Assembly (NCBI GenBank): GCA_027449105.1 | Contig: DAIDMG010000005.1 | Coordinates: 1 to 48,520, forward strand | Origin: Acidiphilium sp. | GTDB taxonomy: Bacteria > Pseudomonadota > Alphaproteobacteria > Acetobacterales > Acetobacteraceae | Direction: 5' to 3' | DNA: 48,520 nucleotides | Part shown: one piece after another, positions 1-48,520 of the stretch | Layout: each line of letters opens with the position of its first letter | How positions within the stretch are numbered: position 1 is the first letter of the stretch | Made by a program: the position numbers and the translations under genes | Notes under the pieces: generated by a model | The model's database searches: none | Told to the model about the DNA's origin: nothing | The model's input: the letters and a program-made list of their open reading frames with translations, nothing else

Positions 1-623
1 GTCATCACCGTGGCCCTAGGATCCACGATGCCTTCCAGCGCACTCGCGATGGCTTCCTTGCCGTGCGTCGGAATGACCTTCGCCACCACGTCGCCACCCC
101 GCTCGGCTGCGACCAGCACCAGCGGGCGCTTCGTGCCACGGCCGGTCGGGTTCGGAGGATCGCTGTCATCGTGATCGCGGGATGCCTTCGCTCGTTTCCG
201 GGGCGGCGCGCCCGCATCCATCTCGTCGATCTCGACAACGCCCGAGAGGAGTGGATTGGCCTCTGCCATCATGGCGCGGATCCGGTGCCCAAGATGCCAT
301 GCCGTCACGTAATGCACGTCCAGCATCTCACTCAGCTTCACGGCCGGGATGCCCTTCGACGAGGACACGGTCAGATAGATCGCCTGAGCCCATGTCAGTA
401 GCGGCAGATGTGTCCGGTGCATCGGCGTGCCGGCCGTGACGCTGAACTGCCTCCTGCAGGCCTTGCAGCGCCAGAACCTGGTCTTTGGCATGTAGAGCGC
501 GTTGCCAGCCGCCCCGCAGTGATAACACTCGGGGCCGCTCGGCCAACGCGCCTGCTCAAACCATGCCCGTGCGGCATCCTCGTCGGGGAACATCTCGTTG
601 AAGGCGCGCAGCGACAGGTTCAT
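1..623 (-). mobile_element. IS1595-family (ISXO2-like) transposase, N-terminal part, running off the left window edge
   Basis: Hand translation of the minus strand from ATG at 623 is open to base 1: MNLSLRAFNEMFPDEDAARAWFEQARWPSGPECYHCGAAGNALYMPKTRFWRCKACRRQFSVTAGTPMHRTHLPLLTWAQAIYLTVSSSKGIPAVKLSEMLDVHYVTAWHLGHRIRAMMAEANPLLSGVVEIDEMDAGAPPRKRAK... Contains a CxxC...CxxC zinc ribbon, an HTH and the start of a DDE domain (VVEIDEM). Absent from the ORF track because it has no stop inside the window. Confidence 0.88.
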
Positions 624-975
624 GCTTTGTTCTGCATGTTGTGGTCCGCTTAGTCAATTCGAGAGTTCCGATCTGTTTTATGAACGCGACGATATCGTTG
701 TGAGAGCGCCACGTTCTCGTCGATCAAAATAGGGCTGGGTTAGGGAGATGTCTTGGGCGCGTATCTGGGGTCTCCTAGCTTGCCGCTTTGCCGATAATTC
801 GTCCACGCTAGTTTTTGCATCGCTTTGAATCTCGCTCGTCTTTTTTTCGTCGGGAAGACTTGAGCCCGGCGATCACCCATCGGCGCCGATTGACTTGGTG
901 ATGGTCTATGTAGACTTGCCACTACGAAAACAAGCGAGGCCAAAGCCGGCGATGCCACAACTGGACACCATTACT

Positions 976-3618
976 CTACTTTTTGGGTCGACTTGGAGCC
1001 TTGGGACGCTTTCGGCCTAAGGTAGCTGACCGCTTGGGTTGGACCTTGGGCCGCGCAGTTTTAGGCATCGAGATAGTCTTAGAGGATGCGATTTTTGCTT
1101 TCGGCTTCCCGCCACGTTTGGGCAGTTTCTTGCCCTTCTCATTAAGCAGAGCCACAGCACGTTCGAGAGAGACATCTTTGAGTTCTGTTCCCCGCGGCAA
1201 GCTGGCGAGCAAGTCTCCGTGTTGCACGTAGGGGCCAAATCTTCCTTTACGGAGAAGAATCGGGATTCCGTTGGCAGGGTGCGCGCCCAATTCGCGGATA
1301 CCTTCCTGTTTTTTTGCTAGTACTGCTACGGCCCGGTTAAGCCCCACCGTGAGGAGGTCGTCGTCCTCATCCAGTGAAGCGAATATCGACCCCATTTTCA
1401 CGTATGGCCCAAAGCGACCTATACCGGCATGGATGTCTTGTTTCGTTTCTGGATGGACACCGATCATGCGCGGTAGCGACAATAATCCCAAAGCCCGATC
1501 CAAGGACAAATTTTCGCCATCCATGCCACGAGGGAGAGAGATCCGCCGAGGTTTGAATTTTTTGTTGTCAGGATCAAGCTCACCGAGCTGCACATAGAGG
1601 CCGTAAGGCCCACGCCGTAATGTCACCGGCACCCCATTTGGATCTTTGCCAAGGACACGCATACCGTCCCGTAGGGTATCAGCCACGTCGTTCGTACCGT
1701 CGATGGCGAGTTTGCGCGTGTACTGGCATTCCGGATAATTCGAACAGCCAATAAACGCGCCGAAACGCCCCAACTTTAAACTAAGTCGCCCCGATCCGCA
1801 TGCCTGGCACACCCGTGGGTCGGTGCCATCTTCGCGGGGTGGAAAGAAATGCGGCCCGAGCTCGGCATCCAACGTTTCAATTACATCCGAGATCTTGAGA
1901 TCTTTTGTCTGCTCGACTGCAGAGAAAAAATCGGCCCAAAAATCTCGCATCACAGCTCGCCAGTCGATGGAACCAGCGGAAATCTCGTCGAGTTTTTCCT
2001 CAAGAGCAGCAGTAAAACCCGTATCTACGTAGCGGCCGAAAAAGGCGACTAGAAAAGCGGTGACAAGGCGGCCGCGGTCCTCGGGTATGAAGCGCCGGTT
2101 GTCCATGCGTACGTAATTGCGGTCGCGCAATACAGAAAGAATGGAGGCGTAAGTGGACGGGCGACCGATTCCGAGCTCCTCCATTTTCTTGACAAGACTT
2201 GCCTCGGAGTAGCGTGGCGGAGGTTGGGTGAAATGTTGTTCAGCCGCAACGGTGTCAGTGCTCAGCAGGTCGCCACTCGCCATCGGGGGTAGCAGGCGAC
2301 TTTCAGCGTCTTCGGCCCCAGCGTCATCGACATCCTCATGATACAAACGAAGGAAGCCGTCGAATGCCAGCACCGAACCTGTAGCGCGTAGAACGTTACC
2401 CGACGAATCGGATATCTCGACACTAGTCTGGTCAAGCTCCGCCGACTCCATCTGAGAGGCCAGCGCGCGCTTATAGATCAAGTCATAAAGCCGTGCTTGG
2501 TCTCTGTTCAATGCACGCATAACTTTATCCGGTATTCGACCGAAGTCCGTTGGTCGAATCGCTTCGTGTGCTTCTTGTGCGTTCTTTGCCTTGGATTGAT
2601 AAAGCCGCGCCGCTCTGGGAAGATATTTCTCGCCAAAGCCGGATTGAATTCGAGCCCGTGCAGCAGAAATTGCTTCGCCAGCCATTTGTACCCCGTCGGT
2701 GCGCATATAGGTGATGAGCCCAACGGTCTCACCATCAAGGTCAACGCCCTCATATAGCTGCTGAGCTAGGCGCATCGTCTGCTGGGCCGATAGACCAAGC
2801 TTCCGAGATGCATCCTGCTGCAAAGTTGATGTCGTAAACGGGGGCAGCGGATGACGCCTCGTTCGCCGCTTTTCGACCGACGCGATTTTAAACACCCCGC
2901 TCTCGACGGCCGCTTTTGCGGCCATGGCTGCAGTTTCGCTTGGTATGCCGAATTGTTCGACCTTGCGCCCGGCAAGATGGGTGAGTTTTGCTGCGAAGGA
3001 GGCGCCATTCGGAGTCAAGAACTCAGCACTGATTGTCCAGTACTCGCGCGCGCGGAAGACTTCGATTTCTGCTTCCCGCTCGCAGATCAGGCGCAGGGCC
3101 ACTGACTGTACACGACCGGCACTGCGACTGCCCGGCAGCTTCCTCCAGAGCACTGGCGAGAGTGTAAAGCCGACCAGATAATCGAGTGCGCGGCGTGCGA
3201 GATAAGCCTCGATCAGTGCGGCATCGAGATCACGAGGCGCTTTCAATGCCGCTTGGATTGCTGATTTGGTGATTTCGTTAAAAGTGATTCGCCGAACCTT
3301 TATACCATCGAGAGCGTGGCGATCCTCAAGCATTGCCCGCACATGCCAAGAAATCGCTTCCCCTTCACGGTCTGGGTCGGTTGCGAGATAGAGTGTATCC
3401 GCGCTCTTCAAGGCCTTCGCAATTGCGGAGACCTGTTTTTCGCCACGCGCGTCAGCTTCCCAAGCCATTGCAAAGCTCTGTTCTGGCATCACTGATCCAT
3501 CTTTCGCCGGCAGATCGCGGACATGGCCCAGTGAAGCGAGCACGGTGAATCCGTTGCCCAGATACTTGTTTATGGTTTTGGCCTTTGCGGGGGATTCAAC
3601 GACGACGATGGCGTTCAT
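976..3618 (-). CDS. topA: DNA topoisomerase I
   Basis: MNAIVVVESPAKAKTINKYLG Toprim start, LATDPDREGEAISWH, active-site region GLITYMRTDG, C-terminal zinc finger CQACGSGRLSLKLGRFGAFIGCSNYPEC; 880 aa. Confidence 0.97.
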   Translation of the reverse strand: MNAIVVVESPAKAKTINKYLGNGFTVLASLGHVRDLPAKDGSVMPEQSFAMAWEADARGEKQVSAIAKALKSADTLYLATDPDREGEAISWHVRAMLEDRHALDGIKVRRITFNEITKSAIQAALKAPRDLDAALIEAYLARRALDYLVGFTLSPVLWRKLPGSRSAGRVQSVALRLICEREAEIEVFRAREYWTISAEFLTPNGASFAAKLTHLAGRKVEQFGIPSETAAMAAKAAVESGVFKIASVEKRRTRRHPLPPFTTSTLQQDASRKLGLSAQQTMRLAQQLYEGVDLDGETVGLITYMRTDGVQMAGEAISAARARIQSGFGEKYLPRAARLYQSKAKNAQEAHEAIRPTDFGRIPDKVMRALNRDQARLYDLIYKRALASQMESAELDQTSVEISDSSGNVLRATGSVLAFDGFLRLYHEDVDDAGAEDAESRLLPPMASGDLLSTDTVAAEQHFTQPPPRYSEASLVKKMEELGIGRPSTYASILSVLRDRNYVRMDNRRFIPEDRGRLVTAFLVAFFGRYVDTGFTAALEEKLDEISAGSIDWRAVMRDFWADFFSAVEQTKDLKISDVIETLDAELGPHFFPPREDGTDPRVCQACGSGRLSLKLGRFGAFIGCSNYPECQYTRKLAIDGTNDVADTLRDGMRVLGKDPNGVPVTLRRGPYGLYVQLGELDPDNKKFKPRRISLPRGMDGENLSLDRALGLLSLPRMIGVHPETKQDIHAGIGRFGPYVKMGSIFASLDEDDDLLTVGLNRAVAVLAKKQEGIRELGAHPANGIPILLRKGRFGPYVQHGDLLASLPRGTELKDVSLERAVALLNEKGKKLPKRGGKPKAKIASSKTISMPKTARPKVQPKRSATLGRKRPKAPSRPKK

Positions 3619-3659
3619 TCAGATCCGTTCATTTCGAAATTGCATGGACCGGGTCAGGG

Positions 3660-3800
3660 CAGGTAGCCAGCCAAGCAAGTGTTCCGCAGGGCTGCTCCGA
3701 TCTGCCGGCTCCGGCTCCATGACACAACGGAGGAGGAGAACTGACAGCGCTGGAGCATCTCGTCAACCGGTGTCGTTCCGACTTTTATGATATGGCGGGG
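3660..3800 (-). pseudogene. Possible C-terminal winged-helix remnant of dprA
   Basis: Minus-strand translation IIKVGTTPVDEMLQRCQFSSSVVSWSRSRQIGAALRNTCLAGYLP* resembles the DprA C-terminal pattern (GTTPV-DEL-RxCxxS...). It lies between plsY and topA, where dprA often sits. The rest of the gene is not recognisable. Confidence 0.35.
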
Positions 3801-3913
3801 AATAGCCATCCGGCGACGATGCGTTTGCTGGTGGCAATCCTGTGCTGCACCGGGCATGCGCATAGGTGCGCCCGGGCCGATGCCTATCGGCGCCAGAAGA
3901 AGCGGTTTCGGGT

Positions 3914-3943
3914 GTGGTAAAGCAAATCCCGCATTGGATTTGC
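3914..3943 (-). terminator. Hairpin followed by a short T-rich stretch downstream of plsY
   Basis: Minus strand GCAAATCC-aatgcg-GGATTTGC-TTTA immediately after the plsY stop codon. Confidence 0.4.
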
Positions 3944-3946
3944 GGG

Positions 3947-4516
3947 CTATAAAGCGCCAAAATTTATGTGCGGTTCTTCACCGCAGCGCAGTCTCTTGAT
4001 GTTGCTTCGATGTTTGTAAACGACCAATGCTGCGATCGCCGCCGTGCACGCCGTGGTCGGCCAAGGTTCACCGAAAATCATGGCGACAAGTGGACTAACT
4101 CCGAACGCACTGAGGGCTGCAGCCGACGAGTAACGTTTCCATAGCGCCATGCCGATCCAAGTCGCACATGCAAGCACGCCGACCGGGAAGGCTAATGCCA
4201 GTAGCACGCCCAAGCCGGTTGCGACCCCCTTGCCGCCGCGAAAACGGAGCCATATCGGAAACATGTGTCCGACAACGGCGAACATTGCGCTGATCACAGG
4301 GTTGCTGCCTGCGATCAGCACTGCCACCACACCTTTTAAGCCATCAAGCAATAGGGTTAATGCGGCAAGCCCTTTACGTCCGGTACGCAACACATTTGTT
4401 GCGCCTATGTTGCCGGAACCAATGTCACGAATATCGCCCAAGCCTGCGAACCGCGTAAGTAGAAGCCCAAACGGAACCGAACATATAAGATAAGCGACTA
4501 AGGCGTTACGCATCAT
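3947..4516 (-). CDS. plsY: Glycerol-3-phosphate acyltransferase PlsY
   Basis: GSGNIGATNVLRTG, RFRGGKGVATGLG; multispanning, 189 aa. Confidence 0.95.
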   Translation of the reverse strand: MMRNALVAYLICSVPFGLLLTRFAGLGDIRDIGSGNIGATNVLRTGRKGLAALTLLLDGLKGVVAVLIAGSNPVISAMFAVVGHMFPIWLRFRGGKGVATGLGVLLALAFPVGVLACATWIGMALWKRYSSAAALSAFGVSPLVAMIFGEPWPTTACTAAIAALVVYKHRSNIKRLRCGEEPHINFGAL

Positions 4517-5796
4517 CCGAATACCCGCCGTCCAGCTTTCCAGGTACCGATCACGATGCCTTCGACCGCGCGACCGTCAAACGGAGTGTTTTGTGCTTTG
4601 CCAGGCAGACTGCCGGATTGAATCAACCAAGCGCGCTCTGGCGCGAATAGGCAGAGATCCGCCGGCCTTCCTTTGCCGATTCGGCCGGTGTCGAGTCCGA
4701 AGAGGCTGCCTGGCCGCGTGGTCAGTAGGGCGAGGGCCGCCATCATCGACAGCTCCCCACTATGAACTTTCGCGAGCGTGATTGCGAGCAATGTCGCGAG
4801 CCCGGAGGCGCCCGGTGCAGCTTCGGCAAAAGGCAGGCGTTTGTCATCGGCATCCCGGGGCTGGTGGTCCGACACGATCGCATCAATTGTCCCATCTGCC
4901 AGACCAGCGACGATGGCTACGCGATCTTCTTCCATTCGCAATGGCGGTGACAGCTTGGCATACGTGCGAAAGTCGCCGATTGCGGTTTCATTTAGGTCGA
5001 AATAGGGTGGGGCCGTATCGCAGGTGACATTGATGCCCCGCGCCTTTGCCTGGCGAATCAGGTCAAGTGCTTCGCCAGTGGAAATGTGCGCGAAATGAAC
5101 CATGCCACGGGTGAGTTCGACAAGCCTGAGATCCCGCTCGACCATCATGGCTTCGGCGCAGGCGGGGATTCCGGGAAGGCCCATAAGTGTGGCGCGTGCG
5201 CTTTCAGTTGCCGCACCACCGGCCAGACTAGGTTCTTCCGGATGCTGCACGATCACTGCACCGAAACCTCGTGCATAGGAAAGCGCCCGGCGCATCAGAG
5301 CAGCTGATCCTATGGCGCGTGTACCGTCGGTGAAAGCGATCGCTCCGGCCTCGCGCAGTAATCCATATTCTGCGATCGTTTTTCCAATACAGCCTCGGGT
5401 TGCGGCGCCATAGGGCAGGATATTGATGCGTCCGGTGGCGTCTCCAGCGGACGCCAAAGCCCGGACCAGGGCAGCATCATCGGTTGCTGGCGCGTTATCG
5501 GGGAGCACGGCTACAGTGGTGATGCCGCCAGCAGATGCGGCCACGGCTGCGGATTCGACCGTTTCGCGATATTCGAAGCCGGGTTCGCCGAGTGATGCGC
5601 GTAAGTCTACAAGTCCGGGGCAGAGTACCATCCCCGAAGCATCTATGGTCGTGGATCCCTCTGGCTCCCCAAAATTGCCGCCAAAATCGAGGATCTTGCC
5701 TGCCTTGATTAGCAGGTCGCCAACCTCATCATAACCGGTTGCCGGATCGACAATTCTGGCGCCGGTAATGAGCGTGTCGCGGGGGGGATCAAACAT
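4513..5796 (-). CDS. pyrC: Dihydroorotase (PyrC-type amidohydrolase)
   Basis: 427 aa dihydroorotase-like protein ([53 protein letters not shown]...), overlapping plsY and adjacent to pyrB. Confidence 0.9.
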
Positions 5797-6739
5797 TGCC
5801 GAATGCCCGTTGAGCTAGCGTATCGAGCACGGCCATTCGCACGGCAACGCCCATCTCAACTTGCTCTCGAATTACAGAGTGCGCCGAATCATCGGCAACT
5901 TGGCTAGCGATTTCCACGCCGCGGTTCATGGGGCCAGGGTGCATCACCAAGGCATCAGGCTTGGCGTACGAAAGTTTCGCGGGATCCAGTCCAAAATATG
6001 TAAAATATTCACGAGCGCTTGGGATTAACCCACCACCGGTTTGATCTACGATCATTCGCTCAGTCTGTAAGCGAAGCGCCATTACTACGTCCGCGCCTTC
6101 GAGGGCTGGACGCATGTCGTGGTAAACAGTTACACCAAATTGCTCGATGCCCGTAGGAATTAGAGTTGGGGGGCCTATAACGCGGACGTGGCAGCCCATC
6201 GATGTCAGTAACAAAAAGTTCGATCGCGCAACGCGCGAATGCGCGATGTCGCCGCAGATAACGACGATTAACCCTTCAAGTCGGCCACGATGCCGGCGGA
6301 TGGTTAAGGCGTCAAGCAATGCTTGAGTTGGGTGTTCGTGCATGCCGTCGCCTGCATTTATAACGGCGGCATCGACCTTCTGCGCTAGTAAGGCGGGTGC
6401 TCCCGAGGATTTGTGGCGTACGACCAATATGTCGCAATTCATAGCGTTAAGCGTCGCAGCGGTGTCCAGCAGTGTTTCACCCTTTGAAACCGAGGATGTT
6501 GAAACCGGCATATTGATGACATCGGCGCCGAGTCGTTTTCCCGCCAATTCAAAACTGGTGCGTGTGCGCGTACTGTCCTCGAAAAACAAATTAATCAGCG
6601 TCTTGCTCCGCAGCACATCGCGTCGGGTTTCCCCCGAGCGGTTGAGGAGAGCATAGCTCTCCGCAAGGTCAAGTAGGCTGCTGATGACAGCGGGGTTTAA
6701 TCCTTCGATTCCCAGAAGGTGCCGGCCTGGTACGAGCAT
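5789..6739 (-). CDS. pyrB: Aspartate carbamoyltransferase catalytic subunit
   Basis: [53 protein letters not shown]; 316 aa. Confidence 0.97.
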
Positions 6740-7315
6740 GCGAGGCTCATACCCCGGGCCGCACTAGTAGAAAAGCCTACACTGCGTTGTCGGGGTTGGA
6801 GCGGCCAATTTTCACAAAGAGATTCGGCCTGTATCGACTGGGCATCGCACGCGTAGCTGACGGTACCGCTGCCTTACTTTCCGACCCAGCCGGTTAAAGT
6901 TGAGCAAGATCGGATCCTGCGCGATGTGGCACGTGGCTAATTGGAAGAACAGATGCGCGGCATTTATCTCCAACGGCTGGAGGTCTGTAATCTGGCTCTG
7001 TCGGTCCGGAGGAACCGCGTCCACCAGAATCGCGGGAGAACCGGCAAGGTTGGCTGAGCTGTAGGAGCCCTCGGAACAGGTGAAACCTGTCTGCATGTCA
7101 CAGGGCCCCTCGTGCTGCGGCCACGTTGACGGGCGCAGCTTAGGAACTTCCGGCTTCGCCGCGAGGTGCTTCGAGCGGTCATCGACCTTGTGGATCAGAG
7201 ATGCCTCAGAGCTAACTTGCTTGCCCCGAACCGTCTCCTCTGCTAAGCCGCGCGCTTCACGGTTTGGTAACACTGCCGCACCGCAACCAATTTTGACCGA
7301 AGTAGAGATTATCCG

Positions 7316-7519
7316 ATGGCCGTACCCAAGCGAAAGACTTCCCCCTCACGGCGCGGTATGCGCCGCAGCCATCACGGCCTCGCCGCAGAATCACACGCCG
7401 AATGCAATAATTGTGGAGAGCTCAAGCGCCCTCATCATGTTTGCGGCCATTGTGGCCATTACGATGGTCGAGAAGTGGCGGCGGCCGGCAAAGCATTGAA
7501 GGGTGTGGTGCGAGTCTGA
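7316..7519 (+). CDS. rpmF: 50S ribosomal protein L32
   Basis: [20 protein letters not shown]...[25 protein letters not shown]; zinc-type L32, upstream of plsX. Confidence 0.97.
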
Positions 7520-7546
7520 CGCACTTCACCTAACCGGTCCCGTGGC

Positions 7547-8698
7547 GTGGTGTTTGTTGTGAGTGAGCTCTCCGAATCCCAGTTGGGCGAGACCAGGGCA
7601 GATGCATTAACCACTGCCCTAGGGCCGCAAGGCAGCGTGTTGCTTGCTGTCGATGCCATGGGGGGAGATAACGCACCTGCTGCGATCATTTCCGGGCTTG
7701 AAATAGCGGCGGAGCGCCATCCTCAGGCTCGCTTTTTGGTTTTTGGCTCGGAAAGTGGAATACGCCCGCTACTGGCCGGTACGAAACGCTTGGCAGGCCG
7801 TGTATTGTTGCGCCCGACGACCGAGCAGATCACGGATGACCTTAAACCGACCGCTGCCTTGCGTTTACGCGACGCATCAATGCGCCGCGCGATTGAAGCC
7901 GTTGCAGATGGCGAAGCTGCTGGCGTTGTATCGGCAGGCAATACAGGGGCCTTACTGGCACTTGCAAAAATTGTTCTGAAGACAATGAGCGGCATTGATC
8001 GTCCGGCGATGGCGGCGATCGGTCCGTCTGCCAGAGGTGATGTCGTTATGCTTGATCTTGGCGCCAACATGCTTTGCGATGCTCGGAACCTCGTCGAGTT
8101 CGCGGTTATGGGTGAAGCATTTGCGCGGACTGTCCTTGGATTGCCCCATGCCACTATCGGATTACTGAATGTCGGGTCCGAGGAAATGAAGGGCGATGAA
8201 ATTCTGAAGCGGGCCGCTGAAGCGCTCCGAATGAGCCCGATCAGTCAGCAGTTTCATGGGTTTGTCGAAGGGCACGATATTGCTGCAGGCACGGTTGACG
8301 TAATTGTTACAGATGGTTTTACCGGTAACGTAGCGTTAAAAACCGGGGAAGGAGCTTTGAAGTTGGTGGCTGAGCTGCTGCGGCGTGTCTTTACAGCTTC
8401 GCCGATCGCGAGACTTGCCTATCTTTTGGCGCGCCCCGGCCTGAACCGCCTTCGAGAGTGGCTAGATCCCAGGCGCTATAATGGAGCCGTTCTCCTTGGC
8501 CTGAATGGCGTCGTGGTGAAGTCGCACGGCGGCGCAGATGCGGAAGGATTTGCCCACGCAGTGGATGTTGCCCTCGACATGGTGGTCAATCGCTTTAACG
8601 AGCGGATCCGGGATGGTTTGAAACAGCACGAAAATCGCGCTGCCTTGGTCACTGTGCCGATTCCGGCACCGCCTCGCACGCAAACTGCGGCAAACTGA
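7547..8698 (+). CDS. plsX: Phosphate acyltransferase PlsX
   Basis: LLAVDAMGGDNAPAAIISG, VSAGNTGALLALAK, VIVTDGFTGNVALKTGEG; GTG start at 7547, start position uncertain. Confidence 0.95.
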   Translation: MVFVVSELSESQLGETRADALTTALGPQGSVLLAVDAMGGDNAPAAIISGLEIAAERHPQARFLVFGSESGIRPLLAGTKRLAGRVLLRPTTEQITDDLKPTAALRLRDASMRRAIEAVADGEAAGVVSAGNTGALLALAKIVLKTMSGIDRPAMAAIGPSARGDVVMLDLGANMLCDARNLVEFAVMGEAFARTVLGLPHATIGLLNVGSEEMKGDEILKRAAEALRMSPISQQFHGFVEGHDIAAGTVDVIVTDGFTGNVALKTGEGALKLVAELLRRVFTASPIARLAYLLARPGLNRLREWLDPRRYNGAVLLGLNGVVVKSHGGADAEGFAHAVDVALDMVVNRFNERIRDGLKQHENRAALVTVPIPAPPRTQTAAN

Positions 8699-8700
8699 TC

Positions 8701-9672
8701 ATGACACGAAGCTTTCTCGCTGGCGTTGGAGGCTATTTGCCGGCGCGCATCGTCTCCAATGACGAACTTGCGACGACGATCGATACTTCCGACGCATGGA
8801 TCCGTGAACGAACCGGGATTAGCCAGCGTCACCTTGCAGACGATCGCGAGACGGCAGCGTTCATGGGCGCGGCGGCTGCGCGCGCCGCGTTGGATCATGC
8901 ACGATTGGAGGTCGGAAATGTTGACGCGATTATCGTAGCGACATCAACTCCGGACCAGGGTTTCCCATCCACGGCCGCTACGATTCAGGCGCAACTCGGT
9001 GTCACAAAGGGATTTGCGTTCGATATCTCGGCAGCTTGCTCTGGTTTTGTTTATGGACTTTCGATCGCTGATGCGATGTTGCGCACAAGACAGTGTCGCG
9101 CGGCTCTTGTTATCGGGACAGAGGTGTTTTCCCGCATCATGAACTGGCAGGATCGCAGCACCTGCGTACTCTTCGGCGATGGTGCTGGTGCTGCAGTACT
9201 GACCTGGAACGACGAGACGGGTGATGCGAGTGGTCGAGGGATAATTTCAACCCATCTTCATGCCGACGGTCGATTTGGCGACATCCTTTATATTGATGGG
9301 GCAACGGGACAGAGCACGAAACCCCAAAAGCTGGTGATGAACGGTCGCGAGGTTTTCCGCCATGCGGTTGGGAAACTTTCCGACGCTGTAGAGGAAACCC
9401 TGCGCGCAAATGGGCTGACCTCTGCCGATATCGACTGGCTGGTACCGCATCAAGCCAATCTCCGGATAATCGACGCGATGGGTAAGCGTCTGAATTTAAG
9501 GCAAGATCAGGTTGTTGTCACGGTTGACCGCCACGCCAATACTTCGGCAGCATCAATTCCGCTTGCGCTTGCCGAGGCATACGCCGATGGCCGCATCAAA
9601 CCGCGCCAACTCGTCTTAATCGAGGCACTAGGTGGAGGGCTTACTTGGGGGGCGGCATTAATTCGGGCGTGA
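8701..9672 (+). CDS. fabH: 3-oxoacyl-ACP synthase III
   Basis: DAWIRERTGISQRH, DISAACSGFVYGLSIAD, VPHQANLRIIDAMGKRL, VDRHANTSAASIPLAL. Confidence 0.97.
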   Translation: MTRSFLAGVGGYLPARIVSNDELATTIDTSDAWIRERTGISQRHLADDRETAAFMGAAAARAALDHARLEVGNVDAIIVATSTPDQGFPSTAATIQAQLGVTKGFAFDISAACSGFVYGLSIADAMLRTRQCRAALVIGTEVFSRIMNWQDRSTCVLFGDGAGAAVLTWNDETGDASGRGIISTHLHADGRFGDILYIDGATGQSTKPQKLVMNGREVFRHAVGKLSDAVEETLRANGLTSADIDWLVPHQANLRIIDAMGKRLNLRQDQVVVTVDRHANTSAASIPLALAEAYADGRIKPRQLVLIEALGGGLTWGAALIRA

Positions 9673-9733
9673 TATAAATTCTTCGGATACTGATCGTTGT
9701 TGACCGCCAAGGAAAACTTGGTAATCTTGAAAA

Positions 9734-10042
9734 ATGAGGACGTTGACACGCGCAGCCTTGGCCCAAGCGATTTACCTAGCTGTTGGTTTGTCGCGTAACG
9801 AATCCGCGCAGTTGCTTGAGGATATGCTCGACCGGATGCGGCGGGCGCTGGCAGAAGGCGATTCCGTGAAAATCACCGGCTTTGGGACCTTTTCTGTCCG
9901 TCAAAAAGGACGTCGTGTTGGCCGGAACCCGAAAACCGGGCACGAAGTGCCAATCCTCCCCCGCCGGGTTCTGACGTTCCGGCCGAGCCATATTCTACGC
10001 GACGCGGTGGATCAGGGCCTAATGTCGGCCCCTAATCCGTGA
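9734..10042 (+). CDS. ihfA: Integration host factor alpha subunit
   Basis: HU/IHF fold: [44 protein letters not shown]; 102 aa. Confidence 0.93.
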
Positions 10043-10599
10043 ACGCGAAAAATATCGGCCCTGCTTCCGGTCGCAGCCGCAAATCCGCGGAGGCGTACCG
10101 TACCATCAGTGAGGTGGCTGACGAGTTGCATGTGCCGCAACACGTCCTTAGATTCTGGGAAACAAAATTTCCGCGGATCAAGCCCCTGAAGCGTGGCGGT
10201 GGTCGCAGGTACTACCGGCCAGACGACGTGGTGCTGCTCCGAAGAATATCCGATTTGCTTTATATTCAAGGCTATACAATTAAGGGTGTGCAGCGCCTGT
10301 TGAAAGAGGGTGGGGGTATGCTCCACGAGCATATCCCGCCGGCTTCCCCCGAAGAGCGCGAGGCTGCCGAAGCTGAGCGCGTTAGGGGCCGAGGCGATGA
10401 GCCTGACCTGCTGGCGAGTCTGCCCGTCGCCGATTCAAAGCCAGCTGACAAGACGCCTGAAAAAGTGACAGAGCCTCGGCCATCGAACGCACGAGCATCC
10501 GCGCATCAACTGCCTGCAGAACAGAAACTGGCCCAAGTGCGTATCGCGCTACAGGAAACGCTCCTATTGCTGGAAGCATTGCGCGCCAGCCTTGATTGA
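10039..10599 (+). CDS. MerR family transcriptional regulator
   Basis: [69 protein letters not shown]. Confidence 0.92.
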
Positions 10600-10664
10600 A
10601 TGAGGGGGCGCGCCTCGCGCCGCGGATGATCGCGTTCAGACGCGACATATGCGATAAGCGTCGG

Positions 10665-12689
10665 ATGTTGCGGTTTCTGATATGCCTTGCCGTACTATTT
10701 GCAATACCCTCGCTTGCACGAGCGGAAGAGAGCAACGTGGTGCGGTCGCCACAGGCGGCGGTCTCAATCGTATCTGCCAACAGCGCGGTTCAGGGTGGGG
10801 TGATCGAATTAGGTCTCCTGTTTCACCTCCAACCCGGCTGGCACATTTATTGGTCGGACCCGGGCGACGCTGGGCAGCCACCATCGATAGACTTGCTTTC
10901 GCCACGGGGCGCCAAATTGGGTGCGCTGCGATACCCCGCCCCTTCTTGGCTGCGAGCCGAAGGATTGGGTGTTTACGTTGAGACAGGGACCGTCCTATTG
11001 CCATTCACGCTGAAACTGCCTGCTCCGCCAAGTATGGCTGGGATTGCCATACATGCACGTGCGAGGTGGTTAACCTGCAATCCAAAAATCTGCATCCCGG
11101 AATCGGGAGAATTCGGCCTTCATCTGCGGTGGGGTACGCCGACGCCATCAAAGCAAGCAGCGCTGTTTGCCGCCGCAGCACATGCCGAACCGCATTCTTC
11201 ACCTTTCCGCGCTGCCATCATTCCCAACGGCGGTTTAATGATCACAGGCGCCGGCCTAGGCAAAAAAAACGTCCAGTCCGCACATTTTTATCCGTTTAGT
11301 CCCAACGTGATCGAGAATGCATCAGACCAGAAAATATCGTTTTTTAACAATGGGTTTTTTCTTCATCTTAACTTAAAGTCGCGCAAACTTAACAGCCCGT
11401 TGAAGGGTGTGATAGAAATCACGGCCCCTTCCGGCCACGTGCAGGGGCTAAGAATCGAGGCGATATCTGAAACCCGGTTTGACGTAACGCCTCACGCACC
11501 GTTCTTTGTTTGGATCGGTGCGGCGTTGCTGGGTGGTCTGATCCTCAACCTTATGCCTTGCGTCTTTCCTGTTCTAGCGATGAAAGCCTTTGCTATAGCG
11601 AAATTGGGCGTCGATGATCGCAAAGGCGCTCGGCAAGATGCCATCGCATACGCTGCTGGAGCCATCGTTGCGATGGTCGCTCTTGGTGGCGGACTGCTTG
11701 CCTTGCGCGCTGGTGGCATGGCGTTGGGCTGGGGGTTCCAATTCCAGTCGCCTACATTCGTCGCTGCGATGGCTTGGCTGGTGTTCGCGATCGGTTTGAA
11801 TTTTGTCGGCTTGTTCGAGTTTCGCATGGCCCAAGGCCTTGGCTCGGGCGTCGCGAGCCGCGGTGATCTCCTTGGCAGCTTCGCGACCGGATTGCTCGCC
11901 GTAGTCGTGGCGACGCCGTGCACTGCACCATTCATGGCTGGTGCAGTCGCTACCGCGCTGGCTGCGCCGATCGCCTTGGGGGTAAGTGTATTTGGTGCTT
12001 TGGGTGTTGGCATTTCGCTACCATTCGTATTGCTGGCTGTAATGCCCGGCGCAGGGCGTGCATTGCCTAAACCAGGGCCCTGGATGGCTAACCTGAAGCA
12101 ATTTCTGGCTTTCCCTATGTTCGCGACCGCGATCTGGCTACTGTGGCTGATGGCGACTGAAGTTGGCGCCAGCGGTGTGCTGGTGGTGGCCGTAGGGGCG
12201 CTACTGATAGCCTTTGCGCTCTGGTTGCTTCGTTTCCGGGGATGGATGTCTCGTGGCGTTGCGCTGATCAGTGCCGTCGCCGCGTTTTTTTTGCTGCCAT
12301 GTATTCCACGCCCCTCCTCGGGAACGCAGATCACCACCATTCCGGATGCTATCCCATTCTCGATGGCGAGGCTGGATGCCCTGCGTGCGGAAGGCAAGCC
12401 GGTCTTTGTCGACGTGGGCGCGGCCTGGTGCATTACCTGCCAAGTGAACGAGCGTATGGCACTTGCGCAAAGTTCTGTGCGCCAGACTTTTGCATCACAC
12501 GGAGTTACTTTGATGTACGGCAACTGGACGCGGCGGGAAAGGAACATCACTGCATTTCTTACCCGTTATCACCGCGACGGCGTGCCATTTTACGTCTATT
12601 TTCCACCCAGTCATGCCCCAGCGAAACTGCTGCCGCAGATTCTGACACCCACTATTGTTACGGAGGTAGTCGACTCATCTAGGGCATGA
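10665..12689 (+). CDS. DsbD/ScsB-like protein-disulfide reductase (periplasmic N-domain, transmembrane domain, C-terminal thioredoxin domain)
   Basis: Signal peptide MLRFLICLAVLFAIPSLARA; transmembrane GGLILNLMPCVFPVLAMK and ATPCTAPFMAGAV; C-terminal WCITCQVNE. ORF track start at 10596 is a TTG; MLRF at 10665 is the likelier start. Confidence 0.9.
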   Translation: MLRFLICLAVLFAIPSLARAEESNVVRSPQAAVSIVSANSAVQGGVIELGLLFHLQPGWHIYWSDPGDAGQPPSIDLLSPRGAKLGALRYPAPSWLRAEGLGVYVETGTVLLPFTLKLPAPPSMAGIAIHARARWLTCNPKICIPESGEFGLHLRWGTPTPSKQAALFAAAAHAEPHSSPFRAAIIPNGGLMITGAGLGKKNVQSAHFYPFSPNVIENASDQKISFFNNGFFLHLNLKSRKLNSPLKGVIEITAPSGHVQGLRIEAISETRFDVTPHAPFFVWIGAALLGGLILNLMPCVFPVLAMKAFAIAKLGVDDRKGARQDAIAYAAGAIVAMVALGGGLLALRAGGMALGWGFQFQSPTFVAAMAWLVFAIGLNFVGLFEFRMAQGLGSGVASRGDLLGSFATGLLAVVVATPCTAPFMAGAVATALAAPIALGVSVFGALGVGISLPFVLLAVMPGAGRALPKPGPWMANLKQFLAFPMFATAIWLLWLMATEVGASGVLVVAVGALLIAFALWLLRFRGWMSRGVALISAVAAFFLLPCIPRPSSGTQITTIPDAIPFSMARLDALRAEGKPVFVDVGAAWCITCQVNERMALAQSSVRQTFASHGVTLMYGNWTRRERNITAFLTRYHRDGVPFYVYFPPSHAPAKLLPQILTPTIVTEVVDSSRA

Positions 12690-12910
12690 TTTGGGAACGG
12701 CATGCTGCGAACGGCAGCTTTGCACGTGCGCGGTTGATGAGTGTTCGAAGGCAGGGTTGATTCCGATCGCCGCGCCAGAGTCTGCTTGACGTACGTCGGT
12801 TCCATGGGCAGCTACACGTGGACGTGTCGCCATCATATCAGCTTAGGCCGATAGCAGCAAAACACCGAAACGAGCAGTATTATTGCGATAGCTGCATCCG
12901 GGTCGCGAAA

Positions 12911-14458
12911 TCACGCAGCCTCGGTAAAACGCGGAAAGAGGCCTGACGGGGCTGGTAAACGTGATCCGTCGGTCAGCGCTGATTCAAGCGCAGCTAAGTC
13001 ACGGGCGGTTGGCGGCACCGCCAGAAGGTCAAGCAATTTAGCCATCGTTGTTGGCATAAACGGTTGAAGGAGAACGCCAATAACAAGCAATGCATCACAC
13101 AAAATCCGGAGTACAGCGGCCATGCGCAGTGGATCCGCTTTACGCAATGCCCATGGTGCTTGATGGTCAATGTAAGCGTTCGCACTGCGTACCAGCTTCC
13201 ATATCTGATCCAGGGCCTCGTGCAGTGCCATGCGGTCGATCGCATCACGCACCTTATCCGGGAGCGAACGCGCGTGCGACAGCAGGAGAAAATCGGCTTC
13301 TGTCATCGGGCCATGGGGCGGGAGCGCCCCGCCCGCGTTCTTGGCGATGAAAGCCAATATACGCTGCGCGAGGTTGCCCAGGTCATTCGCCAACTCGTCG
13401 TTTAGTCGGTTAATGAGGGCCCGGCGGGAGAAATCTCCGTCGTTACCGAACGGCATCTCCCGCATGAGAAAGTAGCGCAATGGGTCAAGACCGAATTCTG
13501 CGATCAGAGGTTCGACAGGGAGTGCATTGTCGAGCGACTTGCTCATCTTCTCGCCCTCGACGGTCCACCAACCGTTCGCGAACACGCGACAAGGAAGGGG
13601 AAGGCCAGCAGCCATGAGCATTGCCGGCCAGTATACCGCGTGAAAGCGGGTTATCTCCTTGCCAACTAGGTGTAGGTTGGCTGGCCAAAAGGCCATCCGA
13701 GGCGCCTCCATATCCGGATAACCCATAGCCGTGATGTAATTGGCCAGGGCGTCGACCCAGACATACATCACATGATCCGGTGAGCCGGGAACCGGGACAC
13801 CCCAGGAGAAGCTGGTTCGGCTGATGGAAATGTCTCGAAGCCCGGCGCGGACGAAGGCGATGATCTCGTTTCGGCTCGAGGCTGGCTGGATGAACTCAGG
13901 ATTTTGGTCGTACAGCGCTAGTAGCCGATCCTGAAAGGCACTGAGTTTGAAGAAGAACGAAGGTTCGCGGACCCACTCGACCGGCGCACTGTAAGGCGAT
14001 CGTTTGATGCCGTCTGGTCCGAGGACGAGTTCGTCCTCCGCATAGAAGGCTTCGTCTCGTGTCGCGTACCAGCCCTCATAATGGCCGAGATAAACGACGC
14101 CGGCGGTTTCGAGCTTTTGCCAAAGTGCGATGCAGCCGGACTTATGCCGCATTTCGGTGGTACGGATGAAGTCATCGTTAGAAAGATTGATCGCGCGCGC
14201 CATGGCGCGGAAGGCATTGGCGTTGCGGTCCACGAACTCCTGGGGTTCTAGGCCTGCCGCCTGTGCTGCTTTTTCGATCTTCTGGCCGTGCTCATCTGTG
14301 CCGGTAAGGAAAAAAACTTCGAATCCGTCCAGCCTTTTGAATCGCGCAATCACATCGGCAGCGATTGAGCTGTATGCATGGCCGATGTGCGGTGCACCAT
14401 TCACATAGTAAATGGGTGTCGTAATATAGAACCGCGGTCGAATTCGTGGGGGGATCAT
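12911..14458 (-). CDS. metG: Methionyl-tRNA synthetase
   Basis: FYITTPIYYVNGAPHIGHAYSSIAADV (HIGH), GEKMSKSLDN (KMSKS); 515 aa, no C-terminal tRNA-binding extension. Confidence 0.97.
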   Translation of the reverse strand: MIPPRIRPRFYITTPIYYVNGAPHIGHAYSSIAADVIARFKRLDGFEVFFLTGTDEHGQKIEKAAQAAGLEPQEFVDRNANAFRAMARAINLSNDDFIRTTEMRHKSGCIALWQKLETAGVVYLGHYEGWYATRDEAFYAEDELVLGPDGIKRSPYSAPVEWVREPSFFFKLSAFQDRLLALYDQNPEFIQPASSRNEIIAFVRAGLRDISISRTSFSWGVPVPGSPDHVMYVWVDALANYITAMGYPDMEAPRMAFWPANLHLVGKEITRFHAVYWPAMLMAAGLPLPCRVFANGWWTVEGEKMSKSLDNALPVEPLIAEFGLDPLRYFLMREMPFGNDGDFSRRALINRLNDELANDLGNLAQRILAFIAKNAGGALPPHGPMTEADFLLLSHARSLPDKVRDAIDRMALHEALDQIWKLVRSANAYIDHQAPWALRKADPLRMAAVLRILCDALLVIGVLLQPFMPTTMAKLLDLLAVPPTARDLAALESALTDGSRLPAPSGLFPRFTEAA

Positions 14459-15453
14459 GCTGTCCGCAGTTGTTCGATTAAAAGGAGAATGGCGGCGCGT
14501 TGATCAAGGTTAAGTCCATCGACCTCTCCCTCGACCCGAGCGAGTTCCTGCCATAGGGAAGCCGCTCCATCAAGGCCACGCTGCACAATTATCGGTGCGG
14601 AGATCGTCTCAATCCCGTCTCGCGCAGCCGTGCGCAGGAGGCGACCCAGTGCAATACGCAGTTGATCGATGAAGATTACGAAACCATCCTCTGTGCGCGC
14701 GACCTGATCGCTGATTGCTCCCGCTCGCGGGGGAGTAATAGCGGTGGAGTTCAAAATCTCGATGGCCAGTTCTGAAAGATTCAGAGCATCTCCTTGGGCC
14801 ATCGCCAGCGCCCGCCCGATAGATCCGTCCGCGAGCGCTACCAATGCGTGCCGCCGATTGGAGGCAAGATCAGGTAACGCTTTGAGGACGAGATCCTCAA
14901 CGATTCGATCATCAAGCGGTTGGCAGTCCAGCCGGCGACATCGTGATCGAACGGTCGGCGGCAATCGACCGGGCGCGTGGCTTACCAGCAGCCAGATAGC
15001 CCGGTCAGGTGGATCTTCCAGCAGCTTGAGGAGACTGTTGGCTGCATTGCGGTTCATGGCTTCCGCGCCATCGACGAGTACGATGCGCCATCCTCCCTCA
15101 AATGGTGTCAAATGAAGGAAATCAGCTGCTTCCCGGACCGTGTCGACTACGATTTCGCTTTGGAGACGTTTCCGTCGCTCATCAAAGCGTCGTTCAATTA
15201 CTAGAAGATCTGGGTGTGAGCCTGCAGCGATTCGGCGAAACACAGCATGACTCGGTGCAAGCGACAAGTCTTCGGAAATGGCACCGGACAGTAGCCAGCG
15301 CGCAAAACGATAGGCGAGAGTAGCTTTGCCTATGCCCGGTGGACCGCAGATCAGCCACGCATGGTGTAGGCGTCCAGCACGTACCGAGTCCCGGAGTTTG
15401 GCGCCGGCTTCGTCCTGACCGCAAAGTTCAGGGTTTGCTCGAGGCGGTATCAC
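14455..15453 (-). CDS. holB: DNA polymerase III delta' subunit
   Basis: HAWLICGPPGIGKATLAYRFARWLL, NAANSLLKLLEDPPDRAIWLLVSH; operonic with tmk. Confidence 0.92.
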   Translation of the reverse strand: MIPPRANPELCGQDEAGAKLRDSVRAGRLHHAWLICGPPGIGKATLAYRFARWLLSGAISEDLSLAPSHAVFRRIAAGSHPDLLVIERRFDERRKRLQSEIVVDTVREAADFLHLTPFEGGWRIVLVDGAEAMNRNAANSLLKLLEDPPDRAIWLLVSHAPGRLPPTVRSRCRRLDCQPLDDRIVEDLVLKALPDLASNRRHALVALADGSIGRALAMAQGDALNLSELAIEILNSTAITPPRAGAISDQVARTEDGFVIFIDQLRIALGRLLRTAARDGIETISAPIIVQRGLDGAASLWQELARVEGEVDGLNLDQRAAILLLIEQLRTA

Positions 15454-16079
15454 GGGCGTCCAAGCTTCGTTTGGATCGCGTCGAACATCAACCTGGTGAT
15501 GTCCTCGATTTCGGCGGCTGCATCAATCAATAGGCACCGATCGGGGTTGTCCATCGCGATTGCGCGGAAACCGGCAGCTACCCGGGCCGCAAAGGCAGGA
15601 GTGAATCGCTCGTAACGGTCAAGAGCCCCTTGCCGGTTACTGAGGCGGGCGAGCGCCGAATCGGGGGATAAATCGAGAATGAACGTGAGGTCAGGGTCGA
15701 GCCCGATCATACTTGAGAGAAGTCTGATCGACATTAGGTCAACACCAAGGCCATAGCCCTGATAGGCTAATGTTGAATCAACGTATCGATCACAAAGTAC
15801 AATTTTACCCTGCATTAGCGCTGGTCTTATCAGGTGCGCGACGTGATCGGCCCGGGCGGCAAATACCAGCAGAGTGTCGGCCAGCGGATCGAGTACGGTC
15901 GCTGGATCTAACATGACCTCGCGAATGGCTTCAGCGCCGGGCGTTCCACCGGGTTCGCGGGTCGTGACGACGCAGTGGCCAGATCCCCGCAGCCTTTCGG
16001 CCAGATGAAGCAATTGAGTGGACTTTCCCACTGCTTCGCCACCCTCGATAGTGATCAGGAGACCACGGGAAATCATCAC
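15450..16079 (-). CDS. tmk: Thymidylate kinase
   Basis: LITIEGGEAVGKSTQLLHLAERL, TTREPGGTPGAEAIRE, DRYVDSTLAYQGYG. Confidence 0.97.
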   Translation of the reverse strand: MMISRGLLITIEGGEAVGKSTQLLHLAERLRGSGHCVVTTREPGGTPGAEAIREVMLDPATVLDPLADTLLVFAARADHVAHLIRPALMQGKIVLCDRYVDSTLAYQGYGLGVDLMSIRLLSSMIGLDPDLTFILDLSPDSALARLSNRQGALDRYERFTPAFAARVAAGFRAIAMDNPDRCLLIDAAAEIEDITRLMFDAIQTKLGRP

Positions 16080-16089
16080 CGACTCCGCC

Positions 16090-16989
16090 TTAACGCACAG
16101 TGATTTCGGGGTTCGGGATACCCCGATCGAGCACTCGCCTGAAGGCCGAATCTGCCGCCGTCACCGAGTGATAAGGGCCCACCCTGATTGTGTAGAGCGT
16201 CCGGCCGGTACCTTGAACTGGCACAATCCCGGCAGGCATTGTTCCGAGCTTCGCCCGGATTCCATACGCATCGGGAGCGCTACCGAAGCCATTGATCGAG
16301 ACATAGAGTGGTCCGGGATCTGGGGCTGTGTTCTCAAGTCGACCATTCAAGGATGTTCGTGCCTGGGGTAACTTCGATGAAAATTTATGCTGTACGGCGT
16401 TTGCGATGTTGCCCGCAGTGCCCGCCGCGCCTGGGGGCGGTGGTAAGGCTCTTGCCTGAACGGTTGCTATCGGAACGGCGACGATTTGCGTCGGCCTCCG
16501 AATTGAAGCCCGGAGAGCGGCTGAACGTCGAACCAGCAACTGTACTCTGACTTCAACAACACCACCGCGCGGGAATTCCAGCAGTTCTGCAACTTTTCTG
16601 GTAACGGCGATCAAGCGCCCAGATTGCATCGGCCCTCGATCGTTAACCCGGATTACTATTGCGCGTCCGTTGACCAAATCGGTTAGTCGTACAAGCGATG
16701 GTAGCGGGAGGACGGGACTTTCCGCAGTTAGCGCGGATTGGGAAAACACCTCTCCATCTGTTGTCATTGCTTCGTGTCCTGGAGGGATAATGATCGCCAA
16801 ACCGGTTTTATTATAGGAATCGAAATTACGCGGATAATGCCACATACCACCCGACTGGTACGGGGGACCTATGACCACATGAATCGCCGCTGCGTCTGTA
16901 TTAGCTTTGTTGCGGCCAAGCCAAGCGCAGCCACCGACCAAAAGGCTCGGAAGAAGCATAAAAGCAACCGCGCTGGCCTGTCGTATCAT
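16090..16989 (-). CDS. RlpA-like lipoprotein with C-terminal SPOR-like domain
   Basis: Lipobox LLVGGCAW; LPLPSLVRLTDLVNGRAIVIRVNDRGP; C-terminal TLYTIRVGPYHSVTAADSAFRRVLDRGIPNPEITVR. Confidence 0.85.
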   Translation of the reverse strand: MIRQASAVAFMLLPSLLVGGCAWLGRNKANTDAAAIHVVIGPPYQSGGMWHYPRNFDSYNKTGLAIIIPPGHEAMTTDGEVFSQSALTAESPVLPLPSLVRLTDLVNGRAIVIRVNDRGPMQSGRLIAVTRKVAELLEFPRGGVVEVRVQLLVRRSAALRASIRRPTQIVAVPIATVQARALPPPPGAAGTAGNIANAVQHKFSSKLPQARTSLNGRLENTAPDPGPLYVSINGFGSAPDAYGIRAKLGTMPAGIVPVQGTGRTLYTIRVGPYHSVTAADSAFRRVLDRGIPNPEITVR

Positions 16990-17948
16990 CCCAGGATAGA
17001 CCGGCCCAAATCGCCGACGGCAAGAGCGTAAAGGTCTGAGGCGTTGTATCTGCGGATCACTCTAAAATTGGCATAGACGAGAAATGCTGCTCCATGCGGG
17101 CCATCCGGTAGCAAGAGCGATGCCTTTGTGTCCCAGGGTAGTGGTGCGGCGCCTGGGAGACGGTGTACGCCTAGTGCTTGCCAGTGGCGAAGCGACAAGA
17201 AACGGTTTTCCCCTGCCACGCGATCGTCAAACCCGTCCGGTAGAAGGACCTGCTCGCTTGAGGGGAATCCAGCCTGCCAACCTGCCTTATGAAGGTAATT
17301 GGCAATTGATGCGAGGCTATCGGGGATTGATGTCCATATATTCGGCCGACCGCGGCCCGAAAAATCAACGGCCGTATCAAGGTATACGCTGGGCATAAAT
17401 TGGGGTTGCCCCATTGCGCCAGCCCACGAGCCGCGCAACATCGAAAGCGGCGCATCTCCGCGAGCCGCGATACGCATGGCGGCGATTACCTCGCTGGTAA
17501 AATACTCGCTGTTGTCGAACCACGCGAGTGTCACGAGCGCGTCAACCACGTGGAAGCTGCCTTGGATTCTGCCGAAGTTACTTTCGATGCCCCATATCCC
17601 CATAATGGGCGCAGCCTGGACGCCGAAACGGCGCTTAACCGCGGCTATCAGATTCGCATTTTCTGCTAGTTCCTGTTGGCCGGTCGCGATGCGCACCGGC
17701 GTTACTGTCAGGGCACGGTATTGCGACCAAGTGAGCGTGAACTCCGGCTGGTGTTGATCCAATTTTATGACGGCCTGGTTCGGGGTGATCTCGGCAAGTG
17801 CGGCGTCGGCGATGCGGGACGGGATTCCGTCTTGTCGTGCGCGGCGGTGCAGCGTCCCCACAAATTTCTCGAAATTGGACGCGCTGGCTTGTTGCGCGGT
17901 TGCGGTAGCCAACAGAGGCAGTGAGGTTATGATGGTTCGACGGCGCAT
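16986..17948 (-). CDS. Lytic murein transglycosylase (MltB family)
   Basis: IMGIWGIESNFGRIQGSFHVVDALVTLAW, GSWAGAMGQPQFMPSVYLDTAVDFSGRGRPNIWTSIPDSLASIANYLHKAGWQ. Confidence 0.93.
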   Translation of the reverse strand: MRRRTIITSLPLLATATAQQASASNFEKFVGTLHRRARQDGIPSRIADAALAEITPNQAVIKLDQHQPEFTLTWSQYRALTVTPVRIATGQQELAENANLIAAVKRRFGVQAAPIMGIWGIESNFGRIQGSFHVVDALVTLAWFDNSEYFTSEVIAAMRIAARGDAPLSMLRGSWAGAMGQPQFMPSVYLDTAVDFSGRGRPNIWTSIPDSLASIANYLHKAGWQAGFPSSEQVLLPDGFDDRVAGENRFLSLRHWQALGVHRLPGAAPLPWDTKASLLLPDGPHGAAFLVYANFRVIRRYNASDLYALAVGDLGRSILG

Positions 17949-18146
17949 ATGAGTCTTGTGCCATGGTGCGCCCGGAGACGGAAGATCAATATCAATGGTC
18001 TTCAGTCGCAGCTAAAGGAATTTCCGAACGAGTTTGGAACCGCATTATGCGACAACAACGAGGGGAGCAGGGTCATCAGCCTGCACTTCAACCGGGTATC
18101 CGCCCGACATTCCTGTGACACTGAAGCATGAAAGCGTGGTCGATAC

Positions 18147-18863
18147 CTAAGTCGACCAGGCATCGGCAGGGCTTTCTGCCTTTACGAGATCACAAAGCTT
18201 TTCAAGAACCTCAGGTTCCTGTGCCCCAGCGATGGCCCTACTTTGATCGATGACGAAACACGGTACGCCATTGATTCCAAGCCGGTGGGCCTGAAGGTTA
18301 TCTGAGTGGACGCATTCAATAGCTTCATCGCTGACAAGAAATTCGCTCACTGCTCGATGATCAAGGCCAACCTCTACGGCGAGAGACACCAGAACTTCGT
18401 GTTTGCCAATATCGGCACCATCATGAAAATAGGCTCGGAATATCGACAGTACGAGAGCTTCGGCAACTGCTCTCGATTCGGCGAAGCGGATTAGGCGATG
18501 AGCATCAATGCTGCTTGGCGTTCGTCTGATCCGGCCGAATTCGAATTGCAGCCCGTCAGCGGCTCCCACATCGCGGATTGCCTTGAACAGGCGTCGAGCC
18601 CGATCTTCGCCACCAAATTTGCGGATGGCATAATCCGTCCGGCTCATTCCGCCGCGAGGCATATCCGGATTGAGTAGAAAAGGCCACCACACTGGCTGGA
18701 TGGCCAAATCGGGCCTGCGCATTTGCAGCAGGCTCAGTCGGTGTACTCCCAGATAGCACCATGGACAGACGAAGTCGAAGATGACTTCGACGATCAATCG
18801 CGCCTGTCGTGGTGCAACGACGTTCATTGGATCGCAATCTAGTCGATCAGATGCGATCGGCAA
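18147..18863 (-). CDS. DsbA-family oxidoreductase (FrnE-like)
   Basis: IFDFVCPWCYLGVHRL (CPWC), RFAESRAVAEALVLSIFRAYFHDGADIG, GINGVPCFVID. Confidence 0.9.
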   Translation of the reverse strand: MPIASDRLDCDPMNVVAPRQARLIVEVIFDFVCPWCYLGVHRLSLLQMRRPDLAIQPVWWPFLLNPDMPRGGMSRTDYAIRKFGGEDRARRLFKAIRDVGAADGLQFEFGRIRRTPSSIDAHRLIRFAESRAVAEALVLSIFRAYFHDGADIGKHEVLVSLAVEVGLDHRAVSEFLVSDEAIECVHSDNLQAHRLGINGVPCFVIDQSRAIAGAQEPEVLEKLCDLVKAESPADAWST

Positions 18864-18956
18864 TGCCTGGTGCCTTGTGGCTCTATCAATTTTTAGATGT
18901 GGGCACGATCGAGTTAGCGTGGGCGACCAAAGATCTGGTACCTGCGTTGCTTTCGA

Positions 18957-19330
18957 GGGAACTATCGGGTTGACGTATTGAGCACCAGATGTGGTGCTCT
19001 GGTCTGACTACACATCCGGCCCACGCCGCGTGTTTCCCCGTCGAAGTGGGGATTGGACAATCGTGGGTCGGCGATCGAACATCGGCCACCGGATCAGGTG
19101 CTGAATCGCCCTTGCTTGTTGAACTGACGCAACCGTTCAGTGAGGACGACGTGTTCGACCAAAAGACGGGAACATCGGGGGTTGCCGCGTGTTGACAGTT
19201 ATGCCCCTCTCTCGGCGCGGCTCGACGGTTCACGTTCTCACAAGAAACAGAACTGCTCGACGGCGTGACCAGGGTGATGAACGCGTCTGCCGCAAGCTGA
19301 TTACCACAAGCAACAAGCTGGCTTCGTCGC
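18957..19330 (-). mobile_element. Degenerate IS200/IS605-type remnant: 3' end of tnpB and right end with subterminal hairpin
   Basis: Minus-strand translation QFNKQGRFST*SGGRCSIADPRLSNPHFDGETRGVGRMCSQTRAPHLVLNTST aligns by eye with the TnpB-like C-terminus at the right edge (QFRERRGLSTRSGGRGSTADPRLHNPYFGAEKGNAAPMSGQTKVPHLVLATAT), with an in-frame stop. Perfect hairpin GAGCACCA-GATG-TGGTGCTC at 18980-18999. The 19330 boundary is approximate. Confidence 0.7.
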
Positions 19331-19476
19331 CTTAAATAGATATAGATAAAGGCAAGCTTGTAATGGTTCGGGAGAACGGAGGATAGTGGAGTCACGGGTT
19401 CGGCTTATTGCGCAAGCCAGCTTCCACAATCGTTTCCTCTTGACAGATGGTCGTCTACAATTCACCCTTGAACCTA

Positions 19477-23533
<4,057 letters not shown>

Positions 23534-23581
23534 TCGTGCTCGGCACAAGAGGCCGCACGCGATCCTGCGGTGAATAGGCCA

Positions 23582-24991
23582 TCAGAACTCATCGTCAGCA
23601 ACGTAAGAGCCAATCTTCTGTACAAGATCAGGGTCAGAGCGCTCCAAGATGACGCCATAGACGATCGAGAAGGCCAGTACGGCGAGCGCTATCCATGGGA
23701 AATAGCTGATTGGTGCGGGTTGACCCGGCTGCACGAGGCCCCAGAGCGGGAACAACATCAGCACGGTGCCAATTGCGGGCAGCAAGGCGTGTTTGACTAG
23801 TTTGAAGTCGTCACGATGATAGCGAATCATATAGACCGGAAGCGCAAGATTCGTAACAAGATAGGTTATGATAATAGGAATTGTACCGAGTGCGCCAGTG
23901 TCACCGAACAGATCAACCGGTTTAACATTCCATCCAAAAATAACAACGATGGCAAACGATGCAAGAACGAATCCCCACATGGCAACAAAAGGTGTTTTAT
24001 GGCGTGGGTGAATTTTGCCAAAGAAGGCTGGTAGCAGGCCTTCGCGGCCGGAACTGAAAAGGATCCGCGCCTGGCTGTTAGTCAATCCGAGCAATGAGGA
24101 AAAGATGCTCGTGATGCCGGCAAGATATGCAAGGAGCAGGAGTCCGCCTGCCGAGGTCCTGAAGGCGTCAACAAAAGGAATTTCGGACTTGCTAATGGAT
24201 GAGGCGTTATTGTGGAATGCGACTTCGGTAGCATACGCGAGGAACAAATAGAGAAGGCCGATCGCAAGTGTACCAATTAGCAATGCCCGCGGTACGTTTT
24301 TTCTGGGGCCACGGGTTTCTTCGGCAAGCGTGGCGGAGTTTTCCCAGCCGATGAACAAGTAGACAGCGATCGGAAAACCAGCACCGATTCCTTTAAGGCC
24401 GCCGGAGAGGTTGGCCCACTCGAACGGTGCCAGAGAAAGGCTTGAACGGTTGACCACAAGCATAATCGCAGCGCCGATGATCAGAAGTAAAAGTTCGAAA
24501 TAGAAAAAGATCGCCGCCATGGTCGTGGAAATGGCGACGCCGCGCGCAACCAGAACCCCTACTATCCCGGTCGCGAGCAGACTTAAGATCTGCCAGGGGA
24601 CGTTGATGCCCAGGAAAACCTTCAGCGTGTCATGTGCCCAGCCACCAGAAATCACCACGACCGAGGAGGCGGCCACGACGTAACCGAAGATGACGAAGAT
24701 GGATGATGCGGCGCCCGCTGTCGGTCCAAAGGACATTCCGATGAAGGTAACGAAGGACCCCGTGGAAGGCCGGTACTTCGAGAATTCTGCCAAGGTATTG
24801 GTTAAAAACAGGATGACCACCATCGCAACCAGGATGGTAAGCGGGGCGGCGACGCCGGCTCCGCTGACGATAGTCCCGAAACCAAAAAAGAAGCTCATTG
24901 CCGGTGCGATGTTGGCAAGTGTCGAAGCTACGATTTGTGGCAGACCAAGCGCGCCGCGCCGTAACCGGTGCTCCGCCAATACAGTAGCCAT
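23582..24991 (-). CDS. APC-family amino acid permease
   Basis: 469 aa polytopic protein: LAEFSKYRPSTGSFVTFIG, YLFIGWENSATLAEETRGPRKNVPRALL, NSQARILFSSGREGLLP. Confidence 0.9.
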   Translation of the reverse strand: MATVLAEHRLRRGALGLPQIVASTLANIAPAMSFFFGFGTIVSGAGVAAPLTILVAMVVILFLTNTLAEFSKYRPSTGSFVTFIGMSFGPTAGAASSIFVIFGYVVAASSVVVISGGWAHDTLKVFLGINVPWQILSLLATGIVGVLVARGVAISTTMAAIFFYFELLLLIIGAAIMLVVNRSSLSLAPFEWANLSGGLKGIGAGFPIAVYLFIGWENSATLAEETRGPRKNVPRALLIGTLAIGLLYLFLAYATEVAFHNNASSISKSEIPFVDAFRTSAGGLLLLAYLAGITSIFSSLLGLTNSQARILFSSGREGLLPAFFGKIHPRHKTPFVAMWGFVLASFAIVVIFGWNVKPVDLFGDTGALGTIPIIITYLVTNLALPVYMIRYHRDDFKLVKHALLPAIGTVLMLFPLWGLVQPGQPAPISYFPWIALAVLAFSIVYGVILERSDPDLVQKIGSYVADDEF

Positions 24992-25022
24992 GAGCTCATC
25001 CCCCTGTTGTTTGCACGTTTTC

Positions 25023-25913
25023 CTAGCGCAGGACCGCCCCTTCCACCACTTCTTTTGGCCAGCGCCTATGCAGCCATAGCCACGCGCCGGGTTTTTTCAG
25101 GATCCATTCTCCGAGTGTGGCGTTGATTAGGTTGGTGAGATGGTGGATATCGGCGTTCCGATCTCCCGAATCGGGTACTGGAAGAGGCGGCTCAACGATC
25201 ATTTCGAGCCGCGCGGGGCCAGTTCGTATGATGTACACTGGAATTACCGGACACTGGAAACGTAGAGCGAATGCTGCTGCGGCCGGCGTTGTCATGGCAG
25301 GCACGTTGAGAAATGGCACAAGGATTCCATCGTTAAGTTTCTGATCTGCAAGGATTCCGAGTGCGCCTCCACGGCTAAGGTATGAAACCGCGCTCCGCGC
25401 GCCAGCGACGCCTTTAGCGAACATCGGGGCATCATGGCGTACCGCAGCCCTTCGAAGCGCCTGGATCTGTGCATCGACGCCGGCATTCTTCGCTGCGCGA
25501 TAAAACGGCGCAACCGTCACCCCGTGCCTTGCGGCAATCACCGGCAGCGCTTCCCAATTCCCGAAATGTGCAGAGACATAAATTGCAGGCCCGGCGCGAA
25601 CATGTTCGCTGCCTTGAATGGCAAAGCCGGGTCCAGATTTCGTCAGTTCTAGCGACGGCAGATGGGGCAATTCAGCGACTGTCCGACCGAGGTTGTCCCA
25701 TGTCTCTCGGATGAGGCGGCGGCGCGCCGACTTGTCCATATTGCTGAAAACGGCGCGCAGGTTACGATCTGCAGCACGCGAAACAGGTAGGAGTGGACCG
25801 ATTGCCGCGGCCACGCTTCCACCCAGGTTACTGGCGCGGATTGGCCCGAGGGCACGGAACATGGCAAGGCCGATCCTGGTAAGTAGCGATTCCAAGCGTT
25901 CGATTGCCGTCAT
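25023..25913 (-). CDS. LpxL/HtrB-like lipid A acyltransferase family protein
   Basis: AIYVSAHFGNWEALPVIAARHGV (HX4-5 acyltransferase motif), GALGILADQKLNDGILVPFLN. Start placed at MTAIERL, giving an ATGA overlap with lpxK. Confidence 0.88.
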   Translation of the reverse strand: MTAIERLESLLTRIGLAMFRALGPIRASNLGGSVAAAIGPLLPVSRAADRNLRAVFSNMDKSARRRLIRETWDNLGRTVAELPHLPSLELTKSGPGFAIQGSEHVRAGPAIYVSAHFGNWEALPVIAARHGVTVAPFYRAAKNAGVDAQIQALRRAAVRHDAPMFAKGVAGARSAVSYLSRGGALGILADQKLNDGILVPFLNVPAMTTPAAAAFALRFQCPVIPVYIIRTGPARLEMIVEPPLPVPDSGDRNADIHHLTNLINATLGEWILKKPGAWLWLHRRWPKEVVEGAVLR

Positions 25914-26863
25914 GGCAAAAGCCGGTCTAGGGCATCGTTGCAATCCCAGGCGAGATGGGCTGTTACCACGGTACACATTTCGAGAAACTCTGATGGCAAC
26001 TTCACGCTATCCTTCTCCGTGGTCACGAGAACTGCATGCTGACTTTTGGCTCGTGTAGCGAGATCCGCGATGTCGCGCGACGAATATCGATAGTGGTCCG
26101 GGTAGCCAAGCTGCTCTATTATTTCGGCGCCGAGTTCTTTCAATGTCGCGAAGAACTTAGTCGGGCGTCCGATACCTGCGAAGCACACGATCCTGGTTCC
26201 TTGCAAAGATTGCGATGCGGTACCGACGATCCGCGCCGTCAGGACCATCATGTCACGAGGCAAGTATTGGCGTGCGTTGAATTCATCTTCGCCGATGAGC
26301 ACTGCAGCGCTACAGCGGGATGCAGCTGTCACGACTGGCTCGCGGAGCGGACCTGCTGGTAGTAGGAGCGCGTTCCCGAAACCAACGCCGCCGTCGATTG
26401 CCAAAAACGAGATTGTCTTGCGAAGGTCGGCGTTCTGGAGGCCGTCGTCCATTACGATTACGGAAGCTCCGGCGCTGCTAGCCAGGTGCGCCCCGGCCGC
26501 GCGGTTGCGCGCCACGATCGTGGGCGCGGTGCGGGCAAGAAGTAAGGCTTCATCGCCAACCTCGCACGCGGAATGGTGTCCCGGGTCGACAACAATCGGA
26601 CCTGCCAAGGTTCCTCCATGACCACGGGTAAGAGCGAATGGCTTTGAACCGCGGCGCAAATAGCGGCTCAGGACGTCACGCGTGATGATGGTCTTTCCGG
26701 TTCCGCCGACACTTGCATTGCCGACGCAGACGACGGGGATTCCCGGATCAAACCCGGGCCGGGCAAGCCGGGTTGCCGTGACCATTCGGGTGACGAATCC
26801 AAGCGGGGTGAGCGCGCGGCGAAGAATTCCGTCCCGTTCCCAAAAATCGGGCGGGCGTTTCAC
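25910..26863 (-). CDS. lpxK: Tetraacyldisaccharide 4'-kinase LpxK
   Basis: PVVCVGNASVGGTGKTIITRDV (Walker A), VIVMDDGLQNADL, VTTEKDSVKLP. Confidence 0.95.
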   Translation of the reverse strand: MKRPPDFWERDGILRRALTPLGFVTRMVTATRLARPGFDPGIPVVCVGNASVGGTGKTIITRDVLSRYLRRGSKPFALTRGHGGTLAGPIVVDPGHHSACEVGDEALLLARTAPTIVARNRAAGAHLASSAGASVIVMDDGLQNADLRKTISFLAIDGGVGFGNALLLPAGPLREPVVTAASRCSAAVLIGEDEFNARQYLPRDMMVLTARIVGTASQSLQGTRIVCFAGIGRPTKFFATLKELGAEIIEQLGYPDHYRYSSRDIADLATRAKSQHAVLVTTEKDSVKLPSEFLEMCTVVTAHLAWDCNDALDRLLP

Positions 26864-28098
26864 CGGACCAGATCCAGGATACGGGCTGCCAATTGTTCCG
26901 GCAACTCTACGAACCGGCGTACTGCTTGCTGGGCGGCGCTTGCCATGGCATCACGCCGATTCCTGTCGTGGAGCAGGTCGGCTATTAACGGCGCCAGCAC
27001 GGACGCGTCCGAAACCTCGAGCAGGGCGCCCTCGCGTCGCAACGAAAAGGCAATTTCCTTAAAGTTGTCGACGTGTCGCCCGGTGATCATTGCACACCCC
27101 AGCTGCGCGGCTTCAATCATGTTATGACCGCCAACGGGCATTAACGAGCCGCCAATAAAGACGACAGGGCACAATCGGTAGAATAGACCGAGCTCACCAA
27201 GTGTGTCCGCGATGTGAATCGTACCAGGACTGGGCACTTGTCCCAGCGAGCGGCGGGTTGGGTTGAGATCCCGCGCGAGTTCTGCGATGGCGTGTGCGCG
27301 TTCGGGGTGACGCGGGGCTATTACCGTCAACAGTTCCGGGAAGGAGGCAAGCAGAGTTCGATGGGCGGCGATGATCGGAATCTCCTCGCCATCATGGGTG
27401 CTGGCCGCGAGAAATCGGGGGCCAGGGCAGGCGGCTTGTATCTCTTCTCGTGCGTTGAGGTTGTCTGGTAAGGGCCGCGCCGCAAACTTCAGATTGCCGG
27501 CAGTTTCGACCCGCGATAGGCCGAGGCGGCGGAGTGCTTGCGCGTCTTTCTCCGATTGCGCGGCAATCCAAGAAAAGCCGCCGAATAGAATTTGTGTAGC
27601 ATCGGGCAGCCGTGCCCAGCGTGCTGCACTCCGTGCCGAGAGCCTCGCGTTGATCAAAACACGTGGGATTCGCCGCGCGTCGAGGCCAGCCAGGCAGTTT
27701 GGCCAAATCTCGGATTCGACAAAGACGGCGGCGTTTGGCCGCCAGAAATCGAGGAAACGATTGCAGAAATTCGGCGTGTCAAGGGGCATGAATTGGTGGA
27801 TCGCGGTGGCGCGGGCGGCGGCGAGCGTCGCCGACGTTGCGGTACCGGTTGTCAAAAGCACATGCGTGCTCGCGGAGAGGACCTCAATGAGTGGCAGGGC
27901 CGACATTGTTTCCCCCATGCTGGCAGCATGAATCCAGATAAGGGTGCCCGCCGGGCGCTGCTTTGAACTGATGCCGTAACGTTCGGGCAATCGGGTTGCG
28001 ATTTCCTTGCCTAGCCGTACCCGGTATTTTAGATAAATTGGCAACGCTGGGGCCGCGACTTGCGTGGCCACGCGCCAAAAACGGAGGCTTACTGACAT
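26860..28098 (-). CDS. waaA: 3-deoxy-D-manno-octulosonic acid transferase (Kdo transferase)
   Basis: LIWIHAASMGETMSALPLIEVL, VFVESEIWPNCLAGLDARRIPRVLINARLSARSAARWARLP, GGSLMPVGGHNMIEAAQLGCAMITG. Confidence 0.95.
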   Translation of the reverse strand: MSVSLRFWRVATQVAAPALPIYLKYRVRLGKEIATRLPERYGISSKQRPAGTLIWIHAASMGETMSALPLIEVLSASTHVLLTTGTATSATLAAARATAIHQFMPLDTPNFCNRFLDFWRPNAAVFVESEIWPNCLAGLDARRIPRVLINARLSARSAARWARLPDATQILFGGFSWIAAQSEKDAQALRRLGLSRVETAGNLKFAARPLPDNLNAREEIQAACPGPRFLAASTHDGEEIPIIAAHRTLLASFPELLTVIAPRHPERAHAIAELARDLNPTRRSLGQVPSPGTIHIADTLGELGLFYRLCPVVFIGGSLMPVGGHNMIEAAQLGCAMITGRHVDNFKEIAFSLRREGALLEVSDASVLAPLIADLLHDRNRRDAMASAAQQAVRRFVELPEQLAARILDLVR

Positions 28099-28772
28099 CG
28101 TTCGGTGGCGCGCTTGAGGGCTTGGCTCAGCGAGCTCTCAATTTCGGGGAGTGAGGTTTCCCAGGCTTGGCGGTCGACCCGAATCGGCGGTGACACGGTG
28201 ATAGCGCCAATGCTGAACGGCATGGGAATGCGCATCTGATCCCAACTGCGCGCGAATGTAAACGCTCGGCGCGTTGCCGCTCCTATGCAAAAGATTTGCG
28301 CGCCGGTAAGTGCCGCCAGCTGGGCAATTCCAGGTGCCGCGACGCGCCGCGGGCCGCGTGGGCCATCGGGGGTGATCGCGACCGGATGCCCGGTGATTAC
28401 GAGTCGCGACAGCTCCCGAAGCCCCGATGCCCCGCCACGCGACGTTGAGCCTGAGACAAGTCCGACGCCGAAGCACCTTATGGCCCGCCCAATCAATTGG
28501 CCGTCTCGATGCCGGCTAACCAGCACATAACCTTTTCGCTCGATACCGCGGGCTTTGGCCGCCAGCCACAGTGCTGGCATTGATGGCAAGGCTTCATGCC
28601 AGAAGGCGACAATGCAAGGTTCGCCAGCGGCAAGGGCGTCGAACAAGGGGTCTGCATCGATTTGCCATCGTGCTGTTGCATTCACGATGCGCAGCAGGAT
28701 TCCGGCGAGGTCTCCGATTCGGTTGTGCGCGGTCTCCGAGCGGAGGGCTGCTTTGACTTTTCTCTTGATCAT
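28089..28772 (-). CDS. DUF374-type lysophospholipid acyltransferase family protein
   Basis: CIVAFWHEALPSMPAL, STSRGGASGLRELSRLVITGHPVAITPDGPRGPRRVAAPGIAQLAALTGAQI. Start chosen at MIKRKVK. Confidence 0.88.
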   Translation of the reverse strand: MIKRKVKAALRSETAHNRIGDLAGILLRIVNATARWQIDADPLFDALAAGEPCIVAFWHEALPSMPALWLAAKARGIERKGYVLVSRHRDGQLIGRAIRCFGVGLVSGSTSRGGASGLRELSRLVITGHPVAITPDGPRGPRRVAAPGIAQLAALTGAQIFCIGAATRRAFTFARSWDQMRIPMPFSIGAITVSPPIRVDRQAWETSLPEIESSLSQALKRATERCQ

Positions 28773-29073
28773 TGGTGCGGCGCTAGCACCTTGCAATGTA
28801 AAAATCATCTTCCTCGGCATGGGCAGGTTGGAGCTGGCAGGTCATTGAAAACATCGTTGCAAGCTTCTGTAACGCCCGATCGCAAGAGTCCGATGTCCGC
28901 GATACCAGTGCGATGTCGCAACCAGCTCGAGCACTGTAGAGATCTTGGCAGATCACGCATTCCGCAGGTTGGAACGGTTTCACCTTGTGTGTACAATCCG
29001 GTTGGTTCCGCGGTCCCTGAACCTGCAATCCTAGTCACCCACATTTTCTTGGCCGGTATAAGGGCTGTCAACA

Positions 29074-30390
29074 TCATGATGTGCGGTGTTGATTTGACCA
29101 GTCCGTGCATAAAGCTGCTGCTGATTCTCCAGACCGGATCGCGCCCTCTATCGTCGCAGGCAGGTTTGTCGCGGTGTAATCACCGGCAAGGAAGAGGTTT
29201 GTCAGGTGGGTGCGCGTTTGTGGTCGGCGCAGGAGCTGTTCCGGGGTTGCGGCAAACGTTGCGCGCTTTTCTTTGACGACTCGGAAGGCAGGCATTGACG
29301 ATTCGATCCGGAATGCGCGGTGAAGGTCGGCCCAGATTTTTCGGGCAAGTTGCCCAGCATCGACGTTGATCCGGTCGTTTGCCGCGCTTACCGTTACTGA
29401 AACGGCCTCGCCCTTCTGGAAAACCCATTCCGCGGTACCGCCGAGAAGTCCATAAAATCCAGCTTCTCCCTCAGGAATGCGGGCTCGAAAGTGTACGTTC
29501 AAGATTGCCTCAAATTGGTTTGGCGCAACCAGTCCAGGCAACAATTCAGTCGCGATCCATGGTGGAACGGCGAGGATGACGCCTTCCGTCGGTTCAATTC
29601 TTTCGTCTAGATTCGGTCCGGACAGGCCGGCAATTCGGCCGTCCTCGATCACCAACGCAGCAACCCGTGCTCCGAAACGGATTTCAGCCCGATTGGCACT
29701 CAGGTAACGTAGGGCGGGGTCAATAAAGCTTTCGGATAAGCCTTGTTTTGGAAAACGCGGCATGGCCGCAATCCCGCCACGTCCGATCGTCTCCTGAAGG
29801 ACGGCGCCGAGCGGCGCCGCCGATGCGACGGCTGGTTTCGTATTCAGTACAGCGATTGCCAGGGGTTCGATCAGGTGCTCGTACAGCGGATGGAGATCCT
29901 GCATTAGCGCAGCGACCAGATCTGCATTGCGTGCCTTTTCTAGGCGGTGGAGTGCAAGGTACTGAGACACCGACGTTCCGGGTACCCGCCATGATTTCAC
30001 CAGGATCCACCACGGTAATCGACCCGCATTGAGCCGAATAGTCCAGGACTTGCCGGACATAAGGTCAATAAAAGGGAAGACCGGCCGGGTGGGCCCGGTC
30101 AATGTATCAATCGCACCGACTCTCGTGAGATACCGAGTGACCGCTTGATTTCCTGACATCAGGAGATGATTTCCGTTATCGATCCGGCAGCCCAGCTCCG
30201 AATCCTGGTAGGAACGACACCGACCACCGCCGAATTTGCCTGCTTCGTAAAGAATTACACGGTGCCCTCCTTCGGCCAGGACGGTCGCCGCCGCAAGGCC
30301 TGCCATTCCAGCACCGATGACACGGACTCGAGGGGCTGATTGCACTTGCTCAGGCGCCACGATCAGCTTGGGCGACAAGTTTTGCGGCAA
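29074..30390 (-). CDS. hpnE: Hydroxysqualene dehydroxylase HpnE
   Basis: RVRVIGAGMAGLAAATVLAEGGHRVILYEAGKFGGGRCRSY (FAD), C-terminal LFLAGDYTATNLPATIEGAIRSGESAA; next to hpnD/hpnC. Confidence 0.95.
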   Translation of the reverse strand: MPQNLSPKLIVAPEQVQSAPRVRVIGAGMAGLAAATVLAEGGHRVILYEAGKFGGGRCRSYQDSELGCRIDNGNHLLMSGNQAVTRYLTRVGAIDTLTGPTRPVFPFIDLMSGKSWTIRLNAGRLPWWILVKSWRVPGTSVSQYLALHRLEKARNADLVAALMQDLHPLYEHLIEPLAIAVLNTKPAVASAAPLGAVLQETIGRGGIAAMPRFPKQGLSESFIDPALRYLSANRAEIRFGARVAALVIEDGRIAGLSGPNLDERIEPTEGVILAVPPWIATELLPGLVAPNQFEAILNVHFRARIPEGEAGFYGLLGGTAEWVFQKGEAVSVTVSAANDRINVDAGQLARKIWADLHRAFRIESSMPAFRVVKEKRATFAATPEQLLRRPQTRTHLTNLFLAGDYTATNLPATIEGAIRSGESAAALCTDWSNQHRTS

Positions 30391-31243
30391 GAATCATTTT
30401 GCGCCAGATCGGCAGGCTTGGCCTTCGAAGAGGGTTAGCGAAGCCGCGCGCGCGCATTACGCTCAACAGCGGCCGATACGATGCGGCCATCAGCCGCGCC
30501 GGGCGCATGGCCCGTGGGTCGCAATGTCGCATGGCAGCTTCGGCAGCGTCAAATTTGCGCTCTGCGCGATCCGCGATCATGGAAAGAACCCGGGGTAGGC
30601 GGCCTGCAGCAAGAGCAGCGTCAGGTGTCAGAGGTACATGTTCGGCCTCAAGCAACTCACGCGGCAGATAAAGCCGGCCACGCGCAGCATCTTCTCCCAG
30701 ATCACGAAGAATGTTTGTCAGTTGCAAAGCACGCCCGAGGTGGGTCGCAACGGTCACCCCGTCCTTGCTTGCTTCGCCGAAAACACGAACCGACAATCGA
30801 CCGACAGCAGACGCGACCCTGTCGCAGTACAGGTCGAGCGTGGCCTCGTCCGGCGCCACAATCGTCTCCATCGCGTCCATTGCCATTCCGTCAATTACTG
30901 AAATAAAATCAGCATATTGCAGATCATAATTTCGGATAGAGGCGAGCAAGATTCGAGTGATCGGATCGTCGGCCTTTCCTTGCCAGAGAGCTTCGATCCG
31001 GTGTCTCCATACTGTCAGGCCGGCGTGGCGCTCCATCGTCGTCAAGCCTTCGTTATCGGCAATATCGTCGACCGCTCGGCAGAATGCATAGATCCCGTAC
31101 ATTGCTATTCGCCGGGGGCGAGGCAGGATGGTCATTCCCCGGTAGAAGGACGTACCGGCTGCGCGCGTGAGAGCGGTAACCGCGGTCACGTCTGCACCTG
31201 AGTATGCAGCATTAATGCCGGCAGGGGCGTTCATGTATGTCAC
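30350..31243 (-). CDS. hpnD: Presqualene diphosphate synthase HpnD
   Basis: GTSFYRGMTILPRPRRIAMYGIYAFCRAVDDIADNEG, LGRALQLTNILRDLGEDAARGRLYLPRELL. Confidence 0.95.
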   Translation of the reverse strand: MTYMNAPAGINAAYSGADVTAVTALTRAAGTSFYRGMTILPRPRRIAMYGIYAFCRAVDDIADNEGLTTMERHAGLTVWRHRIEALWQGKADDPITRILLASIRNYDLQYADFISVIDGMAMDAMETIVAPDEATLDLYCDRVASAVGRLSVRVFGEASKDGVTVATHLGRALQLTNILRDLGEDAARGRLYLPRELLEAEHVPLTPDAALAAGRLPRVLSMIADRAERKFDAAEAAMRHCDPRAMRPARLMAASYRPLLSVMRARGFANPLRRPSLPIWRKMILAAKLVAQADRGA

Positions 31244-32085
31244 GCGAGGCGCGGCAGCGCGGAAAGAATCGCGGATGCGACGTCAGTGGCCCGCAGCTTT
31301 ACGCGCATCGCCAGAGGATCATTGTGGTTCAATCGAGCCTGTAATCGTCGAGCGAGAGCAGTAATGACTGCAGTTTCAATCCGCAGCCGCCGGTTGTCCA
31401 CCAACTTGGGTAGGTCAGCTGCGATAGCATTCAGCTTGTTGTTCTCCCTCAAGATCATCGCGAAAGCCCGACGGAGCCCGGGCGATGTTCGTGCAGCAGC
31501 CACTTCTTCGGTCGAGGATTTGGCCTCGCGGAGCCAATCCTGCGGGAGATAGCAGCGATCGAGCGTGCGAAGATCATTGGCGCAGTCCTGCAAATGGTTG
31601 AGCACCTGCAATGAGGCGCATAACGCATCGGACGCGCGCCAAGTTACATGCTTTTCACCGTGCAGTTCCAGCACATAGCGTCCGACGGGAGCCGCGGAAT
31701 AGCGACAATACTCCATTAACTCCGTCCAGCTCGCATAGCGTTTCTTCGTTGCATCCTGTCGAAAGGCGACGAGTAGTTCCCGGGCATGCGTTGCTGTAAC
31801 GTTGGTGGCCACCAGACTTGTGCGCAGTGCGGTCGCTGTTGGCGACCCGGATTCTCGCGCCCCGGTTAGTACCGCCTCCATGATGTCAAGGCGCTGGATC
31901 TTTTCCTCGGGTGGCAATTGAGGGTGGTCGGCAATGTCATCGGCATTTCTTGCAAATGCGTAAAAGGCATGTACGTGCCGGCGCAGATCCCGCCGGATCA
32001 GGATCGAACCAACCGGGAAGTTTTCGTTGGCACGGTCTTTTCCGGACCAGGCTTCGGCATTTTCTCCAGCAAAGGCTCCGCTCAC
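31240..32085 (-). CDS. hpnC: Hydroxysqualene synthase HpnC
   Basis: NENFPVGSILIRRDLRRHVHAFYAFARNADDIADHP, VLNHLQDCANDLRTLDRCYLPQDWL. Confidence 0.95.
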   Translation of the reverse strand: MSGAFAGENAEAWSGKDRANENFPVGSILIRRDLRRHVHAFYAFARNADDIADHPQLPPEEKIQRLDIMEAVLTGARESGSPTATALRTSLVATNVTATHARELLVAFRQDATKKRYASWTELMEYCRYSAAPVGRYVLELHGEKHVTWRASDALCASLQVLNHLQDCANDLRTLDRCYLPQDWLREAKSSTEEVAAARTSPGLRRAFAMILRENNKLNAIAADLPKLVDNRRLRIETAVITALARRLQARLNHNDPLAMRVKLRATDVASAILSALPRLA

Positions 32086-33206
32086 GCAGCACTCCCGTAG
32101 TCACGATTTTTCCAGGCTGCACCAGCACCTTGCCAGTACCGCCACGCAGACGTGATAGTCGCCTCCATGTACACGAGGGCGATTACGGGCAACATCAGTC
32201 CCCAAGCCCACGTTAGTCCATAACGTCGCAGTGTCGGCTGGTAGGTTAAAATAGCGGTAACATAGGCAATCCAGCCGAACAGCGCGGTTTCCCATCGACC
32301 AAACAGGATGGCAGCGGTGGGCAGAAGCCAAACGAAAGCCAGACCGAGGAGCGCCAAGCCCAGGAGCAGCGGTGAGTAGCGTAGTTGCGTGAACGCGGTT
32401 CGGGCGATCATTTCCCGGATATCACTGGCGTGGGGGTATCGCCGGATGGAGCGTGCAAGGCCCGAATGCCCGAGAAAAATCGCGCCATGCCGCTTTACCC
32501 GGCGCGCGAGTGTCACATCGTCGATCAGCGCGTTGTGCATCGCCTTGAGGCCACCGATCTGCTCCAAGGCTGTTCGGCGGATGAGCACGGTGCCGCCCGC
32601 GGCAGCGGCTGTGGCGGAGAACGGATTGTTCACACGCGCGAACGGGTAGAGCATTTGGAAAAAGTACACGAATGCGGGAATCAGTGCACGCTCCGCAACG
32701 CTTTCGCAATTCAACCGGGCCATTTCGGACACCATTTGCAGCGGCTGGCCGTGGGAAGGTGTTTCCAGCCGGGCGACCAGCGCGGAGAGATGCCGCGGGT
32801 CATGGACGATATCCGCATCAGTAAAAAAGATTAGCGGACTTGTCGTTTCTGCCACGCCTTGGTCGAGGGCAAACAACTTACCAGACCACGCGGGAGGTTT
32901 ATCCGCACCGGTAATGATCGTCAGGCGCGAGTCTTCTCCGGCCGCCCTCCGAGCAATATCAGCAGTGCCATCCGTGCTTCGATCGTCGACCAGAATGACT
33001 CGGAACGGCCCCTTGTAATCCTGTCCGAGAAGTGAACCAATGGCAGCGTCAATTGTTTCTGCTTCATCACGCGCCGGCACGATTATATCGACGGCGGGGG
33101 TGTTGCCCGGGAGTGCGGGCGAGAGTTCCGGAGTGCTGCGCCAGAAATCGCCGTGCAGGGCATAAAGATAAATCCAGACCAACGCCGCGATGGCCACGAC
33201 AGTCAT
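32082..33206 (-). CDS. hpnB: Hopanoid-associated glycosyltransferase HpnB
   Basis: GT2 fold: VDIIVPARDEAETIDAAIGSLLGQDYKGPFRVILVDDRSTDGTADIAR, FFTDADIVHDPRHLSALVARLE. Start at MTVVAIAALVW gives an ATGA overlap with hpnA. Confidence 0.93.
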   Translation of the reverse strand: MTVVAIAALVWIYLYALHGDFWRSTPELSPALPGNTPAVDIIVPARDEAETIDAAIGSLLGQDYKGPFRVILVDDRSTDGTADIARRAAGEDSRLTIITGADKPPAWSGKLFALDQGVAETTSPLIFFTDADIVHDPRHLSALVARLETPSHGQPLQMVSEMARLNCESVAERALIPAFVYFFQMLYPFARVNNPFSATAAAAGGTVLIRRTALEQIGGLKAMHNALIDDVTLARRVKRHGAIFLGHSGLARSIRRYPHASDIREMIARTAFTQLRYSPLLLGLALLGLAFVWLLPTAAILFGRWETALFGWIAYVTAILTYQPTLRRYGLTWAWGLMLPVIALVYMEATITSAWRYWQGAGAAWKNRDYGSAA

Positions 33207-34360
33207 CGCGTTGCTCCGGTCGTGGTAAGGGGATGATAGGCAATCGATGCCAGCTTGCCTCGACGGCAGAAATCCACCAATGCATCCTCGAATGCGCGGC
33301 GCGCAGGTCGCGGCTGGTACCCAAGGCATTGTTCGGCTTTTGCCGAGGTGTAGAACATTCGCCTACGAGCCATGGCCAGCATGTCACGCGTCATCAGCGG
33401 TTGCTTGCCGGAGACACGTGCCCATGCTTCCAATAGCGACGCAACAGGCATGAGTGGTGTGATCGGCAGTTTTACGCGCGGGGGCGCGCGGCCTGCCAGT
33501 TGAGCAATGAGGCGGCAAATTTCTGAAAGCATCAGGTTTTCACCGCCCAAAATATACCCCTCACCCGTTTGACCATATGCCAGCGCAAGAAGGTGGCCGC
33601 GAGCAACGTCATCGACATGCACAATGTTCATACCCGTTTCCACGTAGGCCGGCATGTGCCCTCGGGCAGCGTCAAGCACCAGCTGCCCGGTTGGAGTCGG
33701 TTTGATGTCGCCCGGCCCCACGGGTGCCGAAGGATTGACGATCACGACGTCCAGGCCTTTGGCGACCAGGTGTCGCACTGCAATTTCCGCTTCGTATTTC
33801 GACAATTTGTAGGGTCCAACGTGGTCCTGCGGGCCGTGAGGCGTCGTCTCGTCGGCGGGACTGCCATCTGTCGTGAGGCCAAGCGCTGCAACACTGCTGG
33901 TGTAGACAATGCGTGATACACCGGCATCGCCAGCAGCACGCAGGAGTGAAATAGTGCCGTCAATATTGGTCCGGCGCATGGATGCGGGGTCGGGTACCCA
34001 GAGCCGATAATCAGCGGCCACGTGGAACACATACCGGCAGCCGGCGACCGCGCGCGCAAGCGATTCGTGGTCCGTAAGGTTGGCGACGACGCGCTCGCCC
34101 GGCACCTCAGAAATATTCGACAGGTCACTGTTACGCCGGTGCATCAGCCGAAGCGGAAGACCTGCTGAAGCAAGCGTGCGGGCCACGGCCGCGCCAACGA
34201 AACCGGTGGCGCCGGTGATCAGCGTGAGACCAGTGCGATCAATAACTGCAGCAGGATCGCCAAGATGGCGCGGATCGGTCACGGGGAGCTTTCGACGAAC
34301 TGCTTCATAAGCAACGCCATAAAGAAATTTTCCAATGCCCGCAAAGCTGCGCGGGTTCAA
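33203..34360 (-). CDS. hpnA: Hopanoid-associated sugar epimerase HpnA
   Basis: LTLITGATGFVGAAVARTLASAGLPLRLMHRRNSDL, IVYTSSVAALGLTTDGSPADE, PYKLSKYEAEIAV; N-terminal start uncertain. Confidence 0.92.
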   Translation of the reverse strand: MNPRSFAGIGKFLYGVAYEAVRRKLPVTDPRHLGDPAAVIDRTGLTLITGATGFVGAAVARTLASAGLPLRLMHRRNSDLSNISEVPGERVVANLTDHESLARAVAGCRYVFHVAADYRLWVPDPASMRRTNIDGTISLLRAAGDAGVSRIVYTSSVAALGLTTDGSPADETTPHGPQDHVGPYKLSKYEAEIAVRHLVAKGLDVVIVNPSAPVGPGDIKPTPTGQLVLDAARGHMPAYVETGMNIVHVDDVARGHLLALAYGQTGEGYILGGENLMLSEICRLIAQLAGRAPPRVKLPITPLMPVASLLEAWARVSGKQPLMTRDMLAMARRRMFYTSAKAEQCLGYQPRPARRAFEDALVDFCRRGKLASIAYHPLTTTGATR

Positions 34361-34370
34361 GCGTCTTCCT

Positions 34371-37300
34371 TCAATCTCCCTTCGCCTCCAGTTCGGTCAG
34401 GCGCATCACGCGTGCTGTTGCGGTCCAGATCAGGAAAGGGATAATCGGCCGATCGGGATAAATTGCCCGCAAAACGCGCACATACGCGCCGATTTGCGCC
34501 CGGTACGCCAGCGGTACGCCGAAGACGTCGGACGGTACGGCACGGTCAGTCTTGTAATCTGCGATCAGTATCTGGCTTTGCCCAACCACCAGGCGGTCGA
34601 TAACGCCGGCAATTTCGACGCCGTCGATGATACCGGCGACTGGCGCTTCACCGCGTGAACCGTGTGAGAACAGAGGTGCTAATTCAGGATGATTTAAGAT
34701 TGCCATGATTTCCGAGACAATCCTCTCCTGTAATGAGGTATCAATTCCGTGCCCGGGTTGACCAAGGAAAGCTCGAGCCGCTGATTCTCTGACCTCGGGC
34801 TCAAGATCAGGCAAGTGCTGGAAGAGCAAGTGAGTCAGCCGCCCTCTCACCATCGCGGCATCGTGGCGTTGCCGCCGACGCGCCGCATCGAGTGGCGAGC
34901 TGCTGGCTAAGTCGCGGGCATAACCCTCGGCAACCCGGCTTGGTACCAGCTTGTCAGGTTGTTGGGGCCGACGAGGCGGTGCTTCAGCGCACCAACCAGT
35001 GGAGGGGCCGATCCAGTCTGGAAGCGAGGGCCTGAAGCGCATCGCGTCGGTGCTCAGGCGGTCTGGCGGAGCAGTTTGGATTGCTTCCAGCCTCAGCGCG
35101 TGGCTAGCCCATGGCAGATCGATTGCTATCGGTACGGCTTTGAGCCGCGCGAAGGCGTCGGCCACGTGCCGGTACCAGCTGCCTTCCGGCAGCGGCTTTC
35201 GTGGGGCCGCACCGCAGATGATCAAGCCGTCTTCCGCGCGGGTCAGAGCGACGTATAGTAGGCGGTTGGCCTCCTCTTGCGCGAGGGTATGAGCTTCGGC
35301 AACAGCGGCTTCAACGGCCCGGCTGCGCAATTCTGCACGAGGGCAGAAAATGGGAACCGGCAATTTCGAGTGCGGTGCCCGAATCCAATGGATCGTGTCC
35401 CGTTGCGGCACTGTGCCGGTTGTGTCCGGAAGAATGACGAGGGGTGCCTGCAGGCCTTTCGCACCATGGACCGTCATGATCCGCACGGAATCACTGGAGG
35501 CTTCCGCTTCACGTTTTACCTCCGCCGCTGCAGCGCTGATTGCAGCGAGAAACCCCTGCATGCTCGGAGGGGCGTTGGTTTCGAATTCGATCGCGGTTGC
35601 GAGGAATTCGTCGATTGGCTCGGCTTGCTCCGGCCCGAGCCGGGCAAGCAACCGTGCGCGGCCACCGAGCGGTCCTAATGCCTCGGCAAAGAGTTTGTAC
35701 GGACTCACGAAGTCAACGCGGTTCCGCAAGCTGCTAAAGAACGTCTCCGCCGCGGCCCAGTCTTGCCGGAGACATGCCCGCTCCAGCAACGCCGAATGCA
35801 AACTGCCGGAACGGTCTATTGCCAGCTCCATAAGGCTTTCGTCTGATAAGCCGCCCAATGGGCTTGTGAGGAACGTGGCAAACGCAACATCATCTTCTGG
35901 GAGAATCAGAGCGTCGGCCAGCGCGATCAGGTCGGCGACGGCCCTAGCCTCCGTCAAGAAGATTCGGTCGAGTCCGGCTACGGGAACCCCGCGCTGCTTG
36001 AGTGCTCGGGTCAACGCCGGGCCGAATTCATTCCGTACCCGAACCAGAACAAGGATATCGCCGGCTTGCAATGTTCGCCCACGTGCTGGGAGCTCGTACC
36101 GACCGATCGCCTGTTCGATCCAGCTTGCAAGCGCTGTCGCGAGACGCTGCCGTGGTGAAGTGCTGATGGTGTACGCCGTCGCGGCTTCCCATGGTTCTGG
36201 GGGTGGATCATCGGCGGCGGGTGCTAGTGGCCAAAGCATCACCGCGCCGCCCTGGCCCTGACGGCTTGTGGAGTGAACGAGATGCGCTCCGGCTTCAACT
36301 ACTCCATGCCGAGCCGTGCCTGTGGCGAAAACTGAGTCGACGAGCGCGAGGATCGGCGCGACGGAACGGAACGAAGTCGCTAGGACACCGTCGTGCCAAG
36401 GTGCGTCAACTGAGCGCGCCTTTGCTGCGATGTTCATTCTCCAGGCATCGAAGCTAGCGAGGTCTGCGCCCTGAAAGCCATAAATCGACTGCTTGCGGTC
36501 GCCAACAGCGAAGATGGTACGGTTCTGGTTCCGAGCATTTAGGCCCGAGAAAAATTCCTCTCCGATGGCGTCGATTACGCCCCACTGGCTGGGAGCAATG
36601 TCCTGGACTTCATCCAGGAGAAGGTGGTCGATGCCGCCGTCAAGCTTGTAGAGAACCCATGCTGCGCCTGGATCTTTTAACACCCCGGCTGTCTTCGTGA
36701 TCAGGTCGGCATGATCGAAGTGCCCAGTCGTACGCTTTTCGGCGGCTTCTTCCACCTGCAGATCGAACAGGAGACGTAGTAAGCTAGCGGATAATTCGGC
36801 AAGCGTGCTAGCCGCGAGTTGTTCGCAGACGTTGCCGAGTCGTGTTTGTTCGGCCTCGATAACCCCGAAGAGAGCGGGTTGTGCTTCATCGAGTGCCTTG
36901 CTCAGAAACGCTGGCTTCGCGCGTGGAGCTCCGTTACCGGTCAGAAAGCCGGAACGCCATTGTGCCCATGAGGCACACCGGTCCTCCTTGCTCAGGGCAA
37001 TCCACGCGAGAAGGTTGAATGCCCGCGTCCGGGCGCGGGGAGAAGAGTCTTCGGAAATGATTTGCAGCGCTGCGGTGAGCTGTTCTGCATGCGGCGGAGT
37101 GACCGCTGCATCCCACAGCCGAGAGCCATTAACGTCGAGCACACCGAGAGCATCCCGTTGCAGTCGTGCAATCGCATCGGCGGTTTCATATTGCGTAAAC
37201 AGCCTCGCAAGCGCGCCACGCGGGTCGTCCATCAACATGTCTGTAAGTTCGGCGAACTGTTGTTCGGACTGCTGCTCGGCAAGCAAGGATAACGCGCTCT

Positions 37301-37808
37301 GATCCGGTGTTTTGAGCAAGATACGTTCGCGTACGGCGCGTCGGCGCAGCATCACTTCGGTAGGTTCAGCTATAGCAAAGTGGGGAGGAATTCCGGCTTC
37401 GAGTGGAAACCTTCGCAGCAGCGATTGGCAGAACGAATGGATGGTTGCAATCCGCATACCGCCAGGCAAATCCAGCACGAGGCCAAATAACGCTCGCGCC
37501 CGAGCGCGCTGCCCCTCATCAGGCGCGTAACCAAGTGATGCCAGTTCGACGTTAAGAGCAGCGTCGCTCACAATCGCCCATGTGCCCAGGCGATCGCGCA
37601 GGCGGATTGCCATCTCTGCGGCCGCCGCTCGCGTGAAGGTAAGGCAGAGAATGCGTTGAGGGGATACTCCTTCGAGCATCAACCGTAGCAAGCGGTCCGT
37701 CAGCAGTTTGGTCTTTCCGGAACCTGCCGAAGCGTCGACAAACGCCGAAACGGATGGATCTGCCGCTTTTCTTTGGGCGAAATTTGCTTCCTTGATGGCG
37801 TCGGTCAC
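34371..37808 (-). CDS. addA: Double-strand break repair helicase AddA
   Basis: VSAFVDASAGSGKTKLLTDRLLRLMLEGVSPQRILCLTFTRAAAAEMAIRL, DEVQDIAPSQW, IMTVHGAKGLQAPLVILPDT, C-terminal nuclease LIADYKTDRAVP. Confidence 0.96.
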   Translation of the reverse strand: MTDAIKEANFAQRKAADPSVSAFVDASAGSGKTKLLTDRLLRLMLEGVSPQRILCLTFTRAAAAEMAIRLRDRLGTWAIVSDAALNVELASLGYAPDEGQRARARALFGLVLDLPGGMRIATIHSFCQSLLRRFPLEAGIPPHFAIAEPTEVMLRRRAVRERILLKTPDQSALSLLAEQQSEQQFAELTDMLMDDPRGALARLFTQYETADAIARLQRDALGVLDVNGSRLWDAAVTPPHAEQLTAALQIISEDSSPRARTRAFNLLAWIALSKEDRCASWAQWRSGFLTGNGAPRAKPAFLSKALDEAQPALFGVIEAEQTRLGNVCEQLAASTLAELSASLLRLLFDLQVEEAAEKRTTGHFDHADLITKTAGVLKDPGAAWVLYKLDGGIDHLLLDEVQDIAPSQWGVIDAIGEEFFSGLNARNQNRTIFAVGDRKQSIYGFQGADLASFDAWRMNIAAKARSVDAPWHDGVLATSFRSVAPILALVDSVFATGTARHGVVEAGAHLVHSTSRQGQGGAVMLWPLAPAADDPPPEPWEAATAYTISTSPRQRLATALASWIEQAIGRYELPARGRTLQAGDILVLVRVRNEFGPALTRALKQRGVPVAGLDRIFLTEARAVADLIALADALILPEDDVAFATFLTSPLGGLSDESLMELAIDRSGSLHSALLERACLRQDWAAAETFFSSLRNRVDFVSPYKLFAEALGPLGGRARLLARLGPEQAEPIDEFLATAIEFETNAPPSMQGFLAAISAAAAEVKREAEASSDSVRIMTVHGAKGLQAPLVILPDTTGTVPQRDTIHWIRAPHSKLPVPIFCPRAELRSRAVEAAVAEAHTLAQEEANRLLYVALTRAEDGLIICGAAPRKPLPEGSWYRHVADAFARLKAVPIAIDLPWASHALRLEAIQTAPPDRLSTDAMRFRPSLPDWIGPSTGWCAEAPPRRPQQPDKLVPSRVAEGYARDLASSSPLDAARRRQRHDAAMVRGRLTHLLFQHLPDLEPEVRESAARAFLGQPGHGIDTSLQERIVSEIMAILNHPELAPLFSHGSRGEAPVAGIIDGVEIAGVIDRLVVGQSQILIADYKTDRAVPSDVFGVPLAYRAQIGAYVRVLRAIYPDRPIIPFLIWTATARVMRLTELEAKGD

Positions 37809-40714
37809 ACGGTGTCATCCCATTCTGCGCGGCGTGAGACACCCGCATACGGCTGAGCATAAGGCTGGCGGCCAGGGTGTGGCATGTCAAGAAACGGAAC
37901 CTCCGGGTCCGCATAGTACGCAAGGATCGCTGGTATTTTCGTGCGCGCCTGCGTGATTGCCATTGCTAACGCTTCTGGATCGTCGTTGAACAATGTTCGG
38001 ATTTGTCCCTCGGTCGCTCCGCCAGTGAGTTTCCAGTATGCGAGCTCAACGACCGGCCCGTGGAAATCGGCGCCGAATCCACCTGCTTCCGCAATGACGG
38101 CCTCCAGCGGTAATTGTGGTGAAATACCGGTGCCGACTGCCTGATCATCGGGTGCCCAACCGGTTTTGTAGTCGATGATCGCAATGCTGCCGTCATTGCG
38201 GCGCTCGATCCGGTCGGCACGGCCGTGGATTGTGAATTGGTGGAATCGCCACTCCCCCGTGCGTTCACGTCCAACGGCTGTGAATGGTGGCCGTTCACGC
38301 TCGAGTCCTACGATCCAGTTGGCGATGCGGCGAAGCCGCACCTTCCAGAATACGTTCAGGGCCGATCGTACGTGGCTGTCCTGTAGGAGCCGTTCAAACA
38401 CGTCTGCAAGTTTCCCTGCTGCGTCCGGCGCCGCTAGCGCGCGAGGGTCGCTGGCCATTTCTGCGAGACCTTGGTGGACAATGTTTCCAAATAACGCCGC
38501 GTCGGTTTCTGCATCTAACGGTTCAAGCGGAAGGAGGTGCAGAATGCGCCGGGCATAGATTGCGTACGGATCGGCGAGAAGCGTTGCCACGTCTGAAATC
38601 GAGTACCGTAAAGGGCGTCGTATGCGGGGTGGGCGGGGCTCGGGAGGCGGACGCAGCACGCGTTCCTTCTCGTGGTCGAGTTGAGCGGCCCACGCCTCTG
38701 CGGGATGATGAGTCAATGTCTCCCCCGCGCCATTCAGCATGGTTTCGATTCGCAGCAGGAATCTCGAGACGATCGTCGGTGATCTGGCTCGCTTCTTAGG
38801 GGCAGAAAACACGACGCGAGGGCAGGTGGCGACTAGGTTGATAACATCTTGTGCCATTTCGCCAATTCGATCCATGGCATCGGGCAGTCCGGCATCGCGC
38901 CGCATTTCGCGAGACAAGAACGGCCCAGGGTCGGGTTCGGCCGGAAACACACCTTCAACCATGCTGCCGAGGACAAGTGTATCAACATATTGAAGCCGAG
39001 CTTCCATGATGCCCCAGATCGCGACACGCGGCTCGGCATCACGAGTTCGCGGTCGTCGCAGAATCGCTCCGGCCAGCAAAGCCTCCAGCAGCATTGGAAG
39101 CTCGGCTGGCGACACTTCGGGCAGAGACTCATCGAAAGCGTCCAAGATCTCGGCCAGATGTCTGGAAAGCTCTCCGCCAGCCTCTCCGCTCCATAACGGT
39201 TCGGGACCTGCGTCACTGTTGCTCGAAGCGAGCAGCTCGGCTGCGGAGATTAGTGCTTCAAGCAGTGCTAGCGGTGGAACCGCGGGGGCAGACATGATGT
39301 TTCCAAGCGCCAGGGTCCGGTCATCCAGATCGGCAATAAAGTCCGCCAGCGCACCATTTCCCGCATGTTCTGCGATGGTCTTGAGTGAAGCAAATCCCGG
39401 TTGCGGCTGGTGTTCTCGTAGAAATAGATCGAGAGCACGGGCCATGCTCCGGCATTCCGACGGCGCGCGCCCAACGGCGGCGAGCGGATGCTTTAGCAGG
39501 GAAAGGAGCGGTATGGCTGAATATTTTTCTTTGGCAGCATGAGCAACAAGACGCAGGAATGCGGCTGGAGGGCTATTGGCGAGGGGCTCACCAGCACTGT
39601 CTTCCGTGCGGATTCCGAGGCGTGACAGCTCGGCAGAGACGCGGGTGGCCAAGCTGCGATCAGGCGTGACCAGGGCCGCGGTTTCCTCCGGGGATTCGAG
39701 AGCGTCGCGAAGCAGGAGAGCGACAGCGCGTGCCTCCTCCTGTTCGTCGGCACAGGCGAGACGAAACAGATTCACCGGCCGGAATGGCAGGCCTTCCTGC
39801 CACGCGGAAAGAAAACCGGCTGGCAGAAACGCTTGGCGCAGCAACTGAACCCGACCCTCTGGAACGGCTCCCACGGAGTTTGCCCGGGGCGCAACGTCGT
39901 CGCGAGACACACCGATCGCAGCAAGAAACCGCTTCAGTCCCGCCTGCGGATGGCTTGGAGCATCAATCAACGTGTCCCATGCTGACTCAGCCAGCTCTGG
40001 GTCGTAGCCGGCGAGCACGACGGCGCCATGCTCAAGCGCTGCGATGGTGCGGGCGAGGCGGGTGAGGGCTGGTGAAGCGGCGGAGAAGCCGGCCAGCCAA
40101 ATCGGGTATGGTGGTCGCAGGGTTGCTAGCCGTGCCTCCTCGGCATCGAGTAACATGCGGTGTCGCTTTGATCCATCGACGAGGCCGCGTTCACCCAAAA
40201 TCTTTGGCCATGCGTGCGTGACGATTTCAAGGAAATCAAGGGTTCGCTGCCAATGGGCCGCGATTTCGGGAGCGACGATCTGCTGCAGGTTCGCCGCAAG
40301 ATCGATCTCGGCTTGCTCTGCTTCGTCGATCAACAAGGCCAGCTCATCCGCGAGGAGCAGGGCTTCCGCGAGACAGGGGAGAGGACGGTCATCAACTCTG
40401 GCGGCAAGGATTAGCCGAGCAAGGACTATACGTCGTGCATGGGGTTTGATTGCAGTCGGCAATTCGAGTGCGTTGGTGAGCACGAGGCCGGTTTCATCAA
40501 GGGCCCCGATGGCGATGATTCGTGGCAGCACCAACGGCTTGCCATGTGCTTGAAGAAACGCTGCTGCCGCCGCGCGCGCCGCCCGGCGAGTCGGGAGGAT
40601 CAGAATGCCATCTGCCGGATCACGGTGGTATTGTCGCGCGTGATCAAGCCATCGATGGGCCAGCGAAAGCAAGAATGGGCGGTCTACCGGCAGGGCGATA
40701 ACGCTTGGATTCAT
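37805..40714 (-). CDS. addB: Double-strand break repair protein AddB
   Basis: ATGA overlap with addA; RRPRTRDAEPRVAIWGIMEARLQYVDTLVLGSMVEGVFP; C-terminal nuclease RADRIERRNDGSIAIIDYKTGWAP. Confidence 0.95.
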   Translation of the reverse strand: MNPSVIALPVDRPFLLSLAHRWLDHARQYHRDPADGILILPTRRAARAAAAAFLQAHGKPLVLPRIIAIGALDETGLVLTNALELPTAIKPHARRIVLARLILAARVDDRPLPCLAEALLLADELALLIDEAEQAEIDLAANLQQIVAPEIAAHWQRTLDFLEIVTHAWPKILGERGLVDGSKRHRMLLDAEEARLATLRPPYPIWLAGFSAASPALTRLARTIAALEHGAVVLAGYDPELAESAWDTLIDAPSHPQAGLKRFLAAIGVSRDDVAPRANSVGAVPEGRVQLLRQAFLPAGFLSAWQEGLPFRPVNLFRLACADEQEEARAVALLLRDALESPEETAALVTPDRSLATRVSAELSRLGIRTEDSAGEPLANSPPAAFLRLVAHAAKEKYSAIPLLSLLKHPLAAVGRAPSECRSMARALDLFLREHQPQPGFASLKTIAEHAGNGALADFIADLDDRTLALGNIMSAPAVPPLALLEALISAAELLASSNSDAGPEPLWSGEAGGELSRHLAEILDAFDESLPEVSPAELPMLLEALLAGAILRRPRTRDAEPRVAIWGIMEARLQYVDTLVLGSMVEGVFPAEPDPGPFLSREMRRDAGLPDAMDRIGEMAQDVINLVATCPRVVFSAPKKRARSPTIVSRFLLRIETMLNGAGETLTHHPAEAWAAQLDHEKERVLRPPPEPRPPRIRRPLRYSISDVATLLADPYAIYARRILHLLPLEPLDAETDAALFGNIVHQGLAEMASDPRALAAPDAAGKLADVFERLLQDSHVRSALNVFWKVRLRRIANWIVGLERERPPFTAVGRERTGEWRFHQFTIHGRADRIERRNDGSIAIIDYKTGWAPDDQAVGTGISPQLPLEAVIAEAGGFGADFHGPVVELAYWKLTGGATEGQIRTLFNDDPEALAMAITQARTKIPAILAYYADPEVPFLDMPHPGRQPYAQPYAGVSRRAEWDDTV

Positions 40715-41163
40715 TGGGGAAGCACCTCAACCAGCCTTGCGGGTCCTTCAAGGTGGGCGCGCCGCCCCTTTTCGCCATCCCACAGAAGGCTGATTTTTAG
40801 ATAACCGTCCGGAAGGTAATCGTTCAGCCGATCAGGCCACTCGATCAGGAGAATGCCGCCCGCTGCAGCTTCGTCCAGGCCCAGCTCCAGTGCCTCCGCC
40901 GCATTCTGAACTCTCCACAGGTCAGCATGGGTAACCGGGGGCACAAGGCCGTACGTTTGGACGAGCGTGAAACTCGGACTCGGCACGATCAGCTCGGGAT
41001 CATCGGCCCTCGCGCGGATGTACGCGCGCGCAAAAGTCGACTTGCCCACGCCCAGAGGGCCTTCAAGCAATATCGTATCGCCGGCGCGTGACCGTGCGGC
41101 GACCGCACGGGCAAGAGCTTCCGTCGTACCTTCATTGGGAAGAAAAATATTGCGCGTCACCAT
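40711..41163 (-). CDS. tsaE: tRNA threonylcarbamoyladenosine biosynthesis protein TsaE
   Basis: DTILLEGPLGVGKSTFARAYIRARADDPELIVPSPSFTLVQTY, LGLDEAAAGGILLIEWPDRL. Confidence 0.95.
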   Translation of the reverse strand: MVTRNIFLPNEGTTEALARAVAARSRAGDTILLEGPLGVGKSTFARAYIRARADDPELIVPSPSFTLVQTYGLVPPVTHADLWRVQNAAEALELGLDEAAAGGILLIEWPDRLNDYLPDGYLKISLLWDGEKGRRAHLEGPARLVEVLPQ

Positions 41164-41288
41164 AGGAAGCTCCGATTGGAAATCACTTGTTTTAAATGCG
41201 GTCCACTTACGTAGGTAATGTGCCGCAATTGTACGGAAGTCGCGAGAGGGGGCATTGACCGCGCCCCTGCTTCCGCTACCGATGGGGC

Positions 41289-42302
41289 ATGGCAGACGTA
41301 ATTACGGCCGATGTGGCCATCGTTGGCGCCGGTCCGGTTGGGCTGTTCGCTGTTTTCCAATGCGGGATGTTGAAGATGTCGAGCGTGCTGATCGACGCGC
41401 TCGGCGAGGTCGGTGGGCAATGCACAGCGCTTTACCCCGAAAAGCCAATATACGATATTCCTGCCTATCCTGAGATTGCTGCCTCTGACCTGATCAGTCA
41501 TTTGGAGACGCAAATGGCGCCCTTCGCGCCTCCACGATTGCTCGGGCGCAGGGTCATCGAGCTTAAGGGACAAGCGGGTGAGTTCGTGCTTGGCACTGAC
41601 GGTGACGACATCATCCACGCTAAGGCCGTCATCATTGCGGCCGGCGCCGGAGCGTTCGGACCAAAACGTCCGCCGCTCGAAGATTTGGCTGCGTATGAAG
41701 CGTCCGGTGCCGTCCAATACTATGTGCGGAGGAAAGAAGCGCTACGCGGCAAGAGGATCGTCATTGCTGGCGGTGGGGACTCAGCCTTGGATTGGGCGCT
41801 TATCCTCAAAGACGTGGCCGCGTCGACAGCGATCGTACACCGACGTTCCAAGTTCCGAGCGGCGCCGGAAACCGCAGCCCAACTGGACGCAGCTGCTGCG
41901 AGCGGTGCGATCACGCTCGTAACCCCGTATCAATTGCATGCATTACATGGGCGCTCGGGAACTTTACATGCGGTTGAAGTCGTAGACCTAGATGGCGCGC
42001 GGAAAATGTTGGAGGCCGACGTTTTGCTGCCGTTTTTTGGCCTAGCAACGGATCTTGGGCCGATTGCGACCTGGGGCGTCGATCTTACTATGCATCGGGT
42101 CAGCGTTACGCCATCAAGTTGTGAGACCAACATCCATGGAATTTTTGCGATTGGTGATGTGGCCAATTATCCTGGCAAACTGAAGCTGATCCTGCAGGGT
42201 TTTTCGGAAGCAGCAGTAGCAGCCCATGCTATGTTCGGGATCGTTCATCCGGGCGAAGCCTTGCATTTCGAATATTCAACTTCAAAGGGTGTGACGCCGT
42301 GA
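41289..42302 (+). CDS. Ferredoxin--NADP reductase, thioredoxin-reductase-like type
   Basis: DVAIVGAGPVGLFAVFQCGMLKMSSVLIDALGEVGGQCTALYPEKPIYDIPAYPEI, IVIAGGGDSALDWALIL, IFAIGDVANYPGKLKLILQGFSEAAVAAH; no CxxC redox pair. Confidence 0.93.
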   Translation: MADVITADVAIVGAGPVGLFAVFQCGMLKMSSVLIDALGEVGGQCTALYPEKPIYDIPAYPEIAASDLISHLETQMAPFAPPRLLGRRVIELKGQAGEFVLGTDGDDIIHAKAVIIAAGAGAFGPKRPPLEDLAAYEASGAVQYYVRRKEALRGKRIVIAGGGDSALDWALILKDVAASTAIVHRRSKFRAAPETAAQLDAAAASGAITLVTPYQLHALHGRSGTLHAVEVVDLDGARKMLEADVLLPFFGLATDLGPIATWGVDLTMHRVSVTPSSCETNIHGIFAIGDVANYPGKLKLILQGFSEAAVAAHAMFGIVHPGEALHFEYSTSKGVTP

Positions 42303-43246
42303 GCGACTTGCTTCGCCACGTGTTCCGGAGGGGGGATAGCTTACGGACGCCGTGGCGCCTGTTATTATTTCTGACAATTTTTGGCATGGTATTAATTGCC
42401 GAGTTCGTCATAATCGTCCTCTACTTCGAATTTTTTGATTCCCATTTTCTTGCGATGATGAAGGCATATCGTCATGCCCATACGCGCATTGGGCCCGGCT
42501 TTGTGTTGGTTCAGGAGATACCGACGATAATCGCATATATTGCCGCTTTATCAGGCCTCGCGCGGATTGAGCGGCGTCGGATCCGCGATTATTTTTTGGA
42601 TGGCCCGCGGTTGTGGCCCTTGATGTTGGGGTTTTTTTGGGGTTTTGCTCTGCTCAACATGCTAATGGCGATTTTATGGCTCGATGGAAAAGTCACAGTT
42701 TCTCTCGCGGACCATGGTACGCTATCGATCCTGCACCATGGTACGATTTGGCTGGTTGCGTGTTTGTGCATCGCATTCGCCGAAGAAAATCTGTTTCGTG
42801 GATTTCTGTTGTTTACTCTGGAGCGGGCGATCCGGTTCTGGCCGGCAGCAATCCTCTTGGCAATCGGCTTTGGCCTCGCCCACGGGGAAAATCCGGGGGA
42901 GACCCCGATCGGGGAACTTTTTGCCGGGCTTTACGCTCTCGTGATCTGCTTGAGCATATACTACACGCGTTCACTGTGGTGGGCGATCGGCTATCATGCC
43001 GCATGGGATTGGTCTGAATCGTATCTGTATGGCACTGCGGACAGCGGCGTTGTTTCCAGTGGGCGATTGCTTACGAGCGTGCCTCGCGGCAACGTCTATC
43101 TAAGTGGCGGGCCGACAGGGCCGGAAGGAAGTTTATTTGCTATTGTTGCTATTGTCGTAACCGTCTTGGTAATCAGGCTAACTCTAAGGAATTCGTCCGC
43201 ACGGACTACAGAGTTTTGTCTTCCGGAAAATCAGCGCCTGGTTTGA
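42299..43246 (+). CDS. CPBP-family intramembrane metalloprotease
   Basis: EENLFRGFLLFTLE (EExxxR), ILLAIGFGLAHGEN, WWAIGYHAAWDW; multiple transmembrane helices. Confidence 0.85.
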   Translation: MSDLLRHVFRRGDSLRTPWRLLLFLTIFGMVLIAEFVIIVLYFEFFDSHFLAMMKAYRHAHTRIGPGFVLVQEIPTIIAYIAALSGLARIERRRIRDYFLDGPRLWPLMLGFFWGFALLNMLMAILWLDGKVTVSLADHGTLSILHHGTIWLVACLCIAFAEENLFRGFLLFTLERAIRFWPAAILLAIGFGLAHGENPGETPIGELFAGLYALVICLSIYYTRSLWWAIGYHAAWDWSESYLYGTADSGVVSSGRLLTSVPRGNVYLSGGPTGPEGSLFAIVAIVVTVLVIRLTLRNSSARTTEFCLPENQRLV

Positions 43247-44754
43247 CGAGGCCAGCCCAGAAGATCGTGGCCGTAAAGCAGCGGCACGGTGAGCAAGATA
43301 GTGCCATGATGGACGACCTGCATCGGCGGGATTGCAGTCAGACTTTTGAACCGACCGGCGTATTCGGCCCTGATCGCAGGAACCGCACCTGGCATTGCGG
43401 CGATCAGGACATCGTGACCAATCAACGATCGTGGCGGATGAGTGAACCCAAATTCGTGAGGGTCTCCGCCGAAAACAGTTACCGGAATGTTAGGCCCAAG
43501 CGCGTAGCCAATTTTTCCCGCGAAGAACCAGCGCATGGCGGCGATGACCAAATTATGATTCTGTGCAAAGCCGCGCCGAACGAATTGAGTTCGCAAACTG
43601 GTCCAGTCGGCGGCTTGAATTTCCGGAGAGTGACCAGCAGAAAAAAAGGAATTAAATCCTGGAACGACGTCAAAGCTAATTTCCCCTGCGATAAACAGTG
43701 CGGCTGCAGCAAGCAGGAGTCCGGTTCCTATCGCAGTACGGTGTACGGCAGTCTGAAACCGTCCTGTTAATTCAGAGATCCACGCGCCTAACAGTGGAAA
43801 AAGCATCAGGTATCCGGGGGCGGCCCAATGGTAGAGGATCTTGCGAGACGACCATACGGCTACGAGCGAAAACAGCACTACAGGTATAATGGCTAACATC
43901 GCCAGGAAACGGAAGCGGCGGTCGGCGTCGAACCTGAACCCTCGCAGCATCAGCCAGATCTGCGGACCAAAAATCCATGGAAGGACAAACAGCGCTTCGC
44001 CCGCCCAAACGATAAATGGCCGCAGCGGGTGAAATGAGGTGCCGATGGCTCGACTCCCCTGAAAGCCAAAGGAGATCCATCCGTGCTGCGCATTCCAGAT
44101 TAGCACCGGGGAAAAGAAAAGAATCGCGATTGCTCCGGCCACCCACGGCCAAGCGGTCGCAAGGCTGCGGCGCCCGCCTGCGTCGAACGCCAGAAACAAC
44201 AGCGCGCCCATGGCCACGAGCGCAGCGCTGTATTTGGCGTCCATCGCAAGTCCGAGACAGGCGCCTGCAATAAGCCAGTGTCCTGCGCGAGGTTCAGCGC
44301 GCATTTCGGGGTTGCCTATCCCAAGTGCGGAGGCCAGGGCCCACGCGGAGGCAAGAAGGAAAAAATCGAGCGGCCCGTCAGGCAAAACCCACGTTCCGAA
44401 AGCAAGTGAAAACACCGGCGAAAGATTAAGGGTAATGACCGCCCATAGCGCAGCCTTGGACGAAAAAAGCCGTCGTGTCAGACCAAACATCAGGGCAGAC
44501 GTGCCCACGAACATCAGGATAAACGGCAACCGTACGACGATGGGCGTATCCAGGCCGGTAACATGTCGGATCGCTAGCTCCATCCACCAGGAAACCGGTG
44601 GATGGTCAAAATACGAGAGATGAAAGCTGTTCGCTGACGCGACCATATAGCTTTCATCGATACCAAGCCCCATGCCTAGGCCGAGCAGCAGCCGAATGGA
44701 AGTGGCCAACAGGACAACAAGCGCGGCTTGGCGCGCGGGCGATAGATGCTTCAT
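43231..44754 (-). CDS. GT39/ArnT-like membrane glycosyltransferase
   Basis: Polytopic 507 aa; GMGLGIDESYMVASANSFHLSYFDHPPVSWWMELAIRHVTG and FFLLASAWALASAL are typical of PMT_2/GT39. Confidence 0.87.
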   Translation of the reverse strand: MKHLSPARQAALVVLLATSIRLLLGLGMGLGIDESYMVASANSFHLSYFDHPPVSWWMELAIRHVTGLDTPIVVRLPFILMFVGTSALMFGLTRRLFSSKAALWAVITLNLSPVFSLAFGTWVLPDGPLDFFLLASAWALASALGIGNPEMRAEPRAGHWLIAGACLGLAMDAKYSAALVAMGALLFLAFDAGGRRSLATAWPWVAGAIAILFFSPVLIWNAQHGWISFGFQGSRAIGTSFHPLRPFIVWAGEALFVLPWIFGPQIWLMLRGFRFDADRRFRFLAMLAIIPVVLFSLVAVWSSRKILYHWAAPGYLMLFPLLGAWISELTGRFQTAVHRTAIGTGLLLAAAALFIAGEISFDVVPGFNSFFSAGHSPEIQAADWTSLRTQFVRRGFAQNHNLVIAAMRWFFAGKIGYALGPNIPVTVFGGDPHEFGFTHPPRSLIGHDVLIAAMPGAVPAIRAEYAGRFKSLTAIPPMQVVHHGTILLTVPLLYGHDLLGWPRQTRR

Positions 44755-44976
44755 GATTGATGCCGATGGGCGAGGATGAGGTGGTGGTCAAGGTATTGTC
44801 ACTAAAGTCTGAAACGAAGCGTCGCATTTTTGCACAAGCTGACGTTGCCACAGCCTGTCCGAGACTGTAGCGCGAGAAGGTCTGCGGCATAGCTGTGAAG
44901 GTCGATGGTCGATCAATCGCAACTTCTTGCGCGTTGGCAACTTTGTTTCTAGCCGGGCTCCTGCCATGTCATACGC

Positions 44977-45441
44977 ATGCGATCAAAAATAGCTGCCGGC
45001 GATTCCCTGCTACGAATGCTTTGGTTTTGGAAGCAGTTGTCGTTGACAAAGTGCTTCAATGCCTACCGTCCGGGTGAGCCACCGTCGTCGCCCAGAATCT
45101 GCTTTCTTTTTGTGGCGGCATTTGCTCTGGTGGCTGCCGTTTCACCTCGCCTGGGCGCAGACCAGATGCTCCAACTTGGTGCAGGCATCGTCAGCCATGG
45201 TACAAAAGCGGGGGCGTTGCCGTGTATGGCCTGTCACGGTGCCATGCTCGAAGGTAATGCTGCAATTGGTGCGCCACGTCTCGCCGGTCTTCCCGTTGCC
45301 ACGACCTATGCGGCTTTGGACAGAATCGCGGCAGGGCGCCTAGGTAAAAACTATGTTATGCGAGATGTTGCCAAGGCGCTAACGGAGCGCCAAAAAACCG
45401 CGATTGCCACATATCTGGCCTCGCTCGCGCCAAAACATTGA
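44977..45441 (+). CDS. c-type cytochrome (class I, single heme)
   Basis: Signal-like ICFLFVAAFALVAAVSPRLGA then GTKAGALPCMACHGAMLEGNAAIGAPRLAGLP (CMACH); start uncertain. Confidence 0.88.
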   Translation: MRSKIAAGDSLLRMLWFWKQLSLTKCFNAYRPGEPPSSPRICFLFVAAFALVAAVSPRLGADQMLQLGAGIVSHGTKAGALPCMACHGAMLEGNAAIGAPRLAGLPVATTYAALDRIAAGRLGKNYVMRDVAKALTERQKTAIATYLASLAPKH

Positions 45442-45497
45442 TGCGTGGGTTGGACGTCTTCAGTCCGGTGTGGACTGGGACGATTTTCGTGTGCCGC

Positions 45498-45541
45498 GAG
45501 ATGGCATTGCGTCGAATCCGGGATCAACACAATGCCATCTC
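45498..45541. repeat. 12-bp perfect inverted repeat, 20-nt loop, between convergent cytochrome c and SCO genes
   Basis: GAGATGGCATTG (45498-45509) and CAATGCCATCTC (45530-45541). Confidence 0.8.
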
Positions 45542-45570
45542 CCGATGAGCGAGTGAAGCGGAAACGTTGC

Positions 45571-46263
45571 TCAACCGCGCGCAGCGAGCCAGGTAAAGAA
45601 AGACGGTCTCGGTGGAGCATTCACCAGCGCCTTCAGCTTGTTGACGATCAAGTCATAATTCGGGTGTTGCGTGACCCCCAACCGAGCAATCAGATATCGC
45701 GCATTTCCGTGTGGGCCAAAGACGTAAATCGACGAGGAATGCGTTACCTTATACCTACGCGGATCAGTCGAGCGATGCACCGAAAAAACAACCCTATAAC
45801 GACGCGCCAACGAGTACAGCTGGTTTGGGTCCCCGCGTAGCCCTTGGAATCGCGGATCGAATAAAGCGAGATATTTCTTCAGTCCCGCGAGGCGGTCGCG
45901 ATGCGGGTCAACGGTCACGAAGAGAAATGCGATGCGGTCTGCATTGCGTCCCAAGTGCTCAAAGATCCGGCGAATTTTGTAGAGTGTGTCTGGGCATACA
46001 TCGGGACAATTCGTATAGCCGAAGTACAACATTACAACCTTGCCGCGAAAATTCGTGGCCGATACCGGTTGTCTGGTAGAAGCTTCGCGCATCCGAAATT
46101 GCAGCGGCGGCAGCATTCCTGCGATGTCGATTACATCGCGCCTGGCGGCATGGCCCTGCGCCACAGTCCCAAGAACGAGGGCTATGGCACCAAAAAACAA
46201 GAGGGGGCGAGGAATTCCGAAAAGCATCTGCTTATTGTGCCGCATATTGACGTCTGGCTGCAA
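45571..46263 (-). CDS. SCO1/SenC family copper chaperone
   Basis: NFRGKVVMLYFGYTNCPDVCPDTLYKIRRIFEHLG (CxxxC), TVDPHRDRLAGLKKYLALFDPRFQGLRG, HSSSIYVFGPHG. Confidence 0.95.
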   Translation of the reverse strand: MQPDVNMRHNKQMLFGIPRPLLFFGAIALVLGTVAQGHAARRDVIDIAGMLPPLQFRMREASTRQPVSATNFRGKVVMLYFGYTNCPDVCPDTLYKIRRIFEHLGRNADRIAFLFVTVDPHRDRLAGLKKYLALFDPRFQGLRGDPNQLYSLARRYRVVFSVHRSTDPRRYKVTHSSSIYVFGPHGNARYLIARLGVTQHPNYDLIVNKLKALVNAPPRPSFFTWLAARG

Positions 46264-46280
46264 TCACTTGCAGTTTGCTA

Positions 46281-46325
46281 TCTTGTGGAAGATCATCCGC
46301 GGTTGAATCTTGTGGGAGATCATCA
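46281..46325 (+). repeat. Imperfect 17-bp direct repeat in the fumC leader; second copy overlaps the Shine-Dalgarno region and reaches the start codon
   Basis: TCTTGTGGAAGATCATC (46281-46297) and TCTTGTGGGAGATCATC (46309-46325), 16/17 identical. Confidence 0.75.
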
Positions 46326-47779
46326 TGTCCCAGCAGAACGATACGAAGTTCCATGATCTGCCCATCGGCATTGCTGCGGCAGGCGTTCGGATTGAAAGCG
46401 ACTCAATGGGTGAGATCGCGGTTCCTGCCGAGCATTACTGGGGCGCCCAAACTGCTCGGGCACTGGTTCATTTCGCGATCGGCACCGAGCGGCTTCCGCC
46501 CGCACTCTATCACGCTTACGGCATTGTCAAACGTGCGGCTGCGGAAGTGAACGCAAGTGGGGGACACCTGCCGGAGTACAAGGCACATGCTATCATTCAC
46601 GCGGCCGGCGAGGTCGCTTCTGGTGCGCTTGATGATGAGTTTCCCCTGAGCATGTGGCAAACCGGCTCCGGGACCCAGACCAACATGAACGTCAACGAGG
46701 TGATTGCCAATCGCGCCATACAGCTGCTCGGCGGCAGAATTGGGTCGAAAAGTCCGGTTCACCCGAATGATGACGTCAACATGGCGCAGTCTTCCAATGA
46801 TTCTTTTCCGACGGCCACGCACGTCGCGACGGCGCTTGCCATTCAGCGGCAGGTCCGCCCGGCAGTCGTGACGCTTGCCGACACGATTGAGCGTAAGTCG
46901 TCGGAATGGATCGATGTCGTAAAGATTGGCAGAACCCATTTGATGGATGCGGTTCCACTAACGGTAGGTCAGGAATGGTCTGGTTGGGCGGCTCAGCTCC
47001 GCTCTACGTTGGCAGTGCTCGACAGGAATTGCGCTGGACTTTTTGACCTTGCGGCCGGTGGTACTGCCGTTGGCACGGGCACGAACGCACCCCCAGGGTT
47101 TTCGCGCGCCATTGCCGCTCGCATAAGCGAACTCACCGGGCTCCCGTTTCGCAGTGCGCCGAACAAATTCGCCGGCCTCGCGGGCTTGGATGCATTGGCG
47201 GCGACGATGGCAGGGTTACGGGGCATTGCCATTGCGCTGATCAAAATTGCCAATGACCTGCGTTGGTTAGGTTCGGGCCCACGCTGCGGCATTGGCGAAG
47301 TGCGACTTCCCGAGAATGAGCCTGGCTCTTCGATCATGCCGGGCAAGATCAATCCGACGCAGTGCGAGGCAATCATAATGATCGGTACCCAGATACTCGG
47401 CCTCGATGCCGCCGTGGCGAGCGCGGCCGGTCAGGGTAATTTCCAACTCAATGTCATGCGACCGCTTGCGGCCTATAATCTGCTGACGTCGGCCCAACTC
47501 ATTGCTGATGGCACGAGCGTTTTTCGCACGTACACTGTCGAGGGAGTGGAACTCAACAGGGAGCGAATTGCCGAATTTCTCGACCGATCGTTAATGCTCG
47601 TGACGGCTCTCTCTCCGATCATCGGATATGATCAAGCGGCGAAGATTGCTCATGAAGCTTATCGCCAGGGAATCGGTCTTCGCGACGCAGCTCTTGCCTC
47701 GGGTCTCGTCGACAGGGACACATTTGATAAAGCTGTCGATCCGGCTGCGATGACCGGGCACGGTTTCTCCGGAGCCTAA
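46325..47779 (+). CDS. fumC: Class II fumarate hydratase
   Basis: GSSIMPGKINPTQCEA signature, SGTQTNMNVNEVIANRA, HPNDDVNMAQSSNDSFPTA; start at MSQQND. Confidence 0.97.
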   Translation: MSQQNDTKFHDLPIGIAAAGVRIESDSMGEIAVPAEHYWGAQTARALVHFAIGTERLPPALYHAYGIVKRAAAEVNASGGHLPEYKAHAIIHAAGEVASGALDDEFPLSMWQTGSGTQTNMNVNEVIANRAIQLLGGRIGSKSPVHPNDDVNMAQSSNDSFPTATHVATALAIQRQVRPAVVTLADTIERKSSEWIDVVKIGRTHLMDAVPLTVGQEWSGWAAQLRSTLAVLDRNCAGLFDLAAGGTAVGTGTNAPPGFSRAIAARISELTGLPFRSAPNKFAGLAGLDALAATMAGLRGIAIALIKIANDLRWLGSGPRCGIGEVRLPENEPGSSIMPGKINPTQCEAIIMIGTQILGLDAAVASAAGQGNFQLNVMRPLAAYNLLTSAQLIADGTSVFRTYTVEGVELNRERIAEFLDRSLMLVTALSPIIGYDQAAKIAHEAYRQGIGLRDAALASGLVDRDTFDKAVDPAAMTGHGFSGA

Positions 47780-47802
47780 CCGGAAGGATCATGCGAAGTC
47801 TT

Positions 47803-48224
47803 GGGAACTATCAAGTTGCCGTAGCAAGCACCAGATGTGGTACTTTGGTCTGACCTGACATCGGAGCCGCGTTACCTTTTTCCGCACCGAAGTATGGGTT
47901 GTGCAATCGCGGGTCGGCGGTGGAACCCCTCCCACCGGATCGGGTGCTGAGCCCCCTGCGCTCGCGGAACTGGCGGACCAATTCGGCGAGGATTGACGCT
48001 TTTGACTGGAACACGGAACCGATAGACAACGCACGGCGCTGTCCGATGTTCCGTGCGGCATTGACATCGGCGTGCATTTGAGTGCCGCAGCACAGGCACC
48101 GGAAGGTGCTTTGTGAAGGGCGATTTCGTTTATCCACGTAGCCGCAGCATGAACATGTCTGCGACGTGTAGGCAGGACTCACTTCTTCCGAGGTGATCCC
48201 GAAGCGATCTTCGAAGTCGGCCAG
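47803..48224 (-). mobile_element. 3' fragment of IS605-type tnpB (RuvC-III/zinc ribbon) plus right-end hairpin/putative omegaRNA
   Basis: LADFEDRFGITSEEVSPAYTSQTCSCCGYVDKRNRPSQSTFRCLCCGTQMHADVNAARNIGQRR is the TnpB/OrfB zinc-ribbon C-terminus. Near-perfect hairpin AGCACCA-GATG-TGGTACT at 47827-47844 at its 3' end. Confidence 0.9.
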
Positions 48225-48520
48225 CTTGGCCCGCTTCCGAGGCGGCGCACATGCATACATCTCGCCGATCTCGACCACGCCTGAAAGGATGGGATTCGGT
48301 TCCGCCATCATGAGGCGAATCCGATGACCAAGATGCCACGCAGTTGCGTTGGAAACACCAGGCATCTCGCTCAGCTTCATGGCGGAGACGCCCTTTGACG
48401 AGGACACGATAAGGTAAATCGCGTGCGCCCATGTCAGCAGCGGCAGATGCGTCCGGTGCATCGGCGTCTCCGCCGTCACCGAGAACTGATGGTGACATGC
48501 GATACAGTTCCAGCGACGCG
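48225..48520 (-). mobile_element. 5' fragment of an IS1595-family transposase, fused in frame to the tnpB fragment and running off the right edge
   Basis: CIACHHQFSVTAETPMHRTHLPLLTWAHAIYLIVSSSKGVSAMKLSEMPGVSNATAWHLGHRIRLMMAEPNPILSGVVEIGEMYACAPPRKRAK is homologous to the left-edge transposase; residue D of VVEIDEM is G here. Confidence 0.9.

What the first reader, a model, noticed from the sequence alone, without database searches (positions are those of the whole stretch)
47811..48520. In-frame chimera: IS1595 transposase N-terminus fused to TnpB RuvC-III/zinc-ribbon C-terminus
Seen: one open frame reads IS1595 zinc ribbon-HTH up to PPRKRAK, then switches at about 48224 to a TnpB C-terminus (SQTCSCCGYVDKRNR...CLCCGTQMHADVNAARNI). 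The first DDE aspartate, present as VVEIDEM in the left-edge copy, is Gly here (VVEIGEM). Established: TnpB is an RNA-guided nuclease whose C-terminus carries the last RuvC acidic residue and a zinc ribbon. Inference: a dead transposase DNA-binding module joined to a TnpB tail, either a recombination scar or a domesticated DNA/RNA-binding protein. The frame has survived roughly 230 codons without a stop.
Basis: partly seen in the sequence, partly recalled or inferred. Interest (0 to 1): 0.6.

Follow-up and report, generated by a model that had tools for sequence, protein, structure and literature searches.

The report
Deletion scar of an IS1595-TnpB transposon
The odd fused gene is a decayed leftover of one transposon, but that transposon turns out to be of an apparently undescribed bacterial kind that pairs an ordinary DDE transposase (IS1595) with TnpB, the RNA-guided DNA cutter ancestral to CRISPR-Cas12.

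Summary
A minus-strand frame, 47811-48518 (235 codons, open at the contig edge), reads IS1595 transposase up to PPRKRAK and then the TnpB C-terminus.

The two halves are not from unrelated genes. Both belong to one two-gene element of about 2.57 kb: IS1595 transposase followed by a translationally coupled tnpB, inside shared terminal inverted repeats and 8-bp target duplications. A sister species has a near-complete copy. Intact or near-intact relatives occur in Acidocella, Parvibaculum, Azospirillum, Salipiger, Halorhodospira and Rhodovibrio. The window copy lost 1653 bp inside this element; other copies lost other segments. In another sister species the same insertion has decayed to a stub. 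So the fusion is a scar, not a domesticated protein.

The parent element is the interesting part. In the papers I could read, bacterial TnpB is described only with IS200/IS605 (Y1) and IS607 (serine) transposases. Here it sits with a DDE transposase. RuvC residues are intact, two 3'-end hairpins covary, and a fixed RTA precedes the left target duplication at 11 of 11 two-sided sites (4 of 19 in IS1595 elements without TnpB). This suggests TnpB homing with a guide that begins in the target duplication. That function is inferred, not shown.

The parts
47811..48518 (-). Fused open frame, 235 codons, 5' end open at the contig edge
   Evidence: HMM matches
48226..48520 (-). IS1595 transposase N-terminal part (zinc ribbon to the first DDE motif, Asp changed to Gly)
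   Evidence: blastn to the parent element q432-726, 83%; NF033547
48226..48233 (-). Deletion junction; 8-nt CGGGCCAA aligns to both flanks of the lost 1653 bp
47811..48233 (-). TnpB C-terminal part: zinc ribbon and last RuvC Asp
   Evidence: blastn to the parent element q2372-2805, 84%; PF07282
47918..47937 (-). Hairpin 1 of the conserved 3' structure (guide-RNA candidate)
   Evidence: alignment A3 columns 35-54; covariation
47827..47844 (-). Hairpin 2 of the conserved 3' structure
   Evidence: alignment A3 columns 149-167
47803..47824 (-). Right terminal inverted repeat (plus strand GGGAACTATCAAGTTGCCGTAG); element right end at 47803
47795..47802 (-). Right copy of the presumed 8-bp target duplication (AAGACTTC on the minus strand); same site occupied in G008
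1..670 (-). Second copy of the element, left end and IS1595 part (first DDE Asp present), cut off by the contig start
18957..19159 (-). Third copy: right-end remnant with the right inverted repeat at 18957

Best explanation
The feature is an internal-deletion derivative of a two-gene insertion sequence, here called IS1595-TnpB. Shown from sequence: the parent element runs from a left inverted repeat (CGGAACTATC...) through an IS1595-family DDE transposase gene and an overlapping tnpB gene to a structured 3' segment and the right inverted repeat (...GATAGTTCCC), and it makes 8-bp target duplications. The window copy lost 1653 bp between two 8-nt similar stretches, which happened to keep the frame; it is dead as a transposase (first Asp lost, catalytic domain deleted) and as a nuclease (first two RuvC motifs deleted). 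Inferred for intact copies: the transposase moves the element; TnpB binds an RNA made from the 3' end of its own gene, whose guide is the flank just outside the right end (target duplication plus flank); an unoccupied site with RTA before that sequence would be cut and refilled from an occupied copy, while occupied sites are spared because the right end, not RTA, precedes the guide match.
For: One element: a near-complete IS1595-tnpB copy in sister species G002; copies in three genomes share the same left and right ends whatever is missing between; inverted repeats and 8-bp duplications. Conserved pair: IS1595 directly upstream of this TnpB in Alpha- and Gammaproteobacteria, annotated side by side on Salipiger plasmid pTPRO6, tnpB start overlapping the transposase stop, co-varying identities. 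Scar: different deletions in different copies, stub at the same site in G008. Nuclease and guide: RuvC D/E/D invariant, Cas12f/TnpB fold, two covarying hairpins, RTA at 11/11 two-sided sites against 4/19 controls, not mirrored on the right.
Against: No expression or activity data. Both hairpins overlap coding sequence. Controls for RTA come from other IS1595 subgroups. Exceptions to RTA: L134 CCA, L135 CTA, one old site shared by G000:C52 and G008:C161 (ACC), and some degraded ends. The left end of the window copy is not in the contig, and the candidate joins C43 and C30 do not have its target duplication.
Confidence: 0.9

Rival explanations
1. The fused frame is a domesticated protein: an IS1595 zinc-ribbon/HTH DNA-binding module fused to a TnpB nucleic-acid-binding tail, kept by selection.
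For: Open frame of 235 codons; a second copy, G000:C74, is also an open fusion of 364 codons.
Against: Different breakpoints in each copy; only a stub at the orthologous site in G008; no relative with this junction; substitutions at otherwise conserved residues.
Confidence: 0.03
2. A TnpB element (IS605/IS607 type) inserted into, or recombined with, an IS1595 copy in this lineage; the shared ends are coincidental.
For: TnpB elements normally move on their own; the nearest outside relatives are IS607 TnpBs.
Against: The same gene pair with overlapping stop and start in many genera, one pair of inverted repeats with 8-bp duplications around both genes, no Y1 or serine transposase in the element.
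Confidence: 0.04
3. The parent element is real, but TnpB is only a passenger: the RTA preference is set by this subgroup's transposase and the 3' hairpins serve transposition or termination, not a guide RNA.
For: IS1595 elements are known to carry passenger genes (own knowledge); the RTA control used other IS1595 subgroups.
Against: RTA is on one side only, whereas a two-fold symmetric transpososome usually gives a symmetric preference; RuvC residues and 3' hairpins are conserved.
Confidence: 0.3
4. The junction is an assembly artefact between two repeat copies.
For: The contig ends in a repeat branch 290 bp away; the genome is full of related copies.
Against: The junction is not at the branch; G008 confirms the insertion of the right end at this site; similar junctions occur on other contigs and in other genomes.
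Confidence: 0.05

Closest known systems
IS1595 family insertion sequences (ISXO2-like DDE transposase)
   Same: Zinc ribbon plus DDE domain over the curated cut-offs, inverted repeats, 8-bp target duplication
   Different: Carries a coupled tnpB and a structured right end; insertions follow RTA on the left side only
IS607 elements with TnpB
   Same: Transposase gene overlapping tnpB; nearest TnpB relatives outside the family sit behind IS607 recombinases
   Different: DDE instead of serine recombinase; inverted repeats and 8-bp duplications, which IS607 lacks (PMC3627910)
IS200/IS605 elements with TnpB (ISDra2)
   Same: TnpB RuvC and zinc ribbon; candidate guide RNA overlapping the 3' end of tnpB and running to the right end
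   Different: No Y1 transposase; double-ended DDE element with target duplication; RTA sits 8 bp away from the left end
Fanzor1 in eukaryotic DDE transposons
   Same: TnpB homologue carried by DDE transposons with inverted repeats and target duplications (PMC3627910, PMC10711439)
   Different: Eukaryotic, distant Fanzor1 proteins and other transposase superfamilies; the pairing here is bacterial

Membership tests
IS1595 family (parent element) | Zinc ribbon and DDE_Tnp_IS1595 domains | tested here: met
   L072, L112, L116 and L289 over the Pfam and NCBIfam cut-offs
IS1595 family (parent element) | Inverted repeats and 8-bp target duplication | tested here: met
   11 independent two-sided sites with exact duplications
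IS1595 transposase (window copy) | Complete DDE catalytic domain | tested here: not met
   First Asp is Gly and the rest is deleted; no PF12762 match
TnpB (parent element) | RuvC D/E/D and C4 zinc ribbon | tested here: met
   Invariant in A2; PF07282 over cut-off; Cas12f/TnpB fold matches from a model of moderate confidence
TnpB (parent element) | NCBIfam guided_TnpB curated cut-off (100 bits) | tested here: not met
   75-90 bits: recognisable but below the cut-off
TnpB (window copy) | All three RuvC motifs | tested here: not met
   Only the C-terminal part remains
IS200/IS605 or IS607 | Y1 transposase or serine recombinase next to tnpB; no inverted repeats or target duplication | tested here: not met
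   IS1595 DDE gene upstream, inverted repeats and duplications present
OMEGA (guide-RNA-directed) system | Structured RNA at the right end | tested here: met
   Two hairpins with covariation, 0 of 500 shuffles as high; no known Rfam family
OMEGA (guide-RNA-directed) system | Fixed target-adjacent motif at insertion sites | tested here: inconclusive
   RTA 11/11 against 4/19 controls, one-sided, but a transposase preference is not excluded
OMEGA (guide-RNA-directed) system | RNA expression and guided cleavage | not testable with these tools
   Needs RNA sequencing and biochemistry

The most novel reading that the evidence does not exclude
Bacterial DDE transposons of the IS1595 family acquired an IS607-type TnpB and use it for RNA-guided homing: TnpB recognises RTA followed by the 8-bp duplicated target and flank, so an empty site is cut while an occupied one is spared. 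Decayed copies with an intact right end, such as the window locus, could still supply guide RNAs in trans.
Probability: 0.55. Interest if true: 0.82.

Novelty: new variant of a known kind. Interest (0 to 1): 0.68.

Why it matters
TnpB is treated as the partner of Y1 and serine transposases in bacteria, with capture by DDE transposons described only for eukaryotic Fanzors. A bacterial DDE-TnpB element with inverted repeats and target duplications would show that RNA-guided homing can be attached to a third transposition chemistry. It gives a bacterial parallel to how Fanzors joined DDE transposons. It also makes a sharp prediction (RTA motif, guide starting in the duplication) that can be tested in a cultured strain. 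Standard annotation misses these nucleases, naming them 'zinc ribbon domain-containing protein'.

Tried and rejected
Domestication: rejected, no conserved orthologue and a decayed orthologous site. dN/dS: inconclusive, cannot date changes relative to the deletion. Rfam search for a known guide RNA such as RAGATH-18: no match in 12 loci, and only a meaningless Acido-1 fragment in the window. Joining the contig end to C43 or C30 to complete the frame: their presumed target duplications do not match the window's, so I left it open. A survey of 385 Alphaproteobacteria found no other TnpB of this kind at 1e-60, so the family is rare and that search added no sites. The IMG/VR scan gave only distant TnpBs. 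Altae-Tran et al. PNAS 2023 is not held and ISfinder was not available, so novelty is judged on the held literature only.

Full report
What was claimed, and whether it is there. The claim was an open frame at the right edge of the window that reads as an IS1595 transposase and then as a TnpB C-terminus. It is there, on the minus strand at 47811-48518: 235 codons without a stop, running off the contig. HMM searches identify both parts. The junction is at 48226-48233, where eight nucleotides (CGGGCCAA) align to both parents. The first DDE aspartate is glycine, as stated. The window is a whole contig (C5) of a 388-contig, 2.77-Mb assembly. Its end shares exactly 77 bp with the ends of contigs C43 and C30, the mark of an unresolved repeat branch.

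One element, not two. A DNA search of the window's genome found dozens of pieces of both halves, and a protein search of 60 relatives found the two halves next to each other repeatedly. In sister species G002, contig C64 holds a 323-codon IS1595 transposase followed in the same orientation by tnpB; the tnpB is interrupted. With that copy as query, matches in G000, G002 and G008 repeatedly begin near query position 235 and end near 2802, whatever is missing between. Those positions are inverted repeats, CGGAACTATC... on the left and ...GATAGTTCCC on the right, flanked by 8-bp duplications. The parent is thus one element of about 2.57 kb with two genes.

The window frame as a deletion product. 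Relative to the G002 copy, the window copy lacks 1653 bp, a multiple of three, between two similar stretches. Other copies lack other segments with other breakpoints: G000:C74 (also an open frame, 364 codons), G008:C94, G008:C177, G000:C17 with G008:C150, and G002:C196. The insertion shared by G000:C74 and G008:C114 carries different deletions in the two genomes, so loss went on after the species split. The window's own insertion, next to fumC, is also present in G008, but there only a stub of the right end is left. This is decay, not conservation. A consensus-based dN/dS of 0.1-0.2 reflects the long active life of both genes and cannot test selection on the fusion.

The parent element is widespread but rare. 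A scan of 84,980 species genomes with this TnpB found close relatives in Acidocella, Parvibaculum, Azospirillum, Halorhodospira, other Ectothiorhodospiraceae, Rhodovibrio, Rhizobium and Paracoccus. In most of these an IS1595 transposase gene lies directly upstream. Salipiger profundus plasmid pTPRO6 is annotated with an IS1595 family transposase immediately followed by a 'zinc ribbon domain-containing protein', which is this TnpB. The tnpB start overlaps the transposase stop (TGATG) in L112, L114, L116 and L117, with an ATGA start context in L123, L125 and L127. Elements with both genes open exist in MAG JA2.bin15 (L112:2623-5190) and in the cultured Parvibaculum indicum (L116:2631-5185), each with exact 8-bp duplications. 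Some members, such as L113, L118 and the Rhizobium copies, have no IS1595 hit upstream. Identity of the two proteins between elements co-varies, although the 15 pairs are not independent. In a tree, the IS1595-linked and solo TnpBs lie on one side of a supported branch (96/94); TnpBs behind IS607 recombinases lie on the other. A single transfer of an IS607-type TnpB to an IS1595 element is the simplest reading; the long branches call for caution. Among 385 Alphaproteobacteria sampled, only the window's own genome had a match at 1e-60.

Is the TnpB a nuclease? In eleven family members the three RuvC acidic residues (D268, E352, D433 of L112) and the zinc cysteines are conserved. The AlphaFold model is of moderate confidence (mean pLDDT 70.6), and its best structural matches are Cas12f and TnpB. 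Scores against the NCBIfam TnpB model are 75-90 bits, below its cut-off of 100, consistent with the generic 'zinc ribbon' names in public records.

Signs of RNA guidance. The last 150 nt of twenty elements contain two hairpins. Seven of thirteen base pairs have compensatory changes, 94.8% of cells are paired against 83% in shuffles, no shuffle of 500 reached the observed values, and slid controls fall to 40-61%. Both hairpins overlap the 3' end of tnpB, as in IS605-type guide RNAs, so part of the conservation could be coding. At the left side, the three bases before the 8-bp duplication are ATA or GTA at all eleven independent sites with exact duplications on both sides. In IS1595 elements without tnpB the same positions read RTA at 3 of 14 sites in G007 and 1 of 5 elsewhere (Fisher p=5e-5). 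The mirrored motif after the right duplication is seen once in eleven. A DDE transpososome is two-fold symmetric, so a one-sided motif is not what it would be expected to give, but it is what a TnpB target-adjacent motif would give. Exceptions are L134 (CCA), L135 (CTA), one old site shared by G000:C52 and G008:C161 (ACC) and a few degraded ends.

Proposed mechanism. Shown: gene order, coupling, ends, duplications, conserved residues, covariation, RTA enrichment. Inferred: the transposase moves the element; TnpB matures an RNA from the end of its own message; the guide is the duplicated target plus right flank; empty sites carrying RTA plus that sequence are cut and refilled by recombination with an occupied copy. 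The 0.9 confidence given for the best explanation is for the deletion-derivative reading; the homing step is rated about 0.55. The window copy is dead for both enzymes but keeps the right-end hairpins.

Comparison with the literature. The papers read describe bacterial TnpB only in IS200/IS605 and IS607 elements, without inverted repeats or target duplications, and reserve DDE partners for eukaryotic Fanzor1 (PMC10711439, PMC3627910). Searches for TnpB together with IS1595 or DDE transposases found no report of the pairing. The large TnpB survey in PNAS 2023 was not held and ISfinder could not be consulted, so the novelty claim is limited to what I could read.

Verdict. The fusion itself is ordinary decay. 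Its parent is an apparently undescribed class of bacterial transposon with a testable guide-RNA prediction.

Noticed in passing
window 48444-48520; contigs C43:16863-16939 and C30:1-77: Exact 77-bp overlap of three contig ends. Neither candidate neighbour carries the target duplication expected for the window copy, so the copies may have recombined or the population may be mixed.
   Followed up: partly
G000:C1:1-1191 (L100): A TnpB frame of 394 codons with all three RuvC residues at a contig start; if complete, it could use guide RNAs from the many right-end remnants in this genome.
   Followed up: partly
G008:C94 (L098) and G000:C1 (L100): The left flank of the G008:C94 copy (ACGGCCTC) equals the right flank of the G000:C1 copy, while the two flanks of the G008:C94 copy differ: possible ectopic recombination between element copies.
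   Followed up: no
L149 (Halorhodospira neutriphila, 3433-3846 and 4001-4195): Another IS1595 N-part next to a TnpB tail, out of frame: an independent internal deletion of the same kind of element in a gammaproteobacterium.
   Followed up: partly
L287 (Indioceanicola plasmid, 2516-4551): Full-length TnpB with the transposase reduced to about 137 aa but with intact ends and target duplication: another deletion derivative.
   Followed up: partly
L192 (IMG/VR 2864522212_000004) and Thermus phage TMA (L294): Distant relatives of this TnpB on viral contigs and a phage; in phage TMA it follows a resolvase-like gene.
   Followed up: no
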